Part shown: positions 1 to 64,000 of the stretch, piece by piece
Layout of the letters: the number at the start of each line of letters is the position of its first letter
Numbering within the stretch: position 1 is the first letter of the stretch
Made by a program: the position numbers and the translations under genes
Assembly (NCBI GenBank): GCA_913056125.1
Contig: CAJXNC010000005.1
Span: 62,001 to 126,000 of the forward strand
Direction of reading: 5' to 3'
DNA: 64,000 bases
Origin: an uncultured Altererythrobacter sp.
GTDB lineage: Bacteria > Pseudomonadota > Alphaproteobacteria > Sphingomonadales > Sphingomonadaceae
The notes under the pieces: generated by a model
Seen by the model: the letters and a program-made list of their open reading frames with translations, nothing else
Database searches by the model: none
What the model was told of the DNA's origin: nothing

Positions 1-752
1 ACGGGATCAGCTGGAAGGCGCTGCCGCGCGACCTCTTCTACGGCGCCTATTACCTGGCCACGCGCAAGGGACCGCTGGCGGGCAATGTCTTCGAAAGCGT
101 CGCCTTCCTCAAAACCGATCCGAGCCTCGAGAAGGCCGATTGCCAGTTCGTGTTCCAGCCGGCCAAGCGCCTGACGGTCAAGAACGTGCCCTTCCCGGTC
201 GGCCATGGCTATGCGATCAGCCCGGTGGCGCTTTACCCGAAGAGCCGCGGCACGGTGCGCCTTGCTTCGGGCGACCCGACCGCCGCTCCGCTGATCGACC
301 CGAACCTGCTCAAGGAGCCGGAGGATATCCTGCCGCTGATCCGCGCGCTCAAGATCGCGCGGCGCGCCTTCGCCTCCAAGTCATTCGAGAAATACAATGG
401 CGTCGAAGTCGCTCCTGGCCCCGATTGCCAGAGTGACGAGCAGTGGGACGCCTATATTCGCGAGACTGGTTATACCGTCCACCACCCCGTCGGCACCTGC
501 AAGATGGGCGCGGCAGACGATGCAACCAGCGTCGTCGATCCCGAACTGCGCGTGAAGGGCATAAGGGGCCTGCGCGTCGCCGATGCCAGCGTCATGCCGA
601 CGGTGATCGGTGGCAATACCAATGCACCCTGCGTGATGATCGGGGAACGTGCGGCCGATTTCATCCTCGGCAAACCGCAACTTCCGGTCGCCGAGCTGCC
701 CGAAGAAAGCGTGGCGCGCTACAAGCCAAAGCGAGCGGCCCAAGCCGCCTGA
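1..752 (+). CDS. GMC family oxidoreductase (choline dehydrogenase type), C-terminal part
   Basis: The 5' end lies outside the window; the frame is open from base 3 to the TGA at 750-752 (about 249 residues). What remains is the substrate-binding and C-terminal portion of a glucose-methanol-choline oxidoreductase. The C-terminal signature HHPVGTCKMG carries the catalytic-region histidine, and GLRVADASVMPTVIGGNTNA is the usual flavin-contacting C-terminal block. Members oxidise alcohols to aldehydes or ketones using FAD. It is 11 bases upstream of an MBL hydrolase gene that has its own ribosome binding site, so it is probably the first visible gene of the catabolic operon ending at 4795. The substrate is unknown. 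Confidence 0.93.
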   Translation, partial: GISWKALPRDLFYGAYYLATRKGPLAGNVFESVAFLKTDPSLEKADCQFVFQPAKRLTVKNVPFPVGHGYAISPVALYPKSRGTVRLASGDPTAAPLIDPNLLKEPEDILPLIRALKIARRAFASKSFEKYNGVEVAPGPDCQSDEQWDAYIRETGYTVHHPVGTCKMGAADDATSVVDPELRVKGIRGLRVADASVMPTVIGGNTNAPCVMIGERAADFILGKPQLPVAELPEESVARYKPKRAAQAA

Positions 753-763
753 CAGGAGAGAGC

Positions 764-1672
764 ATGTCGAAAGACACCATGATGAGCTGGCAGGTGGGCG
801 ATGTGACCATCACCCGCATTGTCGAGATCTACAACTTCACCGACAACATCAACATGACCATGCCCGATGCGACGGCGGAAGAGGTCATCGCGATGGAGTG
901 GCTGCACCCGCATTATGCCACGCCCGATGGCTTGCAGCGGATGAACTTCCAGGGCTTCGTGGTGCAGGCGCCCAATGCACCGGGAGGGGGCCGCGTGATC
1001 GTGGTCGATAGCTGCATCGGTGCAGGGCGCGAGCGCGATTTCGATGTGTTCTGCGACTTGCCCGAAGGTTTCCTCGAGGACCTCGAGAGCCTCGGCATCA
1101 CACGCGAGGATGTCGACACGGTGATGTGCACCCACCTCCACTTCGACCATGTCGGCTGGAACACCTTCAAGGATCCGGAAACGGGCGAATACAAGCCGAC
1201 CTTCCCCAATGCGAAATACCTCTTCGGAGAGAAGGAATACAAAGCCTGGCAGGAAGTGATCCGCCATGACGGGCACCATACGGACAACCATCTTGTCGAA
1301 TGCGTCGATCCGATTGTCGAACTGGGCCTCGCGACATTCATCGACGCCAATCACGAGATCGCGCCGGGAATTACGACCGAGCCGAGCCACGGCCACACGC
1401 CGGGCCATGTCCATGTCTGTATCGAGAGCAAGGGCGAGCGCGCGGTGATTACCGGCGACCTGATGCACCACCCGATGCAATGCGCCATGCCGCACCGCCA
1501 TGCGACTTTCGACATGGACAAGGAAAGCGGCAAGGCCACGCGCATGGGCTTTGTCGAGAAGTACAAGGATAGCGGCGTCGTGGTGATCGGCGCGCATTTC
1601 TTCGATCCGACTGCCGGCCATATCGAGACCGACGCGGACGGCGAAACCTGGTTCCACGGATTGGGGCTCTAG
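764..1672 (+). CDS. MBL-fold metallo-hydrolase
   Basis: 302 residues. The metal-binding motif THLHFDH lies near residue 123 (HxHxDH), with a later GHTPGH around residue 210 and ITGDLMHHP giving the further Zn ligands expected of the metallo-beta-lactamase fold. There is no signal peptide, so it is cytoplasmic. The ATG at 764 is chosen because AGGAG sits 6 bases upstream; the open frame extends further upstream only as an overlap with the GMC gene. Family members hydrolyse lactones, thioesters or esters. Its place between an alcohol oxidase-type gene and a P450 suggests lactone or ester opening in the same catabolic route, which is inference. Confidence 0.9.
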   Translation: MSKDTMMSWQVGDVTITRIVEIYNFTDNINMTMPDATAEEVIAMEWLHPHYATPDGLQRMNFQGFVVQAPNAPGGGRVIVVDSCIGAGRERDFDVFCDLPEGFLEDLESLGITREDVDTVMCTHLHFDHVGWNTFKDPETGEYKPTFPNAKYLFGEKEYKAWQEVIRHDGHHTDNHLVECVDPIVELGLATFIDANHEIAPGITTEPSHGHTPGHVHVCIESKGERAVITGDLMHHPMQCAMPHRHATFDMDKESGKATRMGFVEKYKDSGVVVIGAHFFDPTAGHIETDADGETWFHGLGL

Positions 1673-1675
1673 GCG

Positions 1676-2860
1676 ATGACGAAGGAAATTCCTCTCTTTC
1701 CCTATGACATCTTCACCCCCGAGGCGGTGAGGAATGCCCGCGCGGTGGATGACGAGGTGCGCGAATTCGCCCCCGCCGTGCGCCTGCATGACGGCGTGGT
1801 GATGATCGCGCGGCACGAGCATGTGACTGCCGGCCTGCTCGACTGGAAGAGCTTCTCCTCGACCAGCCGCCCTTGGCACGATCCCAATTCGCCGCGGCCG
1901 GAAATCCTGCTTACCGACGATCCGCCCCGCCACACGCAGGTGCGCAAGGTGGTGCAGGATGCGCTTTCGCCGCGCGCGCTGGAGGGCGCCAAGGCCAAGT
2001 TCCAGCAGGCGGCGGACGAATTCCTTGCCGAACTGCGCAGCCGCGAAGGCGAGGCGGTCGATGCGGTGGGCGACATCACCCAGGCCTATATCTTCCAGGT
2101 GCTGCCCGAAGTGCTCGGTCTGCCCAAGGAAGGGCGCCACTTCATGCACGACTTCTCGCAGATGGTCTGGGCGACGATGGGCCCGCCGGGCGAATTGTTC
2201 GATGAGGCAATGAAGGCCGATTTCTCGGGTGTGATCGAATGGCTCAGCACGGCGTGTGACCGAGAGGCGCTGGCTCCCGACGGGATCGGCCAGACGATCT
2301 TTGCCGCCGCCGACAATGGCCAGGTGACCATGGATGAGGCCAAGCTGCTGCTGCAGACGATCCTCAGCGCCGGGGCCGATACGACTTATCTCACCATGGC
2401 CAATGCCATCCGCGCCTGGGCCATGTTCCCGGACCAGTACGCCAAGCTGCGGGCCAATCCCAAGCTGCTGCGCAATGCCTTCGACGAAAGCCTGCGCTGG
2501 GATTCGCCCAGCCGCATGGCCGGTCGCATGGCGGTCAAGGATGTCGAAGTGGACGACTATGTCATCCCGGCAGGGACCAAGGTCGGGCTCATGTTTGCCG
2601 CCGCCAATCGCGATCCGCGTTTCTGGGACGAGCCCGAGACATACGATATCACCCGCGATACCAAGCATTCGCTCGGCTGGGGCTATGGCGTGCATGGCTG
2701 CGTCGGACGCATGTTGGCGCAGACAGAGGCACAGGCCTTTCTCGGCACGATCATCCGCGAGGTGGAAAGCTTCGAGATTGCCGGCGAATACGAACCCTGG
2801 ATGACCACGGTCGGCCATGGCCCGATCAAGCAACCCGTGCGCCTCAAGTTCGCCCAGTGA
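1676..2860 (+). CDS. Cytochrome P450
   Basis: 394 residues, the usual length for a soluble bacterial class I P450. Visible landmarks are the I-helix oxygen-activation motif AGADTT, the K-helix ExxR as ESLRW, and the haem loop GWGYGVHGCVG with the thiolate ligand at about Cys342. The haem loop starts with W where most P450s have F. It starts 4 bases after the upstream stop, so it is co-transcribed and probably co-translated. No ferredoxin or ferredoxin reductase gene is visible nearby, so the redox partner must come from elsewhere. Expected role: monooxygenation of the pathway substrate. Confidence 0.95.
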   Translation: MTKEIPLFPYDIFTPEAVRNARAVDDEVREFAPAVRLHDGVVMIARHEHVTAGLLDWKSFSSTSRPWHDPNSPRPEILLTDDPPRHTQVRKVVQDALSPRALEGAKAKFQQAADEFLAELRSREGEAVDAVGDITQAYIFQVLPEVLGLPKEGRHFMHDFSQMVWATMGPPGELFDEAMKADFSGVIEWLSTACDREALAPDGIGQTIFAAADNGQVTMDEAKLLLQTILSAGADTTYLTMANAIRAWAMFPDQYAKLRANPKLLRNAFDESLRWDSPSRMAGRMAVKDVEVDDYVIPAGTKVGLMFAAANRDPRFWDEPETYDITRDTKHSLGWGYGVHGCVGRMLAQTEAQAFLGTIIREVESFEIAGEYEPWMTTVGHGPIKQPVRLKFAQ

Positions 2861-3102
2861 GCCACGCTGTCATGCATAAGATGCTCGGTATCGCGCTCGT
2901 CGAGATTCGCGCTGCCGAGCATCTGGATAGCGCGCAGGCGCTGGCCGACATCTTTCACAACGTGCCCGCCATGATCTCTACAGGCCATGCCGAAGAAGAA
3001 ATCCTGGACACCGTGATGCGCGTTGCCGAGAGGCGCGGAATGTCCGATTATATCGGCAGACTACACCAGAACTGCCTCAACATTCTGGGCTCAGCCAATT
3101 GA
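2857..3102 (+). CDS. Small hypothetical protein in P450 operon
   Basis: 81 residues from a GTG that overlaps the P450 stop as GTGA; an in-frame ATG at 2872 would give 76 residues. It is predicted largely helical, with no signal peptide, no membrane segment and no cysteine pattern, so it is not the missing ferredoxin. I do not recognise the family. Overlaps at both ends (GTGA upstream, TTGA downstream) make it a real operon member rather than a chance frame, and suggest a role tied to the P450 or the following hydrolase. Confidence 0.65.
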   Translation: MSHAVMHKMLGIALVEIRAAEHLDSAQALADIFHNVPAMISTGHAEEEILDTVMRVAERRGMSDYIGRLHQNCLNILGSAN

Positions 3103-3908
3103 CTGCTCCGGTCACCAGCATCCAGGCGATCCGCTACGCGCGGCATGAACGCAAGGCCGGGGCGAATTTCACCGCTCCGGTGGACGATCACGACCTGCCA
3201 ATGCCGCTCGACTACTATGTCTGGGCAATCCACCGCGAGGGCCTGCCGCCGGTCATCGTCGATACCGGCTTCGGGGCGATTGCCGCTGCGGCGCGCGGTC
3301 GGGAGATCACGCGGCCGGTTCGCAAGGGATTGCGCGAGGCGGGGATCGACCGGCTCGGCGTGACCGATGTCATCCTCACCCATCTGCATTACGACCATGC
3401 CGGCGGGCTGGAGGACTTTCCCAATGCCCGCTTTCATATCCAGGATGCCGAGCTGGCCTTCGCCACCAGTCGCCAGATGTGCGACCACCATGTCCGCGCA
3501 CCTTTCGATGGCGAACCCGTCGCACAGGTCGTGCGGCGGCTCTATCACGACCATGTCGTGTTCCACGATGGCGACGAGTCTTTCGGATCCGGCATTTCGC
3601 TGCATCTCGCCCATGGCCATACGGCGGGCCTGCAGGTTGTCGCCTGCGAGACAGAGCGCGGCACGGTGATCCTCGCCAGCGATGCCGCACATCTCTACGC
3701 CAACCTCGCGCGCTCCATCCCCTTCCCGATCTTCATCGACGAGGCGGATTACATCCGCGCGCAATCGCGGGTGATGGAACTGGCGGGCGGATCGCTCGAC
3801 CATGTGGTCCCCGGCCACGATCCGCTGGTGCTTTCCTGTTTCCCGACCGAAAACGATATTGCCCGCGTCGACCTGCCACCGCATAGGCCGATAGCGGAGG
3901 TATTATGA
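3099..3908 (+). CDS. MBL-fold hydrolase, N-acyl homoserine lactonase-like
   Basis: 269 residues with THLHYDHAGG near residue 92 as the HxHxDH metal site, a GHTAGLQ block and ILASDAAH as later ligands, and a C-terminal VVPGHDP block. The N-terminus beginning with IQAIRYARHERKA resembles lactonase-family MBL proteins (AhlD/AttM-like). The start is a TTG whose last two bases open the preceding stop (TTGA). It could open a lactone intermediate. A quorum-quenching role is possible from family alone, but the catabolic context argues against assuming it. Confidence 0.85.
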   Translation: MTAPVTSIQAIRYARHERKAGANFTAPVDDHDLPMPLDYYVWAIHREGLPPVIVDTGFGAIAAAARGREITRPVRKGLREAGIDRLGVTDVILTHLHYDHAGGLEDFPNARFHIQDAELAFATSRQMCDHHVRAPFDGEPVAQVVRRLYHDHVVFHDGDESFGSGISLHLAHGHTAGLQVVACETERGTVILASDAAHLYANLARSIPFPIFIDEADYIRAQSRVMELAGGSLDHVVPGHDPLVLSCFPTENDIARVDLPPHRPIAEVL

Positions 3909-4795
3909 CGACGATCGGATTCCTTGGCCTCGGGCGCATGGGCGCGCCCATGGCGGCAAACCTGCTCAAGGCAGGGTACGAGCTTTACGTGCACGACCTG
4001 TCGGAGGCGGCAGTTGCCGACCTTGTGCGGCAGGGAGCCTCTGCGGCTGGTCATGCGGCAGCTCTCGGGCGCCATTGCGACGTCGTCTTCACCAGCCTGC
4101 CGACACCGGCCATCGTGCGCGATGCAACACTCGGCCCGGATTCGATCTTCATCCGCGGCAAGCCCAAAATCTTCTGCGACCTCTCCACTTCGGGGCCGCA
4201 GCTGGCGCAGGAAGTCTCCGCCGCGCTGACGCCGCAGGGTGTTGCCTGTTTCGATGCGCCGGTATCTGGCGGGATCAAGGGCGCCATCGAGGGTACGATT
4301 TCGATCATGGTCGGCGGCCCGCAATCCGAATACGACGCGGTGCTGAAGCCGCTGCTCGAAGCGATCGGCAAGCCCTTCTACATGGGCGAGACACCCGGCG
4401 CGGGGCAGACGATGAAGTTGGTCAACAACCTCCTTGGTGCAGTCGCCATCGGCGTGACCTCGGAAGGCATGGCCTTCGGCATCAAGCAGGGCCTCGACCC
4501 GGAAAAGATGATCGAGGTGCTCAACCAGTCGACTGGCATCAATTCGGCCACGCGCGACAAATGGCCGCGATCTGTCCTGCCGCGCACCTTCGATTTCGGC
4601 TTTGCCGCCGCGCTCAGCCTCAAGGATACGCGCCTGCTGATGGAGGAGGCCGCGGCCGCCGAAGTGCCCTTGCCGCTGGGCGAGATCGTGCGCGACTATC
4701 TCGAACGCACGCTCGATCGCGAAGGGCCCGATGCGGATTTCACCGCGATCGCCAAGGTGGTCGAGGAAGCCGCCGGGCTCGACCCGGAGCGATAG
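3905..4795 (+). CDS. NAD(P)-dependent beta-hydroxyacid dehydrogenase (3-hydroxyisobutyrate dehydrogenase family)
   Basis: 296 residues. The N-terminal Rossmann motif GFLGLGRMGAPMA binds NAD(P). DLSTSGP, APVSGG and GAGQTMKLVNN follow in the standard order, the last with the catalytic lysine near residue 170. It overlaps the upstream gene by ATGA and closes the plus-strand operon. Family members oxidise 3-hydroxyisobutyrate, tartronate semialdehyde or related beta-hydroxyacids, or act as imine reductases. The exact substrate here cannot be assigned. Confidence 0.92.
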   Translation: MTTIGFLGLGRMGAPMAANLLKAGYELYVHDLSEAAVADLVRQGASAAGHAAALGRHCDVVFTSLPTPAIVRDATLGPDSIFIRGKPKIFCDLSTSGPQLAQEVSAALTPQGVACFDAPVSGGIKGAIEGTISIMVGGPQSEYDAVLKPLLEAIGKPFYMGETPGAGQTMKLVNNLLGAVAIGVTSEGMAFGIKQGLDPEKMIEVLNQSTGINSATRDKWPRSVLPRTFDFGFAAALSLKDTRLLMEEAAAAEVPLPLGEIVRDYLERTLDREGPDADFTAIAKVVEEAAGLDPER

Positions 4796-4882
4796 GACTG
4801 GCTTGGCCGTGTTCTTCTATCTTCGTTCAGCATTGCGAGTGAATAATGCGGCAGGTTCCAGATCCGCCCGGAGTCGCAAGCC

Positions 4883-5269
4883 ATGTTCCTGCCCTTGCTG
4901 TCACTGATCCTCGCCCAGTTCGGCGCAGGACCATCGGTTGAAGGAACCTTCAACGGTACCTGCCTCTATCCCGACGCAGTGCGTGAACGTGCAGCCGCCG
5001 GGGAACTGGTTACCTGCAACCAGGTCGAGATTTCCGGAGACCGCATCGCCTTCGGCCTGCGCAGTTGGCAGTCGCAGACCGTCTTCGGCGGCACGTTCGA
5101 AGGCGACAGGATGAGTGTGGACACGGTCACGCTAGCCAATGGCAGCAGGCATGAGGTGCGCGGCCTGTGTGAGCTCTACTTCGCCAATGACAAGCTTTCG
5201 ACCGTCGCCTGCACCGCCAATGGCACGCGTGGTGCAATTGCTGCCAATTTCCTGGTCAGCCGGATCTAG
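4883..5269 (+). CDS. Hypothetical protein with short hydrophobic N-terminus
   Basis: 128 residues. The first 14 residues are hydrophobic (MFLPLLSLILAQFG) and could be a signal peptide, followed by a beta-rich, cysteine-containing region (Cys at about 26, 44, 98 and 109). This fits an exported domain with disulfides. It is separated from the operon by 87 bases and converges on the SDR gene, sharing a CTAG in which both strands have their TAG stop. I do not recognise the family. Confidence 0.6.
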   Translation: MFLPLLSLILAQFGAGPSVEGTFNGTCLYPDAVRERAAAGELVTCNQVEISGDRIAFGLRSWQSQTVFGGTFEGDRMSVDTVTLANGSRHEVRGLCELYFANDKLSTVACTANGTRGAIAANFLVSRI

Positions 5270-6054
5270 ATATCGTTGCGGATCGTCGCCAGCGCGCCGC
5301 CATCGATCTCCCACTTGGCGCCGTTGACGTAGCTTGCCTCGTCGCTGAGCAGGAAACTCACTACATCGCCCACTTCGCGCGGCTGGCCAACGCGGTTGAG
5401 CGTCGCCACTTCGCCGAGTTTCTGCATGCCGGCCTCTACGCTGTCGAACATCTGTTCGAGCATGCCGACCAGCAGCGGCGTCTCGATCACGCCGGGCATG
5501 ACGCAGTTCACGCGCACGCCCAGCTGGGCCACTTCACTCGCCGCTGTGCGCGTCAGCCCGACTGCGCCATGCTTGGCAGCGTTGTAAGCGCATGCCCCGG
5601 CAAGGCCGCGCTCGGACCCGATACTGGCCGTGTTGACCACTGCGCCCTCTCCGCGCCGCACCATGTCGGGCAGCACGTAGCGCAGGCCAAGGAACATGCC
5701 GCGCAAATTGACCGTCAGCACCTTGTCGAATTCCTCGACCGGATAGGTATGCGTGGGCGACAGCACGCCCTCGATCCCGGCATTGTTGAAGAAGCCATCG
5801 ACCTGGCCGAAAGCATCGAGCGCGGCCTCGGCATAGCCGATGGTCTGCGCTTCGTCGGATACGTCGGCGACATGGCCTAAAACATCGTAACCAGCCGCCT
5901 TCATCGCTGCGACGCGTTCTGCCAGCCCGCCCTCGTCAATATCGACCATCATCACCCGCGCGCCTTCGCGGGCAAGGATCTCGCAGGTGGCAAAGCCGAT
6001 TGCCCCGGCAGCACCGGTGACGAGCATGGACTTCCCTTCGTGGCGAAGCGTCAT
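5266..6054 (-). CDS. SDR family oxidoreductase
   Basis: 262 residues. The cofactor motif TGAAGAIG (TGxxxGxG) is near residue 14, NNAG near residue 92, and the catalytic YNAAK with an upstream serine (NTASIGS) completes the classical short-chain dehydrogenase active site. Acidic VDID after beta-2 suggests NAD(H) preference. The start overlaps the upstream gene's stop by ATGA, so it is the last gene of a minus-strand operon with 6051-6269 and 6266-7825. Likely oxidises a secondary alcohol intermediate. Confidence 0.92.
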   Translation of the reverse strand: MTLRHEGKSMLVTGAAGAIGFATCEILAREGARVMMVDIDEGGLAERVAAMKAAGYDVLGHVADVSDEAQTIGYAEAALDAFGQVDGFFNNAGIEGVLSPTHTYPVEEFDKVLTVNLRGMFLGLRYVLPDMVRRGEGAVVNTASIGSERGLAGACAYNAAKHGAVGLTRTAASEVAQLGVRVNCVMPGVIETPLLVGMLEQMFDSVEAGMQKLGEVATLNRVGQPREVGDVVSFLLSDEASYVNGAKWEIDGGALATIRNDI

Positions 6055-6269
6055 TTGGCATCCTCCGATTTGCGGAACGGCATGGTGAGCAGGAACAGGA
6101 CGAGCTTGAAGCTCAGCAGCTTGCCGAACTTCTTGGCCTCTTCGGGCGTGAGCACGGCAGTCATCGGCATGGCGCCATAGACCTTGCCCTTCATGACGAG
6201 GTCATTGCCCTTGCGCTCGATCTTGCTGATTTCCATCAGGTCGGACTTGTCGGCGGCGCGGATCTTCAT
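6051..6269 (-). CDS. Small hypothetical protein
   Basis: 72 residues, with a hydrophobic stretch near the C-terminus (about residues 52-65) that could be one amphipathic or membrane helix. It overlaps both neighbours by ATGA, between an FAD oxidoreductase and an SDR, so it is translated with them. It contains no motif I can name. Its persistence as a tightly coupled reading frame argues for a real, possibly accessory or membrane-tethering, protein. Confidence 0.6.
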   Translation of the reverse strand: MKIRAADKSDLMEISKIERKGNDLVMKGKVYGAMPMTAVLTPEEAKKFGKLLSFKLVLFLLTMPFRKSEDAK

Positions 6270-7825
6270 GCCGTGATCCCGTCAAAGTCGATGCCGAGGT
6301 CCTCGGCCATGACCATGGCGGTTGCGCGGCCCGCGCCGAACACGCCGCCGCCCGGATGCTGGAACGGCCCGACAAGGTAGAGCCGCTCGACACCCGGCAC
6401 GCGGTAGCCGCCGAGGTCAGGCGTCGGGCGATGCGAGCCGGACTGGTAGGTGGTGGTGGCAATGCCGTGGAGGTCGCCGCGGAAGAAGCTTGGCGATGTG
6501 CGCTCCATGTCCACCGGGCTGTCGCAATGATAGCCGAGCACGATGTCGGGCACGTTCTCGATGAAATCGCCCATGCGCGCGATCATCTTCTCGGCAAATT
6601 CGGTCTTCGCCTCATCCCAGTCGCGGCCATCCTTGCGCGTGTAAGGAACATAGTCCCAGGCATGGAAGATCGCCTTGCCTTCGGGCGCGCGGGAAGGATC
6701 GTGCTGAGTCAGTTGGCCGACGCCTACCAGCGGCGTCTCGCTGAAATTGCCATAACGCAGCTCGTCGAAGGCGCGGCGCATATCCTCGTAATTGGCTGGC
6801 ATCAGCTCGTACATCACCGCGGACAGATCGCCAGCCTTGAACTTGAGCGGCGCGTCGAGCGCGGCATGGACGGTAAAGCAGGCGGCATCGGTGATATGCG
6901 TGCGCTTGGCCTTGCGCGCGACCTCGGCCGGAACGCTTGGTACGATGTCGGGCAGGATATGCGGGTGCAGCGCGCCGATCACGCCGTCCGCGCAGGTCAG
7001 CCGCTCGCCATTGTCGAGCACAACGCCCGAGGCGCGCGAACCATCGGTGAAGACCTCGCGTACTTCTGCACCAGCGCGGACCGTGCCGCCATGATCCTCG
7101 ATACAGGCGATCAGCGCATTGGTCAGCGAACCCGACCCGCCGACCGGAACGCCGAAGCCGAACTTCTCGAGGAAGCCGAGGAAGACATAGGCACCGATAC
7201 CGGTCGCCTTCTCGTCCGGGCTGACGAGGTTCTCGCCCGCCACGCGGCCGAAATGCGCCTTTACCTTGTCGTGCTCGAACAGCTCTTCCATCAAATCGAA
7301 GGTAGAGACGCCCATGGTGCGCATGATCTCCTGCCCTTCGGAAGACTGGTCCATCATCGCGGTCTGCGCGCCAACCGGCATGGGCGGCGAATAGAGCCCG
7401 GCCATGATCATGGGCAGCCATTGCGCGGCCTGCTCGCTCATCTTGAGGAAGGTTGCCGCATCCTTCTGGCTGAACCTGGCGATGGCTTCCGCCGACTTGG
7501 CCGGATCGCGATGCAAGGGCAGGGTGGAGCCGTCTTCCCACACGCTCATCATCGGCACGTCGGGGAAGACATAGCGCAGGCCGTATTTCGACTTGAGGCC
7601 AAGATCATCATTCAGCAGCAGCGGATTGCCCTGGATGAAGATGTGGCTCATCGAATGTTGGTCATGCGTGAAGCCGGGCTGGGTCAGCTCGCGGCTGACC
7701 ACGCCGCCGCCATGCCATTCATTGCGCTCTAGCACGAGAACGCTCTTGCCCGCGCATGCGAGATAGGCACCGGCGACAAGGCCATTATGGCCCGATCCGA
7801 TGATGATGATATCTGCGTCTGCCAT
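6266..7825 (-). CDS. FAD-dependent oxidoreductase, phytoene desaturase/PYROXD2-like
   Basis: 519 residues. The N-terminal dinucleotide fold IIIIGSGHNGLVAGAYL followed by an acidic VLERN binds FAD, and the C-terminal block GVERLYLVGPFQHPGGGVFGAG is the closing flavin motif of the phytoene-desaturase/retinol-saturase/PYROXD2 group. These enzymes saturate or desaturate long hydrophobic molecules. It heads the ATGA-coupled trio ending at 5266. In this cluster it probably acts on a polyene or cyclic substrate. It is not adjacent to carotenoid genes, so a carotenoid role is unlikely. Confidence 0.88.
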   Translation of the reverse strand: MADADIIIIGSGHNGLVAGAYLACAGKSVLVLERNEWHGGGVVSRELTQPGFTHDQHSMSHIFIQGNPLLLNDDLGLKSKYGLRYVFPDVPMMSVWEDGSTLPLHRDPAKSAEAIARFSQKDAATFLKMSEQAAQWLPMIMAGLYSPPMPVGAQTAMMDQSSEGQEIMRTMGVSTFDLMEELFEHDKVKAHFGRVAGENLVSPDEKATGIGAYVFLGFLEKFGFGVPVGGSGSLTNALIACIEDHGGTVRAGAEVREVFTDGSRASGVVLDNGERLTCADGVIGALHPHILPDIVPSVPAEVARKAKRTHITDAACFTVHAALDAPLKFKAGDLSAVMYELMPANYEDMRRAFDELRYGNFSETPLVGVGQLTQHDPSRAPEGKAIFHAWDYVPYTRKDGRDWDEAKTEFAEKMIARMGDFIENVPDIVLGYHCDSPVDMERTSPSFFRGDLHGIATTTYQSGSHRPTPDLGGYRVPGVERLYLVGPFQHPGGGVFGAGRATAMVMAEDLGIDFDGITA

Positions 7826-7834
7826 TTGGAATCC

Positions 7835-8980
7835 TTACAAACAGGATGAAAGTGCGAGGTCGGAGAGCTTCTGGCAGCGCTCGATATTGGCTGCCTGCGT
7901 CATCACGCCCGCACTGAGGAAAGAGAAGGTCATGTCGGCTTCGGGGTCGATCCAGAACAGCGTCGAACCCGCACCGTAATTGCCGAAGGTCTCGGGGGAG
8001 GCGAGCTGGCCGAACAGGTGATGGAACACGCCCGTCCCGCGCACCTGGAAGCCAAGGCCCTGATTGCCCGGAGGTACCTCCCAGCCCGAGCGCAAGGCCA
8101 CACCCTTGTAGAGCTCGTTCGGCTTGTCGCCGGTATGGACCTTGCGCGCCAGCCGCACCATGGGCGGGGAGAGGATGCGGTGTCCTTCCAGCTCGCCCTC
8201 GCGCCGAAGCATTTCGGCAAAGCGCCAGAGGTCCCCGGCGGTGGAGGCGCAGCCGACATGCGGCGCCTCTACCTCCGGGTCCTCGAACAGCGCGTGGTCG
8301 CCCTCGATATTGCGCGAGAGGTGCTTGATCGGAACAGTGCCGCGCATGTCCGGCCGCACATGCCGCGCATCGAGATCGGACCGCAGGCCCATGCTGGTTG
8401 AGTCCATCTTGAGCGGGGCGAACAAATCCTCATGCAGCAGCGTCTGGTAGTTGCGCCCCTTGGGATCGGTGCGCACCAGCGCCATGCCCATCAACACGTG
8501 ATTGACCAGCGGCGAATAGTCGCACTTTTCGCCCGGCTCGCTCGTGCCGTGGACATTGGCGATGCTCTCGTCGAACAGCTCCTGCAGCCGGTCGAGATAC
8601 ATGCCCGGCCTGGGCGACCAGACACCCGGCATGCCCGCCTGGTGTGTCAGCAGGTGATAGAAGGTCGCCTTCTCGCGCGGCATTCCGGTGAATTCGGGCA
8701 GCACGTCCTTCACCTTGGTGGTGAGCGCGAAACGCCCTTCCTCGATTGCCCGCATGATAAGGACATTGGTGAAGGCCTTGGTGACCGAGAAGAGCGAGAA
8801 GACATCGTCGGTCTTCAGCGCACGGTCTCCGCCTGCATAGGCATGACCGATGGCTTCCTCGAACACGACCACGCCGCCGCGCCCGATCTTGAGCACCGCG
8901 CCGAAATAGGCGTCCTTCGCCACGTCATCGGCGATGACATTCTTCAGATGGTCGAGGCGTTGCTGCCAGACTGCTCCCAT
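7835..8980 (-). CDS. Serine hydrolase (class C beta-lactamase/esterase family)
   Basis: 381 residues with the SxxK nucleophile motif as SVTK in FSLFSVTKAFTNV near residue 65 and a YSPLVNH second motif supplying the tyrosine base. No signal peptide is present, which fits EstB-type cytoplasmic esterases rather than a periplasmic beta-lactamase. The start ATG at 8980 has an AAGGGAT leader. A second member of the same family occurs at 11106-12335, so the pathway may have two ester or lactone hydrolysis steps. Confidence 0.87.
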   Translation of the reverse strand: MGAVWQQRLDHLKNVIADDVAKDAYFGAVLKIGRGGVVVFEEAIGHAYAGGDRALKTDDVFSLFSVTKAFTNVLIMRAIEEGRFALTTKVKDVLPEFTGMPREKATFYHLLTHQAGMPGVWSPRPGMYLDRLQELFDESIANVHGTSEPGEKCDYSPLVNHVLMGMALVRTDPKGRNYQTLLHEDLFAPLKMDSTSMGLRSDLDARHVRPDMRGTVPIKHLSRNIEGDHALFEDPEVEAPHVGCASTAGDLWRFAEMLRREGELEGHRILSPPMVRLARKVHTGDKPNELYKGVALRSGWEVPPGNQGLGFQVRGTGVFHHLFGQLASPETFGNYGAGSTLFWIDPEADMTFSFLSAGVMTQAANIERCQKLSDLALSSCL

Positions 8981-8991
8981 GATCCCTTTTC

Positions 8992-9759
8992 CTAACCGGC
9001 AGCGATGATGCCGCCATCGACCGCCAGCATCGCACCGTTGATGAATTGTGCCTCGTCGCTGAGCAAGAAGGCTGCGGCCTGCGCCACATCCTCCGGCGTT
9101 CCGTTGCGCCTGAGGGGTATGTTCTTGGCGCGCTGCTCATATTGTTCGGGTGTGACGAAGCCCTCGGTCGCGGGCGTAGGTACGCTGCCGGGAGCTATCG
9201 CGTTGACACGGATATTGCGCGGACCGAGCTCGCCCGCCAGCACCTTGGTCAGCCCGGCTATGCCCGCCTTGATCGTGGTGTAGGCGCCGGTGTTCGGGCG
9301 CCCGCGATAGGCAACGGGCGACGAGTAATTCAGGATATTGCCCTGCGCATTTTCGTCACGATGGGCGAGGAAGGCCTGCACCCCCCAGAACACGCTCTTG
9401 AGACCGGCCGAAAGCATGCGGTCGAGCGTTTCCTCGGTCACCGCCTCAATCGGTTCGTAAACCAGCACACTGGCATTGTTGATCACGGCGCGCAGCGGGC
9501 CCGCATCCTCGGCGAAGTCCTCTGCCAGCTGCATGAACTCTGCACGGCTGCCGCAATCGGCGCCGTAGCTGAAGGCCTGTCCGCCATCTGCGATGATGCC
9601 ATTGGCGACCTCAAGCGCAGTATCGCCATTGATATCGGCAATGCCGACAATCGCACCTTCGGCGGCAAGGTGGCGCGCAATCCCCTCACCCAGCCCGCGC
9701 CCGGCGCCTGAAATCAGGATTGGCTGCTTGTCGAACCTGCCATTCACGCTCTTGGCCAT
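8992..9759 (-). CDS. SDR family oxidoreductase
   Basis: 255 residues from the ATG at 9759, which overlaps the preceding stop by one base (TGATG); the frame is open further upstream, but that would run into the coupled gene. SGAGRGLGEG is the TGxxxGxG-type cofactor motif, NNAS near residue 92 is structural, and YTTIK is the catalytic YxxxK preceded by NYSS. The C-terminal block DEAQFINGAMLAVDGG is typical. Second SDR of the cluster. Confidence 0.9.
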   Translation of the reverse strand: MAKSVNGRFDKQPILISGAGRGLGEGIARHLAAEGAIVGIADINGDTALEVANGIIADGGQAFSYGADCGSRAEFMQLAEDFAEDAGPLRAVINNASVLVYEPIEAVTEETLDRMLSAGLKSVFWGVQAFLAHRDENAQGNILNYSSPVAYRGRPNTGAYTTIKAGIAGLTKVLAGELGPRNIRVNAIAPGSVPTPATEGFVTPEQYEQRAKNIPLRRNGTPEDVAQAAAFLLSDEAQFINGAMLAVDGGIIAAG

Positions 9760-10172
9760 CACTCCATCCCGAACAGCTTGGCGGTGTAATGGCTGTCCAT
9801 ATATTCGCGCATCTTGTCGATCTTGCCGTTCGAGATCTCGAACACCCAGCAATAGTCATTGTCATAGACCTTGCCGTCGGGCAGCCCGCCGGTGGAGTTC
9901 GATTCCACGCAAACCCACCCGTCGCGGCTGAACATGTTGTGGACATGGACCTTGGGATCGCCCGGATTGAACATGCCGCGCACCGGGGCGAGGAACTTAT
10001 CGATGATGTCCATGCCAATGTGCTTTCCGGCACCGGCAATGTCTTTCACCTTGGGCTCCCACACGCTTTCATCGTGGTAGAACTTGCGCAGCTCTTCGAG
10101 ATCGCCCGAGGACAGGACCTCGAAGAAATCGAGGACCAGCTGTTCGTCTGCATTTGCGGCTTTGACCGTCAT
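9759..10172 (-). CDS. NTF2-like protein, limonene-epoxide-hydrolase/SnoaL type
   Basis: 137 residues from the ATG at 10172 (MTVKAANADEQLV). Two ATGs lie 6 bases apart, at 10178 and 10172. The AGAGGA ribosome binding site directly abuts the first but stands 6 bases before the second, so the second is preferred. The protein is a single NTF2 cone fold (VLDFFEVLSSGDLEEL, then VHNMFSRDGWVCVES and a C-terminal KIDKMREYMD). Relatives include limonene-1,2-epoxide hydrolase and ketosteroid isomerase. An epoxide-hydrolase or isomerase step would fit a P450 pathway, but this is inferred from fold only. Confidence 0.82.
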   Translation of the reverse strand: MTVKAANADEQLVLDFFEVLSSGDLEELRKFYHDESVWEPKVKDIAGAGKHIGMDIIDKFLAPVRGMFNPGDPKVHVHNMFSRDGWVCVESNSTGGLPDGKVYDNDYCWVFEISNGKIDKMREYMDSHYTAKLFGME

Positions 10173-10195
10173 TTCCATTCCTCTCCCAGAAGGGG

Positions 10196-10672
10196 TTATT
10201 TCAATCCGCGCGCCTCGTCGGTGGGCGTCGGGAAATTGGGTATCGTGCCGCCTTCGTGCAGCGCAAGGTGGCCCTTGCGGCTGGCAAAGCGCCATTTTCC
10301 GCCATCGAGCACATATTCGTCATCGAAGCCGCCGACGAAAATGCCGTTCGAGCTCTGCGGCGGATCGACCTGTGCGTGGTTCGACATCATCACCACGTAA
10401 TTGCTGCCGCGCGCCCGCGTCTCCGAGACCACCGCGACAAGCACATTGGTGACGAGGTGACGCACCAGGATCGGCGGGCGGTCGCGGAAGATCGACTGGA
10501 TCGCGGCGCGTCCGTGGAACGGGAAACCCGGCTGGAAGGGCCGGTCATAGGTGCCGTTAGCCATGAACAGATCGGCCAGTGCGGCATGATCGCCGTCATC
10601 GGCATATTTGGCAAAGAGCAGCGGCAGCTTGCCGCATTCATGCTCGATCAGCAGGCGTTGTTCGGGGCTCAT
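10196..10672 (-). CDS. SnoaL-like nuclear transport factor 2 family protein
   Basis: 158 residues, NTF2 cone fold with the SnoaL_4-type opening (LPLLFAKYADDGDHAALADLF), then RHLVTNVLVAVV and GGKWRFASRKG. The stop of the upstream decarboxylase-type gene overlaps its start as ATGA. Proteins of this group are isomerases, hydratases or hydroxylating dioxygenase small-subunit-like proteins. Two NTF2-fold genes in tandem suggest two separate non-redox steps. Confidence 0.8.
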   Translation of the reverse strand: MSPEQRLLIEHECGKLPLLFAKYADDGDHAALADLFMANGTYDRPFQPGFPFHGRAAIQSIFRDRPPILVRHLVTNVLVAVVSETRARGSNYVVMMSNHAQVDPPQSSNGIFVGGFDDEYVLDGGKWRFASRKGHLALHEGGTIPNFPTPTDEARGLK

Positions 10673-11094
10673 TTCGCTTCTTCCTCGGCATCGATCTCGG
10701 CAAAGGCTTCATTGACGATGCGGAAGGAATCCACTGCCGCCGGAATGCCGGCATAGATGCCGACCTGCAGCAGGACCTCGCGGATTTCCTCACGCGTCAG
10801 CCCATTGTTGAGCGCGCCGCGCGTGTGGATCTTGAGCTCGTGGCTGCGCCCTAGCACAGCGATCATGGCAAGGTTGATCAGGCTGCGATCTCGGCGCGGC
10901 AGCTCTTCCTCGCGCCCCCAGTTCCAGCCCCAGCAATAGGTCGCGACCAGTTCCTGCAATGGCTCGTTGAACGGGTTGGGATTGGAGGTCGCCTTGTTAA
11001 CATAGGCATCGCCCAGCACTTCGCGGCGAATCTTCATGCCCCGCTCGAACATTTCCGCTCCGGTCATTTCGGGCGCGCTCTTCTTGTCACTCAT
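10669..11094 (-). CDS. Carboxymuconolactone decarboxylase family protein
   Basis: 141 residues from the ATG at 11094, preceded by GAGGA at suitable spacing. The conserved block HTRGALNNGLTREEIREVLL and YAGIPAA match PcaC-type (gamma-carboxymuconolactone decarboxylase) proteins. It lacks the CxxC of the AhpD peroxidase branch, so an alkylhydroperoxidase role is unlikely. It hints at a beta-ketoacid or lactone decarboxylation step, though many such proteins have other functions. Confidence 0.86.
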   Translation of the reverse strand: MSDKKSAPEMTGAEMFERGMKIRREVLGDAYVNKATSNPNPFNEPLQELVATYCWGWNWGREEELPRRDRSLINLAMIAVLGRSHELKIHTRGALNNGLTREEIREVLLQVGIYAGIPAAVDSFRIVNEAFAEIDAEEEAK

Positions 11095-11105
11095 GATCGT
11101 TGTCC

Positions 11106-12335
11106 TCACAAAACTGAGTAGGCGGCATCGATCAGCCGCCTTGCACGCGGGCCATTGGTGCCCACGGCATGCATCTGGTTGCAGCAATAGGAGAATCCGA
11201 GCTTGGCATCGGGATCGCCAAAGCCGATCGACCCGCCGAGGCCGTGATGGCCGAAGCTGCGCATGTTCGGCCCCATATAGACCGCCTCGGGCGTGTTGAG
11301 CAGGACGCCCAGCGCCTGGTGGTAGGGGCGATCCTGCAACAGCTCCAACTGGTTGTGCTGCTCGGTGATCATGTTCTCCAGCGCGGGTTTGGAGAGCAGC
11401 GAAATGCCGTCGACCTCGCCGGTCGCTGCGCCGTAGATCCGCGCGACGCCGCGCGCATTGCCATGACCCGATCCGCTGGCGATCTCGCAGGTGCGCCAGA
11501 TGGGAGAGTTCATCGTGGTGTGCCACGGCTCCTGCGGGTTTTGCAGGAAGGCGAACTTGCGCAGCACCGCGCCGTCCTGCCAGCCTTCAGGCGTGGTCGG
11601 CTTTTCGGGCATTTCCGTGTCCTTGGCGGCGAAGAGCCGCGCGCCGGTATTGGGCAGGACTTCGGCGACATGGCTCTGCTCTTCGGCATCCATCCCGCCA
11701 ATGGCATATTCTGCGTGGAGCGGGCCGGTCACCTTTGCACGGAGGAACGGACCGACCGTCATGCCGGTCACGCGGCGCATGATCTCGCCCAGCAAAAAGC
11801 CCTGATTGTGCACATGGTAGGCTGCGCGCGTGCCCGGCTCCCACAAGGGCTCCTGCACTTCGAGCGCCTTGATGTAAGCGTCGAAGTCGAAGAAGCCGCC
11901 CGGATACATGGTGTCGGTCGTCAGCACGGGGATCGCGGCGAGGTGATCGAGGCACCAACGCACGAGGATGCCCTCTTTCCCGGCCTGGCCGAATTCGGGC
12001 CAGTAATGCGCCACCGGCTTGTCGATATCCACCAGCCCCGCATCCACGCACATGTTGAAGGCAATGCCGGTCACGCCCTTGGCGACGCTCATCATGCAGA
12101 CGGTGGAATGCTCGTTCCATTCGGCGGAGCGATCCGCCTTGGCCCAGCCGCCCCACAAATCGACCACGGTTTCACCATCGACAACGACCGAGCAGCCGGC
12201 GCCCAGCTCTTCCTCTTCACGGAAGTTGGTGATGAAGGCATCGACCATCGGACGGAAGCGTTCGTCATAGCGGCCCCTGAGCGGAAAGCTCCCGCCGCGC
12301 GCCTCGACAATTTCGCTGAATTCCGCCTGCGACAA
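11106..12335 (-). CDS. Serine hydrolase (class C beta-lactamase/EstB family)
   Basis: 409 residues. SVAK in MMSVAKGVTG gives the SxxK nucleophile near residue 83, YHVHNQG the second motif, and HHGLGGS near the C-terminus replaces the KTG box, as in EstB esterases. The start is a TTG at 12335 preceded by GGGAGAGAGCAT; no in-frame ATG is closer. It heads the minus-strand run 11106-5266 and faces the divergent monooxygenase gene across a 130-base promoter region that contains a perfect palindrome. Confidence 0.87.
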   Translation of the reverse strand: MSQAEFSEIVEARGGSFPLRGRYDERFRPMVDAFITNFREEEELGAGCSVVVDGETVVDLWGGWAKADRSAEWNEHSTVCMMSVAKGVTGIAFNMCVDAGLVDIDKPVAHYWPEFGQAGKEGILVRWCLDHLAAIPVLTTDTMYPGGFFDFDAYIKALEVQEPLWEPGTRAAYHVHNQGFLLGEIMRRVTGMTVGPFLRAKVTGPLHAEYAIGGMDAEEQSHVAEVLPNTGARLFAAKDTEMPEKPTTPEGWQDGAVLRKFAFLQNPQEPWHTTMNSPIWRTCEIASGSGHGNARGVARIYGAATGEVDGISLLSKPALENMITEQHNQLELLQDRPYHQALGVLLNTPEAVYMGPNMRSFGHHGLGGSIGFGDPDAKLGFSYCCNQMHAVGTNGPRARRLIDAAYSVL

Positions 12336-12371
12336 ATGCTCTCTCCCTGCTGCATTCCGGTCTTTGCGACT

Positions 12372-12385
12372 CTAACGGGCGTTAG
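12372..12385. promoter_or_regulatory. Palindromic operator candidate CTAACG-GG-CGTTAG
   Basis: A perfect inverted repeat with 6-base arms and a 2-base centre lies in the 130-base divergent promoter region between the serine hydrolase (minus) and the FAD monooxygenase (plus). TAACG-N2-CGTTA arms are typical of TetR/AcrR-type operators. No TetR gene is in the window, so the regulator would lie elsewhere. I found no second copy in the other intergenic regions I read. Confidence 0.5.
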
Positions 12386-12465
12386 GACTAGGGGAGTGGC
12401 GAGCCAAGCGAAAGTGGCTTTACGCCTCCAATTGCAATGCGCCATGCTGGCAGCAGGAGAGATGC

Positions 12466-13641
12466 ATGCATGACGTGATTATCGTGGGTGGCGGGCCGAC
12501 CGGATTCGTCACCGCGCTGGGCTTGGCGCAGTCCGGGGTGGAGGTACTACTGGTCGAGGCGGAGGACGCAATCAATGATGCGCCGCGCGCCGCCGTCTAT
12601 CACTGGTCCATGCTCGACGGGCTTGAGAGGCTCGGAATCCGCGAGGAGGCAGAGCGGATAGGTTTTCCCAAGGACGATTACCTCTGGTGGGTACGCGAGA
12701 CGGGTGAGCGCATCGAATACGACCTCAAGGTGCTGAGCCGGGTCACGCGCTTCAACTACAATATCAATATGGGCCAGGATAAGCTGGCGGCGATTGCCCG
12801 CGCGCGGCTGGAGGCGCTGCCCAATGCCGAGATCCGCTTCGGAACCAGATTGGAGCGACTGGAGCAGGACGAAAGCTGCGTGACGCTGACGCTAGCCAAT
12901 GGCGAACAGCTCAAGGCGCGTTATGTTGTGGGGGCGGATGGCGCGGGCAGCACGGTGCGCCAGCAGCTTGGCCTCACATTCGACGGCTTCACCTGGCCCG
13001 AGCGTTTCGTCGCCACCAATGTCTATCACGACTTCACGCAGGACGATTACTGGCAGTCCAACATGGTCATCGATGCCAAATGGGGCGCGGTGATCGTCAA
13101 GATCGCACGCGACGGGCTTTGGCGCTGTACCTATATGGAAGACGCCGCGCTTCCGATCGAAAGCTATGCCGAGCGCATTCCCGAGGCCTATCGCCATTTC
13201 ATGCACAATGGCGGCGAGTACCGGCTCGATGCCGCTTCGCCCTATGTGATGCACCAGCGTTGCGCGTCGAGCTTCCGCAAGGGGCGGGTCCTGCTGGCAG
13301 GCGATTCCGCCCATGTCACCAATCCCACGGGTGGCTTCGGTCTCACCACCGGCCTTTTCGACGCCTATGCGCTATGGCCGACGCTCGCTGCGGTCATCCG
13401 CGATAGTGCAGACGAAGCATTGCTCGATATCTGGGCCGAGGAACGCCGGGCTATCTTCCTCGACAAGACCAGTCCGCAAGCCTGCGTCTACAAGGACTTC
13501 GTCTTCCATGCCTGTGGTGGCGGAGAGAAGCTCGAAGCGGCCGTGGAAGGCATGCGCGCCATGGCCCGCGACCCGGAGGTGCGGCTGGAACGGCTGATGT
13601 TCACCAAGGGCCTGGAGACGACCAGCCCAGCGGAACGCTAG
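12466..13641 (+). CDS. FAD-dependent monooxygenase (PheA/TfdB/UbiH group)
   Basis: 391 residues. GGGPTGFVTALGL plus an acidic VEAED forms the FAD-binding fold, VVGADGAGSTVR is the DG motif contacting FAD and NAD(P)H, and LLAGDSAHVTNPTGGFGL is the GD motif. It matches class A flavoprotein hydroxylases but lacks the C-terminal thioredoxin-like extension of phenol hydroxylases. The ribosome binding site CAGGAGAG precedes the ATG. It shares a CTAG stop with the convergent CmcJ-type gene. Likely hydroxylates an aromatic or cyclic intermediate. Confidence 0.92.
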   Translation: MHDVIIVGGGPTGFVTALGLAQSGVEVLLVEAEDAINDAPRAAVYHWSMLDGLERLGIREEAERIGFPKDDYLWWVRETGERIEYDLKVLSRVTRFNYNINMGQDKLAAIARARLEALPNAEIRFGTRLERLEQDESCVTLTLANGEQLKARYVVGADGAGSTVRQQLGLTFDGFTWPERFVATNVYHDFTQDDYWQSNMVIDAKWGAVIVKIARDGLWRCTYMEDAALPIESYAERIPEAYRHFMHNGGEYRLDAASPYVMHQRCASSFRKGRVLLAGDSAHVTNPTGGFGLTTGLFDAYALWPTLAAVIRDSADEALLDIWAEERRAIFLDKTSPQACVYKDFVFHACGGGEKLEAAVEGMRAMARDPEVRLERLMFTKGLETTSPAER

Positions 13642-14450
13642 TCCGGCAGATAGGCGATAGTCCTGACCTCTACGCTCTGGCGCGGTTCGGCGTCAGGCGG
13701 GGCAGTGGGATCGTCGAAGGCAGAATGAGCTGTGAACTGCACGGCATCTTCCTTGCTGTCGAACAGCTTGAAGACCAGCGCTTCCCAAGGCTGCATATGC
13801 GGCACCCAGTACCATTTGTGATCGGGCGTCCAGGCGAGGTTGAAACCCCAAAGCGAGCGCGAGACACCGCCAAGCCCGCCGCGCACCTCGCTCTGGAACA
13901 AGTCCTTGCGATGGACCGTGCTGGCATCGGCGACCGCAAAGGGCGCGCTTTCAACCATGGTGATCGGGCGCCAGACATTGATCAGCATGTGGCGGCCTTT
14001 GAGCCGCTCTTCCGCCTCTTCGGGCGGCAGCAAGTCGCGCGTGTAATCGGCAACGGTACGCGCGCCGTAATCGACATGCGCGCCGAAAGCCGGCTGGTTG
14101 TGACCATGCGTGCCGGTGGCATTGGTGCGGATGACCGGGCCGAAGCTGACCACCTTGTCCGCCCCGGTGATGCGGCGGACCAGTTCCTCCGTATCGCGGC
14201 AATAGCGTTCGAGCTGGTCGGCCTGCGTGTAGTCCTCGATGCCACTCGGCTCATCGACAACGACGAAGCCGTTCCTCTCCAAGGCAAGGTCATGGATGAA
14301 GGGGCGCACGTCGTGGATCGTCACCTCGTGCGGGTCCTGCGGCCAATAGCTCTTGTCGCGATCGCCCGCGTAAAAGATCGCCTCCTCGCCGCGTACGACA
14401 TAGTTCATCGTGGTGCGCACGTCGCATGTCACGGTCTCGATGTCGCTCAT
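13638..14450 (-). CDS. CmcJ/NvfI-type oxygenase (2OG-Fe(II)-like fold)
   Basis: 270 residues. The HVDYGARTVADYTRDLL region (His and Asp spaced as HxD) and a later HxxxR-type block resemble the CmcJ/NvfI family, related to GA4-type desaturases and cephamycin 7-alpha-hydroxylase accessory proteins. Such proteins perform hydroxylation or related oxidations. It is followed at 14469 by an MFS carrier on the same strand. Assignment rests on sequence feel for the family and a single clear HxD motif. Confidence 0.72.
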   Translation of the reverse strand: MSDIETVTCDVRTTMNYVVRGEEAIFYAGDRDKSYWPQDPHEVTIHDVRPFIHDLALERNGFVVVDEPSGIEDYTQADQLERYCRDTEELVRRITGADKVVSFGPVIRTNATGTHGHNQPAFGAHVDYGARTVADYTRDLLPPEEAEERLKGRHMLINVWRPITMVESAPFAVADASTVHRKDLFQSEVRGGLGGVSRSLWGFNLAWTPDHKWYWVPHMQPWEALVFKLFDSKEDAVQFTAHSAFDDPTAPPDAEPRQSVEVRTIAYLPD

Positions 14451-14468
14451 CCAAGCATTCTCCCGATG

Positions 14469-15713
14469 TCAGGCTATGGCAGCCTGTCTTTTGGCGACTA
14501 TAGCGGGATTCGTCTCCACCACGAAGAGCGCGATGATCCCGCCCAGCCCGGCAAGGCCAAGCTGGATGTACAGCGCCACGTCGAGGCCATAGGAATCTGC
14601 GAGGCGGCCGGCGATCGGCGGGCCAAACACACCGCCGATCAGTTCGCCGACCATCACCACCAGCCCCATTGCCGTCGCGGCCTGCAAGCGACCGACGGTT
14701 TCGGTCGGGATGACGCCCATGAAGAGCGGGAAGGTGCCAAGACCCATCCAACTGACGAACATCAGGCCGGCCAGCAAAACGACCGGGCCGTTGAACCACA
14801 ACAGGGCCGCGGGAGCGAGCATCATCATGAACAGGAAGAGCACCAAGGGCGTCTTGCGGCCGATCTTGTCCGACATCATGGCGACCACGATTGCACCCAC
14901 GGCCGGGCAGAAGCCGACCACGGTCATGACATTGCTCCAGACAAGGTCGTCATAGCCGCGCGGCCCGTCGAGATAGAGCGGCATGAAGATCGATCCGACC
15001 ACGATCGAGCCGACCGCGCAGATGCTCACCAGTGAACAAATCAGTATGTTGCGTTGGGCCAGCATGCCGATGGGCAGGAAGCCTCCGGCCGGCTTTTCAT
15101 GCACCTCGTCCGCAGGTCGCTCGGGCTCATCAACAAAGCGCCAGATCAGGAAGGCGAGGATTACACCTGGAATGGCAGCGATGAAGAAGGCCCAATGCCA
15201 GTCATAGGCGGCGGCGATGCGCACCAGCGTGTAGGAAGCGAGTGCCGTGCCGACGATGGGGCCGAACACGTTCTGCAATATCCCGGCATTGAGTGCCTGC
15301 CGCGTGGGCCCGGACGCGGCGGCCATGATCGCAAGGCAGATCGGCAGGAACGGCCCTTCGGCCACGCCCATGATCACGCGGCTGGCGAGCAATGTTTCAA
15401 AGCTCCAAGCAAAGCCCGACAGCACCGAGCAGGCGGAAAAAAGGATCAACGCCCCGATCAGGAAGGGCTTGCGCTTGCCGATCAGGTCGGACCACCGGCC
15501 AATCACATAGGCGCCAATGGCCCAGGTCAGAGAGAGGCCGGAGTTGGCCCAGCCCACCTGCTCGTTGCTGAGACCGAGGTCCTCCTGCACGAATGGCGCA
15601 AGGAATGTCAGCGCCATGCGATCGAAATAAGCAAAGCCCCAGGCAAGCCCCAGCAGGACCAGCACGCGCAATTCATAGGCGCCGTAAGGCAGCCCGCCCT
15701 TTTTGGTGTCCAT
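14469..15713 (-). CDS. MFS transporter
   Basis: 414 residues with about 12 hydrophobic helices. The loop 2-3 motif GRWSDLIGKRKP is the MFS G-x-x-D-R-x-G-R/K signature, and the FAYFDRMALTF segment in helix 1 is typical of the anion:cation symporter group that takes up aromatic and carboxylic acids. The ATG at 15713 follows AGGAGAGGAT. With the TonB receptor on the other side of the promoter region it forms a two-membrane uptake pair for the cluster. Confidence 0.9.
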   Translation of the reverse strand: MDTKKGGLPYGAYELRVLVLLGLAWGFAYFDRMALTFLAPFVQEDLGLSNEQVGWANSGLSLTWAIGAYVIGRWSDLIGKRKPFLIGALILFSACSVLSGFAWSFETLLASRVIMGVAEGPFLPICLAIMAAASGPTRQALNAGILQNVFGPIVGTALASYTLVRIAAAYDWHWAFFIAAIPGVILAFLIWRFVDEPERPADEVHEKPAGGFLPIGMLAQRNILICSLVSICAVGSIVVGSIFMPLYLDGPRGYDDLVWSNVMTVVGFCPAVGAIVVAMMSDKIGRKTPLVLFLFMMMLAPAALLWFNGPVVLLAGLMFVSWMGLGTFPLFMGVIPTETVGRLQAATAMGLVVMVGELIGGVFGPPIAGRLADSYGLDVALYIQLGLAGLGGIIALFVVETNPAIVAKRQAAIA

Positions 15714-16073
15714 ATCCTCTCCTCTTGTCCCCTTCTTCCCCGAGTTGCGTCGATGCGCAAGTGTTGAGCAGGTGCAACATACAGTTGCCTAAGCTAATAA
15801 TTGCATGCGAAACCGGGCATTCCTGTGTTGCATGATTGCGACAATGGCCGACATTTGGACCGAATTGATCGATACATAATGTTACATTTGCTTGCTCCTG
15901 ATGCCTCCGAAGGTAGAAGGAAGGGCGTGGGAGAGGAGGTCGTCTGAGCATTTGTGCTCGAGGCATCCTCTTTCTGCATGTCCGGATGGTTTCCCACAAA
16001 AGGGTAATCGGCGGACAGTTTGAAAACATCTTTGGCGGAGCACGAAAAAGGGCCCGCCTCGGGAGGATGCCTG
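15714..16073. promoter_or_regulatory. Divergent intergenic region with TTGC/GCAA inverted repeats
   Basis: The 360 bases between the MFS carrier and the TonB receptor hold no convincing gene. They contain a cluster of inverted repeats built on TTGC/GCAA: TTGCG-N6-CGCAA at 15745-15760, GCAAC-N5-GTTGC at 15774-15788, and an imperfect GTTGC-N6-GCGAC at 15827-15842. The AT-rich stretch around 15870-15895 could hold the receptor promoter. The repeated half-site suggests a dimeric regulator controlling both transporters. Confidence 0.45.
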
Positions 16074-18575
16074 ATGAAGTTCAAGACGCTCAGCGTCGCG
16101 TCATCGCTTGCCATTATGGCCAGCATGGCAGCGCCAGCTTACGCTCAGGACGAAGGTGACGAAGAAGGTACTTCTTCGCGTACCAACACCATCGTCGTTA
16201 CCGCGGAATTCCGCGAAGCCAACCTGCAAGACACCCCGCTCGCCATCACCGCCGTCAATGCGGAAATGCTCGACCAGCGCGGTCAGACCAACATCTCGCA
16301 AGTCGCAGCCCAGGCACCGAACGTGTCGCTGCGCCCGCAGCCGCAGAATGGTGGCTCGGGCCTCATCGCCTTTATCCGCGGTGTTGGCCAGACCGACTTC
16401 AACTTCGCGCTCGATCCGGGCGTTGGTGTTTATATCGACGATGTCTATATCCCGACGCTGTCGAGCTCGCTGCTCGAACTGGTCGACCTTGACCGTGTAG
16501 AAATCCTGCGTGGCCCGCAGGGTACACTGGCCGGCAAGAACTCGATCGGTGGTGCGATCAAGCTGTTTACCGCACGCCCGCGCGGCGATGGCTCGGGTTC
16601 GTTCCGCGTCAGCTACGGCTCGTATAACGAGATTACCGCTCGCGGCATGGCCGATTTCGCCATCACCGATGACCTGGCAGTTCGTATCTCGGGCATGACC
16701 CGTTCGAGCGACGGCTATGTCGCCATGCTCGATTACGGCATGACGCACCCCGGTTCGAACGTGAATGTGGGCAACAACACGCGCGGTTTCGACAGCTCCG
16801 ACTACACGGAAATGGGTGGCCAGAACGTTACCGCAGTCCGCGGCGCGCTGCGCTGGGAAGGCGAACGCGTCGAAGTGAACCTCTCGGGCGACTATACGCG
16901 TGAGAAGTCGCAGGCTCGCCCGACGATCCTGCTGGCAGCCGGTGCTATCGCGAATACGAGTCCGGAATTCGATCCGACTTCGACCGGTATTACCTATGAT
17001 GGCGGTGACGGCATGGGCACTCCGCTGCTGGTCGGCGCCGACGGCAACCCCGTTCCGCTCGATTGCCGTTTCGTCCCGGCCGGTCCGTATAGCTGCGATA
17101 CCGGAGGTGACCTGCTCGGTTACGATCCGCGCTATGTCAGCTATTCGAACTTCCAGGATGCCAGCGCACCGTCGGCCTATGCGCCGTTCAAGCCCTATTT
17201 CGCGCTCCCGATTACGGAGTTCGAAGGCTGGGGCGTCCAGGGTGACATCACCTTTGACATCAGTGACAATGCGCAGATCGTCTATATCGGGTCCTACCGT
17301 GAGTATGAATCACGCTTTGGCCAGGATCAGGACGCCAGCCCGGTACCGGTGGCACAGCTCGACAACAAGCTGAACCACTGGGCATTCACCTCGGAACTGC
17401 GACTGAACTTCGAACTGGCCGACGGCCTGGTCGAAGGTACTGTTGGCGGCTTCTATCTTGATCAGGAGGGTGTCTACAACGCTCGCGTCGACCTGAACTA
17501 TGTCGACCCGACGATCGACTTCCTTCACGGTCCCGATACCACGCCGAGCACCACCAAGGCGGCATTTGCCACCATCACGCTCAACCCGACGGACAGCCTT
17601 AGCCTGACCGGCGGCCTGCGTTACACGAAGGACAAGAAGACCTACACGTATTTCCGCCGCAATCCGGACGGAACCCTGCCTGATGGCTTCAACTGCTTCG
17701 TGGCGAATGGCCCCTATTCCGAACCGAACTGCCTGCTTGCAGGCATCTTCGACGTTCCGGGCGTATTCGAAGGTGATCGTTGGGACTGGCGTGTCGTCGC
17801 TGACTACCGCTTCTCGGACGCGTTCCTGGCCTATGGCTCGATTTCGACCGGCTTTAAGGGCGGTGGTGTGAACCCGCGTCCGTTCGTTGCCGACCAGGCC
17901 CTGTCGTTCAACCCGGAAACGCTCACGACCTATGAAGTCGGCTTCAAGTCCGACTTCCTCGATCGTCGCGTTCGCCTGAACGGTGCGTTGTTCCTGAACA
18001 AGTATGACGACATCACGCTCGGCAAGCTTGTGTGCCCGGAATCGTCACTTCCGTCGCCTTGCCTGCGTCCAGCGAACATCGGTTCCGCCGATGTGAAGGG
18101 CTTCGAACTCGAAGCGCAGATCTATCCGGTCGACGGCCTGTCGCTCGACGGTAGCCTGAGCGTACTCGACTTCGAATATACCAGCCCGTCGACGGGTGGC
18201 ATTCTCGACGGCTCGGCGATCCCGGCAGACGGCATCACCCCGTATACGCCGGAACTGTCCTACTCGTTCGGCATCCAGTACGACCACGAAACCAGTCTGG
18301 GTATCTTCACGGTGCGTTTCGACGGTTCGTATCAGGATGATCTGTTCACCACCGCTGAGAACAGCATCTGGTCCGAAGTACCGGGTCGCTTCCTCGGCAA
18401 TGCGCGGGTTTCCTGGACGGATGACGAAGACTGGAGGATCTCCTTCGAAGTCGAGAACTTGTTCGACAAGTACTACTTCGAGTCGGTCAGTGACGTCACG
18501 ACTTCGCTCGGCCTGCAGACCGCAGTGCCCGGCATGCCCCGCACCTGGAGCATTTCGGTCGAACGTCGCTTCTGA
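16074..18575 (+). CDS. TonB-dependent receptor
   Basis: 833 residues from the ATG at 16074, preceded 7 bases upstream by GGGAGG; an in-frame earlier start at 16020 would put residues before the signal peptide. The signal peptide ends at AYAQDEG, the TonB box is IVVTAE near residue 42, and the plug domain follows (PLAITAV, then VEILRGPQGTLAGKNSIGGAI). A 22-strand barrel runs to the terminal phenylalanine in VERRF. It is an outer-membrane active importer of the sphingomonad FecA/CirA-like type. Position next to the MFS carrier and oxidases suggests it imports the cluster's substrate. Confidence 0.95.
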   Translation: MKFKTLSVASSLAIMASMAAPAYAQDEGDEEGTSSRTNTIVVTAEFREANLQDTPLAITAVNAEMLDQRGQTNISQVAAQAPNVSLRPQPQNGGSGLIAFIRGVGQTDFNFALDPGVGVYIDDVYIPTLSSSLLELVDLDRVEILRGPQGTLAGKNSIGGAIKLFTARPRGDGSGSFRVSYGSYNEITARGMADFAITDDLAVRISGMTRSSDGYVAMLDYGMTHPGSNVNVGNNTRGFDSSDYTEMGGQNVTAVRGALRWEGERVEVNLSGDYTREKSQARPTILLAAGAIANTSPEFDPTSTGITYDGGDGMGTPLLVGADGNPVPLDCRFVPAGPYSCDTGGDLLGYDPRYVSYSNFQDASAPSAYAPFKPYFALPITEFEGWGVQGDITFDISDNAQIVYIGSYREYESRFGQDQDASPVPVAQLDNKLNHWAFTSELRLNFELADGLVEGTVGGFYLDQEGVYNARVDLNYVDPTIDFLHGPDTTPSTTKAAFATITLNPTDSLSLTGGLRYTKDKKTYTYFRRNPDGTLPDGFNCFVANGPYSEPNCLLAGIFDVPGVFEGDRWDWRVVADYRFSDAFLAYGSISTGFKGGGVNPRPFVADQALSFNPETLTTYEVGFKSDFLDRRVRLNGALFLNKYDDITLGKLVCPESSLPSPCLRPANIGSADVKGFELEAQIYPVDGLSLDGSLSVLDFEYTSPSTGGILDGSAIPADGITPYTPELSYSFGIQYDHETSLGIFTVRFDGSYQDDLFTTAENSIWSEVPGRFLGNARVSWTDDEDWRISFEVENLFDKYYFESVSDVTTSLGLQTAVPGMPRTWSISVERRF

Positions 18576-18581
18576 TGCGAT

Positions 18582-18663
18582 GGGCCCCCGCCCTAGGGTG
18601 GGGGCCTCGATCGGCCTAACGGCTCAAGAGAAAAGGGCCCGGATCGCGAGATCCGGGCCCTTT
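18582..18663. terminator. Tandem hairpins, second one a bidirectional terminator
   Basis: Two hairpins follow the TonB receptor stop. The first (18582-18606) is a G/C-rich stem around a CCCTAGGG core. The second (18632-18663) has a perfect 14-base stem, AAAGGGCCCGGATC and its complement, closed by a GNRA tetraloop GCGA, with A runs on one side and T on the other, so it can terminate both the receptor and the convergent ihfB transcript. Confidence 0.85.
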
Positions 18664-18693
18664 CTATTGTTCCCAAGTCCGGATCTAGCAGAG

Positions 18694-18975
18694 CTAGTCC
18701 GAATTCAGCCGTTCGCGCATTTCCTTGCCCGGCTTGAAATAGGGAACCCGCTTGGCAGGTACGTCCACAGGATCCCCCGTGCGCGGATTCCGACCCACAC
18801 GGGCATCGCGCTCCCGCGTGGAGAATGTTCCAAATCCGCGAAGTTCAACCCGGCCACCTTCTGCCAGTCGCTCGGTTATTTCATCGAAGAAGATATCGAC
18901 GACCTGTTCGATTTCCTCAGGTCGCAAATCGGGATTGTCGGCTGCCAGTGACTGCAGCAGTTCAGATCTTATCAT
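18694..18975 (-). CDS. ihfB: Integration host factor subunit beta
   Basis: 93 residues from the ATG at 18975, the family length, preceded by AAGGGG; longer upstream starts would add an unrelated tail. [20 protein letters not shown] and [13 protein letters not shown] are the DNA-bending beta-arm and C-terminal helix of IHF-beta. It pairs with IHF-alpha to bend DNA for recombination, replication and transcription. The usual upstream neighbour rpsA is absent here. It reads toward the shared bidirectional terminator. Confidence 0.92.
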
Positions 18976-19131
18976 TCCCGCCCCTTTCAACAACGCACCA
19001 TCCAAGCGCGCCATTATCTGATCGGTCGCAGGCTTGCCCGACCCGTGGCTTGCACCCGCGTAATCAGACAAGAATGACAGATGTAATGCTTTCACGCAAT
19101 TGTTGCGTGTGCACAATGAAATTTGGGCGCT

Positions 19132-19470
19132 TCAGACGCGGTCGACGAGCTCGTCCAGCGTAATGTCCAGCCGGGCCATCTTGCGTTGGATGTCGGGCCA
19201 TTCCTCAGCCAGAAACGCTTCGCGCTCGGCTTCGCGCAATTTGCTGGCTGCGCCTTCGCGCACGAACATGCCAACGCCGCGCTGGACGCGGATCAGTCCG
19301 TCCGTCTGGAATTGCTGGTATGCCTTGGCCACGGTCAGCGGATTGGCGCCCTGTTCCGCCGCAAATGCACGTACCGAGGGAAGCATGTCGCCTTCGGCAT
19401 ATTCACCTTCGATGATCGAGGCGGCAATCCGTTCGCGCAGGCGGAGGTAAACTGGCTTGTTTTCACTCAT
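19132..19470 (-). CDS. GntR family transcriptional regulator (YtrA-like)
   Basis: 112 residues from the ATG at 19470 (MSENKPVYLRLRERIA). An N-terminal winged helix (about residues 8-75) has GDMLPSVRAFAAEQGANPLTVAKAY as the recognition helix region, followed by a short C-terminal helix pair without a large effector domain. That is the YtrA subfamily layout, usually controlling an ABC transporter or membrane gene. No ABC genes are adjacent, so its target is not evident. Confidence 0.88.
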   Translation of the reverse strand: MSENKPVYLRLRERIAASIIEGEYAEGDMLPSVRAFAAEQGANPLTVAKAYQQFQTDGLIRVQRGVGMFVREGAASKLREAEREAFLAEEWPDIQRKMARLDITLDELVDRV

Positions 19471-19633
19471 GCTGGTGTCGCAGTGCCATAATACAGCCAT
19501 TCGGGTCAAGCGCCACGACCGCCAAGGCCCGGTTTCTGTTGTAACGTTTCGGACTTCACATGCGCGTGGGAGCCGTTAGGGTGCCCGCTTTCGTGCCGCA
19601 TGCGGTAGCGGGCAAGGGATCGGGGACGCGCAT

Positions 19634-21262
19634 ATGAAAGAAGTGGGCTTGTGGAACGAGGGTGACTGGGTTGCGGCCATTGCCACGGTAATCCTCGCCG
19701 CCTTTTTGGCTGCAGGCCTGCTGATTGCCGCCAGTCGCAAGCCCGAAGCCCTCGGCCATCCCAAGGGCCTCTACATGCTGTTTTTCGCCGAGATGTGGGA
19801 GCGATTCAGCTTCTACGGCATGCGCTCGCTGCTGATCTTCTACCTCACCGCGCACTGGCTGTTCAGCGATGGCGAGGCAAATGTCGTCTACGGCTCCTAC
19901 GGGGCGATGGTCTACATCACGCCGGTGCTCGGCGGCTGGCTGGCGGACCGCTATATCGGCCAGCGCAAGGCGGTACTGTTCGGCGGCATTCTATTGGCGC
20001 TCGGGCACCTGTTCATGGCGTTCGAAGGAGTGGGCGGGCAGGACGACCCCACGATAAATATCTTCTGGCTGGCGCTGGCGCTGATCATAGTCGGATCGGG
20101 CTTCCTCAAGGCCAATATCTCGGTGATGGTTGGCCAGCTTTACCGCAAGACCGATATGCGTCGCGACGCGGCCTATACGATCTTCTACATGGGCATCAAT
20201 GTCGGCGCAGCTGCTGGTACGATCCTGGTCGGCTATCTCGGCCTGGTGAAGGGGTGGGCCTGGGGCTTCGGCCTTGCCGGCATCGGCATGGTTGCCGGTC
20301 TTATCGTCTTCGTCATCGGACGTGCGGCGCTGCGCGGAGCGGGCGAGGCCCCGCAATTGCTCGAGCGGGGCAAGGAACTGCTCGTCTACGGCGCCGGGGC
20401 CGCTGCGGTGGCGGTAATGTGGGGCCTGATGCAATATCGCGAGGTTATCCAGACCCTGCTGATCGTCTCGGGCGTGGTGCTTCTCGGCTACGTGCTCCTG
20501 CAGGCGATCAAGCTGCCCAAACAGCCGCGTGAGCGGATCTTCGCGATCCTCTTCCTGATCGCGCTCAACCCCGTCTTCTGGGGCCTGTTCGAACAGGGCG
20601 GCGGCAGCCTCAACCTCTATACCGATCGCTATACCGATATCGGCAATGTCCCAGCGGCGATCTTCCAGTCGATCAACCCAATCTACATCATCCTGTTCGC
20701 GCCGCTCTTTGCCGGGCTGTGGCAATGGCTGGGTCAGCGCGGACTCGAACCGTCAGCTCCTGCCAAATTCGCCCTGGCGCTGTTCCAGGTGGGTGCAGGC
20801 TTCCTGGTGTTCGCATGGGGTGCCAGTTCGGTCGGCATGGACGTGCTCACCCCGGTGATCTTCCTGTTCCTGATCTACTTGCTGCACACAACGGGCGAGC
20901 TGTGCCTCAGCCCGGTTGGCCTTTCGGCCATGAACCGGTTGGCGCCCGGCTTCATGGCCTCGCTTATCATGGGCGCATGGTTCTACATGACTGCGGTGGG
21001 CAGCTTCGTGGCGGGCAAGATCGGCGAAGCCACTGGCGGCGAAGGGGGCGAGATGTCCAAGGAGCTGACGCTGAGCATTTACAGCGAAATCGGCTGGATT
21101 TCGATTGGTGTCGGCGTTGTCGTTCTGCTGCTCAGCCCCATCGTGAAGCGCTGGATGCATCTCGACACGCTCGAGGACGACAATGTCGGTGATGACCTTG
21201 TCGGCGGGAGCGAAGTCGGCGAGCCGCAGGCTGGCGGCATGCATCCAGAGGTGCGGGGTTAG
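19634..21262 (+). CDS. POT/PTR family peptide:H+ symporter
   Basis: 542 residues with about 14 hydrophobic segments. The signature EMWERFSFYGMRSLL (ExxERFxYYG of proton-coupled oligopeptide transporters) is near residue 55, followed by GGWLADRYIGQRK. Inner-membrane import of di- and tripeptides driven by protons. The stop overlaps the convergent alpha/beta hydrolase by 4 bases, so no room is left for a terminator between them. Confidence 0.94.
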   Translation: MKEVGLWNEGDWVAAIATVILAAFLAAGLLIAASRKPEALGHPKGLYMLFFAEMWERFSFYGMRSLLIFYLTAHWLFSDGEANVVYGSYGAMVYITPVLGGWLADRYIGQRKAVLFGGILLALGHLFMAFEGVGGQDDPTINIFWLALALIIVGSGFLKANISVMVGQLYRKTDMRRDAAYTIFYMGINVGAAAGTILVGYLGLVKGWAWGFGLAGIGMVAGLIVFVIGRAALRGAGEAPQLLERGKELLVYGAGAAAVAVMWGLMQYREVIQTLLIVSGVVLLGYVLLQAIKLPKQPRERIFAILFLIALNPVFWGLFEQGGGSLNLYTDRYTDIGNVPAAIFQSINPIYIILFAPLFAGLWQWLGQRGLEPSAPAKFALALFQVGAGFLVFAWGASSVGMDVLTPVIFLFLIYLLHTTGELCLSPVGLSAMNRLAPGFMASLIMGAWFYMTAVGSFVAGKIGEATGGEGGEMSKELTLSIYSEIGWISIGVGVVVLLLSPIVKRWMHLDTLEDDNVGDDLVGGSEVGEPQAGGMHPEVRG

Positions 21263-22056
21263 GCTCCCAGCCCTTCGAGAAATTCGAGCTGCGGGAGCTG
21301 CCCTTCTTCCTTGGGCGACAGATTGTGACCTGCTCCTGGAACCTCGACGAGTACTGCGGCCGGATTGGCCGCCGCAAGTTCACGCGCATGTTCAATCGGG
21401 ATCAACCGGTCATCCACGCCATGAACAATCAGAATGGGTGAGGTAACCTCGCCGATCTTGGCGATGTTCTCGAACCGGTCCTCGATCATGCTGTCGGTCG
21501 GAATATAGGGATAGGCATTGGCAGCGGTGGCCACGAGGCTCTTCATCGGCGAGATAAGAACCAGCGCCTTGAACTGTCCTGTACGGGCGAGTTCGGTAGC
21601 CACTCCAGAGCCGAGCGAATTGCCGGCCAGGATGATATCTGCTGACGAAATGCCGCGCTCGGTGAGCCAGGCCAAAGCTGCGCGTCCGTCAAGATAGAGG
21701 CCTTCCTCGCTCGGGCCGCCCGGATTGCCGTCATATCCGCGATATTCCGCTGCCAGCACGCCATATCCGCGGTCACCCAGCAATTCGGCAGTAAACTCCG
21801 CGGTCTTCCAGTCGATACCGTTACCGTGGAAGAATAGCAGCACCGGCTTCCCATCCTGCCGCGCGCGAAATCCCGCGTGGAGCTCGAGGTTGTCGGAAGT
21901 GCGGTAGGAGATCGGCTCATACCCTGAAGGCATGTCGTCGTCTGGTTCCGGGATCGGATAAATCAGATCACGCTGATAGGCATATAGCCCGCCCACGACA
22001 GAGCCGTAGCCCAAAGACGCAACGGCAATGAGAGCGAAGATCAGCTTGCGCAGCAT
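21259..22056 (-). CDS. Membrane-anchored alpha/beta hydrolase (BEM46/ABHD13-like)
   Basis: 265 residues. An N-terminal hydrophobic segment (about residues 4-26) anchors it, followed by FFHGNG (oxyanion region), the nucleophile elbow GNSLGSG, the acid in DDRLIP and the histidine in GAGHN. This is the serine-Asp-His triad order of BEM46/ABHD13-like hydrolases. It lies 11 bases downstream of dxs on the same strand and is probably co-transcribed with it. Confidence 0.9.
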   Translation of the reverse strand: MLRKLIFALIAVASLGYGSVVGGLYAYQRDLIYPIPEPDDDMPSGYEPISYRTSDNLELHAGFRARQDGKPVLLFFHGNGIDWKTAEFTAELLGDRGYGVLAAEYRGYDGNPGGPSEEGLYLDGRAALAWLTERGISSADIILAGNSLGSGVATELARTGQFKALVLISPMKSLVATAANAYPYIPTDSMIEDRFENIAKIGEVTSPILIVHGVDDRLIPIEHARELAAANPAAVLVEVPGAGHNLSPKEEGQLPQLEFLEGLGA

Positions 22057-22067
22057 GTCAGCCGCGC

Positions 22068-23999
22068 TCAGGCCCGCGCCTCTTCCACGCCAGCGCTATT
22101 GTGCCGCAAGGCCGAAAGTACCGTCTCGACAATATGCGGAGCGGTGAGGCCCGCCTGCTCATACTGCTTGTCCGGCGCGTCATGGTCCTGGAACAGATCC
22201 GGCAGGCGCATGGTACGAATCTTGAGGCCGTTATCGAGCAGGCCTTCATCCGAAGCGAGCGTCAGCACATGAGCGCCGAGCCCGCCAATGCTGCCTTCCT
22301 CCAGTGTCACCACAACCTCATGCGTCATGACCAGTTTGCGGATCAGTGCGGCATCGAGCGGCTTGGCAAAGCGCAGGTCGGCAATCGTCGTCGCCAGCCC
22401 CTTGGCCTCGAGCTGGTCGGCAGCCTTCTCCGCTTCGGCCAGCCTTGTACCAAGCGAGAGTATGGCGATCTTGCCGCCCTTTTCATCTCCCCGCACGATA
22501 CGGCCCTTGCCGATTTCCAGCTTCTGCGGGACTTCGGGCAGGGCGACGCCCGTGCCGGCACCGCGTGGGTAACGGAAGGCGATCGGACCTTCGTCATACT
22601 CCGCGGCAGTGTAGGTCATATGGACCAGTTCCGCCTCGTCACTTGCTGCCATCACCACGAGGTTGGGCAGAGTTGCGAGATAGGTGATGTCGAAGCTTCC
22701 CGCATGGGTTGCCCCATCGGCGCCGACCAAGCCGGCACGGTCGATCGCAAAGCGCACCGGCAGGTTCTGGATCGCCACATCGTGGACGATCTGGTCGAAG
22801 GCGCGCTGCAGGAAGGTCGAGTAGATTGCGCAGAAGGGACGCATGCCCTGTGCAGCCAGCCCGGCGGCAAAGGTCACCGCGTGCTGCTCGGCAATGCCGA
22901 CATCGAAACTACGGGTGGGATGCGCCTTGGCGAACTTGTCCACGCCCGTGCCGCTCGGCATGGCGGCGGTAATCGCGCAGATCTTCGGGTCGCTGTCCGC
23001 CAGCTTTGCCAGCGTTTCGCCGAAAACGTTCTGGTAGGCAGGTGGTCCACCCGCGGACTTCTGCTGCTTGCCGGTAATGACATCGAACTTGGCAACGCCG
23101 TGATACTTGTCCGCACTGTTCTCCGCCGGCTCGTATCCCTTGCCCTTCTGCGTCACCACATGGATGAGCACGGGACCAACTTCGCTGTCGCGGACATTTT
23201 CCAGCACGGGCAACAGGTGGTCGAGATTGTGCCCGTCGATGGGGCCAACATAATAGAAGCCCAGTTCCTCGAACAGCGTGCCGCCCGTGGCCATGCCGCG
23301 GGCATATTCCTCTGCCTTTTCGAGGCCGTGATGAACGCGACGCGAAAACTTGCGCGCGACCTTGGAGGCAAGCGAGCGCAAGCCAAGATATTCGCTGCTG
23401 GAAACCATGCGCGCGAGATAGGCGGAGAGGCCGCCCACCGGCGGGGCGATCGACATGTCGTTGTCGTTGAGGATGACGATCAGCCGATTGCCCGCCTGTT
23501 CGGCATTGTTCATCGCCTCATAGGCCATGCCCGCGCTCATCGCGCCATCGCCGATTACTGCGATCGCACGGCCCGGCGCGCCGGTTAGCTTATTGGCAAT
23601 GGCAAAGCCGAGTCCCGCCGAGATAGAGGTAGAGGAATGGGCCGCGCCGAAGGGATCGTACTCACTTTCACTGCGCTTGGTGAAGCCTGACAGGCCGCCG
23701 CCCTGTCGTAGCGTGCGGATGCGGTCGCGCCGCCCGGTAATGATCTTGTGCGGATAGGCCTGGTGACCGACATCCCAGATCAGCCGGTCGTCGGGCGTAT
23801 TGAAGACATAGTGCAACGCCACGGTGAGCTCGACTACGCCAAGCCCCGAGCCGAGGTGGCCGCCTGTCGAACCGACCGCGTCGATCATCTCTGCGCGCAA
23901 TTCGTCGGACAGCTGCCGAAGCTGCCCCGCATCGAGCTTGCGCAGGTCTTCCGGCGTGTCGACCTGGTCGAGCAGCGGCGTTTCGGGTTTCGACGTCAT
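22068..23999 (-). CDS. dxs: 1-deoxy-D-xylulose-5-phosphate synthase
   Basis: 643 residues, full length. Transketolase-like: [21 protein letters not shown] near residue 46, thiamine diphosphate motif [17 protein letters not shown] near 150, and a transketolase pyrimidine domain from about 320 with the glutamate in [15 protein letters not shown]. It condenses pyruvate and glyceraldehyde-3-phosphate in the first step of the MEP isoprenoid pathway, feeding carotenoids, quinones and hopanoids. Confidence 0.97.
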
Positions 24000-24075
24000 C
24001 GGCAGGGCTTACACACCAAATACTGGCCTGTCGATGAACGGTTCACCGACAGAAAAGAACGCTTCATCGCCAATA

Positions 24076-24537
24076 TCACGAAGAGCAATCCGCGCAAAGG
24101 CCGCGCAATTCAACCACCGGGCGGACATTTGTAAATCCGGCCTTTTGTCCAGCCTCCTTCAGCGCACCGGTCAGCCGGTCATCGTCGAAATGGCTGGCCT
24201 GTCCGCAATCGTCGCAGATCAGGAAGATGCAGTCGTGCCGGCAGCCCGGATGCGAATTGGCGATATAGGCATTCGCGCTCTCGATCCGGTTGGCAAGATT
24301 GGTGCGCACGAACAGATCGAGAATGCGGTAGACGCTGTTGGCGGCCACGCGCTTGCCGCGGATGTTCCCGACCAGCTCGGCAATATCATAGGCGCTTGAC
24401 GGCCGATCCTGCGCGGCAAGCGCACGGAACACATCGGCGCGCATGGCCGTCCACTGCTCACCCGCCTGCTCGAGCACGCGCTCGGCTTCGGAAATGAGCT
24501 TGTCGCCCGAATGTTCGTGATGGCTGTGCCCCGTCAT
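24076..24537 (-). CDS. zur: Fur family regulator, probably zinc regulator Zur
   Basis: 153 residues. The N-terminal winged helix (about 15-85) ends in AANSVYRILDLF, and the C-terminal dimer domain has HPGCRHDCIFLICDDC and LCADC, two CxxC pairs forming the structural zinc site. A histidine-rich N-terminus (HSHHEHSG) and the overall pattern resemble Zur more than Fur or PerR. It represses zinc uptake genes when zinc is plentiful. No znu genes are in the window. Confidence 0.85.
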   Translation of the reverse strand: MTGHSHHEHSGDKLISEAERVLEQAGEQWTAMRADVFRALAAQDRPSSAYDIAELVGNIRGKRVAANSVYRILDLFVRTNLANRIESANAYIANSHPGCRHDCIFLICDDCGQASHFDDDRLTGALKEAGQKAGFTNVRPVVELRGLCADCSS

Positions 24538-24585
24538 GCTCCCGATATAGGAGAGGCATGTTGCGGGGGCAAACTATTGAAGTGT

Positions 24586-25257
24586 CTAGCCCGTGCGAAA
24601 AGTCGAGCGGTAAAGGCTGGGGAACATTTCCTGCAGCGCAGCAACCTTGGGCGCATCCCAGCGGCGGATATAGCCGTTATTGGGATTCTTCAGCATGAAG
24701 TCCTGGTGGTACTCTTCCGCATCGTAGAACTGCTTTGCGTCCTCGATCGCCACGACGATGGGGCTGTCCCACACGCCACTGCGTCCCATTTGCCGCAGAT
24801 AGGCCTCCGCCACTTCGCGCTGCTCTTCGGTCTGCGGGACGATGGCGCTGCGATATTGCGTGCCGTGATCCGGACCCTGGTAGTTGAGCGTAGTCGGGTC
24901 TGCGCCAACCGAGAACAGGATCTGCAGCAGCTGGTCATAGCGGACCACGGACGGGTCGTAGATCACCCGCACCGCTTCGGCATGATCGGTCACGCCCGAG
25001 GACACGAGATTGTAGCTGGCCTGCTGGCGCGTGCCGCCGTGATAACCCGAAACGACGCTCTGCACGCCGCGTGTGTGTGAGAAGACGCCCTCGATACCCC
25101 AGAAACATCCGCCCGCGAACACGGCGGTCTGCAGGCCGGACTCCTCCGCCTGTCGCGTCGCGACGGGCGCATTGAACACCTCTTCGGCCGATGACGGGGT
25201 TGCAACGATAGCCGCGCTGGCAAGCGCAAGGGCGGCAATGGCAGTCTTCAGTTTCAC
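24586..25257 (-). CDS. msrA: Peptide-methionine (S)-S-oxide reductase, exported
   Basis: 223 residues. A signal peptide (about residues 1-24, ending ATPSSAEE) is followed by the MsrA core with the catalytic cysteine in GGCFWGIEG and the GYHGG block. It reduces methionine-S-sulfoxide in damaged proteins, here in the periplasm. The start is a GTG that directly follows the TGA of the 42-residue gene at 25258-25386 (TGAGTG), so translation is probably coupled. The catalytic Cys-Phe-Trp is intact. Confidence 0.94.
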   Translation of the reverse strand: MKLKTAIAALALASAAIVATPSSAEEVFNAPVATRQAEESGLQTAVFAGGCFWGIEGVFSHTRGVQSVVSGYHGGTRQQASYNLVSSGVTDHAEAVRVIYDPSVVRYDQLLQILFSVGADPTTLNYQGPDHGTQYRSAIVPQTEEQREVAEAYLRQMGRSGVWDSPIVVAIEDAKQFYDAEEYHQDFMLKNPNNGYIRRWDAPKVAALQEMFPSLYRSTFRTG

Positions 25258-25386
25258 TCAGGCACCTCCAAGTCTCGGGAGGATATTCGCGGCAAGGACG
25301 ACGGCAGTTACACCGAAGCCAAGGAAAAATGCACGATAAAGATCGGCAGTGAACAGACCCATTGTTTTTCTTTCTACCCGATACAT
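25258..25386 (-). CDS. Small membrane protein upstream of msrA
   Basis: 42 residues from the ATG at 25386, supported by a strong AGGGGAG site 5 bases upstream; an internal ATG at 25362 would give 34 residues. One hydrophobic helix (FFLGFGVTAVVLAANIL) predicts a single membrane span. Its TGA abuts the GTG start of msrA, so the two are expressed together. The family is unknown to me. It is too short for most gene finders. Confidence 0.6.
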   Translation of the reverse strand: MYRVERKTMGLFTADLYRAFFLGFGVTAVVLAANILPRLGGA

Positions 25387-25509
25387 TGTTGCTCCCCTAT
25401 CTAGGTGCAAATCTCTTGCATCGGGCTGAACATGGGCAAACCTGCCGCAAGCCTGCGTCGATTCATCGTATTCTTGGTTAATCCGGGCCATTTGCGGCGG
25501 AATTTCCGA

Positions 25510-27132
25510 TCAGTGGCGGAAATGGCGCATCCCGGTGAAGACCATGGCGATACCCGCTTCATCGGCCGCCCTGATCACTTCTTCGTCGCGCATGGCCCCG
25601 CCCGGCTGGATCACCACGCTGGCGCCGGCCTCGATGGCGACATCGATTCCGTCGGCAAAAGGCAGGAAGGCGTCGGACGCCATGGCGCTGCCCGTGGTGC
25701 GCGGCTCGCTCCAGCCTGCCGTCTCGGCGGCCTCGCGCGCGCGGACAGCGGCAATGCGCCCTGAATCGCGCCGGTTCATCTGCCCTGCGCCGATGCCGGC
25801 GGTCACGCCCTCTTTGGCAAAGACGATGGCGTTGGACTTCACATGCTTGGCCACCTTCCAGGCAAACAGGCAATCGGAAAGCTCCTGCTCGCTCGGCTGG
25901 CGCTTGGTGACGACCTTGAGGTCTTCCAGCGACACTTCGCCATTGTCGCGCGATTGCAGCAGCAGCCCGCCGGCAATGGTCTTCATCTGGAAACCGGGTC
26001 GGTTCGCCTGCGGCAATTCGTCGAGCAGCAAGAGCCGCAGGTTCTTCTTTGCGGCAAAGGCCGTGCGGGCGGCTTCATCCGCGCCGGGAGCAATCACAAC
26101 TTCGGTAAAGATTTCGCAGATGGCCGCTGCCGTCGGCCCGTCGAGCGGGAAATTGGTGGCAACGATCCCGCCAAATGCGGACACGCTGTCGCAAGCAAGT
26201 GCCGCCTGCCAGGCTTCCAGCAAAGTCCCCGCCTGCGCCACGCCGCAAGGATTGGCATGCTTGACGATCACCACGGCCGGATCGCCACCGGCAAATTCGC
26301 TCACCAGTTCGAGCGCGGCATCGGCATCGTTGTAATTGTTGTAGCTGAGCTCCTTGCCCTGCAATTGTTCTGCCTGCGGAACACCTTGCGCGCCAACCGC
26401 CTGCGGCAAATAGACCGCGGCGATCTGGTGCGGGTTCTCGCCATAACGCAGCACTTCGCCCTTCCTGAAGGCGAGCGGCATCTTGTCGACAAAGGGCGTC
26501 GCCTTGAGCGCTTCGGGCCCTAGCGGGTTGGCGAAGGCATCGCCGAAAGCGAACCAGTTGGCAATCGCCGCATCGTAGCTGGCGGTCTTGGCAAACGCCT
26601 TGGCTGCCATGCGGATGCGGAAGGCAAGCGAAGTGGCGCCGTCATTGTCGGCCAGTTCCGCCGCCAGTTCCTCATAATCCTCGGGATCGGTGACGATGGT
26701 TACGAAACCGTGGTTCTTGCTCGCCGAGCGCACCATGGCCGGGCCGCCAATATCGATATTCTCGACAATCTCTTCGCGGCTGGCACCGCGTGCGACCGTC
26801 TCCTCAAAGGGGTAGAGATTTACCACAAGGAGGTCGATCGGACCGATATCGTGGGCATCCATCGCATCGACATGCTCTTCATTGTCGCGCACCGCCAGCA
26901 GGCCTCCATGCACCACCGGGTGCAGCGTCTTGACCCGTCCATCCATCATTTCGGGAAAGCCGGTCAGGTCCGACACGTCGAGCACGGGCAGGCCTGCATC
27001 GCGCAGCGCGCGCGCCGTGCCGCCGGTCGAGACAAGTTCGACGCCGCCCTTGGCCAGCTTGGATGCGAGTTCGACAATACCGGTCTTGTCGGACACCGAG
27101 AGGAGCGCCCGCCTGATCGTCACCTGAGTCAT
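25510..27132 (-). CDS. purH: Bifunctional AICAR formyltransferase/IMP cyclohydrolase
   Basis: 540 residues, complete. The N-terminal IMP cyclohydrolase (MGS-like) domain has [15 protein letters not shown] and STGGTARAL; the C-terminal AICAR transformylase domain contains [24 protein letters not shown] and [10 protein letters not shown]. It catalyses the last two steps of de novo purine synthesis. It is 9 bases downstream of the heparinase gene, an arrangement common in alphaproteobacteria. Confidence 0.97.
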
Positions 27133-27141
27133 GCTATTTGC

Positions 27142-29037
27142 TTATCCCATTTTCTTCAGCAGCCAGCTGAAATTCCCGCCACCGCGCGAGGCGAGTCCCT
27201 GAATCACCAGCTGCTCTACCGGATGCGGGCGTCCTTCGCCATCGACCCAGATAGATTCTTCGCTCGACAGTTCTTCGGCGCCCGAATGGAATTGCCAATA
27301 GCTGCCATCCGGCAAGGAAAGCGTCGCACCCTTGCCGTTCCCGGCCATGTGCAAGCGAACCTGCGGGCCGAGGTGGAAGCGGATGGCGAAAGGCACCTTG
27401 CCGCGCTTGCCCTTGCGGCCCGAGGGAACCAGCAGGTCCTCGCCACGCAGCTCGCTGCCGTCGTCGCGCAGGATCAGGATGCGGCGGTGGATCAGGCCGA
27501 AGCGCTGGGCATAGCCGTCATGGCTGGCCTCGATCCGCGTGGCCCCGCCATTTTCCAGCTTGATCGCCCGGCGGTCCATCTCGACTTCGCCTACACCTGT
27601 GCCGAGCTTGCCATTGATCAGCACGGCCGTGGAATTGGCATCGCCCAGAACCAGCGTCGAGTGCGCAGCGGTGGCACGCAATCCCTGTTCGATGCGGACC
27701 GGAACCTGGCCACCGGCCAGTGCCGAGCCGCCGCAATTGACCACCAGGCGATGCTCGCCATGACTCAGCTCGAAAGCAAGGGTGGAGGCACAGCCATTGC
27801 GTGCATGGCGCGCCAGTGGCGGCGGCGAAGTGTCGAATTGCAGCACTGCGGGCCGAGCCGAAATGCGCTGGTATCCCCATTGTCGGGCATCGCGCAGCGG
27901 CCTTGCGCGGATGCCGCTGGCCTTGACCAGCGCAGCGATACGCTGCGCGCTAACGGCACCCGAGCCCTGCCAGTTACCCAGCGCTCCGTCCGAATGGGTC
28001 AGCGCCAGAAGCGGCGGAACGAGCAGGCCGAGCATGGCCTCGAGCGAGGCAGGCGGATCGCGGCGCATAGCCCGGTAGCAGGCGGCGAGATCCACCAGGG
28101 CGGCAATCGCATCCATTTGCGCCACGGGACTGCGCGACAGTACCCCGCCATCCTCGCCTACCAGTTCGCCAAGGCAGCGCAGCAATCCCGCTTCCCCGAA
28201 CAGGCGGCGCGGCTTGCCCTCGGGCAGCAACAAGCCGCTGGCAGTAATCGCGCACCAGCCGATCATCTCGCCCAGGCGGTCATCGGCGCGAGTCACGTTG
28301 CGATCGAGCCAGCGGGCAGTCTCGCACAGGGCCTCGAGCGCCCGCTGGCGGCGCGTGCGGTCCTGGCTCGAGAGGATCAGCGGCGCATGGACCAGCCATG
28401 ACAATTGCCGGTGGCCGGCATTCTCGACCTTCCAGGCAGGACCCTTGCCCACCACGCCATTGGCATCGAGCCAGGCGAAGAAAACCCGCTCCGCCGTGGG
28501 CGCGCATTGCGTGCGGGCGCCGCTGGCATCGAGGTCGCGCAACCAGGCAAAGCCGTGCACGACCCGGTCGAAGGGCGGGGTGAGCTTGGCCACTGGGGAA
28601 AAATCGACATGCGCGATCGGTGCTTTGACGCCGTGAACAAGGAAGTGTCCCGCGCGCAGCGCCATTCCTGCCACGCGGTCGCCCTCCAGGCCCTTCTCCA
28701 CCGTTGCCAGCAGGCGCGGCCGCATCGGCTTGCGGAAGGGAGCAGACAAGGCTGTTCCGGGAACACCGAGGCGATAGGCAAAACGCAGGAAACGCTCGCC
28801 CGCAGTGATATCCGGCGGGTCGAGATCGGACAGGGCCAGCTCCCGTCCCGGCGCGCTTTCCGACGATTGCTCCGCCGCCGCCATGTCGGGAGTCGCAGGT
28901 GCAGGAGGCTTGCGCCTCGGCGCGGGATGGGCGAGCGCCAGCTCCTCCTGCCGGTCATCGCGCAAGGGAATTGCCATGGCATCATCGTCCACCGCATCCT
29001 GCGGCGTGTCATGCAGGCGGGTGGAGAGATCGTCCAA
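27142..29037 (-). CDS. Heparinase II/III family protein
   Basis: 631 residues. An N-terminal alpha-toroid region (about 130-400) is followed by a beta-sandwich with the family block FELSHGEHRLVVNCGG and DNGYAQRFGLIHRR-type segment, ending LVIQGLASRGGGNFSWLL. The start is a TTG at 29037 supported by GGGAGG 7 bases upstream, inside the end of rpe. The family contains polysaccharide lyases, but this rpe-heparinase-purH member is a core alphaproteobacterial protein of unproven substrate, perhaps an envelope glycan. Confidence 0.88.
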   Translation of the reverse strand: MDDLSTRLHDTPQDAVDDDAMAIPLRDDRQEELALAHPAPRRKPPAPATPDMAAAEQSSESAPGRELALSDLDPPDITAGERFLRFAYRLGVPGTALSAPFRKPMRPRLLATVEKGLEGDRVAGMALRAGHFLVHGVKAPIAHVDFSPVAKLTPPFDRVVHGFAWLRDLDASGARTQCAPTAERVFFAWLDANGVVGKGPAWKVENAGHRQLSWLVHAPLILSSQDRTRRQRALEALCETARWLDRNVTRADDRLGEMIGWCAITASGLLLPEGKPRRLFGEAGLLRCLGELVGEDGGVLSRSPVAQMDAIAALVDLAACYRAMRRDPPASLEAMLGLLVPPLLALTHSDGALGNWQGSGAVSAQRIAALVKASGIRARPLRDARQWGYQRISARPAVLQFDTSPPPLARHARNGCASTLAFELSHGEHRLVVNCGGSALAGGQVPVRIEQGLRATAAHSTLVLGDANSTAVLINGKLGTGVGEVEMDRRAIKLENGGATRIEASHDGYAQRFGLIHRRILILRDDGSELRGEDLLVPSGRKGKRGKVPFAIRFHLGPQVRLHMAGNGKGATLSLPDGSYWQFHSGAEELSSEESIWVDGEGRPHPVEQLVIQGLASRGGGNFSWLLKKMG

Positions 29038-29040
29038 GGC

Positions 29041-29700
29041 TCAGCCTCCCTTCAACGCAGCGATATTGGTGGCGTAGCAATCCGGCCCGCCCTTGAAGGT
29101 GGCGGAACCGGCCACCAGCACATCAGCACCCGCGGCCACACATTGCCTGGCGGTTTCCGCATTCACGCCGCCATCGACCTCGATCACCACATCGAACCCG
29201 CGCTTGTCGATCGTCGAACGGATCGCCTCGATCTTGCGCAACTGGCTGGAAATGAAGCTCTGTCCGCCAAAGCCGGGGTTGACGCTCATCACCAGGATGA
29301 GGTCGATCTCCTCATAGAGATAATCGAGCATCTTGGCCGGCGTGCCGGGATTGAGCGAAATGCCCGCCTTCTTGCCCAACGCGCGGATCGCCTGCACGCT
29401 GCGATGGAAATGCGGCCCCGCTTCGGGATGAACGGTGATGATGTCCGCGCCGGCCTCGGCAAACTGTTCGATCCACTGGTCGACCGGCGAGACCATCAAA
29501 TGCACGTCGAGGGGCTTTTGCGTATGCGGGCGCAGGGCCTTCACCACCATCGGGCCGATGGTGAGATTAGGCACGTAATGGCCATCCATCACGTCGACAT
29601 GGATCCAGTCCGCCCCGGCCGCATCCACAGCGCGCACTTCTTCACCCAACTTCGCAAAGTCGGCAGAAAGGATGGAAGGCGAGATCAGCGGTGCTGGCAT
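29041..29700 (-). CDS. rpe: Ribulose-phosphate 3-epimerase
   Basis: 219 residues, (beta/alpha)8 barrel. [16 protein letters not shown] at the N-terminus, [15 protein letters not shown] with the metal-binding His and Asp, and [13 protein letters not shown] carry the catalytic residues; [11 protein letters not shown] is the phosphate-binding end. It interconverts ribulose-5-phosphate and xylulose-5-phosphate in the pentose phosphate pathway. First gene of the rpe - heparinase - purH operon. Confidence 0.97.
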
Positions 29701-29965
29701 GATTGGTTAATCGCGATACGCTCCGGCGAATCGGCGAACAAGCAGCGCGAGGGCATTTTCCACACGGGCAGCGCCTTGCATGCGGCAGGGTGACGCCCGA
29801 CTGACATTGGGCTGACATCGCGCTTCAGCCATGGTTCACTGGGCGAGCGCGATAAAGTGCCGTAATCAGGGATCAATCTCGCCTGCAGACCGTATGGGAA
29901 TTTCTCCCGCACTTGCCGCCATTCCGGCGGAAACGGGAACCGCAGGACAGGATGCAGGAAAGACG

Positions 29966-30472
29966 ATGCGTGCAATTTTCCATCGCGCCGCACTGGCGCT
30001 GGGTCTGACAGGAGTGGCAATGCTTGGCCTTGCAGCCTTGGCGCCCGCCCATGCGCAGGTCTTTCGTCAGGTCATCCCGAACGACATGAGCGTGTGCAAT
30101 GGCGCCGGCCCTGCCGTACGCGTCAACATTTCCGATATCGAGAGCGCCCGCGGCACGATCCGCGTGCAGCTTTATCGCGGGATAGAGTCCGACTGGCTTG
30201 AAACCGGACGCTGGCTTTACCGGATCGAGGCTCCGGCCCGCGAAGGGAGGATGAGTTTCTGCCTGCCCGCGCCGCAGGCCGGAACCTATGGCGTGGCCGT
30301 ACGCCATGACGTCAATGGCAATGGCAGCACCGACATCACCGTGGATGGCGGTGCCATGTCGAACAATCCCAGCCTCAACATCTTCAACCTCGGCAAGCCG
30401 AACTATCGCAGGACGCGCTTCGATATCGGCAATGAAGTCGTAACCATCGATATCCGCATGCGCTATCTCTGA
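29966..30472 (+). CDS. DUF2141 domain-containing secreted protein
   Basis: 168 residues from the ATG at 29966, preceded by AGGAAAGA. A signal peptide (about 1-31, ending PAHAQV) is followed by the DUF2141 beta-sandwich: GTIRVQLYRG, GTYGVAVRHDVNGNGSTD with a calcium-binding-like Asp/Asn loop, and a terminal IRMRYL. Periplasmic or outer-membrane-associated; biochemical role unknown. A paralogue at 55223-55678 ends IRMRYWL with the same loop. Confidence 0.85.
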   Translation: MRAIFHRAALALGLTGVAMLGLAALAPAHAQVFRQVIPNDMSVCNGAGPAVRVNISDIESARGTIRVQLYRGIESDWLETGRWLYRIEAPAREGRMSFCLPAPQAGTYGVAVRHDVNGNGSTDITVDGGAMSNNPSLNIFNLGKPNYRRTRFDIGNEVVTIDIRMRYL

Positions 30473-30483
30473 GCGCCTGGCTA

Positions 30484-31377
30484 TCAGTCTCTGCGCTTGG
30501 CGCGCCAGACCTTCCACAATACGCCCGGTGCGGCGAGCACGGGATGTTTCTCGCGCCAAGGCGTGACCTCCACTTCGATGCCAGTATGGCGGTGGACTTT
30601 CCACGCAGCATAGCGTCCCGCGCCCTCAAACGTTCGCGTGGCCCGCACAAGCCGCGCGATGTTGAGTGGTTTCCCCAGCCGCCTGCGCTTGTTCCACCAG
30701 CGCCGGATTTCCTGCCGCTGGCTGTCGGGAAGGAGCGGATGAAGGCGATTGCCGTCACGTTCGAAAGCGATGTTCTGCGCCAGGAGTCCGGCCGCCAGCA
30801 ATCCGTCGAAATGCGCGGCATTTGCCTCGATGATCGCGTTCTCGCGTCCCGGCTTCTCAACCCTAAGTTCGGCCTTGTAGGTCGAGCGGAACAGGGCGCG
30901 CCAGTAATCCTGTTCGCTCCCCGCCTCGGGGCCAACGGCGACGGCAAGGCGAGTGGCGGTCTTCACAGCATCCTCAAGCGCCGTGGCGACGTCCGCGCGC
31001 GCTGCATCGCTGGCCGCCCAGATCAGTGCGCTCGGCTGCACGAAACGCGCCCAGATCGTGGTGTCGATCGTCTCGCCGCGGCAAGCCTCGGCGAACTTGG
31101 CCAGCGTCATGCTCGCGATCTTGGCGCGGAGCGTCTCGCCCTCATGCTCCCACTCGCGATAGGATACGCGGGGCCAGATGCCCTTTTCTGGATCACCGGG
31201 CAGCAGGACATAGAAATCGACGACGCCTTCGAGCGAGCCGGTGCGCAGGTTGGAACCGTAAAACAGCACGGCGCGCGCGCCCGCTTCTTGTCCCAGCAAT
31301 GCGGCAAAGCCCGCAATCGCGGGACGCACTTCACGATTCAGCGCGGCGTGGATACGCGCGCCAAAATCGCTGCTCAC
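30484..31377 (-). CDS. Probable Tam41-type CDP-diacylglycerol synthase
   Basis: 297 residues from a GTG at 31377 that overlaps the lipid kinase stop (GTGA). I see a nucleotidyltransferase core resembling mitochondrial Tam41: FYGSNLRTG (for YGSGV) near 40, the metal-ligand Asp in VVDFYVLLPGD near 54, IWARFVQP near 110 (for the AGRLHKP block), and TYKAELRVE near 168 followed by a helix matching the C-terminal R/EK region. Such an enzyme makes CDP-diacylglycerol from phosphatidate and CTP. The coupled upstream gene is a diacylglycerol-kinase-type enzyme that could supply phosphatidate. This is inference from motif alignment by eye; most annotation would read hypothetical protein. Confidence 0.6.
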   Translation of the reverse strand: MSSDFGARIHAALNREVRPAIAGFAALLGQEAGARAVLFYGSNLRTGSLEGVVDFYVLLPGDPEKGIWPRVSYREWEHEGETLRAKIASMTLAKFAEACRGETIDTTIWARFVQPSALIWAASDAARADVATALEDAVKTATRLAVAVGPEAGSEQDYWRALFRSTYKAELRVEKPGRENAIIEANAAHFDGLLAAGLLAQNIAFERDGNRLHPLLPDSQRQEIRRWWNKRRRLGKPLNIARLVRATRTFEGAGRYAAWKVHRHTGIEVEVTPWREKHPVLAAPGVLWKVWRAKRRD

Positions 31378-32405
31378 GGTACGACGAAGCAGATGCGCGG
31401 GCCGGCTGAAACCGTGTAGGAACCGGGCGGGAAGGCCTCGCCATCGAGAATGAAGCTGTCGGCGATATCCCACTGGAAACTGGTCATGCCGTGGGTGTGA
31501 TAGCCGAGTTCGCGATGCTTCGGCCCGGTCGTGCCGCCGAAAATCTTGGGAAGGGCGAGAAGCAGGCGGCGACGCGAATTGTCGAAAACTGCGAGGTGCA
31601 TCGCATCGTTCATGCCCCTGAACGGGTTCATGCCGGCAGGAAAATTGCGCAGCGTGGAGGCGAAAACGAGATAGCGCTCGCTGGCAGGCGCTCCGCCGAC
31701 ATGCGGCAGGTCGTTGCCGGCCTCGTCGCGCAGGCGCATGCGAACACCGCGACGCCAAGGATTGTTTTCACCGCCGAAGAAAGCCTGCAACCCGCTCCAT
31801 ACTGCGGTCATGCCCACGGCCAATGCATCGAAAGCACCATAGGAATGCGCCTGCTGACCCAGCGTGATGGCCGAACTGTAGGCACCCGCACCGAGCACGA
31901 AGCCGCGCACCTGCGCACGGGTATTGTCGCGCTGGGCGACGACGATCGGGCGGCGCATGATCAGGCTGTCGCGCTTGGCTGCTTCGAGCGCATCGGCAAG
32001 CGTCCAGTCGTCCGGAATGGCAAGGTCATGCGCCAGGGCATTGGTCTTGCCGCTGGGCAGAACGATGATGGCCGGCCAAGTGTCGCCAAATGCACTGGCG
32101 CCACAGGTCAGCACGTCCCGGACAGTTCCGTCACCGCCGTCGACGGCAATATAGTCCACCCGCTTTTCGGCAAATTCAGCAAGGATTTCAAACAGCTCGC
32201 TGCGCTTTGTCGGCGATGCGACCAGCACGTTGGGCATGTCCAGCTCGACCGGAACAGAACCGCCATTGCGATGGCTGTGCTGGTTGCGGATGAGGCCGAC
32301 AAGCGGCTCAGCCCGCACTGGCGCGGCAACGGGTGCACGCGTGGGTTCGCGCGCGATATCGACCAGCGGAAGGCGGTCAAAAAAATGGATTGTGCCGTGC
32401 ATCAT
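31374..32405 (-). CDS. Diacylglycerol/lipid kinase family protein
   Basis: 343 residues from ATG at 32405 (a second ATG follows at once); an upstream TTG at 32453 is possible but lacks a ribosome binding site, whereas AAGG stands 6 bases before 32405. The DAGK catalytic motif AVDGGDGTVRDVL is near residue 87 and LPSGKTNALAHDLA near 117 (nucleotide loop), followed by a beta-sandwich C-domain with a DGE near 325. It phosphorylates a lipid such as diacylglycerol or a sphingoid base. It is translationally coupled to the Tam41-like gene. Confidence 0.87.
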   Translation of the reverse strand: MMHGTIHFFDRLPLVDIAREPTRAPVAAPVRAEPLVGLIRNQHSHRNGGSVPVELDMPNVLVASPTKRSELFEILAEFAEKRVDYIAVDGGDGTVRDVLTCGASAFGDTWPAIIVLPSGKTNALAHDLAIPDDWTLADALEAAKRDSLIMRRPIVVAQRDNTRAQVRGFVLGAGAYSSAITLGQQAHSYGAFDALAVGMTAVWSGLQAFFGGENNPWRRGVRMRLRDEAGNDLPHVGGAPASERYLVFASTLRNFPAGMNPFRGMNDAMHLAVFDNSRRRLLLALPKIFGGTTGPKHRELGYHTHGMTSFQWDIADSFILDGEAFPPGSYTVSAGPRICFVVP

Positions 32406-32632
32406 TTTCGCCTTACCCGCGCATTGCGGTCGATTACTACGCTTTTTATTCAACTTGCTGCGGACTGTCGTGGAACTGCCACAGTCAGGCGCAGCCGCCC
32501 TATTACGAAGCGCGGGTTGAAAGGGTTACGGAAACAGGCTGCCAATTAGGTCTTGATACGAAACTTACAAGGACAAGCGAGGCGCAAAGATCATGCTCTG
32601 GCGTGCGGAGAGGAGGCGCGATAGGATACGAC

Positions 32633-33844
32633 ATGCTTACCGCCTCCATGATTGATGCCGCTCGCTCCATCGAAGAGCGCATCGTCGCACTTCGCCGTGC
32701 CATCCACGCCGAACCCGAGCTCGGCCTCGAAACGCCGATGACCCTGGCCAAGGTGCGCGCCGAACTGGCGGACCTTCCCTTGACCTGGCGTGAAGGTTTC
32801 TCCGCGACCGGCGCGGTTGCGGTTCTCAAGGGCGCCAAACCGGGCAAGATCGCCCTGCTGCGCGGCGACATGGATGCCCTGCCCATGCAGGAGAAGACGG
32901 GCCTTCCTTTCGCATCCACGATCGAGGGCCGCATGCATGCCTGTGGCCATGACACGCACACCGCAATGCTGGCAGGCGCGGCGCGCATACTGGCCGAACG
33001 GTCGGAAGATGTCGCCGGCGAGGTATGGTTCATGTTCCAGCCGGGCGAAGAAGGTTTTCACGGCGCGCGCTACATGATCGAGGACGGGCTGCTGGGCGGA
33101 GACAATCACGGCCCGCTGCCCGATGCCGCTTTCGCGCTGCATATCATGCCCAATGCCAAGCATGGCGTGATCGCCGGGAAGCCCGGTGCCATGCTGGCCG
33201 CGGCAGACATGTTCAACATCACCGTGAAGGGACGCGGCGGCCATGCCTCCATGCCGCACGATACGCGCGACCCGATCCCTGCTGCAGCCGCGATCGTCAC
33301 CTCCTTGCAAGCCATGGTGACGCGCCGGTTCTCTGCCGAGGAAGCCACGGTGGTGACGGTGACCCGCATGGACGCAGGGACGGCGCACAATATTATCGGC
33401 GACAATGCCTTGCTTCGCGGCACGATCCGCACGCTATCCGCCGAACGCCGCCAGGCAGTGCGCGATGCGATGCGCGATGTCGCCGATGGGGTCGCTGCCG
33501 CTCATGGTTGCAGCGCCGAAGTTGAGATTATCGAGGGCTTCCCCGTCACACTCAACGATCCTCGTGCCATAACGCTGGGGGAGCAAATCGCCAGGGAAAT
33601 GGGCGGCGAGGAAGGCTGGCATCCCATGGTCCATTCGTTGATGGGCGCGGAGGATTTCTCCTATGTCCTCGAGAAAGTGCCCGGGGCCATGTTCTTCCTG
33701 GGCGTGGCCGAAGAAGGCGCGGACTGGAAAAGCTGCTGCGCGATCCATTCCAATCGCATGATGGTCGATGAAAGCGTATTGCCCAAGGGTTCGGCTTTCC
33801 TTGCCAGCTGCGCGATGCGCTTCCTTGAGAAGGGCTGGGAATAG
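32633..33844 (+). CDS. M20 family amidohydrolase
   Basis: 403 residues from the ATG at 32633. Metal ligands: LLRGDMDALPM, HACGHDTHTAM and the QPGEEGFHGARYM glutamate pair; the dimerisation lid domain contains GRGGHASMPH; the C-terminal ligand is in the MGAEDFSYVL and HSNRM blocks. It belongs to the hippurate/IAA-amino-acid hydrolase group, which cleaves N-acyl or peptide amides of amino acids with two zinc or manganese ions in the cytoplasm. The upstream 227 bases (32406-32632) are the divergent promoter region with the lipid kinase. Confidence 0.94.
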   Translation: MLTASMIDAARSIEERIVALRRAIHAEPELGLETPMTLAKVRAELADLPLTWREGFSATGAVAVLKGAKPGKIALLRGDMDALPMQEKTGLPFASTIEGRMHACGHDTHTAMLAGAARILAERSEDVAGEVWFMFQPGEEGFHGARYMIEDGLLGGDNHGPLPDAAFALHIMPNAKHGVIAGKPGAMLAAADMFNITVKGRGGHASMPHDTRDPIPAAAAIVTSLQAMVTRRFSAEEATVVTVTRMDAGTAHNIIGDNALLRGTIRTLSAERRQAVRDAMRDVADGVAAAHGCSAEVEIIEGFPVTLNDPRAITLGEQIAREMGGEEGWHPMVHSLMGAEDFSYVLEKVPGAMFFLGVAEEGADWKSCCAIHSNRMMVDESVLPKGSAFLASCAMRFLEKGWE

Positions 33845-33912
33845 GTTGTTGCCCGCCCAGCTTCACGCTAACATCGCGCCTACACACAAAGACCCTGGGG
33901 AGGGACACCTGA

Positions 33913-34821
33913 ATGAACAATGCAAGTGAATGGCGCACGCGCCGGTCCAAGCTGGTAAAAGCTGCTGTTACGTCTTCCATCGCCATTGCCGGAATGGCCT
34001 TCGCAACAAGTGCCAATGCCCAGGAGGCATGCGACCGCGCCATGCTGGAAGGGCTGACCGACACTTATGTCCAGGCTCAATCCACCGGCAATCCCGGCTT
34101 GGTTCCCCTCGCCGAAGGATCCTATTACGGCGAGAACCACTTGCCGGCGACCATTGCCGAGGGTGTAATGTCGGAAGCGTTGCCAATCGACTTCACCCGC
34201 AGCTTTCACGATACGACGCAATGCGCCACCTTTACCGAGATAACCTCCGCCTCTCACTCGCATCCCTATGTGATCCACACGCGCATGGAAGTGAACGAGG
34301 AGGGTCAGGTGACCGTAATGGAATCCGTGGTTACCGACGAGGATGATTGGGTATTCGGCGCCGAAGGACACCTTGCCGTTACGCAGGCGGAGGACTGGAG
34401 CGAAATCCCCGAAGACCAGCGCGACAGGCGCGGGGTGATCCAGGCTGCTGCGGAAGCCTATATCAACAATTGGGGCAATCCGGACCTGCCGGTGCCGCAT
34501 GGCACACCTTGTGCACGGCTCGAGGGGCGCATCTCAACAGGCGCAAGGGACCCGGAAGGCCAGACCTGCACCATGGGCGCGTTCCCGACGCCTATCAAGA
34601 CGGGCAGCCGCCGCTTCGTCATAGACGAGACCAAAGGCGCCGTTTCGATCTTCCACCGCTTCTCATGGCTCGATGCGGGCCTCGGCCCGTATCACCCCGG
34701 GATCCCGGTCAGCCACATGTTCAGGGTTGAGGACGGCCACAATCGCTACATCCACGAAGTGACGGCCTGCATCACGCCATACTGTGGAAGGGGTGGCCCG
34801 CCGCCTGCGCCGGGCTCGTAA
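33913..34821 (+). CDS. Secreted NTF2-like/DUF8021-like protein
   Basis: 302 residues. A twin-arginine-free signal peptide with a longer n-region (cleavage near TSANAQEA, residue 37) leads into a domain with four cysteines (CDRAM, QCATF, PCARL, TCTMG and a final CITPYC). RRFVIDETKGAVSIFHRFS near residue 235 resembles the DUF8021 block. Proteins of this kind occur in catabolic clusters with DUF6152 proteins, like those at 48765-50159. I cannot assign an activity. Confidence 0.7.
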   Translation: MNNASEWRTRRSKLVKAAVTSSIAIAGMAFATSANAQEACDRAMLEGLTDTYVQAQSTGNPGLVPLAEGSYYGENHLPATIAEGVMSEALPIDFTRSFHDTTQCATFTEITSASHSHPYVIHTRMEVNEEGQVTVMESVVTDEDDWVFGAEGHLAVTQAEDWSEIPEDQRDRRGVIQAAAEAYINNWGNPDLPVPHGTPCARLEGRISTGARDPEGQTCTMGAFPTPIKTGSRRFVIDETKGAVSIFHRFSWLDAGLGPYHPGIPVSHMFRVEDGHNRYIHEVTACITPYCGRGGPPPAPGS

Positions 34822-34861
34822 AGAGAACAGGTCTTCAAACCCGGACGGGTCTGCAAGCACC

Positions 34862-34904
34862 AAAAAGCGAAAGGCCTGCCCCGATGGGCGGGCCTTTTTG
34901 CTTT
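34862..34904 (+). terminator. Rho-independent terminator after the secreted protein
   Basis: The hairpin AAGGCCTGCCC - CGAT - GGGCGGGCCTT has one G-T mismatch, is extended by AAAAAGC/GCTTT flanks, and is followed by a T run. It lies 40 bases after the TAA at 34821 and 44 bases before the left end of the element. Confidence 0.85.
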
Positions 34905-34947
34905 GCATGAGGGCAGAATAAGCTGCGCCCTTGCGGGACGGTGATTG

Positions 34948-34999
34948 ATTGGCGCACCCGACAGGATTCGAACCTGTGACCTCTGCCTTCGGAGGGCAG
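34948..34999. repeat. attL: duplicated 3' half of tRNA-Arg
   Basis: 52 bases identical to 48596-48647. It holds the tRNA 3' end (encoded CCA, T arm, variable loop, and anticodon arm up to the 5' side of the anticodon stem) on the minus strand, and stops where the intact tRNA continues into the D arm. It is the core attachment site left by integration, not a functional tRNA. Confidence 0.93.
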
Positions 35000-35121
35000 G
35001 GAAAATGAGCAAGGTTGGACGTTCATGGAAAGAAAACCGCAGAAATCCGTCCCTTATTGTCCAGCTTCACCCTATGCTGTATTCCATACTCGTTCCATAC
35101 AAACTGGGAAAGGATCAGCAA

Positions 35122-36282
35122 ATGGCCTTGGACCTCAGCAAAGTCACCGCGCGTGGGAAGCTTAAGGTGCAGCGGGAGCCACATTGGCAAAGGCTTAGAG
35201 CCGGGTGCTTTCTCGGCTTTCGCCAATCAAAACGTGGAGGCAAGGGAACGTGGATCGCTCGCGCCTATGACGAAGATAATCGCAAGTATCGAGTGAAGTC
35301 CCTCGGTGATTTCGGAACGCTCACCGGTAACGAAATGTTTGCAGCCGCCAAAAAGGAAGCGGAGGCGTTTGCGGAGCTTATTGAAGCTGGTGGCGAGTTT
35401 CGGGCAAAGGTCGAAACTGTAGGTGATGCCTGCCGCGAGTATGCCAAGTCTCGGCCAGACGCGGAGTCCCGTTTCCGACGCTATGTCTACAATGACGCTA
35501 TCGCCAAGGTGAAGTTAGAGAAGTTGCGCCGACGCCACGTCAAGGAATGGCGCCAGCGGCTTGAGGCGAAACCCGCATTGGTAAGTCGGCGCAAGCAAGG
35601 GCCGAAGATTTATCGCGAGCGAGCACCTTCAACCATAAATCGAGATATGGTGGTGTTGCGCGCTGCACTAGCCAAGGTGCTCAGCGCTGGAATGCCCAAC
35701 ACCGAGGCGGCATGGCAAGAGCCGCTGAAAACCATCCCAAATGCCAACGGCCGGCGAACACTCTACCTTGATCGCAATCAGCGCAGGAAATTGCTGGAGA
35801 AAATCGATGGTGAGGCCGCGCCGTTCGTCCGCGCGCTGTGCCTGCTACCGCTTCGCCCAGGCGCGCTTGCCAGCCTTGCCGTCGGAGATTTCGAGAAGCG
35901 CACGTCTGAGCTTACAATCGGAAAGGATAAGTCAGGCAAACCTCGACGCATCCAGCTACCTCAAGAAGCCGCAAAGCTGCTTGCCGACCAAGCCAAGAAT
36001 AAGCTTCCCAGCGCACCATTGTTCATGCGCGCCAATGGTATGCCTTGGGACAAGAATAGCTGGAAAACCCCAATAGCCACCGCAGTGGCAGCGGCTGATC
36101 TGCCAGGGACGGCTACGGCATACACATTGCGCCACAGCACGATAACTGACCTAGTAAGTGCAGGCCTGCCATTGCTCACAATTGCCCAAATCTCAGGGAC
36201 AAGCGCGGAGATGATTGAACGTCATTACGGACACTTGGCCAGCGACGCGGCGGTAAAAGCGCTCGGTGAATTGGCGCTATAG
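35122..36282 (+). CDS. Tyrosine-type recombinase/integrase
   Basis: 386 residues from the ATG at 35122, preceded by AAAGGA; the frame is open further upstream only because it runs through the tRNA repeat. The catalytic domain has the first Arg in LLPLRPGALASL, TLRHSTITDL with Arg near 337, and the nucleophile Tyr near 369 in ERHYGHLASD. The usual histidine after box II is replaced by Thr in ISGTSAEMIE, as in many tRNA-targeting sphingomonad integrases. It lies 122 bases inside attL and catalyses integration and excision of the element. Confidence 0.93.
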   Translation: MALDLSKVTARGKLKVQREPHWQRLRAGCFLGFRQSKRGGKGTWIARAYDEDNRKYRVKSLGDFGTLTGNEMFAAAKKEAEAFAELIEAGGEFRAKVETVGDACREYAKSRPDAESRFRRYVYNDAIAKVKLEKLRRRHVKEWRQRLEAKPALVSRRKQGPKIYRERAPSTINRDMVVLRAALAKVLSAGMPNTEAAWQEPLKTIPNANGRRTLYLDRNQRRKLLEKIDGEAAPFVRALCLLPLRPGALASLAVGDFEKRTSELTIGKDKSGKPRRIQLPQEAAKLLADQAKNKLPSAPLFMRANGMPWDKNSWKTPIATAVAAADLPGTATAYTLRHSTITDLVSAGLPLLTIAQISGTSAEMIERHYGHLASDAAVKALGELAL

Positions 36283-36325
36283 TCACAACCGCCATGCTCG
36301 CGTTCACTAACCACCGTCTCAACCA

Positions 36326-37273
36326 GTGACCCTAGTCCTGTCATTCGCCTGTCACGGCATCGCCGTCCAAGTCGCTGATCGATTGGTCTCGCAGCAGCGA
36401 GGCCGGGAAATCAGCCCGCTCGACCAAATTGCCAATAAGCTCCTGATTTACCGTGCGCGGGACGCCATCGTATCTATAGGATACGCTGGGCAGGCCTTCA
36501 TTAAGGATATTCCGACAGACGAATGGATCGCCCAACTCCTTTCGGGCGAACCAAATGTTCGCGGGCCGGACGATCGGGGCGGTGTGCGCATGGGCCGCAC
36601 CCCAAACAATTGGGACATTGGCAAGGCTGTTAGGGCCATCAGAGAGCAACTCCCCCCGTGCATCGCTGCTGGGCAAATCATTCTTGTCTCGGTGGTCGGC
36701 CACCAATTCGACAGCCGGGGGATGGTTCGACCCTTGCTTTATGAATTGGCGTTGCGGCGGGACCAAGTCGATAACTTCTATCAGTCCCCGCGCCACTGGC
36801 GAGCGGGGGCAGGGTGCATTAGCTCCATTGGTATTGAAATTGGCGACCAAGAACGCGAACGCATCTTGACCCACTTGCGTGACGCGACGCCGCAGTTGAC
36901 CCATGACGAGATTGCGGAGTTCCTGACCGCGACCATACGCAAACATGAGCAGCCAGGCGTCGGGCCACACACGTCCGCCGTAATCATTCCCCTTCCCGGC
37001 TCTGCACCCGTCAGGTCAAAATTCTTCGCCAACACCCCGCATCACATCCTAATTCGATCCTCCCAAACGGATCTTAGATTGGAAACTGGCTATTCGCCTT
37101 GGGTGATCGCCCCGGGTCTCATCAAGCCGCCGACAGCAGATGTTGGTGGGATGAACTTCAATGCAGGCGGCATCGAGATCGCATGTGAAGGCGGTCGCCC
37201 GCCAACACGCGGCATATTAGGGGCTATGGGTTCCGTCGATCGGTTTAAGCTGCCGTCGCATTTGCGCCGTTGA
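36326..37273 (+). CDS. Proteasome/HslV-fold Ntn-hydrolase
   Basis: 315 residues from a GTG. After removal of Met the protein starts with Thr, as in HslV. With that Thr as 1, an Asp is at 17 (VADR, matching VAxDxR of proteasome beta subunits), a Lys at 37 in ANKLLIY (matching the NKV strand with Lys33), and SIGYAGQA matches the GxAG(G) oxyanion-region glycines near 47. Around 100 extra C-terminal residues follow the core fold. No ATPase partner (HslU-like) is adjacent. It is 43 bases after the integrase and converges, 26 bases apart, on the nuclease operon. Peptidase activity is inferred, not shown. Confidence 0.68.
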   Translation: MTLVLSFACHGIAVQVADRLVSQQRGREISPLDQIANKLLIYRARDAIVSIGYAGQAFIKDIPTDEWIAQLLSGEPNVRGPDDRGGVRMGRTPNNWDIGKAVRAIREQLPPCIAAGQIILVSVVGHQFDSRGMVRPLLYELALRRDQVDNFYQSPRHWRAGAGCISSIGIEIGDQERERILTHLRDATPQLTHDEIAEFLTATIRKHEQPGVGPHTSAVIIPLPGSAPVRSKFFANTPHHILIRSSQTDLRLETGYSPWVIAPGLIKPPTADVGGMNFNAGGIEIACEGGRPPTRGILGAMGSVDRFKLPSHLRR

Positions 37274-37299
37274 TTAGAACGACCGGCGAAGCTGACCCT

Positions 37300-38187
37300 T
37301 TAGCGCGCCGTTTGCGCCTGGACGATTTTGCATTCAACCCAGCATGCCAGATCCCCCCATATCGGCGAGGGATCGACTTGATCGGCCAGGGCTATGATCT
37401 CTTGATACGAAATGCATCTAGGCGGCAAAGCCGCTCTTGCAAATGGCGGAAGCCAGCCCAGATCGCGGGCTTTGTTTTCGGTCGGAAAGCCGCCGCCGGC
37501 TGCATAGGCGATAACGCAGCGAGCGGCCTTTCCGTGCAGCCGACCTAGTTCGTGGGCCAGTGCCATATTCCGCATCCACTGGAATGCCTCTCCCTTGAAT
37601 GGACAGGGACTGTAGACAGCGTTTGGCTCCAAGCTAAACAGTGATGGGATCACCTCCCAGTATCGAATCCCCTTGCCGGAAAGAGCACAACTCGCTTCTA
37701 CCATGGTGCGGGGGTTGGTCTGCTGAACATAGTCCCCGTTGCATTGACGCTGCCCTGCCCCCGGACCGGAGGCGATTTTGCGCGTCTGGCTGCAAGCACC
37801 GCCGGGTTCGGTAAACTTGCACTCAATCACCATGATGGCGTGCGCCCCGATGGCAATCGCGTCAACCTGCGTCTGGCGGGGTTCGCATAGGTGATTCTGG
37901 GGATCCATCCATTCCAGTTCAAGCGTCCACGGACCACCTGGAGGCAGATCGGCCTCGGCGGCGAGAGCATCTAGCACAGTGTCGCGCCGACTATTGGCCA
38001 TTGCTCGGACTGTCCCGAAAACATCGATGGCTAAAGCTTGTGATGAATTGGACTTGTCCGCTTGGACCTCGTTTCGCTTGTCACGGTGCCAAGGGAATAT
38101 CTGCCAATCCTCTATTGCCGCATATGATGCCTCAAATAGATTGTTCCGCAAGCTGGCGAGTTTCTCGGAGGAGATAGGTGACCCCAT
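37300..38187 (-). CDS. PD-(D/E)xK nuclease-like protein
   Basis: 295 residues from the ATG at 38187, one base after the HNH gene's stop; a GTG at 38211 would overlap that gene by 23 bases. TQVDAIAIGAHAIMVIECKF gives Asp109 and Glu122-x-Lys124, the D...ExK metal-binding arrangement of restriction-type endonucleases, on two predicted beta strands. Several Cys follow but no zinc knuckle is clear. It is the last gene of the SIR2 - HNH - nuclease operon. Likely cleaves DNA; sequence specificity unknown. Confidence 0.68.
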   Translation of the reverse strand: MGSPISSEKLASLRNNLFEASYAAIEDWQIFPWHRDKRNEVQADKSNSSQALAIDVFGTVRAMANSRRDTVLDALAAEADLPPGGPWTLELEWMDPQNHLCEPRQTQVDAIAIGAHAIMVIECKFTEPGGACSQTRKIASGPGAGQRQCNGDYVQQTNPRTMVEASCALSGKGIRYWEVIPSLFSLEPNAVYSPCPFKGEAFQWMRNMALAHELGRLHGKAARCVIAYAAGGGFPTENKARDLGWLPPFARAALPPRCISYQEIIALADQVDPSPIWGDLACWVECKIVQAQTAR

Positions 38188-38188
38188 G

Positions 38189-39181
38189 TCAGCCAGCCCT
38201 GTGGTGATCACGCAAACGATTGAGCAGCCTTCGGACCAATTCGTCAGGATCTGCCCTCTTCCAGCGATTCATAAACCGGCAAACGATTTGCACGTTTTCT
38301 GGCGCATAATTCCCGTTGCTATCGATACGGTCGAGCGAAGCCAGCATTTCAGGATCGTCGCATTCCGCATCGTAGCCCAGTGGAAGGCCGGTTAGTGCGC
38401 AGAGATCTTCCTGTTCGCCCATTAGCCTGCGTAACAGTGCCTCGCAGTCGGTGAGGCCGAGCGTAGTGTTCTTCTCCTTGACCTTGCTCTCGACTGTCTG
38501 TCCGTTAGATTGAGAAACGGTCGCAAGCATGGTCCGCGCCATACGTGCGGCTGCGATCTCCTTCGGCGAGAACACCTTCCCAACCCGTTTCTTTGAGGAA
38601 GCCTCTTTCTCTTTGAACAATGGGAGGCCGTGCCATTTGTCCAACGGTTGCCCTGCTACAAGAGCGCGCGCGTAGTCGGAATAGCCCCTGTCATTCTGGA
38701 CCGACTGGAATGTCGCTTCGGTCGAAAGAAAATCACGCGCCTTGGGATGAAGTGCTTCCCACAATAATGGGCGCCCCTCCGCGTCACGGTCGGACCACGG
38801 CCGGCAGTCCTTTTCCAGAACCCAAATTTCGGGGCCGTCCCGACCCGGATTATTAGACTCGATAAGCGATTCCGACAGGTCCCCTCGGCTTGAAGTCGTC
38901 CACCAGAGCGATGGCCCTTGCCGGGAAATCCAGATGTCACCCTCGCTATCCCTGAGTTCATCGATCAAGTTAAACCAACGTCCCGCCGTCTGCTTAGTTG
39001 GCCTTTCGCCACGCGCTGTTGTGGCGCGGTCAAGGGCCGTGGCGATGTAACCTTCTCGGTCGCCGCTTTGCCAGAACGGGTGCAAATCTACGTTATCGTA
39101 AGTCAGGATTGTGCTGTTGGCCTTTGCCCGAGGCCAAAGCGCGTTAGCCTCTCCCATATTGGCAATATAGACTTTGCTCAT
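38189..39181 (-). CDS. HNH endonuclease with unknown N-terminal domain
   Basis: 330 residues from the ATG at 39181, 31 bases after the SIR2 stop; an earlier in-frame start at 39274 would overlap the SIR2 gene and add a CGKC. The C-terminal third holds a treble-clef HNH variant: CALTGLPL (Cys261), SLDRIDSNGNYAPENVQIVC with Asp284 in place of the first His, Asn296, Cys301 and MNRWK. The N-terminal 250 residues (YIANMGEANALWPR, WISRQGPSLWWTT) match nothing I know and could sense modified or foreign DNA. Second gene of the operon. Confidence 0.72.
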   Translation of the reverse strand: MSKVYIANMGEANALWPRAKANSTILTYDNVDLHPFWQSGDREGYIATALDRATTARGERPTKQTAGRWFNLIDELRDSEGDIWISRQGPSLWWTTSSRGDLSESLIESNNPGRDGPEIWVLEKDCRPWSDRDAEGRPLLWEALHPKARDFLSTEATFQSVQNDRGYSDYARALVAGQPLDKWHGLPLFKEKEASSKKRVGKVFSPKEIAAARMARTMLATVSQSNGQTVESKVKEKNTTLGLTDCEALLRRLMGEQEDLCALTGLPLGYDAECDDPEMLASLDRIDSNGNYAPENVQIVCRFMNRWKRADPDELVRRLLNRLRDHHRAG

Positions 39182-39212
39182 ATCGAAGACGCCCCCAGCT
39201 TGGATGTTTACT

Positions 39213-42200
39213 TCAATCGGCCCTGCACATTTGCCGCAATCTCCAAAATGCTGGCTCTGCTGCAAGATTGGCATCAGCCGATAGAATGCGATCCAACGTT
39301 TCCGCTAGGTCGCGAGGAGGCGGTGCGGAACGATCCAAGATCGAACTAAGCAACATGAGACATGCTTGGGGATGAAGTTCCAGATGGTTCTCGTCACCAT
39401 CAAGTCCCAGTCCGAAGGAAAGTTCATATCGCTGAATTGGGCAAACCAAGTCGAGGACAAGGACAACCGCACGTTCAAATGCTCCGCCGGTCAGTCCCGG
39501 AAGGTGAGCTAGATTCTCAGATACCTCGTGCGTCCTGGCCGATACGTCATTGGGCCAATAGTCGAGCAGGAATGGTGCCACCACGTTATCCCAGTATCTC
39601 TCGCGGTCCTGAGCCGTACTCTTCTGTCGCAGGAGAGATGTGAGTTCCCACGCCATTCTAGCAAGCACGCTATTTGGCATTCGTGTCAGAGCCCGCCGGC
39701 ATTCAACGCTTGTCAGGTCGAAGCCGCCAACACCTTCAATGATCGCAAGCGCAGCGCCGACTAGAGCCCCAGAAAGCTGCTCTCTGGTTGCCTCCTCCGT
39801 GCGGTCATGTTCGAGGGCATGAAGGATTGCGCCCCTAAGTAAATTGAACATCTCGGAATACTGCGGAGCCACAGAACGCGCGATGACGCTCATCAATTCC
39901 ACCGCCTCGTCATTTTCCTCGACTAGCTCTGGCAGAAGATTGGCATCCACCCACTCGGGCGCGATCGTCCGAAGAAACGCGAATTGCTGTAATAGCGCGC
40001 CCCGAGCTATAAGTCCGGCTCTCCCCGGCATGTTTGCTAGTAAGTCGAAGCGTTCCTTAAGGCTGTCTGCTATTCCATTGCCAGGAGGCAGTCGCATCTC
40101 GTCGAGCATGGAAACAAGGCTGTCTGATATGATGCCTATCGGGTGCGAAAAAACCAATTCGGCTAACGGGCGCTCATAGTCACCGTCATCGAGCGCAAGC
40201 GCACCAGCCGCCAGTTGATCCCAAAGCCTCAGAATCTTCGGGAAGGTCGGGCCTGCGGTAGTGCTGGCATTTTGCTCGATGATACTCGCAAGCTGATAGG
40301 CAACTGGCGAGAGCCCTTCGTTCGGAACTTCCGAGATGACGTCAAGTATCTCGGAGAGCGGTGGGAGATCTTCGGGAAGCTCCTCTGTTCCTCTTGCTCC
40401 ATAGAGTCCCAACAAGGGTTGCCAGCGACCCGATGGAAACGCGCCATTCTCGTGCGCGCTGTAAAGGGCTGAAAATGCGCGTCTTGGTTCATTGCGAGCG
40501 AATACAGTCCAGAGGTCGGCCTGTTCGATACGGTTTGAACTCTCAAATGCTTCAGCACTTTCAAGAAGTTCGTCATCGCTGACCTGATCCAAAACTCGAA
40601 TGTCAGCAGAATAGCCCGATCCAGACCAACTCGGGCTGTAGAGATGGGCAAAGATTGGCATCTCGCGAGGGAGATCAGGATATGATCGATATAGTCTAGC
40701 TAGGCGATTTGCCGTAGGGCGCGACAATCGGCCACCGGCACTTCGGATGCGAGCCAGTTCACGGGCTGTATAAAGCGCCCGCGCGTATGAGCGATTTCCC
40801 CTTTGAGCGATCCGATTGATCACGTCGGGAAGCATTCCGGCGAGGATGGCCCTTTCAATCTTTCGTCGTGTCGCAGGAACCAGCCTATTCCATCGTCGGC
40901 AATAGTATCGGACTAACTCCGAACAATTGTCGGATTGCCAATATCTCTGACGCGTCGTGCCTCGCAGATACCTCTCAATTCGTCGGTCGGTCTCGCGATC
41001 TCCTTCAATAGCAGCCCAAGCAGCAAGGCGTTTGAATATCATCGGTTCACGATCACACCACGCTGCGGCGATGTTGCTCGCGCGCGCGACATCTCGACTA
41101 AAGATTCTCCTCCATAGGCCCGTCATCATTCGGACAAGCGGTGCAAACCTGTCATTGTTCGCGTCGGGCTGATTGAGACGCCAGGCACCTCTATGTCGAT
41201 CATTGGTATCGACAAGTCCCTCTCCCTCCTCAGGAGCATGAACTAGGGCCAAATCATAAGACATCAGATCGCCGTCGGGCTGGAGTATACCCGCGTCGTT
41301 TCCAAGCTCGATAGCCTCGCTCAGAGCGCGATCAAGAGCGAGCAATAGGCGCTCTTCGCCACGAAGATCCTCAGGCCACCGCTCTAAGAGGCGCCGCCAA
41401 TCTCTCTCATTCGCGCGGAAATGAAAATGCGCCAAGTCGTGGATGTTTGTTGGCTCGCGTTCCGACTCATCATCCTCGCGCCACCGAAACTTTTGATCAA
41501 CTCGCAAGCGTGGTTCTAACAACTCAACAATATCACGAATGCGATTGGCCGTTATCTCTGGTCCTCCGCGAATGCGTCCAAATCGGTTAGGCGGATGGCG
41601 AAGGTTGGCTTGAATGAATAGCGTCCAATACTGACGATAGAGATCAGGAAGGGGATCGTGGTGTGAACGCAACAAAGCATCCACCGCGCGAGCGATCTCA
41701 ATCTTTGTCGAATCGTTCGCCCCAGCCGCATATTCGGCTGCTTCTCGGTCAGCCAGCCGATTTCTAAACCACGAGACGAAGGTCCAAGTCTCGTCCCGCT
41801 CGACTGGTAGCAGTTCGTCGAGCCACCGAGGGTCTTGGGTTTGTTCGGCTGCCACGCCAACGCTTGCGACTTCTTTGGTCAAATACACGAAGCTCAAACG
41901 TTGTTCGGTGGTCGTTTCGTTCGGACTTGCCGAAGCAATCGCAGACAGACGTTCCGTTGCCCATTCTAATGGCTGGCGCGCAAACTGTGCCCAACCATCG
42001 AGGGTGCGATACAGCGCGCTGTGGTCGTGTTCTGGCGCGGGATAAACCAGGGGCCGCACCCCTTTTCCGCGCCAGGCTTCTCGTAGAGACCCGGCGTCGT
42101 TGTCCGTGTCACCTACAAGAGCGAATGCCGGTCTTAAGTCAGGGAAGTTTAGTCGGCCCTCTTCGGTGGCCTCCAACATGTATCGCATTGGGGGGTCGTC

Positions 42201-42896
42201 CGCAGAGTATCCCACCAAGACGAGAGTATATCTCCGCAGAAGGTCATAAACGAAGCGAGAGGCCCATCCCGCCCGCATGTAGGCCTCACCAAAGTTCGCC
42301 GACGTGAGGACGAGGTCGGTTCCCTCTAGCCCATTGTATCGATCCGCGATTCTACCATGGAGATGAAGTACGCCGGAAAAGTCATGTGACCCTACTGCGG
42401 GCATCGCGGGACCAGCCGAACTGACAATTCGTTGCCGGGTTCGTCGTCGCCACGCCCTCTCAAACAGAGTATCGAAGTTGGTGGTGACAATTCTGGGACG
42501 ACCATCATTGCCCCGCGCTAAATCGAGTAGATCTGCATGGGCGGTGAGGCGCGTCCTGCTTGTCGGCCTGAGCAATTCCGCGACAGCATCACGGACTGCG
42601 TTGTGTGGTTGCCGCCAGTCTGTGCCGCGGTAAACGACACGCTGTTCCAAGAGACCAATTAGTCGGTCATATTGCTTTTCATCTCGCGCTGCAATTTCCG
42701 CGCGTGATGCCAAGCTTTCCGGCGTTCCTGGAAGGGCTTGCCCCAACCGAGCATATATCTGATCGGCCAGTTCGCCGAATAGAGGAAGCCTTGCAGCTTT
42801 GGATATGCCAGCGCCAACGACAAATAGCACGTCCCCGGCTCGATGAGCACGTAGAAGCTGGATTGGGATTTCCGGTCCATCCGGGTCAAATAGCAT
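39213..42896 (-). CDS. SIR2-domain protein, probable NAD-consuming defence effector
   Basis: 1,227 residues. The N-terminal 290 form a SIR2 fold: VVGAGIS (26-32), TTNFDTLFE with Asn140, LHLHGR with His180, and LVGYSADDPPMRYML (227-241). The Asn and His are the NADase catalytic pair in defence sirtuins. The remaining ~930 residues have no named domain; predicted repeated helices look like the large sensor/oligomerisation part of DSR1/DSR2-type proteins. It starts the minus-strand operon with the HNH and PD-(D/E)xK genes. Expected action: NAD depletion on phage recognition, stopping infected cells. Lower GC than flanking genes. Confidence 0.82.
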   Translation of the reverse strand: MLFDPDGPEIPIQLLRAHRAGDVLFVVGAGISKAARLPLFGELADQIYARLGQALPGTPESLASRAEIAARDEKQYDRLIGLLEQRVVYRGTDWRQPHNAVRDAVAELLRPTSRTRLTAHADLLDLARGNDGRPRIVTTNFDTLFERAWRRRTRQRIVSSAGPAMPAVGSHDFSGVLHLHGRIADRYNGLEGTDLVLTSANFGEAYMRAGWASRFVYDLLRRYTLVLVGYSADDPPMRYMLEATEEGRLNFPDLRPAFALVGDTDNDAGSLREAWRGKGVRPLVYPAPEHDHSALYRTLDGWAQFARQPLEWATERLSAIASASPNETTTEQRLSFVYLTKEVASVGVAAEQTQDPRWLDELLPVERDETWTFVSWFRNRLADREAAEYAAGANDSTKIEIARAVDALLRSHHDPLPDLYRQYWTLFIQANLRHPPNRFGRIRGGPEITANRIRDIVELLEPRLRVDQKFRWREDDESEREPTNIHDLAHFHFRANERDWRRLLERWPEDLRGEERLLLALDRALSEAIELGNDAGILQPDGDLMSYDLALVHAPEEGEGLVDTNDRHRGAWRLNQPDANNDRFAPLVRMMTGLWRRIFSRDVARASNIAAAWCDREPMIFKRLAAWAAIEGDRETDRRIERYLRGTTRQRYWQSDNCSELVRYYCRRWNRLVPATRRKIERAILAGMLPDVINRIAQRGNRSYARALYTARELARIRSAGGRLSRPTANRLARLYRSYPDLPREMPIFAHLYSPSWSGSGYSADIRVLDQVSDDELLESAEAFESSNRIEQADLWTVFARNEPRRAFSALYSAHENGAFPSGRWQPLLGLYGARGTEELPEDLPPLSEILDVISEVPNEGLSPVAYQLASIIEQNASTTAGPTFPKILRLWDQLAAGALALDDGDYERPLAELVFSHPIGIISDSLVSMLDEMRLPPGNGIADSLKERFDLLANMPGRAGLIARGALLQQFAFLRTIAPEWVDANLLPELVEENDEAVELMSVIARSVAPQYSEMFNLLRGAILHALEHDRTEEATREQLSGALVGAALAIIEGVGGFDLTSVECRRALTRMPNSVLARMAWELTSLLRQKSTAQDRERYWDNVVAPFLLDYWPNDVSARTHEVSENLAHLPGLTGGAFERAVVLVLDLVCPIQRYELSFGLGLDGDENHLELHPQACLMLLSSILDRSAPPPRDLAETLDRILSADANLAAEPAFWRLRQMCRAD

Positions 42897-43001
42897 CAGG
42901 TGCCTATAACTTGCCCCACGAGTAATGAGAACTCGACAAGCAACTTCTGTAGAGTTTCTCTCGGCGCAACGACTTGATTTCTTTTAACATGCCCAACTCC
43001 T

Positions 43002-43022
43002 CGCGCGCGCGTGCGCGCGCGT
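43002..43022. repeat. Alternating CG tract in divergent promoter region
   Basis: About 21 bases of alternating CG, interrupted once by GTG, between the divergent SIR2 and HEPN-like genes. Such runs can form Z-DNA or be regulatory. The 234-base intergenic region (42897-43130) must hold both promoters; a clear ribosome binding site for either gene is not evident. Confidence 0.5.
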
Positions 43023-43130
43023 GACTGTAGCTCATGGAGATCAATCACGCCGACAATCGCGGTTGTCGATAGATGGTTTAAGTGGATTGCTGTTCGAGTT
43101 ACGGTCGAGGATCACCCTCTCAACAAAGCC

Positions 43131-44510
43131 ATGGCCAGCAAAAAAGATCTCATCACCACAATCTTGAAAGAACTGCGAAAGGCGCAGACCGAGAAGTGGA
43201 CGCCGCCCAAGCCGGGTCCGGTCAAAAAGCTGCGATTTCCGCCAACGCTGGCCTTGGGCAACGGCGAATATCTCAAGGCAACAGAAGCCCTGCGAAACGC
43301 AGTCCATGATTATGCCAGGCTATGCTGGAACAATGATCCGGCGATAAAGCCCCGCTTTAAGATCGATGAACTCGCGAAATTGGCAGAATACGCCATTGCG
43401 AACGTGCTTGCCAAAACCGATTCTGACCGGCCCGACGAAGACCTCGTGGACGAAGTCGAAGAAGAGGTTCGGGAGCGGCTCAACGAGGATTTGCTTCGCC
43501 ACAGGCAGACAATCGAGTTGACAGTGGGTTGCCATCTCTTCGAGGGCGATAACGCCTATCCCTTGCGTGTCGGCCCCGTGATCTTTGAGACACGCGAACA
43601 ATGGCGCAAGCGGCTTGTCGCGAGAAACAAGCTCTCGCGCACTAGCGCGCGCAGACTTGAAGCCATTTGGTCGGGTAAACCAAGACGGGCACGCAAAGCC
43701 TCCGCTGATTCCCAAACCGAATACGCAATCCTCAAAGCAATCGGGGAATGCCCCGTCGCTTGCACCATCGAGACCGATGGCCTCTCATCCAAGAACATCG
43801 AAGAAAAGGGTCTGCTGGCCGCACGGCTGGCCATGTCAGCCATTTCGCTGATGTGGGAACGCCCTTCCCAGGGCGTCCAGTGGATGAAATTACTCTATGA
43901 TCGGAAGCTGCCCAACCGCCACACTGTCAGCTTTGGCGAAGGAAAATACCCTGGCAGTTCGTCCGCAAAGTCCGAGATGCCCGTTGGGCGCTGGACGGAC
44001 AATGAACTTGTCTCGAACCTGACCGAAAACCAATGGCTGCTGGATCAGGTTGGGGAAGCGCTACTCAACTACGTCCAGCCTGGACGCCCGGTTGATCGTC
44101 CGAAGGTCATGAATGCAATTTTCATGAGCCTGTTGTGGTTTCATGAAGCGACTCGCGAGCCTCTCGATCAGATCGCAATCACAAAATTCGCAGCCAGCAT
44201 GGACGCGCTTGTGGGAGGCAATGGCGAACGTGCAATCGTCAATCTGCTCGGCGCTCGGCTAAACTACAAGCCGGACGGTCCGTTGTTCAAGGATGGCCGC
44301 ACCACCAAGAGTGTAATCAGCAAGATTTATAGCAATGGTCGAAGCCGCCTCATCCATGGTTCGAGCCAAGATTTTGCCGATGACTGGACGCATATCCGCT
44401 CAAGCGCTGAAGTGACAGCGCGTCTCTGCCTCACCACTTCCTGCGGCTGGCTTTATCGGAACAGGAATTCCGACGATCTGGAAGGCCTAAGGGCGAGCAT
44501 AGACGAATGA
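43131..44510 (+). CDS. HEPN-like (ApeA-type) RNase candidate
   Basis: 459 residues from the ATG at 43131. The frame is open upstream to a GTG inside the CG tract, but that segment does not look coding. Arg404 to His409 in NGRSRLIHGSS makes an RxxxxH motif within a C-terminal helical region (about 340-440), typical of HEPN RNases and the ApeA-like HEPN family. The N-terminal half is charged and helical (LVDEVEEEVRERLN). It is divergent from the SIR2 operon. Probable role: tRNA or RNA cleavage during infection; possibly independent of SIR2. Confidence 0.6.
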   Translation: MASKKDLITTILKELRKAQTEKWTPPKPGPVKKLRFPPTLALGNGEYLKATEALRNAVHDYARLCWNNDPAIKPRFKIDELAKLAEYAIANVLAKTDSDRPDEDLVDEVEEEVRERLNEDLLRHRQTIELTVGCHLFEGDNAYPLRVGPVIFETREQWRKRLVARNKLSRTSARRLEAIWSGKPRRARKASADSQTEYAILKAIGECPVACTIETDGLSSKNIEEKGLLAARLAMSAISLMWERPSQGVQWMKLLYDRKLPNRHTVSFGEGKYPGSSSAKSEMPVGRWTDNELVSNLTENQWLLDQVGEALLNYVQPGRPVDRPKVMNAIFMSLLWFHEATREPLDQIAITKFAASMDALVGGNGERAIVNLLGARLNYKPDGPLFKDGRTTKSVISKIYSNGRSRLIHGSSQDFADDWTHIRSSAEVTARLCLTTSCGWLYRNRNSDDLEGLRASIDE

Positions 44511-44610
44511 GGCTCGAAACGCTGAAACATCCAGAGACTGGAGGTAAGCAATCCAGCCGAAAAGCGCAGATCATTCTTGCTTCGCAACTGGATACCGCGA
44601 GGGATACGGG

Positions 44611-45114
44611 ATGACGGAGTATGACTTTTCAGAACTGAGTCAGCGCGAACACATCATGCGCTCGAAGCAAGGGGATCACCAAATGCTGATTGCCCTCTTG
44701 CGATCTGGGGAAAAGCTCTCTGCGGAAACGAGACGCTACCTCGCGGATCAGATTTCGAGGGAACCAAAGAAGCGCTTTGCTGCGGAAAAGAGAAAAGGAT
44801 CATCCAGGGCAACGATAGAAAGAGATCGTGGCTTGTTATCCCTTGTCATCAAGGCGAAACTAGACCTAGCCATCGCCAAGCTTGATCTTTCACGGGCCGA
44901 ATTGTCAGGCACGCCAAATGAGATTCTAGCCTATCCAAAAGTGGTGAAACTCCTGCATACGTTTTGGGCTGACGTTCCTGATAGTCACGCCCTGGATCTT
45001 CTGGCCGAGCGAGGATACGAATTCTCGCAAGATGATCTAAATAACGCCAAGCGCCGCTACCCGGGCTGGGCAAAGATCAGTAGCGAGAGGCCTCTGCTTA
45101 CATTCTCTCCCTGA
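44611..45114 (+). CDS. Hypothetical protein of the element
   Basis: 167 residues, charged and mostly helical, with a basic stretch (EPKKRFAAEKRKGSSRATIE) near residues 50-70 that could touch nucleic acid and a YPGWAKI tail. No signal peptide, membrane segment or family match. It lies between the HEPN-like gene and the replication module and may belong to either. The 100-base gap before it holds no obvious gene. Confidence 0.55.
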   Translation: MTEYDFSELSQREHIMRSKQGDHQMLIALLRSGEKLSAETRRYLADQISREPKKRFAAEKRKGSSRATIERDRGLLSLVIKAKLDLAIAKLDLSRAELSGTPNEILAYPKVVKLLHTFWADVPDSHALDLLAERGYEFSQDDLNNAKRRYPGWAKISSERPLLTFSP

Positions 45115-45183
45115 CGCCATGATGTAGCTGTGAGTCCCATGCCGTGCAGATCATTCCGTCGACGGCCAAATGGGAACTGATTC

Positions 45184-45369
45184 ATGCAGCAAGCACCATC
45201 GCCAACGAAAATTGGATATAGCATCAAGGAGGCTTGCGAAGCGTCAAGCTTGGGCAGGTCAACGATCTACAATCACATTGCTGCGGGACGCCTCCGTGCC
45301 ACGCGGATTGGCGGGCGCACCGTTATTCCCGCCGAGAGTCTCCATACGCTGATAGCGGGCGAGAATTGA
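45184..45369 (+). CDS. Excisionase/AlpA-like helix-turn-helix protein
   Basis: 61 residues. YSIKEACEASSLGRSTIYNHIAAGRLRATRIGGRTVIPAESL is the MerR-like winged HTH of excisionase/AlpA proteins in phage satellites and integrative elements. It probably binds att or promoter DNA to direct excision or turn on the replication genes that follow. It starts at an ATG after a weak purine-rich leader. Confidence 0.82.
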   Translation: MQQAPSPTKIGYSIKEACEASSLGRSTIYNHIAAGRLRATRIGGRTVIPAESLHTLIAGEN

Positions 45370-45654
45370 GCCATGCCTCAGAATTGCGAAACCCCGCACG
45401 AGGGCGGGGCGTCGCGCAATCAACTTGGCCGCTGGTTGCTCGTCTCTCTTACCTCTCTCCAGACGCCTTCGCAAGCGATCCCCCCGGGAACCGTTCGTCA
45501 ACCTGACATCTGCAGCTTGCTCGAATTGTGCCGGTCGAACTTGGCGCAATCGGGCGCCGCTGGTTGGGCCGATCCCACTTGCTCGATGCGGTCCTGTTTT
45601 AGCCCAATCAACAGATGTCCGCTGCGGCTCGCTGACATAGGGGGGGGCCGCACT
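45370..45654. other. Interval before the primase gene, no convincing gene
   Basis: 285 bases between the HTH gene and the Toprim gene. A frame runs through on the plus strand into the Toprim gene, but its translation (many Ser, Cys and Pro) is not protein-like and the primase has its own G-rich ribosome binding site. A regulatory or untranslated leader role is possible. I see no repeat or hairpin that stands out. Confidence 0.4.
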
Positions 45655-46581
45655 GTGAACGTCGATGTTGACGCGATTGCGCGCTACTATGGTGGCAAGG
45701 TCTGTAGAGGCAATGCGCTGATCCCGACGCCAGGCCACAGCAGCCGCGATAGGGGAACCGCGATCAAGGCCAGCGCGCACGCTCCCGATGGCTGCCTTGT
45801 CGTCTGCTACAATGGCACTCAGGCCGATGCTCTGGCAGTCAAGGAAATGCTTCGCGCGGACGGCTTCTTAGCGGCAGATGGCGGGCACGAACTGTCAGCA
45901 GCGGAACGGCGTTCGATCCGGCAGGCCGAAGTTGCCCGCAAGCGCGAGCGGCTGGCGGCTGAGGAGGCGGCGGCACGATGCGCAGCGGACCTGTGGGCCA
46001 ATGCCAGCCGCGCCGACCCCGCGCACCCCTATCTTGTCGCTAAGGCGCTAGAGCCGTTCGGTATCCGGCAGGCGGTGCGCGACTTGCTGGTGCCGATGGT
46101 CGATCCCGGCTTTCGTCTGTGGAACGTTCAGCGCATCCGGCCCAATGGTTTTAAGCTGTTTGGCAAGGACGCTCGCACGGCTGGCCTGTTCTGGCCCCAT
46201 GCCGTGCACCTGAGCGATGGCAGGCCATCGGCTGGCCCGCTGGTGATCGGGGAAGGCTTTGCCACAATGGCGGCTGTCCATTCGGCAACCGGCTTTGGCG
46301 TTGTCGCTGCGATGTCCGCGCGAAATCTCGAAACCGTGGCGCACCTCATGCGGAAGCTGTTCCCCACCCGCGAACTGATCCTTGCTGCCGACGATGATCG
46401 CCGCCCTGCCGAGAATGTTGGCCTTCGCAACGCCAGGAAGGCGGCTCAGGCCATTGGCGGGGTTGTGGCCACTCCAAGGCCGAAAACGTGTTCAGCGAAC
46501 TCCAGCGTCGATTTTGCGGACATTCCGCGCAGAGATGTGGCTGGGCGTATCGAAGTAGCGCGATTGGAACGGTCGGCATGA
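45655..46581 (+). CDS. Toprim-domain (DUF7146) primase-like protein
   Basis: 308 residues from a GTG at 45655, preceded by a run of eight G. RYYGGKVCRGNALIPTPGHS at the N-terminus is the primase zinc-binding-like opening (DUF7146). The Toprim motif follows: LVIGEGFATMAAVHSATG (acidic glutamate) and ELILAADDDRR (DxD metal site). It probably synthesises primers for element replication. It is coupled to the RepA-like ATPase by ATGA. Confidence 0.85.
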   Translation: MNVDVDAIARYYGGKVCRGNALIPTPGHSSRDRGTAIKASAHAPDGCLVVCYNGTQADALAVKEMLRADGFLAADGGHELSAAERRSIRQAEVARKRERLAAEEAAARCAADLWANASRADPAHPYLVAKALEPFGIRQAVRDLLVPMVDPGFRLWNVQRIRPNGFKLFGKDARTAGLFWPHAVHLSDGRPSAGPLVIGEGFATMAAVHSATGFGVVAAMSARNLETVAHLMRKLFPTRELILAADDDRRPAENVGLRNARKAAQAIGGVVATPRPKTCSANSSVDFADIPRRDVAGRIEVARLERSA

Positions 46582-47708
46582 TGTCCTCGCAACCTATGGA
46601 CCTTGCAGAAGTGGCGCTCGATGAAGCCGGTTCTCGCATCGCGGCGGCAAGCATTAAGACCCTGGACCTTGCGGCACTTGCCCATGTGGAACCAACGCCG
46701 AAGCACTTTATCGTGCCCAAATTGGCCCCAGCGGGAGAGGTGACCCTTTTCACGGGTCCGGGAGGCGCGGGCAAATCCTTGTTGGCCCAGCAATTGGCAA
46801 CTAGCGTAGCTGCTGGCGTTTCGACACTTGGCCTTGAACTGCGGCAGTCACCGGCGCTTTATCTCACTTGCGAGGATGATGCCGATGAACTTCATTGGCG
46901 GCAAACGCATATCTGCAAAATGCTCGGCGTCCGAATGGAGAGTCTTGCCGAAAAGCTTCATTTGTCCAGCTTGCGTGGCAATCTAAACAACGCGCTTGGC
47001 ATGGATGGGAAGGGCGATGAATTTGAACTTACCCCTGCCTACACTCGACTTACTGAGAAGGTCCGTCAGGCGGGCGCAAAATTCGTTGCTCTCGACAACA
47101 TCGCTCACCTATTTGTCGGAAACGAGAACGATCGGGGTTCAGTGACCCGCTTCGTCAATGCCCTAAACCGGTTGGCGGGTGAGACGGGCGCTGCCGTCGT
47201 CTTACTGGGGCACCCGAACAAAATCGGCGATACCTATTCTGGTTCGACTGCGTGGCTGAATGCCGTCCGCTCCCAATTTACTCTTAATCACGACCTGCAA
47301 ACCAACATGCGAACTCTGACGATTGGCAAGGCAAACTATGCGCAAATGGGGGATTCGATCCGCCTTGTGTGGCTGGACTGGGCCTTCATTCTCGAGGACG
47401 AATTGCCGCCGGACACGGCACGCTCGATAGAAGAAGCCGCGCGCGCCAGAACCGAGGACAAAGCATTCATGCGATGCCTCGCTGCCTGCACTAAACGGAG
47501 GCGCAATGTTTCCCACCAGCCTGGCAGTAACTATGCGCCCAAGATTTTCGCGGCGATGACTGAAGCGCAGGGCATCAAGAAGTCGGCGTTCGAATCCGCA
47601 ATGGAACGGTTATTGTATCGTGCGGAGATTGAACTGGATGTAGAGCTTTGGAAGGGATCAAACCGACATTTCAAGCGCGGCATCCAGGCAACGGATCGGA
47701 ATCGATGA
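46578..47708 (+). CDS. AAA_25/RepA-like hexameric ATPase
   Basis: 376 residues. Walker A is TGPGGAGKSLLAQQLA near residue 55, followed by a Walker B-type hydrophobic strand ending FVALDNIAHLF and the VVLLGHPNKIGDTYSGS sensor region of RepA/DnaB-type hexameric helicases. A C-terminal winged-helix-like tail follows (FAAMTEAQGIKKSAFESAM). Together with the coupled Toprim protein it forms the element's replication pair. A second ATG lies 3 bases downstream of the chosen start. Confidence 0.88.
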   Translation: MMSSQPMDLAEVALDEAGSRIAAASIKTLDLAALAHVEPTPKHFIVPKLAPAGEVTLFTGPGGAGKSLLAQQLATSVAAGVSTLGLELRQSPALYLTCEDDADELHWRQTHICKMLGVRMESLAEKLHLSSLRGNLNNALGMDGKGDEFELTPAYTRLTEKVRQAGAKFVALDNIAHLFVGNENDRGSVTRFVNALNRLAGETGAAVVLLGHPNKIGDTYSGSTAWLNAVRSQFTLNHDLQTNMRTLTIGKANYAQMGDSIRLVWLDWAFILEDELPPDTARSIEEAARARTEDKAFMRCLAACTKRRRNVSHQPGSNYAPKIFAAMTEAQGIKKSAFESAMERLLYRAEIELDVELWKGSNRHFKRGIQATDRNR

Positions 47709-47917
47709 GCGTTACACCACTTACTCTTTCGCGCGCCATTGCCATGCGCCAACCCCTGTGCGCTATTTGCGCCAACCCATGGCCGAAACCCATAATGGCC
47801 CTTGCGTCAAACTGCGCTGCAAGTGCGCCACACACCCCCCTAATACTACGTATTACGGCTGCGGCCCTTCGAGGTCCGCCGCCATCATGAAACTGTCATG
47901 CGCGAGGATGTGTCTGT

Positions 47918-48529
47918 TCACGCGCTGTCGACGGCAAAAGACGCCAGATAACGACATGAGCATTGGTCTGGGTGTGAGCAGGATCCAAGCGGCAATAGCG
48001 GTGCGTTTGAAACACGAACTGAATTGCGATCCATTTTCGCGGCGGCCCCACATGGTCCAGCGGCCATGTTGGAGGCACAAAAGACTGCATCATTGACGCC
48101 AGTAGATTTGAAGTTTTCCAAATCACGCGAAGTGCAGAGCGCCGTCGAGATCGTAAGGCCAATCACATTGGCGGAATTTATTGGATCATTCGCTCCTGCC
48201 TCGTTCAAGGTAGCGAGAAGCTGCTTGGACAGTTTCACATTCGACCGAAGGCCAAGTGCTTTCAGAGCGACTGGGTCGAGCAGATCCCCCTGTTTGCGAA
48301 GCTCCTTATAGGTCAAAAATCTTTCGGGATGATCGGCAAAGGCTGATTCATAGAAGGCCATCGCATCCGGCTCACACTTTACGAGGCCCGACAGATTGAC
48401 GGCATATGAAATTGCTTCGGCCTTCTCCCTCCTACTCATTGCCGATTGAACAATCGATCCACGTGTGGCGGCCCAGCCGGATTTCTCGCCGCCTCGGAAA
48501 ACTCTTTTCAACCAGCCGAGAACCGCCAA
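47918..48529 (-). CDS. Hypothetical protein with Cys-rich C-terminus
   Basis: 203 residues. Helical N-terminus (GWLKRVFRGG) and a C-terminal LPLGSCSHPDQCSCRYLAS where Cys spacing CxxxxxCxC with a preceding Pro resembles zinc-binding ends of phage head-type and related proteins. It is the last gene before the tRNA end of the element, on the opposite strand to the replication genes. The 209 bases between it and the ATPase gene contain no supported gene. Confidence 0.5.
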   Translation of the reverse strand: MAVLGWLKRVFRGGEKSGWAATRGSIVQSAMSRREKAEAISYAVNLSGLVKCEPDAMAFYESAFADHPERFLTYKELRKQGDLLDPVALKALGLRSNVKLSKQLLATLNEAGANDPINSANVIGLTISTALCTSRDLENFKSTGVNDAVFCASNMAAGPCGAAAKMDRNSVRVSNAPLLPLGSCSHPDQCSCRYLASFAVDSA

Positions 48530-48595
48530 AAACGACCCCTGTTTTCCATACGTATTCCATACGTCACCAAAGCCGATGCCGTAACTATCTGATTT

Positions 48596-48674
<79 letters not shown>

Positions 48675-48764
48675 ATCATGCCGAAAACGGCAGCGCCGCG
48701 CCTAGCAATCGCCGGGCGCAGCGCCAAGAGATATTCTGAAGGTGGGGCCGAAGCCCGCGAAGGC

Positions 48765-49169
48765 CTACTGCTGGGTACCGCCTTCACCGAACTGGTTGAG
48801 ATAGTGGCCGTCCTCATAAGTGATGGTGACGTTGAAGCCACCATTGCGGCCATCGCGCAGCGGGTAATAGGTCAGGTCGATCTTCTGGCCGGGCTCAACT
48901 GCGCGGCGCGTCCAGCCATAGCGAACCAAATGGTTCGGACTCATGCCCTCGAAGGCCCAGCGCGTACCATCCTCGTCCCGAACGTAGAGGAAGGTGTGCG
49001 GATTGGTCCATTCCCACCGCTCGACAGTCACGCCCTTGAGCTCAACCTCGTCGCCCCAGGCGAACATCGCCGTGGAGTGATGGGCGGAGCCCGGAACGGA
49101 AAGCATGGCGAGCCCGGTGAGGGCGGCGGCGCTGCCGAGCGCAATACGGCGTGTAGTGTTGCTGAACAT
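48765..49169 (-). CDS. DUF6152 family exported protein
   Basis: 134 residues from the ATG at 49169, which has GGAG 6 bases upstream; the ATG at 49181 lacks one. A signal peptide (about 1-31, ending PGSAHH) exposes an N-terminal His pair (HHSTAMF) typical of DUF6152, then [15 protein letters not shown] and [15 protein letters not shown]. The HHS start after cleavage suggests a metal site. It is divergent from the secreted protein at 49353 across a region with an inverted repeat. Confidence 0.88.
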
Positions 49170-49247
49170 ATCACTCTCCATGGAACAGGCAGTCTGAATG
49201 CCACCTGATCGCCTTTGTCGATTGTCTGCCAGAATTTCCCGGACAGA

Positions 49248-49271
49248 ATCAAGTAGCCGGGTTGACTTGAT
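49248..49271. promoter_or_regulatory. Inverted repeat ATCAAGT-N10-ACTTGAT in divergent promoter
   Basis: A perfect 7-base-arm inverted repeat lies in the 183-base region between the DUF6152 gene (minus) and the secreted protein (plus). TTGACT next to the right arm could serve as a -35 element, so a protein bound here would control one or both genes. No regulator gene is adjacent. Confidence 0.45.
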
Positions 49272-49352
49272 ACGATTTGCGACATCAATTGGCTGGGCAA
49301 ACGCAATACGGTCGGCGAGACCGATGCGAGGATTATGCCGGGAGGATTACTG

Positions 49353-50159
49353 ATGAAGGCTTTGGCCAGGATCGCATTTGCGGGCTCTGCCGCTGCCCTG
49401 TTGGCCGCACCTGTTGCGGCGATCGCGCAAGACGAAGATTATACGCCGCCGCGCGCCACAGGCTACGAAGAAGTACTCGAACTGCCCGACTGGACCGGCA
49501 TCTGGTATCCTGACTGGTCACTGCTGTTTGCGGGTCGCGAAGCCGTCGAGCCGAAGTTCACACCGCTCGGCCAGCGCCTGGTCGACGAATACAGGGCCTC
49601 GATTTCGGCAAATGGGCCAAGCCAGGAAGCGCAGGCCAAGTGCCTGCCGCCGGGCCTGCCGGGCATGATGCAGCAGCCCTATCCGATCGAGATCCTGTTC
49701 TCGCCCGGACGCGTGTCGATCATCACCGAAGCCTATAACCAGATCCAGCGCATCTATACCGACGGGCGCGAACTGCCCGATCCATATTATGCGGACCTGT
49801 TCTTCACCGGCAACTCGGTCGGCCACTGGGAAGGCGACACGCTGGTAGTCGATGTGATCGGCCTGCATCCCGAAACCAATCTTGTCGCGGGAGTAAAGCA
49901 TACCGAAGCAAGCCGCTTGCAGGAACGCATCTACCTGCAAGCACCGGGCGAACTGGTGGTCGAGATGACCTTCTATAACGAGGAACTGCTGGAAGAGCCG
50001 ATGACGACCAAGATCGCCTATCGCCTCGATAACGAATTCCCCATGCGCGAATGGATCTGCGCGGAGAACAATCGCCTGGTAAGCGGCGAGGACGGGGCCA
50101 ATATCGACCTCGGCTTCGAACACCTCGACGAACCCGACCAGTTCGGCCCGTCGGACTGA
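49353..50159 (+). CDS. Secreted hypothetical protein paired with DUF6152
   Basis: 268 residues from the ATG at 49353, with GGAGG 7 bases upstream. A signal peptide (about 1-28, ending AAIAQDED) is followed by LPDWTGIWYPDWS, CLPPGLPGMM, RIYTDGRELPD and SVGHWEGDTLVVDVIGL. These blocks recur in a family often encoded beside DUF6152 proteins in sphingomonads. No enzymatic motif is recognised. It could bind or process a hydrophobic substrate in the periplasm, which is inference from its company. Confidence 0.78.
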   Translation: MKALARIAFAGSAAALLAAPVAAIAQDEDYTPPRATGYEEVLELPDWTGIWYPDWSLLFAGREAVEPKFTPLGQRLVDEYRASISANGPSQEAQAKCLPPGLPGMMQQPYPIEILFSPGRVSIITEAYNQIQRIYTDGRELPDPYYADLFFTGNSVGHWEGDTLVVDVIGLHPETNLVAGVKHTEASRLQERIYLQAPGELVVEMTFYNEELLEEPMTTKIAYRLDNEFPMREWICAENNRLVSGEDGANIDLGFEHLDEPDQFGPSD

Positions 50160-50216
50160 CACACTAGTCCGATTCGCTAACCAAATGGCAAGCATGGCGG
50201 CGCTATCAGGGCCGCC

Positions 50217-50612
50217 ATGAATGCCGTCCCCCCGACCTTCCGGCCGCGCGCCGAACGCTCTACAGCTGGCGCCAATGCCACCAGCATGCGCTGGGCCGCG
50301 CTGAGCGAGGCGGGCAAGGTGGTGGCCATGCTCGCCGGTGTCGAACCGGAAGCGCAAGATGCGCAGGCGCGCAATTTCCCCGCCTTGCTGCGCGATTGCC
50401 CGCATTGGCGGCGCAAGCTGGCGGAAGACGCGGTAGCCGATCTGGCCGCAATGATGGAACCGGGCCTCAGCACTTTGCTGGCGGTCAATGCGCGTGGCGC
50501 TGATCCCCGTCCAGCGGCGAGCGCCCTGTGGGCCGAATTCGTCGAGGCACGCGCCGCCATCTTGGCGCTTCTTCCTCCGACCGGCAGCATGGGTCCGCGC
50601 CGCAGCGCCTGA
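50217..50612 (+). CDS. Hypothetical protein
   Basis: 131 residues, Ala-rich and helical, no signal peptide or membrane span. CPHWRRKLAEDAVADLAAMMEPGL is the most distinctive stretch. It lies upstream of mmcB on the same strand, with a 64-base gap. I do not recognise the family. Confidence 0.55.
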   Translation: MNAVPPTFRPRAERSTAGANATSMRWAALSEAGKVVAMLAGVEPEAQDAQARNFPALLRDCPHWRRKLAEDAVADLAAMMEPGLSTLLAVNARGADPRPAASALWAEFVEARAAILALLPPTGSMGPRRSA

Positions 50613-50676
50613 TCGGCACCGATTGCGGGCATTCTCCCCGCTTGACCATGTTCCCATTTCGTTCCAGTTTCGATGC

Positions 50677-51177
50677 ATGGCTGATTCGCTACCCAAGGTT
50701 GTCGCCGGAGAAACGGTGGAACTGCGCTCGCTCGCCGTAGCACGCGGCATTTGCCGCCTCTTCGCGCGCAACGATATCTGGGTGATCCCGGAAATGCCGC
50801 TGCGCAATGGCCGGCGGGCGGACCTGATGGGTATCGACCCCAAGGGACGTATCGTGATCGTCGAGATCAAGACCGCGCGCGGCGACCTGATGGGCGATGG
50901 CAAATGGCCTGACTATCTCGACTTTTGCGACCGCTTCTTCTGGGGCCTGCCGCCCGAGCTCGACCGCGCCTGCCTGGAGGGTGAGGATTTCCGGCCCGAC
51001 ATGTGCGGCGTGATCGTGGCCGACGAATATGATGCCGAGATCATCCGGCCTGCACCGAGCCAGCCGCTGGCCGCAGCGCGGCGCAAGGTCGAGGTGGAAC
51101 GTCTCGCCCGCGCCGCGCTACGCCGCAACACGGTTTTGGGAGATCCGCATTGCGATCGCTGGGGTGGCAGCGGCTAA
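50677..51177 (+). CDS. mmcB: MmcB family DNA repair protein
   Basis: 166 residues from ATG at 50677; the longer open frame begins within the upstream gene. A restriction-endonuclease-like core (RRADLMGIDPKGRIVIVEIKTARGDL, with Asp and ExK) matches MmcB, an alphaproteobacterial putative nuclease tied to mitomycin C tolerance and the DNA damage response. No LexA box was searched for systematically. Confidence 0.85.
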   Translation: MADSLPKVVAGETVELRSLAVARGICRLFARNDIWVIPEMPLRNGRRADLMGIDPKGRIVIVEIKTARGDLMGDGKWPDYLDFCDRFFWGLPPELDRACLEGEDFRPDMCGVIVADEYDAEIIRPAPSQPLAAARRKVEVERLARAALRRNTVLGDPHCDRWGGSG

Positions 51178-51180
51178 CCG

Positions 51181-52923
51181 CTACTGTTCGAGGAATCGCT
51201 CGGCGATCCAGTCGCTGACGATCGTCAGCGCCGCAGGAGAAAAGGTCTCCTCGATATCGGCATATTCTCCGACAGCGCCGGTCCGCGCGGTCTGGAACAG
51301 GTGGTTGAGGCCTTCCAGTTCCATTGTCGTGACATCCGCGTTCCCGCTGGTCGCTTCCGCGATGGCGGCAAGGTTGTCTACCGACGGCACCTGCCGATCG
51401 AGCGAACCGTTAAGCGCGAGGATCGGCACGGAAATTCGCGACAGGTTGGGCGCCGGATCATAGCTGAGGAAATAGTAGAACCAGGGCGTACCGATCTGTG
51501 CGCGCACCACTTGCGGCGGCGTTTCGGGAGGCGCGCCGATAGCCACCATGGCTTCGGGTGTCAGCACGGCTCGCGCGGCTTCCAGCCCTTCCTCATGCGA
51601 GGTCGCATCGCCGATGGCATCGAACAGGGCCACCATGACCGGCTCTGCGCGATCCAACACCTCTTCTGACATCCCCATTTGCGCACCCGTCAGCCTGCGC
51701 TGCGATAACAGCAACTGGTCGAGCTTGGTGCCGGGGCCCGCGAGCGAGACGAAGTAGGCGATGTCGTCGTTCTCGGCCATGGCGATGGGCGCGATCATCC
51801 CGCCCTCGGAATGACCGATGAAGCCGACCGCCTGATGGTCGATATCATCGCGGGTCATGAGGAAGCGTGCGGCGGCATTGGCATCGGTCGCAAGATCGGC
51901 CGAGGTCGCCGCGGCATAATTGCCGGTAGAGCCGCCCACGCCGCGATCATCGTAACGCAGTACGGCGATGCCATGGCGCGTCAGGTGATCGGCGATGACG
52001 GCAAAGGGCTTGTGGCCGAGCAACGTTTCATCTCGATCCTGCGCTCCCGATCCTGTGATCAGCACGGCCGCCGGGAAGGGTCCTTCGCCCTCGGGAAGTG
52101 TCAGGCTGCCGGCGAGATGGACGTCCTCGAAATCGGGATTGTCGAAATCGACTTCCTCGACCGAGTAAGAAAGGGGCTCCTGCGGCGTCTGCGGCCGGTT
52201 CGGCGCCTTCGCCACTGCTCCTGCGGCATCGCGCACCAGGGTAATCGGAGTACCGTTCATATTGGGGCCGCTCCACGCGCCCGACAACGCACTACCGTCT
52301 TCACTGAGCGCTCCGTCGAAACGTTGTCGCCCGCGCGTGAATTCGAAACTCACCTGCTGTCCGTTGCGCGTGAGATTGTCGATCGGAAGTCCGCGGGCCA
52401 ACTGGTCGGGCGAATCGAGCGTGGCAGCCGTGCCGCGATCTCCGGTGGTAACGTTGAGCACCAGGCGCAAGGTCACACCATTCGTCTCGACGGCACCGCG
52501 CCAGGTTCCGTCCAGCCCTTCGACCACCGGGTTCGCCTCGGGCAGGCCGCGAGCCAGGTTCAGCTCCATCTCGAAGCCCTGGTTGAAAACGCCCTGCCAT
52601 TGCTCTTCGGCAGCGTTCCACTGGCCCTCATAGCTGGCGTTGATCCGGGCAATCCGCCAGACCAGCTTGCCATCTTCGAGCGTGATCTCGGTCGCCGGGA
52701 TCTTCTGCCCCGGCGCCTGGTTCGGACTTTCCAGCTCCGCCGACAGGTCTCCATCTTCACCGCGGGCGATATAGAGAATCAACGTCAACTCGCCCTGCGG
52801 CGTGGCCAGCACACCGCTCCATTCACCGACCGGATCGGGAGCATGCTGTGCAAGGGCGGGCATGGCCGGCAGCATCGCGAATACGGCGAGTAAGGCAAGC
52901 AGGCCCTTCAGCAGGTTACGCAT
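51181..52923 (-). CDS. Secreted alpha/beta hydrolase with N-terminal beta domain
   Basis: 580 residues. A signal peptide (about 1-26, ending PALAQH) is followed by two beta-rich repeats (WSGVLATPQGELTLILYI and WRGAVETNGVTLRLVLNV, around 35-245), then an alpha/beta hydrolase from about 270 with the nucleophile in GHSEGGM, an acid in LNGSLDRQVP and the His in LNHLFQ. Likely a periplasmic esterase or peptidase-like enzyme. The 153-base AT-rich region upstream (52924-53076) holds its promoter. Confidence 0.9.
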   Translation of the reverse strand: MRNLLKGLLALLAVFAMLPAMPALAQHAPDPVGEWSGVLATPQGELTLILYIARGEDGDLSAELESPNQAPGQKIPATEITLEDGKLVWRIARINASYEGQWNAAEEQWQGVFNQGFEMELNLARGLPEANPVVEGLDGTWRGAVETNGVTLRLVLNVTTGDRGTAATLDSPDQLARGLPIDNLTRNGQQVSFEFTRGRQRFDGALSEDGSALSGAWSGPNMNGTPITLVRDAAGAVAKAPNRPQTPQEPLSYSVEEVDFDNPDFEDVHLAGSLTLPEGEGPFPAAVLITGSGAQDRDETLLGHKPFAVIADHLTRHGIAVLRYDDRGVGGSTGNYAAATSADLATDANAAARFLMTRDDIDHQAVGFIGHSEGGMIAPIAMAENDDIAYFVSLAGPGTKLDQLLLSQRRLTGAQMGMSEEVLDRAEPVMVALFDAIGDATSHEEGLEAARAVLTPEAMVAIGAPPETPPQVVRAQIGTPWFYYFLSYDPAPNLSRISVPILALNGSLDRQVPSVDNLAAIAEATSGNADVTTMELEGLNHLFQTARTGAVGEYADIEETFSPAALTIVSDWIAERFLEQ

Positions 52924-53076
52924 GGCAATTCCTCCTTCGCTAAGCAGGTGGCTAGACGAGTAGTCACGCCAGCCCCCTGTTTCTCACACGCCCGTGCCTC
53001 AGCATGAGCATTACCCAATTATGTTTTGTATTTAGCTAATAGCCTAATTAATCACAAGCGCGGGACCGTCAGCGCA

Positions 53077-53292
53077 TTATTCGGCGGCCATCGCCTGCTC
53101 ATCGCCCGGATCGAAAATCTCCTCGATCGGCAGGCTGAAAACCTGGCTCACCTTGAAGGCCAACTGCAGGCTGGGATCGTGCTTGCCCAATTCGATGGCG
53201 TTGACCGTCTGGCGCGAAACATCGAGCAGCTCGGCCAGAGTCGCCTGCGACATTTTGTGCTCGGCGCGCAGCACGCGGAGGCGATTGTTCAC
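53077..53292 (-). CDS. XRE family transcriptional regulator
   Basis: 71 residues from a GTG at 53292 that overlaps the upstream stop (GTGA) and has GGAGGAGG 5 bases before it. Helix-turn-helix KMSQATLAELLDVSRQTVNA near residues 12-31 and KHDPSLQLAFKVSQVF match small YozG-like XRE regulators that often accompany membrane-protein operons. It is the last gene of the four-gene minus operon 54408-53077 and may act on the operon's own promoter. Confidence 0.9.
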   Translation of the reverse strand: MNNRLRVLRAEHKMSQATLAELLDVSRQTVNAIELGKHDPSLQLAFKVSQVFSLPIEEIFDPGDEQAMAAE

Positions 53293-53768
53293 TGCACCTC
53301 CTCCGTCTCCGCTGCGTCGCAGGCAAGTCGCCGCGCACCCAAAAGGATGCGCAAGGCATAAGAGAATGCCATTGGGACGACGATCGCCGGTGCGATCCAT
53401 TCACGCGGGAAACCATCGATAATGACCAGCGTATTTCCGGTGATCATCCCGGTACCAAAACCGATCGCCATGGCCTCGAACTGCATCTGCCGGAGCATCT
53501 CGTCCATGTCGCGCAGCAGCTTGAGGTAGGAACGTAGAACAAGGATGCCGAGAGCTGCGGGAATGATGGCCAGGGCCCAGCCGATCCAGTCTGGCGAGCC
53601 GTCCCAGGCAACTACCAGAGCGGTGCCAATCAGGCTGAGCGCCCACAGGACGGCGTAGATATTGACGCGCTTCTCGTTCTGCCGGTCGACTTCGCGCATG
53701 CCCTCCCATTTGAGGACGTTGAGCCAGCCGACAGGGCCGCGACGCGGATATTCCTGCTGCTTGCTCAT
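53289..53768 (-). CDS. Membrane protein, XRE operon (DEM-motif family)
   Basis: 159 residues from the ATG at 53768, overlapping the upstream stop (ATGA). About four hydrophobic segments (near 35-55, 60-80, 100-120, 125-145). The motif LLRDMDEMLRQMQFEA matches YRESDEMQRDMLTEG in 53977-54408, so the two are distant paralogues. Function unknown; regulated with the XRE gene. Confidence 0.75.
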   Translation of the reverse strand: MSKQQEYPRRGPVGWLNVLKWEGMREVDRQNEKRVNIYAVLWALSLIGTALVVAWDGSPDWIGWALAIIPAALGILVLRSYLKLLRDMDEMLRQMQFEAMAIGFGTGMITGNTLVIIDGFPREWIAPAIVVPMAFSYALRILLGARRLACDAAETEEVQ

Positions 53769-53980
53769 GCCCCTTTCCCCGCCAGCCAGGCGAAGCCGGT
53801 GAACCAAACCGGCAGGACGAACAGCTCGGGACCGGGAAATTCCGACGCGCCGATGGCGAGGCCAATTCCGATCATCGCGCCCGCACATGCCAGGCTCCAG
53901 GCAATGATGGCGAGGGCGGGCTTCTTCTCGATAAGGTCAAACACGGGTTTCCTCCCATTGCGGTACTGCGTCTTGCTCAT
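53765..53980 (-). CDS. Small membrane protein, XRE operon
   Basis: 71 residues from the ATG at 53980, with AGGAGG 5 bases upstream and ATGA overlaps at both ends. Two hydrophobic segments (near 20-42 and 50-68) predict a two-span inner-membrane protein. No motif recognised. Confidence 0.7.
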   Translation of the reverse strand: MSKTQYRNGRKPVFDLIEKKPALAIIAWSLACAGAMIGIGLAIGASEFPGPELFVLPVWFTGFAWLAGKGA

Positions 53981-54408
53981 GCACGCCTCCTGCGGGCCCG
54001 GATCATGCCGATGGAAAAGCCCAGGCACAGGACCGCCATCATGAAATCGGCCTTCACCTTGGGCAGCCAGACATGTTCGGGGAGCTGGATCGCGCCCCAG
54101 AAAACCATCATCAGCGCCGCGCCGGTCAGGACTCCTTCGGTGAGCATGTCGCGCTGCATCTCGTCGCTTTCACGATAGAGGCGCATGAACGCGCGGAAGA
54201 GCATGGTGCCCGGGATCAGCGGCAGCAGGGAGAAAGCGATAGCCACGAGGCTGTCTGCTTCCCAACCCGTCATGGCGAAGACCGGCCTGAGGCCAATGAA
54301 GCTCATCATGAACAAGACGACCCAAAGAGCGAAGCTGCGGCCATTGCGAACCTGGCGCAGCTCTCCGCTGGTCGCCCCCTCGCCGGCCGTGACTGGAAAT
54401 GGACGCAT
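53977..54408 (-). CDS. Membrane protein, first gene of XRE operon
   Basis: 143 residues from the ATG at 54408, chosen because GGAGG is 8 bases upstream; the ATG at 54426 has none. About four hydrophobic segments; YRESDEMQRDMLTEG shares the DEMxR pattern with 53289-53768. It is preceded by the palindromic promoter region at 54431-54491. Confidence 0.72.
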   Translation of the reverse strand: MRPFPVTAGEGATSGELRQVRNGRSFALWVVLFMMSFIGLRPVFAMTGWEADSLVAIAFSLLPLIPGTMLFRAFMRLYRESDEMQRDMLTEGVLTGAALMMVFWGAIQLPEHVWLPKVKADFMMAVLCLGFSIGMIRARRRRA

Positions 54409-54430
54409 GTCAAAAACCTCCGTCATAATG

Positions 54431-54491
54431 TCAAATCTTCTTGACGAATCGGGATGTATGCAATGTCAGACATTATGTCAATAAGATTTGA
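54431..54491. promoter_or_regulatory. Palindromic operator region of the XRE operon
   Basis: Contains a perfect 13-base palindrome AATGTCAGACATT (54462-54474), repeated ATGTCA half-sites, and a 9-base inverted repeat TCAAATCTT (54431-54439) / AAGATTTGA (54483-54491). It lies between the operon and the divergent hydroxylase gene, AT-rich against the surroundings, and is a likely binding site for the XRE protein. Confidence 0.6.
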
Positions 54492-54542
54492 TATATCGGG
54501 ATTGTCCTGTCGCCCGGAGCCGCGCTTTGCTATTCGCCATGC

Positions 54543-55262
54543 ATGCTCGCTGCGATCATCATTTCGGCCATCGCCATGACCGCCATCGTCGCCGTGCGCT
54601 ACCTCATCACCAGCGGCGGTTTCGCCTGGGCAACACACAAGGTGCGGCCCGGCCTGTACAAGGGGCTGGAGCCGCAGATGCGCAGGGAAATCCTCTGGTC
54701 GCTTGCCTCCGCCGCCATTTACGGAGTGCCTGCAGGCGTAGTCGCATGGGGCTGGCAGGAGATGGGCTGGACAAGGATCTACACCGATTTCGCGGACTAC
54801 CCGCTGTGGTGCCTGCCTGTCTCGCTATTCCTCTACCTCTTCGCGCACGACACCTGGTTCTACTGGACGCATCGCTGGATGCATGTGCCCAAATGGTTCC
54901 GCATCGCCCACGCCGTACACCATGCCAGCCGACCACCGACGGCATGGGCGGCCATGAGCTTTCACCCGATCGAGGCGATTACCGGCGCGATCGTGATCCC
55001 CGCACTGGTCTTCCTAATTCCCATCCATGTCGCCATGCTGGGCCTCGTCTTGCTGGTCATGACGGTGATGGGCGTGACCAACCACATGGGGTGGGAGATG
55101 TTTCCGCGCTGGATCGTTCATTCCAGATTGGGAGATTGGCTGATAACGGCGAGCCACCACCAGCGGCATCATGACGAGTATCTATGCAATTTCGGCCTCT
55201 ATTTTCGATTCTGGGACAGGTTATGCGGCACCGATCGCGGGCTTTCGGCGCGCTCGCTCTAG
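54543..55262 (+). CDS. Fatty acid hydroxylase/sterol desaturase superfamily membrane enzyme
   Basis: 239 residues, about four membrane spans. The di-iron histidine boxes are intact: HDTWFYWTHRWMH near residue 100, HAVHH near 121 and HHQRHH near 205. It hydroxylates or desaturates a lipid in the inner membrane. The group includes carotenoid and fatty-acid hydroxylases; this member's substrate is not evident. Its 3' end overlaps the DUF2141 gene by 40 bases. Confidence 0.88.
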   Translation: MLAAIIISAIAMTAIVAVRYLITSGGFAWATHKVRPGLYKGLEPQMRREILWSLASAAIYGVPAGVVAWGWQEMGWTRIYTDFADYPLWCLPVSLFLYLFAHDTWFYWTHRWMHVPKWFRIAHAVHHASRPPTAWAAMSFHPIEAITGAIVIPALVFLIPIHVAMLGLVLLVMTVMGVTNHMGWEMFPRWIVHSRLGDWLITASHHQRHHDEYLCNFGLYFRFWDRLCGTDRGLSARSL

Positions 55263-55678
55263 CGACCGCAGCGCCCCTGCTCGCGGCTGCCGAGGCGGAA
55301 GACGGCGTGACGGTTGAGATCACCGTGACGGAGCTGCGCAATACCAAGGGCGTGGTCATGGCCTGCATGACCGACAATCCCGATATCTTCCCGCGCTGCC
55401 GCGAGGATCCCGACAGCTTCCGCACCACCGTGCCCGCGGCCGAGACGCTCACCCTCCGCTTCACGGGCGTGCCGGCCGGCACCTATGCAATCGCACTGCT
55501 GCATGACGAGAACGAGAACGGCCGCTCCGACAGGGCGCTCACCCTTATTCCGAGAGAGGGATACGGCTTCTCCAACGATGCGCCGGTGCGCATGGGGCCG
55601 CCCGATTTCGAGGATGCCGAATTCACCGTGGGCGATACCGAGGTCCACCAGCAAATCCGCATGCGCTACTGGCTTTAG
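55223..55678 (+). CDS. DUF2141 domain-containing exported protein
   Basis: 151 residues from the ATG at 55223 (MRHRSRAFGALALATAAPLL, signal peptide), within the 3' end of the hydroxylase gene. GTYAIALLHDENENGRSD is the Asp/Asn loop and IRMRYWL the end, as in the paralogue at 29966-30472. An earlier in-frame start at 55184 would deepen the overlap without improving the signal peptide. Confidence 0.85.
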   Translation: MRHRSRAFGALALATAAPLLAAAEAEDGVTVEITVTELRNTKGVVMACMTDNPDIFPRCREDPDSFRTTVPAAETLTLRFTGVPAGTYAIALLHDENENGRSDRALTLIPREGYGFSNDAPVRMGPPDFEDAEFTVGDTEVHQQIRMRYWL

Positions 55679-55783
55679 CGGTCTCGTGCCGACGCATTGA
55701 CGTCATGCCGTCCGGCGCAACTTTACCGTATTTTTACCACGTCGCGCCAAAAGGGGTCCATTGAAGATTATGGGGTTTTTACG

Positions 55784-57175
55784 ATGGACACCTTGCGGGA
55801 CAATTTCGACGCTCTGGGCGGAGGCTCATCCGACGGCGCCTATGACGACGAGGCGGTTCATGAATCGCCGCCCCCGCAGATCTCCCAGGACGAGCGCCGC
55901 ATGCAGGTTCGGGCCTACAATTTCTGGGCCGGCCTGCTCGATGACCGCAACTATCCGCGTATAGACGACCTCGATCCCGATTCCCTGCCCGATTTTGGCC
56001 CGAATGGCGTTCTGCTCGATTTCTCGCGTGGGACGGAAGATCCGGCAATCGCCTTCCTCGGTGCCGGCCTGGCGGAAGAATGCGGCGCCAACGGCCTCGC
56101 CATCGAACGCCTTTCCGATGTGCCTGCGCGTTCGCTGCTGTCACGCATCACCGACCACTACATGCAGATCCTCGCCAACCAGGCCCCGATCGGCTTCGAG
56201 GCGGAGTTCATCAACCAGCGCGGCGCGACGATCCTCTATCGCGGAATCCTGTTGCCATTTTCCAGCGACGATTCGACGATCGATTTCATCTTCGGCGTGA
56301 TCAACTGGAAGGAACTGGCAGACGCCCAGTCGGCAGACGAACTGCTGCTCGAAATCGACCAGGCCCTGGAAGAACCGACGCCGCGCCAGAAGGTGCGCAA
56401 GGCAGACCTGCCCATGGGCGACTGGGCCGATGGACCCGGCGCGATTGTCGACACGATGCCAGCGGCCGAAGAACTGCCCCGCCCTTCCTTCGGACTCGAC
56501 CTTTCTGCGCCCGTTGCTGTCCCCGCCAACGACTTCACGACGGAACAGGAAGACTTCGATCCCGCCGCCATGGATCTCGCCGCATGGCTGGCCTCTGCCC
56601 GCGAACTGGCCCAGGCGGCCTGCAGCGCGGAGGATCGCACGCGCAATGCGCTCTACGATGCCATTTCGCGCGCCTATGATTTCTCGCTGGCTGCAGAAAG
56701 TGCACCGCAGGAATTCCGCGCGATGGTCGAAGAGGCTGGCCTGACCATGCAGGATCGCGCGCCGATGACGCCGGTCGTCAAGCTGGTCTTCGGCGCCGAC
56801 TACGACAAGACGCGCCTCACCGAGTATGCTGCCGCGCTGACCCATGCACACCGCCAGGGTCTCGCTTGCGGGGACCTTGCCGATTACCTGCGCAACGCCG
56901 AAGGCGGGCTCAAGGGTGTCGTTCAGGCCGAACGACAGATGCGCCGCGCCGAAAGCGGCAAGCCGGTCGAGCAAGACCTGCATGGGCCGCGCCCCGTGCT
57001 CGCCCGCAAGCTGCGCGCACTCGACCCGCTACCGATCGACGCGATCTCGCGCGATGGCGAGGAATTCGCCCTGGTCATGGTTCGCCGCACACAAAATGGC
57101 GATGTGGTACTTCTTGGCGAGGTCGATGAGGATCGCACCCTGATCGAGAAGGCAGCGCGTATTCTGCTCGGCTAA
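55784..57175 (+). CDS. PAS-domain-like protein
   Basis: 463 residues from ATG at 55784. The segment from about 38 to 185 (RRMQVRAYNFWAGLLDDRNY and onward) looks like a PAS-type sensing fold. The C-terminal half is helical with no kinase, HTH or cyclase motif, so it may be a sensor or adaptor. The start in the open frame is chosen for the ATG; the upstream segment (from 55697) is not protein-like. Confidence 0.65.
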   Translation: MDTLRDNFDALGGGSSDGAYDDEAVHESPPPQISQDERRMQVRAYNFWAGLLDDRNYPRIDDLDPDSLPDFGPNGVLLDFSRGTEDPAIAFLGAGLAEECGANGLAIERLSDVPARSLLSRITDHYMQILANQAPIGFEAEFINQRGATILYRGILLPFSSDDSTIDFIFGVINWKELADAQSADELLLEIDQALEEPTPRQKVRKADLPMGDWADGPGAIVDTMPAAEELPRPSFGLDLSAPVAVPANDFTTEQEDFDPAAMDLAAWLASARELAQAACSAEDRTRNALYDAISRAYDFSLAAESAPQEFRAMVEEAGLTMQDRAPMTPVVKLVFGADYDKTRLTEYAAALTHAHRQGLACGDLADYLRNAEGGLKGVVQAERQMRRAESGKPVEQDLHGPRPVLARKLRALDPLPIDAISRDGEEFALVMVRRTQNGDVVLLGEVDEDRTLIEKAARILLG

Positions 57176-57227
57176 GCTCGCTCGCCCCAAAGTCTTCAGT
57201 TTCCGTTCATGGCAAGGTGGGCTAGCA

Positions 57228-58592
57228 GTGCAGCCAATGCGCCTGCTGACCTATGTTCTCGCCGCTCTCGCAATCGCCATGCTGGGTGCCCGTCCGGCAC
57301 TGGCGCAAAGCATCTTGCGCGACGCCGAAACCGAGCAATTGCTGCAGGAACTGGTCGATCCGCTAGCCGAGGCCGCCGGGCTTGGCGAAGGTGCAGTCGA
57401 AGTCGTGCTGATCGACGACGGTTCTATCAATGCATTCGTCGCCGGTGGCCAGCGTATTTATGTCCATAGCGGCCTTATCAATGAAGCCGACAGTGTGAAC
57501 GAGATACAGGGCGTGCTGGCGCACGAACTCGGCCACATCACGGGCGGACATATCATCCGCTTCGGCGAGGGCGCGGGCAATGCCACGCGCATCACCCTGC
57601 TTTCGACACTGGCCGGGATCGCCGCTGCCCTCGCGGGCGGCGGAGAAGCTGCCATGGGCGTGATGGCCCTCGGACAGCAGGCGGCCATGCGATCCTTCCT
57701 CTCCTTCACGCGGACACAGGAAGCGAGCGCCGATGCCGCCGGCGCCGAATATCTCTCCGAGGCGGGAATTTCCGGACGCGGCAGCATCGAGTTCTTCCGC
57801 AAGCTGCAAAGCTATGAATTCCGCCGCGGCATCAGCCAGGACCAGGATCAGGAATACGGCCGCACACACCCGCTCTCTGGCAATCGCATTGCTGCGCTGC
57901 AGGCCGACTACGAGACGGATCCGGCATGGGACAGGCCGCCCGATCCGGACCTGCAGGAACGCTTCTTGCGGATCAAGGCCAAGCTGTTCGGTTACAAGGC
58001 CACGCCCGAGCGCACTTTGAACGCCTATCCCACCTACATGACCGGCGTACCTGCCCGCTATGCCCGCGCCTATGCCTATCACAAGGATGCGCTGGTCGAC
58101 CGGGCGTTGGCCGAAGTCGACGCCCTGCTCGAGATGGAGCCCGACAATCCCTATTTCCTCGAGCTCAAGGGGCAAATCCTGCTCGAATCGGGCCGACCCG
58201 AGGATGCGCTCGTCCCGCTGCGGCGCTCGGTCTACCTGACCAATTCCAACCCACTGATCGCCCCCATGCTGGGCCACGCCCTGATCGCGACCGAAGACCC
58301 GGCCAATTACGCCGAGGCGGAATCGGTATTGCGGGCCGCCGTCGGTCGCGACCACGAGAACCCCTTTGCCTGGTACCAGCTCGGCGTCGTCTACGGTCAT
58401 CGCGGCGACATTCCGCGCGCGCAACTCGCCAGCGCCGAAACGCAGATCATGTCCGGCGCGCCGCAAATGGCGCTGCGCAGTGCGAGATCGGCAGAAGCAG
58501 GCCTGCCCGAAGGTTCTCCCGACTGGATTCGCGCACAGGACGTCGCTTTGCAGGCGCGCGCACAGATTGAACGCATGGACGAACGGAACTAG
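57228..58592 (+). CDS. M48 family metalloprotease with TPR repeats (BepA-like)
   Basis: 454 residues. A signal peptide (ending ALAQS near residue 28) precedes the zinc motif LAHELGHITGGHI near residue 100 (HExxH), a conserved ADAAGAEYL glutamate region, and a C-terminal TPR array (about 270-440). It resembles BepA/YfgC, a periplasmic protease-chaperone for outer-membrane proteins. GTG at 57228 has AAGGTGG 7 bases upstream; ATG at 57237 is an alternative. Confidence 0.9.
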   Translation: MQPMRLLTYVLAALAIAMLGARPALAQSILRDAETEQLLQELVDPLAEAAGLGEGAVEVVLIDDGSINAFVAGGQRIYVHSGLINEADSVNEIQGVLAHELGHITGGHIIRFGEGAGNATRITLLSTLAGIAAALAGGGEAAMGVMALGQQAAMRSFLSFTRTQEASADAAGAEYLSEAGISGRGSIEFFRKLQSYEFRRGISQDQDQEYGRTHPLSGNRIAALQADYETDPAWDRPPDPDLQERFLRIKAKLFGYKATPERTLNAYPTYMTGVPARYARAYAYHKDALVDRALAEVDALLEMEPDNPYFLELKGQILLESGRPEDALVPLRRSVYLTNSNPLIAPMLGHALIATEDPANYAEAESVLRAAVGRDHENPFAWYQLGVVYGHRGDIPRAQLASAETQIMSGAPQMALRSARSAEAGLPEGSPDWIRAQDVALQARAQIERMDERN

Positions 58593-58601
58593 GGTCCGTC
58601 A

Positions 58602-59303
58602 ATGTCTTCCATGCGCTGGCTCCCGACTGCCCTGATCGCCCTTGTCGCCGGTTTTGCCGGCGCCGCCCTCTGGTCCATTTCCGGCCTTGGCGGCAACCCC
58701 ACCCGCGACTACCTCCTGGCCAATCCCGAAGTGCTGCCCGAGGCCATGAATGTGCTGCAGCAGCGCGAAGCGCTGGCCCGGCTCGAGCCTTTGCGTGACG
58801 AGCTGGAACAACCCTTCCCCGGCGCCGTGCTCGGCAATCCCAACGGCACGGTGACGCTGGTCGAGTTTACCGACTACGCCTGCACCTATTGCCGTCAGAG
58901 CGTTGCAGAAGTGAATGCGCTGATTGCGGACAATCCGGACCTGAAAGTGGTAATCCGCGAATACCCCATACTTACAGAGCATAGCGCCGCTGCCGCACGC
59001 ATGGCGCTGGCGGCCGCGCAGCAGGGCAAGTTCGAGGCCTTCCACCAGGCCATGTTCGCGCAGGGGCAGGTGAGCGAAGAGACCATCCTGGCCGCCGCAA
59101 GCGAGGCAGGAGTGAATATCGAGCTGGCCCAGGGCGCGATCGATCTCGGCCAGTTCGAGGCGCAATTGCAGAACAATGTCTTCCTTGCGCAAAGCATCGG
59201 GATTACCGGCACACCAAGCTGGATCGTTGGCAGTCGCACGCTCAACGGCGCAGTGGGGCGCGAGGCAATCGGCAGGGCAATCGCCGAAGCACGCGATTCC
59301 TGA
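58602..59303 (+). CDS. DsbA family thiol oxidoreductase
   Basis: 233 residues. A hydrophobic N-terminal segment (signal or anchor, about 5-25), then a thioredoxin fold with CTYC (CxxC) at about residue 93 and the cis-proline TGTPSWIVG near 205. Periplasmic disulfide formation or exchange. It follows the M48 protease by 9 bases, which suits an envelope-protein quality-control pair. Confidence 0.9.
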   Translation: MSSMRWLPTALIALVAGFAGAALWSISGLGGNPTRDYLLANPEVLPEAMNVLQQREALARLEPLRDELEQPFPGAVLGNPNGTVTLVEFTDYACTYCRQSVAEVNALIADNPDLKVVIREYPILTEHSAAAARMALAAAQQGKFEAFHQAMFAQGQVSEETILAAASEAGVNIELAQGAIDLGQFEAQLQNNVFLAQSIGITGTPSWIVGSRTLNGAVGREAIGRAIAEARDS

Positions 59304-59320
59304 TAAGGTAGAGCGGCAGG

Positions 59321-60592
59321 ATGGCGCTCATGGAAAAAACACAGGACAGCCAAGGCGGACACACGGCACCGGGCGACCGGGCCGCCGGCATGGCCGGACT
59401 GCCCTTCCGTCCGACGCCCTTCTTCGCCGACAAGAACCGCGCATTCTGGCGCCTGCAAATGATCGGCTGGGGCGGCGCCATGCTGCTGCGCTCGGCGACG
59501 GCCATCGCCAATGGACGCCCGATCGATTTCCTGGTGGGCGTGGTCATCGCCACGATTACGGGCTTTTCTATCAGCACGATCCTGTCGGTCATCTATGCCA
59601 ACCTCATCAACCGCCGGCCGCTGGTGACATGGGGAGCGACCACGCTGGTACTGGCCGTGGCGGTGGCGGTTTCCGCCTATATCAATGCCTGGACAATCAG
59701 CCTGAGGCCCGAGGCAAGCGAAACCAGCTTCACCAGCCTGGTCCTGGGCGTGTTCTATCTTGACCTGACGCTGCTCGCAGCCTGGTCGGCGCTTTATTAC
59801 GCGATCAATTTCTTCCTCCAGGTGGAAGAACAGAACGACCGGCTCGAACGACTCGAGGCGCAGGCAACCAGCGCGCAGCTGGCCATGCTGCGGTACCAGC
59901 TCAATCCGCACTTCCTGTTCAACACACTGAATTCGATCAGCACGCTGGTGCTGCTCAAGCAGACCGAGCCGGCCAATGCCATGCTCACCCGCCTGTCCAG
60001 CTTCCTGCGGCATACGCTGGTGACCCAGCCGGGCGCCAAGGTGACCGTGGCGCAGGAAGTGGAAACGCTGCAGCTCTATCTCGAAATCGAACGCATGCGC
60101 TTCGAGGAACGGCTGCGCACCGAATTCCGTATCGATCCAGCCGCCGCCAATGCCTGCATCCCTTCCATGCTGCTCCAGCCGCTGGTCGAGAACGCCATCA
60201 AATACGGTGTCTCCGCCCAGGAGGAAGGGGCGCGCATCAGCCTTTCGGCACAATTGCTCGGCAAGATGTTGCGTCTGACCGTGTCCGATACGGGGCCGGG
60301 CCTGCAGGGATCGCGGCGCGGCGACATCTTCGCCAACAACCCGGCCGTCGACCGGTCTGTCTCGACGGGCGTCGGCCTCGCCAATATCCGCAACCGCCTG
60401 GCGCAAGCCTATGGCGAAGACCACCGCTTCGTGATCGAAACGCCCCCCGATGGAGGCTTCACTGTCGTGATCGAGATCCCATATGAACCGGAACAGGCGG
60501 AAGCCGAACCGCAGCCGCAAGGAAGCAGGCTCCTTCCCGGCGGCAACGTCGAAGCCCTGACCAGCCAGCAGCCGATTGGAAGCACCCTATGA
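59321..60592 (+). CDS. LytS/YehU-type sensor histidine kinase
   Basis: 423 residues. Four or so N-terminal membrane helices (about 40-165), then the His_kinase domain with the phosphoacceptor in RYQLNPHFLFNTLNSIS and an ATPase domain with VENAIKYG (N box) and SDTGPGL. The ATPase N box and G box are intact. It overlaps the response regulator by ATGA. Input signal unknown. Confidence 0.93.
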   Translation: MALMEKTQDSQGGHTAPGDRAAGMAGLPFRPTPFFADKNRAFWRLQMIGWGGAMLLRSATAIANGRPIDFLVGVVIATITGFSISTILSVIYANLINRRPLVTWGATTLVLAVAVAVSAYINAWTISLRPEASETSFTSLVLGVFYLDLTLLAAWSALYYAINFFLQVEEQNDRLERLEAQATSAQLAMLRYQLNPHFLFNTLNSISTLVLLKQTEPANAMLTRLSSFLRHTLVTQPGAKVTVAQEVETLQLYLEIERMRFEERLRTEFRIDPAAANACIPSMLLQPLVENAIKYGVSAQEEGARISLSAQLLGKMLRLTVSDTGPGLQGSRRGDIFANNPAVDRSVSTGVGLANIRNRLAQAYGEDHRFVIETPPDGGFTVVIEIPYEPEQAEAEPQPQGSRLLPGGNVEALTSQQPIGSTL

Positions 60593-61383
60593 CCATCCGC
60601 ACCATCATCGTCGACGACGAAAAGCTGGCAATCCAGGGCCTGCAAGTGAGGCTCGAACCCTATGACGATGTCGAGGTGATCGAAACCTGTGCCAATGGAC
60701 GCGAAGCGATCCGCGCGATCAAGACGCTCAAGCCCGATCTTGTATTCCTCGATATCCAGATGCCCGGTTTCGACGGCTTCTCCGTGGTCAAGGGCGTGAT
60801 GGAGATCGAGCCGCCGCTATTCGTCTTCGTAACCGCCTACCAGGAGCATGCGATCCGCGCCTTCGAGGCCAATGCGGTCAATTACCTGATGAAGCCGGTC
60901 GATGAGAGCAAGCTTGCCGACACGCTCGAACGCGTGCGCCAGCGCCTCGCAGAGAAGCGCTCGGCCGAGGAGGCGGAGAAGCTCAAGGACGTGCTGGCCG
61001 AAGTCAGCCCCGAAAGCCTCGAAGGCATTGGCGTCGAGGAAGACGGCGCCGGCCGTTACGAGAAGATGATCAATGTGAAGGATCGCGGCCAGATCTTCCG
61101 CGTCGATGTCGATTCAATCGAACACATCGAGGCGGCAGGCGACTACATGTGCATCTACACCGGCGACAATTCGCTGATCCTGCGCGAGACGATGAAGGAT
61201 CTCGAGCGCAGGCTCGACCCGAAGAACTTCCAGCGCGTGCACCGCTCGACCATCGTCAATCTCGACCAGGTGCGGCAGGTTCGCCCGCATACCAATGGAG
61301 AGTGCTTCCTCGTTCTCGAATCGGGCGCAGAGGTGAAGGTCAGCCGCTCCTACCGGGATGTGGTAGCTCGCTTTGTGCATTAA
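60589..61383 (+). CDS. LytTR family response regulator
   Basis: 264 residues. Receiver domain with the phosphoacceptor Asp in LVFLDIQMPGFDGF near residue 57 and the conserved Lys in NYLMKPVDE; then the LytTR DNA-binding domain (about 155-264) with VDSIEHIEAAGDYMCIYT and RVHRSTIVNLDQVRQV. Partner of the coupled kinase; LytTR regulators bind direct repeats upstream of target genes, which I did not find in the window. Confidence 0.94.
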   Translation: MTIRTIIVDDEKLAIQGLQVRLEPYDDVEVIETCANGREAIRAIKTLKPDLVFLDIQMPGFDGFSVVKGVMEIEPPLFVFVTAYQEHAIRAFEANAVNYLMKPVDESKLADTLERVRQRLAEKRSAEEAEKLKDVLAEVSPESLEGIGVEEDGAGRYEKMINVKDRGQIFRVDVDSIEHIEAAGDYMCIYTGDNSLILRETMKDLERRLDPKNFQRVHRSTIVNLDQVRQVRPHTNGECFLVLESGAEVKVSRSYRDVVARFVH

Positions 61384-61460
61384 GATTGAATTGCGCGAGT
61401 CTGCACTGCTATCGCGGTGCGGTGAAGAAGGGTTATGGACTAGACCGCGCGCTGCCGGTC

Positions 61461-61697
61461 ATGGATCGCTCAGCGCTAGAGAGCTTGCCGACGGGAGCTC
61501 TGCTCGCACGCCTGAAGCGCCTGCGCTGGTGTGAGGAATCGCCTGTTCGATCCGACCTTACGCCCGAGCAGATTTTGTCCGCCGAAGAAGCAATCCTCTT
61601 CAAATCGGATCCGCAATGGAAATCCGCTTACTCAGATGTGAGGGAGATCCTCGCAGGCAGAGAGCATATCGAACGCCGGAGCAAGGAACGACGATGA
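61461..61697 (+). CDS. Small hypothetical protein before nadC
   Basis: 78 residues from ATG at 61461; an in-frame GTG at 61422 would add 13. It is charged and helical (LLARLKRLRWCEES, LTPEQILSAEEAILFKSDP). Its stop overlaps the nadC ATG (ATGA). No ribosome binding site is clear for either start, so expression may rest on coupling. Family unknown. Confidence 0.55.
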   Translation: MDRSALESLPTGALLARLKRLRWCEESPVRSDLTPEQILSAEEAILFKSDPQWKSAYSDVREILAGREHIERRSKERR

Positions 61698-62557
61698 CCA
61701 GCTTCACCCTGCCCGGCTTCGATCTCGACGCTTTCGTCCGTTCCACCCTGGACGAAGACCTCGGTGTAGGCCTTCCGGGCGGCGGGCATGACGTGACCGC
61801 CGAAAGCGTGATCCCCGAGGATGCGCGCTTTGCCGGCGTGATGGACAGCCGCGATGCCATCGTGGTCGCGGGCCTGCCGGTGGCCGTAGCCTTCTTCCGT
61901 GCGCTCGATCCCGACATGCAGATCGAGGTACTGGTAGAGGAAGGTGCGAGCGTTGCACCCGGCACCGATTTGATGCGGCTCACCGGCAATGCCCGCGCCT
62001 TGCTGACCGCCGAGAGGAGCGCGCTCAATATCGTGCAGCACCTCTCGGGTATCGCCACCATGACGCGCGACTATGTGAATGCGATGGGCGAAACCTCCTG
62101 CGTGCTCCTCGATACGCGCAAGACCATTCCCGGCCTGCGCATGCTCGAGAAATACGCGACCAAGATGGGCGGCGCGCAAAACCACCGCATGGGTCTGTGG
62201 GATGCCGCGATGATCAAGGACAACCACGTGCTCGTCGCGGGCAGCGTGGGAGAAGCCGTGCGCCGCGCAGCTGCGGCAGGCGTGACAGACATCATCTGCG
62301 AGGTCGACCGGCTCGACCAGATCGAGCCCGCACTGGCGGCGGGCGCCAATCACCTGCTGCTCGACAATATGGATGTCGCCACCTTGCGCGAGGCGGTGGC
62401 GCTGGTGGCTGGCCGCGCCAGGACCGAAGCCTCTGGCGGAATCGATCTCGAGACGATCGGCGCCAAGTCCGCGACGGGGGTCGATTACGTCTCGGTCGGG
62501 CGCCTGACGCAAAGCGCGCCCGCAGCCGATATCGGGCTCGACTTCACGCCGCTATGA
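61694..62557 (+). CDS. nadC: Nicotinate-nucleotide diphosphorylase (carboxylating)
   Basis: 287 residues from the ATG at 61694. Quinolinate phosphoribosyltransferase: EDLGVGLPGGGHDVTAES at the N-terminus, RSALNIVQHLSGIAT, LDTRKTIPGLRMLEKYA and KMGGAQNHRMGLWDAAMIKDNH hold the substrate and PRPP residues, and ASGGIDLETIGA closes the barrel. It makes nicotinate mononucleotide from quinolinate in NAD synthesis. Confidence 0.97.
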   Translation: MTSFTLPGFDLDAFVRSTLDEDLGVGLPGGGHDVTAESVIPEDARFAGVMDSRDAIVVAGLPVAVAFFRALDPDMQIEVLVEEGASVAPGTDLMRLTGNARALLTAERSALNIVQHLSGIATMTRDYVNAMGETSCVLLDTRKTIPGLRMLEKYATKMGGAQNHRMGLWDAAMIKDNHVLVAGSVGEAVRRAAAAGVTDIICEVDRLDQIEPALAAGANHLLLDNMDVATLREAVALVAGRARTEASGGIDLETIGAKSATGVDYVSVGRLTQSAPAADIGLDFTPL

Positions 62558-63000
62558 ATCTGGCAAAGGGGCCGCGACCATGGTCGATCAAGATCTTTGC
62601 CGCCATGCTGCTGATCCAGGGTTTGTGGGAGTTGGCTGGGGGGCTGCTCTCCCTCGAGGACGCGGTTACGGTCCTCGCCATCGCCATTCCCTCACTCGAC
62701 TGGAACCGCGACCTCGCCATCGTTGCCCTGTCCGCAAACTTCACCATCGTGCTGATCCCCGTCGTCGCCGTGTGGGTCTTCGCCAGCCGGATCGCGCGAG
62801 CCTTGCTGACACTCTTCGCGCTGCTGTCGCTGGTAACCGCTTTCGCCACCTTGTGGTTGCTGCTGGACGCTCGGTTCGCTGATTGGAGCGTGCTCCTGGA
62901 CGGACTTGTGACACCCTTGGCGGTCGCCCTGCTCTACACGCCGAATGCCAGAGCCTGGCTGCGCACAAAGGGGAAGGGGGAGTCCCATGCGTTTGCATAG
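62554..63000 (+). CDS. Inner-membrane protein downstream of nadC
   Basis: 148 residues with about four membrane spans (near 12-35, 55-78, 85-105, 115-135). It overlaps nadC by ATGA and the RNase T2 gene by 14 bases. No motif recognised; the family is unknown to me. Confidence 0.75.
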   Translation: MNLAKGPRPWSIKIFAAMLLIQGLWELAGGLLSLEDAVTVLAIAIPSLDWNRDLAIVALSANFTIVLIPVVAVWVFASRIARALLTLFALLSLVTAFATLWLLLDARFADWSVLLDGLVTPLAVALLYTPNARAWLRTKGKGESHAFA

Positions 63001-63694
63001 ATATGGCTCCGTAATGCTCGCGCTGCTGCTGCCGGCGGCTGCCCAGGCACAAGCCTATCAATGCGCCATTCCGACCGCGCCGATCTCGGTCCCGCAGGTC
63101 GAGCAGGACGGGCCAACGCGGCAGATGGATGTCACCGGCTATACGCTCGCCCTGTCATGGAGCCCCGAATTCTGCCGTTTCCGCGAGGATTCGGCGCGCC
63201 ATACGCGGCAATGTTCGGGCGAAGCTGGCCGCTTTGGCTTGATCGTCCACGGCCTCTGGCCGGAGGGGCGCAATAGCTGGCCGCAATACTGCCCCGTCAA
63301 GCGTGAGCTTTCTGCGGAGGACATCCGCGCGAACCTCTGCATCTCGCCCAGTGCGGAAATGCTGGTCCATGAATGGCAAAAGCACGGCTCCTGCATGGGC
63401 GTGCGGCCCGAGACCTATTTCGCGGTCACGCGAATCCTCTGGAACTCGCTGCGCATCCCCGATCTCGACCGCCTCTCGCGCCGCGACGGCCTGACCGCAG
63501 GCGATCTGCGAGAGGCCTTGGCCGAGGCCAATCGCTACTGGGAGCCCGAGATGATCGGAATCGACCTCAACCAGCGCGGCTGGCTGGAGGAAATGCGGCT
63601 CTGCTATGCGGCGGACTTCAAGCCGACCCGCTGCACACGCCAGCAATTCGGCGTCGATGACGCTACGGAAATGAGCATCTGGCGGGGGCTTTAG
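62987..63694 (+). CDS. Secreted ribonuclease T2
   Basis: 235 residues from the ATG at 62987, with GGGGGAG 4 bases upstream. A signal peptide (ending AAQAQAY near 22) is followed by the two T2 signatures: LIVHGLWPEGRN (CAS-1 with catalytic His) and HEWQKHGSCM (CAS-2 with the second His and Glu). Periplasmic RNA cleavage to 3'-nucleotides via cyclic intermediates. Several cysteines fit disulfides. Confidence 0.95.
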   Translation: MRLHRYGSVMLALLLPAAAQAQAYQCAIPTAPISVPQVEQDGPTRQMDVTGYTLALSWSPEFCRFREDSARHTRQCSGEAGRFGLIVHGLWPEGRNSWPQYCPVKRELSAEDIRANLCISPSAEMLVHEWQKHGSCMGVRPETYFAVTRILWNSLRIPDLDRLSRRDGLTAGDLREALAEANRYWEPEMIGIDLNQRGWLEEMRLCYAADFKPTRCTRQQFGVDDATEMSIWRGL

Positions 63695-63717
63695 GTGGCC
63701 AGGCGCTGAAGGCTCGA

Positions 63718-63924
63718 TCAACTGCCCTTCCTGACGGTCGCATAGAGAGTCACTGCCGCGACGCATGCAAGAAAGGCGCCGTAGAACCAGAAAGCAATCG
63801 GCTGCTCGGAGCGCAAGAGCGGCTCTCCATGCATGTTGTATTGGCCGACGATGATCCCGCGCGCCGACGCATACAACATGGCGAAGCCAATGGCGCCAAA
63901 CAGGATGCGCTTCCCGGCACTCAT
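63718..63924 (-). CDS. Small membrane protein
   Basis: 68 residues from ATG at 63924 with a GGTGAG leader. Two hydrophobic segments (near 8-27 and 42-62) predict a two-span membrane protein. It begins 1 base after the stop of the deaminase gene at the right edge, so the two are in one transcript. Family unknown. Confidence 0.7.
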   Translation of the reverse strand: MSAGKRILFGAIGFAMLYASARGIIVGQYNMHGEPLLRSEQPIAFWFYGAFLACVAAVTLYATVRKGS

Positions 63925-63925
63925 C

Positions 63926-64000
63926 TCACCGCCGCTCGGCAAAAAAATCGCGCAGCAGTTCCGCCGCCTCGCTCTCGCCGATGCCGGAATAGACCTCCGG
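63926..64000 (-). CDS. tadA: Nucleoside deaminase, probable tRNA adenosine deaminase, C-terminal end
   Basis: Only the last 24 residues are in the window, ending SEAAELLRDFFAERR before a TGA. This matches the C-terminal helix of TadA-type deaminases (CAALLSDFFRMRR in Escherichia coli), which make inosine at the wobble base of tRNA-Arg(ACG). Too short to be certain of the family. Confidence 0.5.
   Translation of the reverse strand, partial: PEVYSGIGESEAAELLRDFFAERR

What the first reader, a model, noticed from the sequence alone, without database searches (positions are those of the whole stretch)
36326..37273. Proteasome/HslV-fold Ntn hydrolase without an ATPase partner next to the defence operon
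Seen: Thr directly after the start codon, Asp at 17 and Lys at 37 (counting from Thr), NKLLIY and GYAGQA, all in the order of proteasome beta and HslV subunits, plus a C-terminal extension. It ends 26 bases from the nuclease operon, tail to tail. A peptidase of this fold in a defence element is unusual; it could process or remove a defence protein or act as a phage-activated protease.
Basis: partly seen in the sequence, partly recalled or inferred. Interest (0 to 1): 0.74.

Follow-up and report, generated by a model that had tools for sequence, protein, structure and literature searches.

The report
Mobile stand-alone proteasome-fold threonine hydrolase
A small mobile DNA element carries a gene for a lone enzyme built like one subunit of the proteasome; scattered relatives travel on phages and other mobile elements, so it may be a phage-related protease, but its job is still untested.

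Summary
Window 36326-37273 (+) encodes 315 aa; Thr follows the start codon, and Asp17, Lys37 and GYAG are where stated. AlphaFold2 on 17 relatives gave pLDDT 87, pTM 0.89. All 35 solved chains at Foldseek E <= 0.001 are proteasome chains; VIA-align gives Z 17.1 (1ryp_H) and 16.9 (Anbu), and in 21 of 50 rows model residue 2 starts on chain residue 1. Thr, Asp17, Arg18, Asn-Lys37, Gly54 and PTD are in 17 of 17 relatives. No Pfam, NCBIfam or PADLOC model reaches its cut-off.

The tie to the neighbouring SIR2-HNH-REase operon is not conserved: no blastp match among neighbours in 20 other loci. The gene is the second of a 13.7-kb tRNA-Arg island and recurs with unlike neighbours, often phage or mobile-element genes. 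A relative, gene 36 of Gordonia phage CarolAnn, is transcribed in lysogens of a phage that has a second, unassigned defence (PMC6426606).

Verdict: a proteasome-like Ntn hydrolase of the kind surveyed by Fuchs et al. 2021 (possibly their DAH). Accessory phage exclusion is the likeliest role, unproven.

The parts
36326..37273 (+). stand-alone proteasome-like Thr Ntn hydrolase, 315 aa, GTG start
36329..36331 (+). codon of the predicted nucleophile Thr1 (residue 2 of the ORF)
   Evidence: 17 of 17 rows; in 21 of 50 rows the alignment starts with model residue 2 on chain residue 1 (1001 in one; one of the 21 is Anbu)
36377..36379 (+). codon of Asp17 (residue 18)
   Evidence: 17 of 17 rows
36437..36439 (+). 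codon of the Lys that takes the place of Lys33 (residue 38; 37 from Thr)
   Evidence: 17 of 17 rows; equivalence to Lys33 by motif order, not by a residue-level structural alignment
36476..36490 (+). IGYAG segment, counterpart by eye of HslV GFAG (oxyanion-hole region; recalled)
   Evidence: Gly55 in 17 of 17 rows; own-genome HslV-like sequence read
37064..37270 (+). C-terminal extension, residues 247-315, strand-rich, outside the proteasome match
34945..36282 (+). tyrosine integrase ORF of the island (its first codons overlap the att repeat, so the true start is probably later)
   Evidence: Pfam PF00589, E 8.6e-12
34948..34999 (.). 52-bp att repeat next to the integrase
48596..48647 (.). 52-bp att repeat overlapping the 3' end of tRNA-Arg(CCG) 48598-48674 (-)
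37300..38211 (-). neighbour: REase-ARP family protein (not part of the enzyme)
   Evidence: PF22558 E 1e-11
38189..39274 (-). neighbour: HNH/endonuclease VII-like protein
   Evidence: PHROGs 3322 E 1.3e-12, 1035 E 1.5e-9
39213..42896 (-). neighbour: large SIR2 protein, Dsr1-like; best stretch residues 2-332 of 1227, a second stretch passes but its place is not shown
   Evidence: NF041818 E 4.2e-139 but 465 bits against a cut-off of 1400; PF13289 E 1.3e-19
45373..46581 (+). island gene: Toprim_3 protein
   Evidence: PF13362 E 5.2e-10
46488..47708 (+). island gene: AAA_25 ATPase
   Evidence: PF13481 E 4.4e-36

Best explanation
It is a catalytically competent, self-sufficient threonine-type Ntn hydrolase of the proteasome-like family. 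Met is presumably removed by methionine aminopeptidase, which leaves Thr1 as nucleophile with Asp17 and Lys37, as in HslV. There is a strand-rich C-terminal extension and no recognised dedicated unfoldase. The gene is cargo of mobile elements without a fixed partner (here a tRNA-Arg island; elsewhere phages, and stretches with an integrase, IS, relaxase or plasmid RepB gene). The likeliest role is accessory protection of the cell that carries the element: expressed from the resident element, the enzyme cleaves a specific phage or host protein during infection by another phage and stops it. Shown here: predicted fold, conserved catalytic set, partner-less and often mobile context. Reported in print: transcription of the CarolAnn relative in lysogens. 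Inferred: proteolytic activity, Met removal, oligomeric state, target and defence role.
For: Model pLDDT 87.0, pTM 0.89; 35 Foldseek PDB hits at E <= 0.001, all proteasome chains, best E 1.6e-6; VIA-align Z 17.1, rmsd 2.8 over 183 residues to 1ryp_H, and Anbu 5nyw_B Z 16.9, rmsd 3.6 over 198. Catalytic set in 17 of 17. Island bounded by a 52-bp tRNA-Arg repeat, integrase first, this gene second, 43 bases after the integrase stop; island G+C 56.3% against 62.3% for the rest of the window. Relatives in Gordonia phages Ruthy, CarolAnn and Blino; in Ruthy and CarolAnn the gene is opposite in strand to neighbouring minor tail genes (gp30-31 and gp31; Ruthy gp32 is on the same strand). In L011 it is reversed between a JAB-NLPC_P60 gene and Lambda_tail_I; in L028 it lies between a phage tail tube gene and DarT plus NADAR. 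An integrase lies beside L006, an IS4/5-type transposase beside L002 and RepB near L023, a relaxase near L029. CarolAnn and Ruthy (cluster CV and a singleton in PMC6426606) share 1,297 bp holding gene 36 and its small upstream gene at 92.9%, and Ruthy matches no other part of the 5,062-base query. CarolAnn genes 34-36 are transcribed in the lysogen, and the authors state that a system separate from genes 43/44 must be involved against some phages (PMC6426606 sections 6-8). Sparse distribution: besides the window's own genome, 1 of 296 genomes drawn from the order (own genome among the 296) and 1 of 385 from the class (own included).
Against: No activity, substrate or protection has been tested for any member found here. 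The near/far PADLOC control shows no clear enrichment of defence genes next to the gene. In the CarolAnn paper the authors name gene 39, not 36, as a further candidate; [quoted passage not shown] Six loci (L021, L024, L025, L026, L030, L031) show no clear mobile-element gene among the neighbours scanned with Pfam. Profile comparison with HslV, proteasome and Anbu profiles built here gave no significant match (probability <= 0.8%), so kinship rests on fold and active-site order.
Confidence: 0.45

Rival explanations
1. It serves the mobile element rather than the cell: a counter-defence or lysis/lysogeny-control protease that removes a host restriction or regulatory protein when the element enters or excises.
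For: Second gene after the integrase on the same strand; copies lie between or beside phage tail genes in L011 and L028.
Against: In L011 the gene is opposite in strand to the tail genes beside it; in CarolAnn the relative is transcribed in lysogens (PMC6426606).
Confidence: 0.2
2. It is a specific protein ligase or amidase (as connectase is) rather than a protease.
For: The proteasome-like family contains a ligase, connectase (PMC8665760); no unfoldase is recognised nearby.
Against: The model has all four helices (64-73, 98-108, 174-190, 193-206), whereas connectase lacks the first pair (PMC8665760).
Confidence: 0.12
3. It works with NAD-consuming defence effectors (SIR2, TIR, DarT), activating or restraining them by cleavage.
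For: Dsr1-like SIR2 in the window island; a SIR2_2 gene divergent from L030, about 80 bases away; DarT plus NADAR beside L028; TIR beside the distant relative L048.
Against: These effectors are of different families and orientations; L027 instead has a PtuB-like gene; the neighbours scanned at the other loci showed no SIR2, TIR or DarT (selected neighbours only); the control shows no clear excess.
Confidence: 0.07
4. Decaying cargo without a present function.
For: Frame-broken or truncated copies occur (L012, L014; L031; L023).
Against: Catalytic residues are in 17 of 17 members at 21-32% identity to the window protein.
Confidence: 0.08

Closest known systems
DAH and the other proteasome-like subfamilies of Fuchs, Alva and Lupas 2021 (PMC8665760; main text parts 1-5 of 6 read; no supplements)
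   Same: proteasome beta-like fold, Thr1/Asp17/Lys, no co-occurring AAA+ partner; DAH is listed for Proteobacteria, Actinobacteria, Cyanobacteria, other bacteria and phages and is said to have an extra C-terminal domain without a known match
   Different: reference sequences are not held here, so identity with DAH is untested; that paper found no genomic context suggestive of a specific function
HslV (ClpQ)
   Same: Thr at the start, Asp17, GFAG-like segment (read against the own-genome HslV-like protein), same order of helices and strands
   Different: about 70 extra C-terminal residues, Lys at 37 instead of 33, no hslU-like gene on the island; the genome has its own HslV-like gene on another contig (G000:C4; named by reading plus PF00227)
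Anbu
   Same: fold (5nyw_B Z 16.9, rmsd 3.6 over 198 residues)
   Different: not matched by PF00227, which does match the genome's separate Anbu-like gene (G000:C1; 'Anbu-like' by reading)
Gordonia phage Nymphadora gp30 (taken to be BFVD A0A142KAQ6, 289 aa; assigned by length and sequence, as gp54 has the same length)
   Same: best hit in the viral structure library (E 2.3e-11); Thr, Asp and Lys kept; lies between tail genes and integrase
   Different: 21% identical to the window protein in the alignment; shorter

Membership tests
proteasome-like family (sense of Fuchs et al. 2021) | proteasome beta-like fold with the H1-H4 helices | tested here: met
   predicted model only:
proteasome-like family (sense of Fuchs et al. 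2021) | N-terminal Thr/Ser, Asp17, Lys33 and the oxyanion Gly | tested here: met
   17 of 17 rows; placement of Lys and Gly by motif order
Pfam PF00227 (Proteasome) | match above the gathering score | tested here: not met
   no match for the window protein, five relatives or the distant L048, while the Anbu-like control matched
DAH (Fuchs et al. 2021) | sequence cluster around WP_085249540.1 | not testable with these tools
   reference sequences not held
DAH (Fuchs et al. 2021) | additional C-terminal domain; Proteobacteria, Actinobacteria, phages (not exclusive to DAH) | tested here: met
   against Table 1 and text of PMC8665760
RPC / PPH (Fuchs et al. 2021) | second helix H2 absent | tested here: not met
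   helices at 64-73 and 98-108 in the model
HslV | HslU unfoldase partner | tested here: not met
   no hslU-like gene among the ten island ORFs scanned with Pfam
known anti-phage defence families (PADLOC 2.0) | match to a model | tested here: not met
   no match at E <= 1

The most novel reading that the evidence does not exclude
These lone, mobile threonine Ntn hydrolases are a single-gene class of phage defence that works through a proteasome-fold protease without an ATPase; CarolAnn gp36 is the unassigned second defence of that phage (protection against Monty, Woes and perhaps Wizard).
Probability: 0.28. Interest if true: 0.78.

Novelty: new member of a known kind. Interest (0 to 1): 0.47.

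Why it matters
Fuchs et al. (PMC8665760) found no genomic context that hinted at what the new proteasome-like proteins do. The mobile-cargo context, a cassette shared by two unlike phages and the printed lysogenic transcription of one relative turn that open question into a short genetic experiment in a laboratory Gordonia strain.

Tried and rejected
Sequence routes that gave nothing: Pfam, NCBIfam and PADLOC had no match above cut-off (Pfam's only row was DUF1707 at E 0.11); PHROGs gave one weak match, phrog_29040 at E 0.024, function unknown; PDB by sequence gave none at E <= 10; single-sequence scans of genome contigs and viral contigs found no relative, nor did a scan of viral contigs with the Sphingomonas-type subset; the plasmid collection had no protein match for the window protein, L002, L027 or L048, and the island's DNA there matched only short stretches, the ten listed lying within its first 60 bases at the tRNA end (20 of 30 records not listed). 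Profile-profile comparison with HslV, proteasome and Anbu profiles built here was not significant (probability 0.2-0.8%; reversed controls 0.0-0.2%).

HslV is not among the 50 rows shown; this is not evidence against kinship. No sigma-70-like promoter was found near the gene (0 found, 0.6 expected).

Defence-operon partnership: rejected as a conserved feature. Defence-gene enrichment: picks looked rich (SIR2, PtuB, TIR), but I chose those 10 proteins; the later control took 32 near and 32 far ORFs from 8 loci (L022, L025-L031; ORFs from a simple picker) at E <= 1e-10. It listed 67 near and 35 far matched PADLOC models, redundant and only 25 shown each, with about four kinds in both lists, so they cannot be turned into protein counts. 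Far ORFs may lie on the same islands. I claim no enrichment.

Literature (only the held open library): Ntn hydrolase + phage defense + proteasome, 0 papers; proteasome-like + anti-phage + defense island, 0 papers; the title phrase of Fuchs 2021 is in 5 papers, 4 listed (listing only); one search listed 20 of 718 papers, none of the 20 with 'Ntn hydrolase' (listing only); two searches were seen as listings apart from the two papers read in part.

Partial hits L015, L016, L047 and L049 (E 9e-5 to 6e-4) were read by eye as chance matches.

Full report
Observation. The ORF 36326-37273 (+) is real and has only one possible start, a GTG; the codon after it is Thr.

What it is by family search. No Pfam, NCBIfam or PADLOC model matched above its cut-off; PHROGs gave one weak match of unknown function (E 0.024) and PDB sequences none. 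Relatives were found step by step: Gordonia phages Ruthy, CarolAnn and Blino, a genome of the same family, genomes of the same class and phylum, IMG/VR contigs and 11 loci in genome contigs (Acidobacteria MAG, two Phenylobacterium MAGs, Proteobacteria and Desulfobacteraceae MAGs, Sphingomonas, Sphingobium, two Pseudomonas, Mycobacterium, Nocardia). The family is rare. Matches at E <= 0.001, own or already known genomes included: 2 of 296 genomes of the order (own and one more), 2 of 385 of the class (own and one more), 5 of 378 of the phylum (own, two good, two weak ones, L015 and L016, that look like chance), 2 of 199 in the genus of the P. kilonensis locus (the known one and a weak one), 3 of 219 in the order of the Mycobacterium locus (the known one, the distant relative L048, a weak one), 2 of 209 in the family (own and the one already known).

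Fold. With 17 relatives the model reached pLDDT 87.0 and pTM 0.89. Elements run strand-strand (Asp18 ends the second), hairpin strands, helices 64-73 and 98-108, four strands, helices 174-190 and 193-206, strand 216-222: the proteasome order. Foldseek against PDB returned 35 chains at E <= 0.001, all described as proteasome, best E 1.6e-6. VIA-align, a second look at Foldseek's own ranks, gave Z 17.1 (1ryp_H, rmsd 2.8, 183 residues) and 16.9 for Anbu (5nyw_B); in 21 of the 50 rows shown the alignment starts with model residue 2 on chain residue 1 (1001 in one), while other rows begin one residue away or use precursor numbering. Residues beyond about 248 lie outside these matches. The best viral-library hit is a 289-aa protein of Gordonia phage Nymphadora, taken to be gp30 by length and sequence; it keeps Thr, Asp and Lys.

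Active site. Thr2, Asp18, Arg19, Asn37, Lys38, Gly55, Ala57, Pro63-Thr64-Asp65, Gly125 and Val212 are in 17 of 17 rows. Rows are not all independent: the CarolAnn and Ruthy proteins are 96% identical, the two Pseudomonas 83%. The proteasome Asp166/Ser169 pair (recalled) seems not to be kept; Val-Gly stands there by eye.

Home of the gene. A 52-bp direct repeat of the tRNA-Arg(CCG) 3' end at 34948 and 48596 bounds a 13.7-kb island with integrase (PF00589), this gene, a converging operon of REase-ARP, HNH-like and SIR2 proteins, three ORFs without a Pfam match above cut-off (43011-44510, 44611-45114, 47918-48529), a Toprim_3 gene and an AAA_25 gene. The rest of the genome has an HslV-like and an Anbu-like gene on other contigs, so this is a third proteasome-like gene.

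Context elsewhere. Blastp (E <= 1e-4) among the neighbours held for 21 loci, window included (L013 and L026 are one place; several loci are short), found no homologue of the island's defence genes elsewhere; nor did six wider stretches at E <= 1e-3. Neighbours scanned with Pfam include phage tail genes (L011, L028), a terminase-like gene (L022), an integrase (L006), transposases (L002, L027), a RepB gene (L023), a relaxase (L029), a RhuM gene (L026), or genes without a mobile mark (L021, L024, L025, L030, L031). SIR2_2 beside L030, DarT with NADAR beside L028, TIR beside the distant L048 and a PtuB-like gene near L027 are notable, but the near/far PADLOC control does not show enrichment.

Link to an experiment in print. 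In PMC6426606 (sections 6, 7 and 8 and passages read) CarolAnn genes 34-36 are transcribed in the lysogen at somewhat lower levels; genes 43/44 explain only part of the protection, and a separate system must be involved. In its Table 1 Monty and Woes are reduced (10^-5) only by the CarolAnn lysogen among the seven tested; Wizard is reduced by CarolAnn and, less, by Utz. In the phage collection gene 36 was found only in CarolAnn, Blino and Ruthy, whereas gene 39 is shared with Utz and Blueberry among others, whose lysogens do not reduce Monty or Woes. This fits gene 36, but genes 34, 35 or 38 may fit as well; it is my inference, not a result of the paper, whose authors name gene 39.

Known kinds. 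Fuchs et al. 2021 (PMC8665760, parts 1-5 of 6 read) describe 22 proteasome-like subfamilies, some in phages, without co-occurring AAA+ partners or informative contexts. DAH (Proteobacteria, Actinobacteria, phages; extra C-terminal domain) fits best; RPC and PPH lack helix H2, which the model has. DAH membership could not be tested by sequence. I therefore file it as a new member of a known kind, with a concrete and testable but unproven role in phage exclusion.

Noticed in passing
window 37300-42896 (-): Overlapping three-gene operon: large SIR2 protein, Dsr1-like (best stretch residues 2-332 of 1227; 465 bits against a cut-off of 1400), HNH/endonuclease VII-like protein, REase-ARP protein; a possible unrecorded Dsr1-like system.
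   Followed up: partly
window 43011-44510 and 44611-45114 (+): Two island genes of unknown function; the first matches PHROG 38039 (E 7.1e-16), unknown.
   Followed up: no
L048 844-1662 (-) and 2092-3027 (+): Distant 272-aa relative next to a TIR-domain gene (weak GRAM match below cut-off), in a 10.7-Mb genome of the order searched around the Mycobacterium locus.
   Followed up: partly
L028 8995-12752: Phage tail tube gene, the Ntn hydrolase, then DarT with a NADAR antitoxin-like gene.
   Followed up: partly
L026 7785-8369 and 10001-10975: In Phenylobacterium the hydrolase lies about 1.6 kb from an HslV-like gene (PF00227); probably coincidence.
   Followed up: no
L004 4749-5981; L003 4713-5981: CarolAnn and Ruthy share a 1,297-bp stretch (small gene plus hydrolase); other Gordonia phages such as Lysidious and Samba share the upstream part without the hydrolase, as in a hotspot with exchangeable cargo.
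   Followed up: partly
L066: Another proteasome-like protein (PF00227 E 1.4e-8) in the Mycobacterium sp. NAZ190054 genome, apart from two stronger PF00227 matches that lie together on another contig.
   Followed up: no
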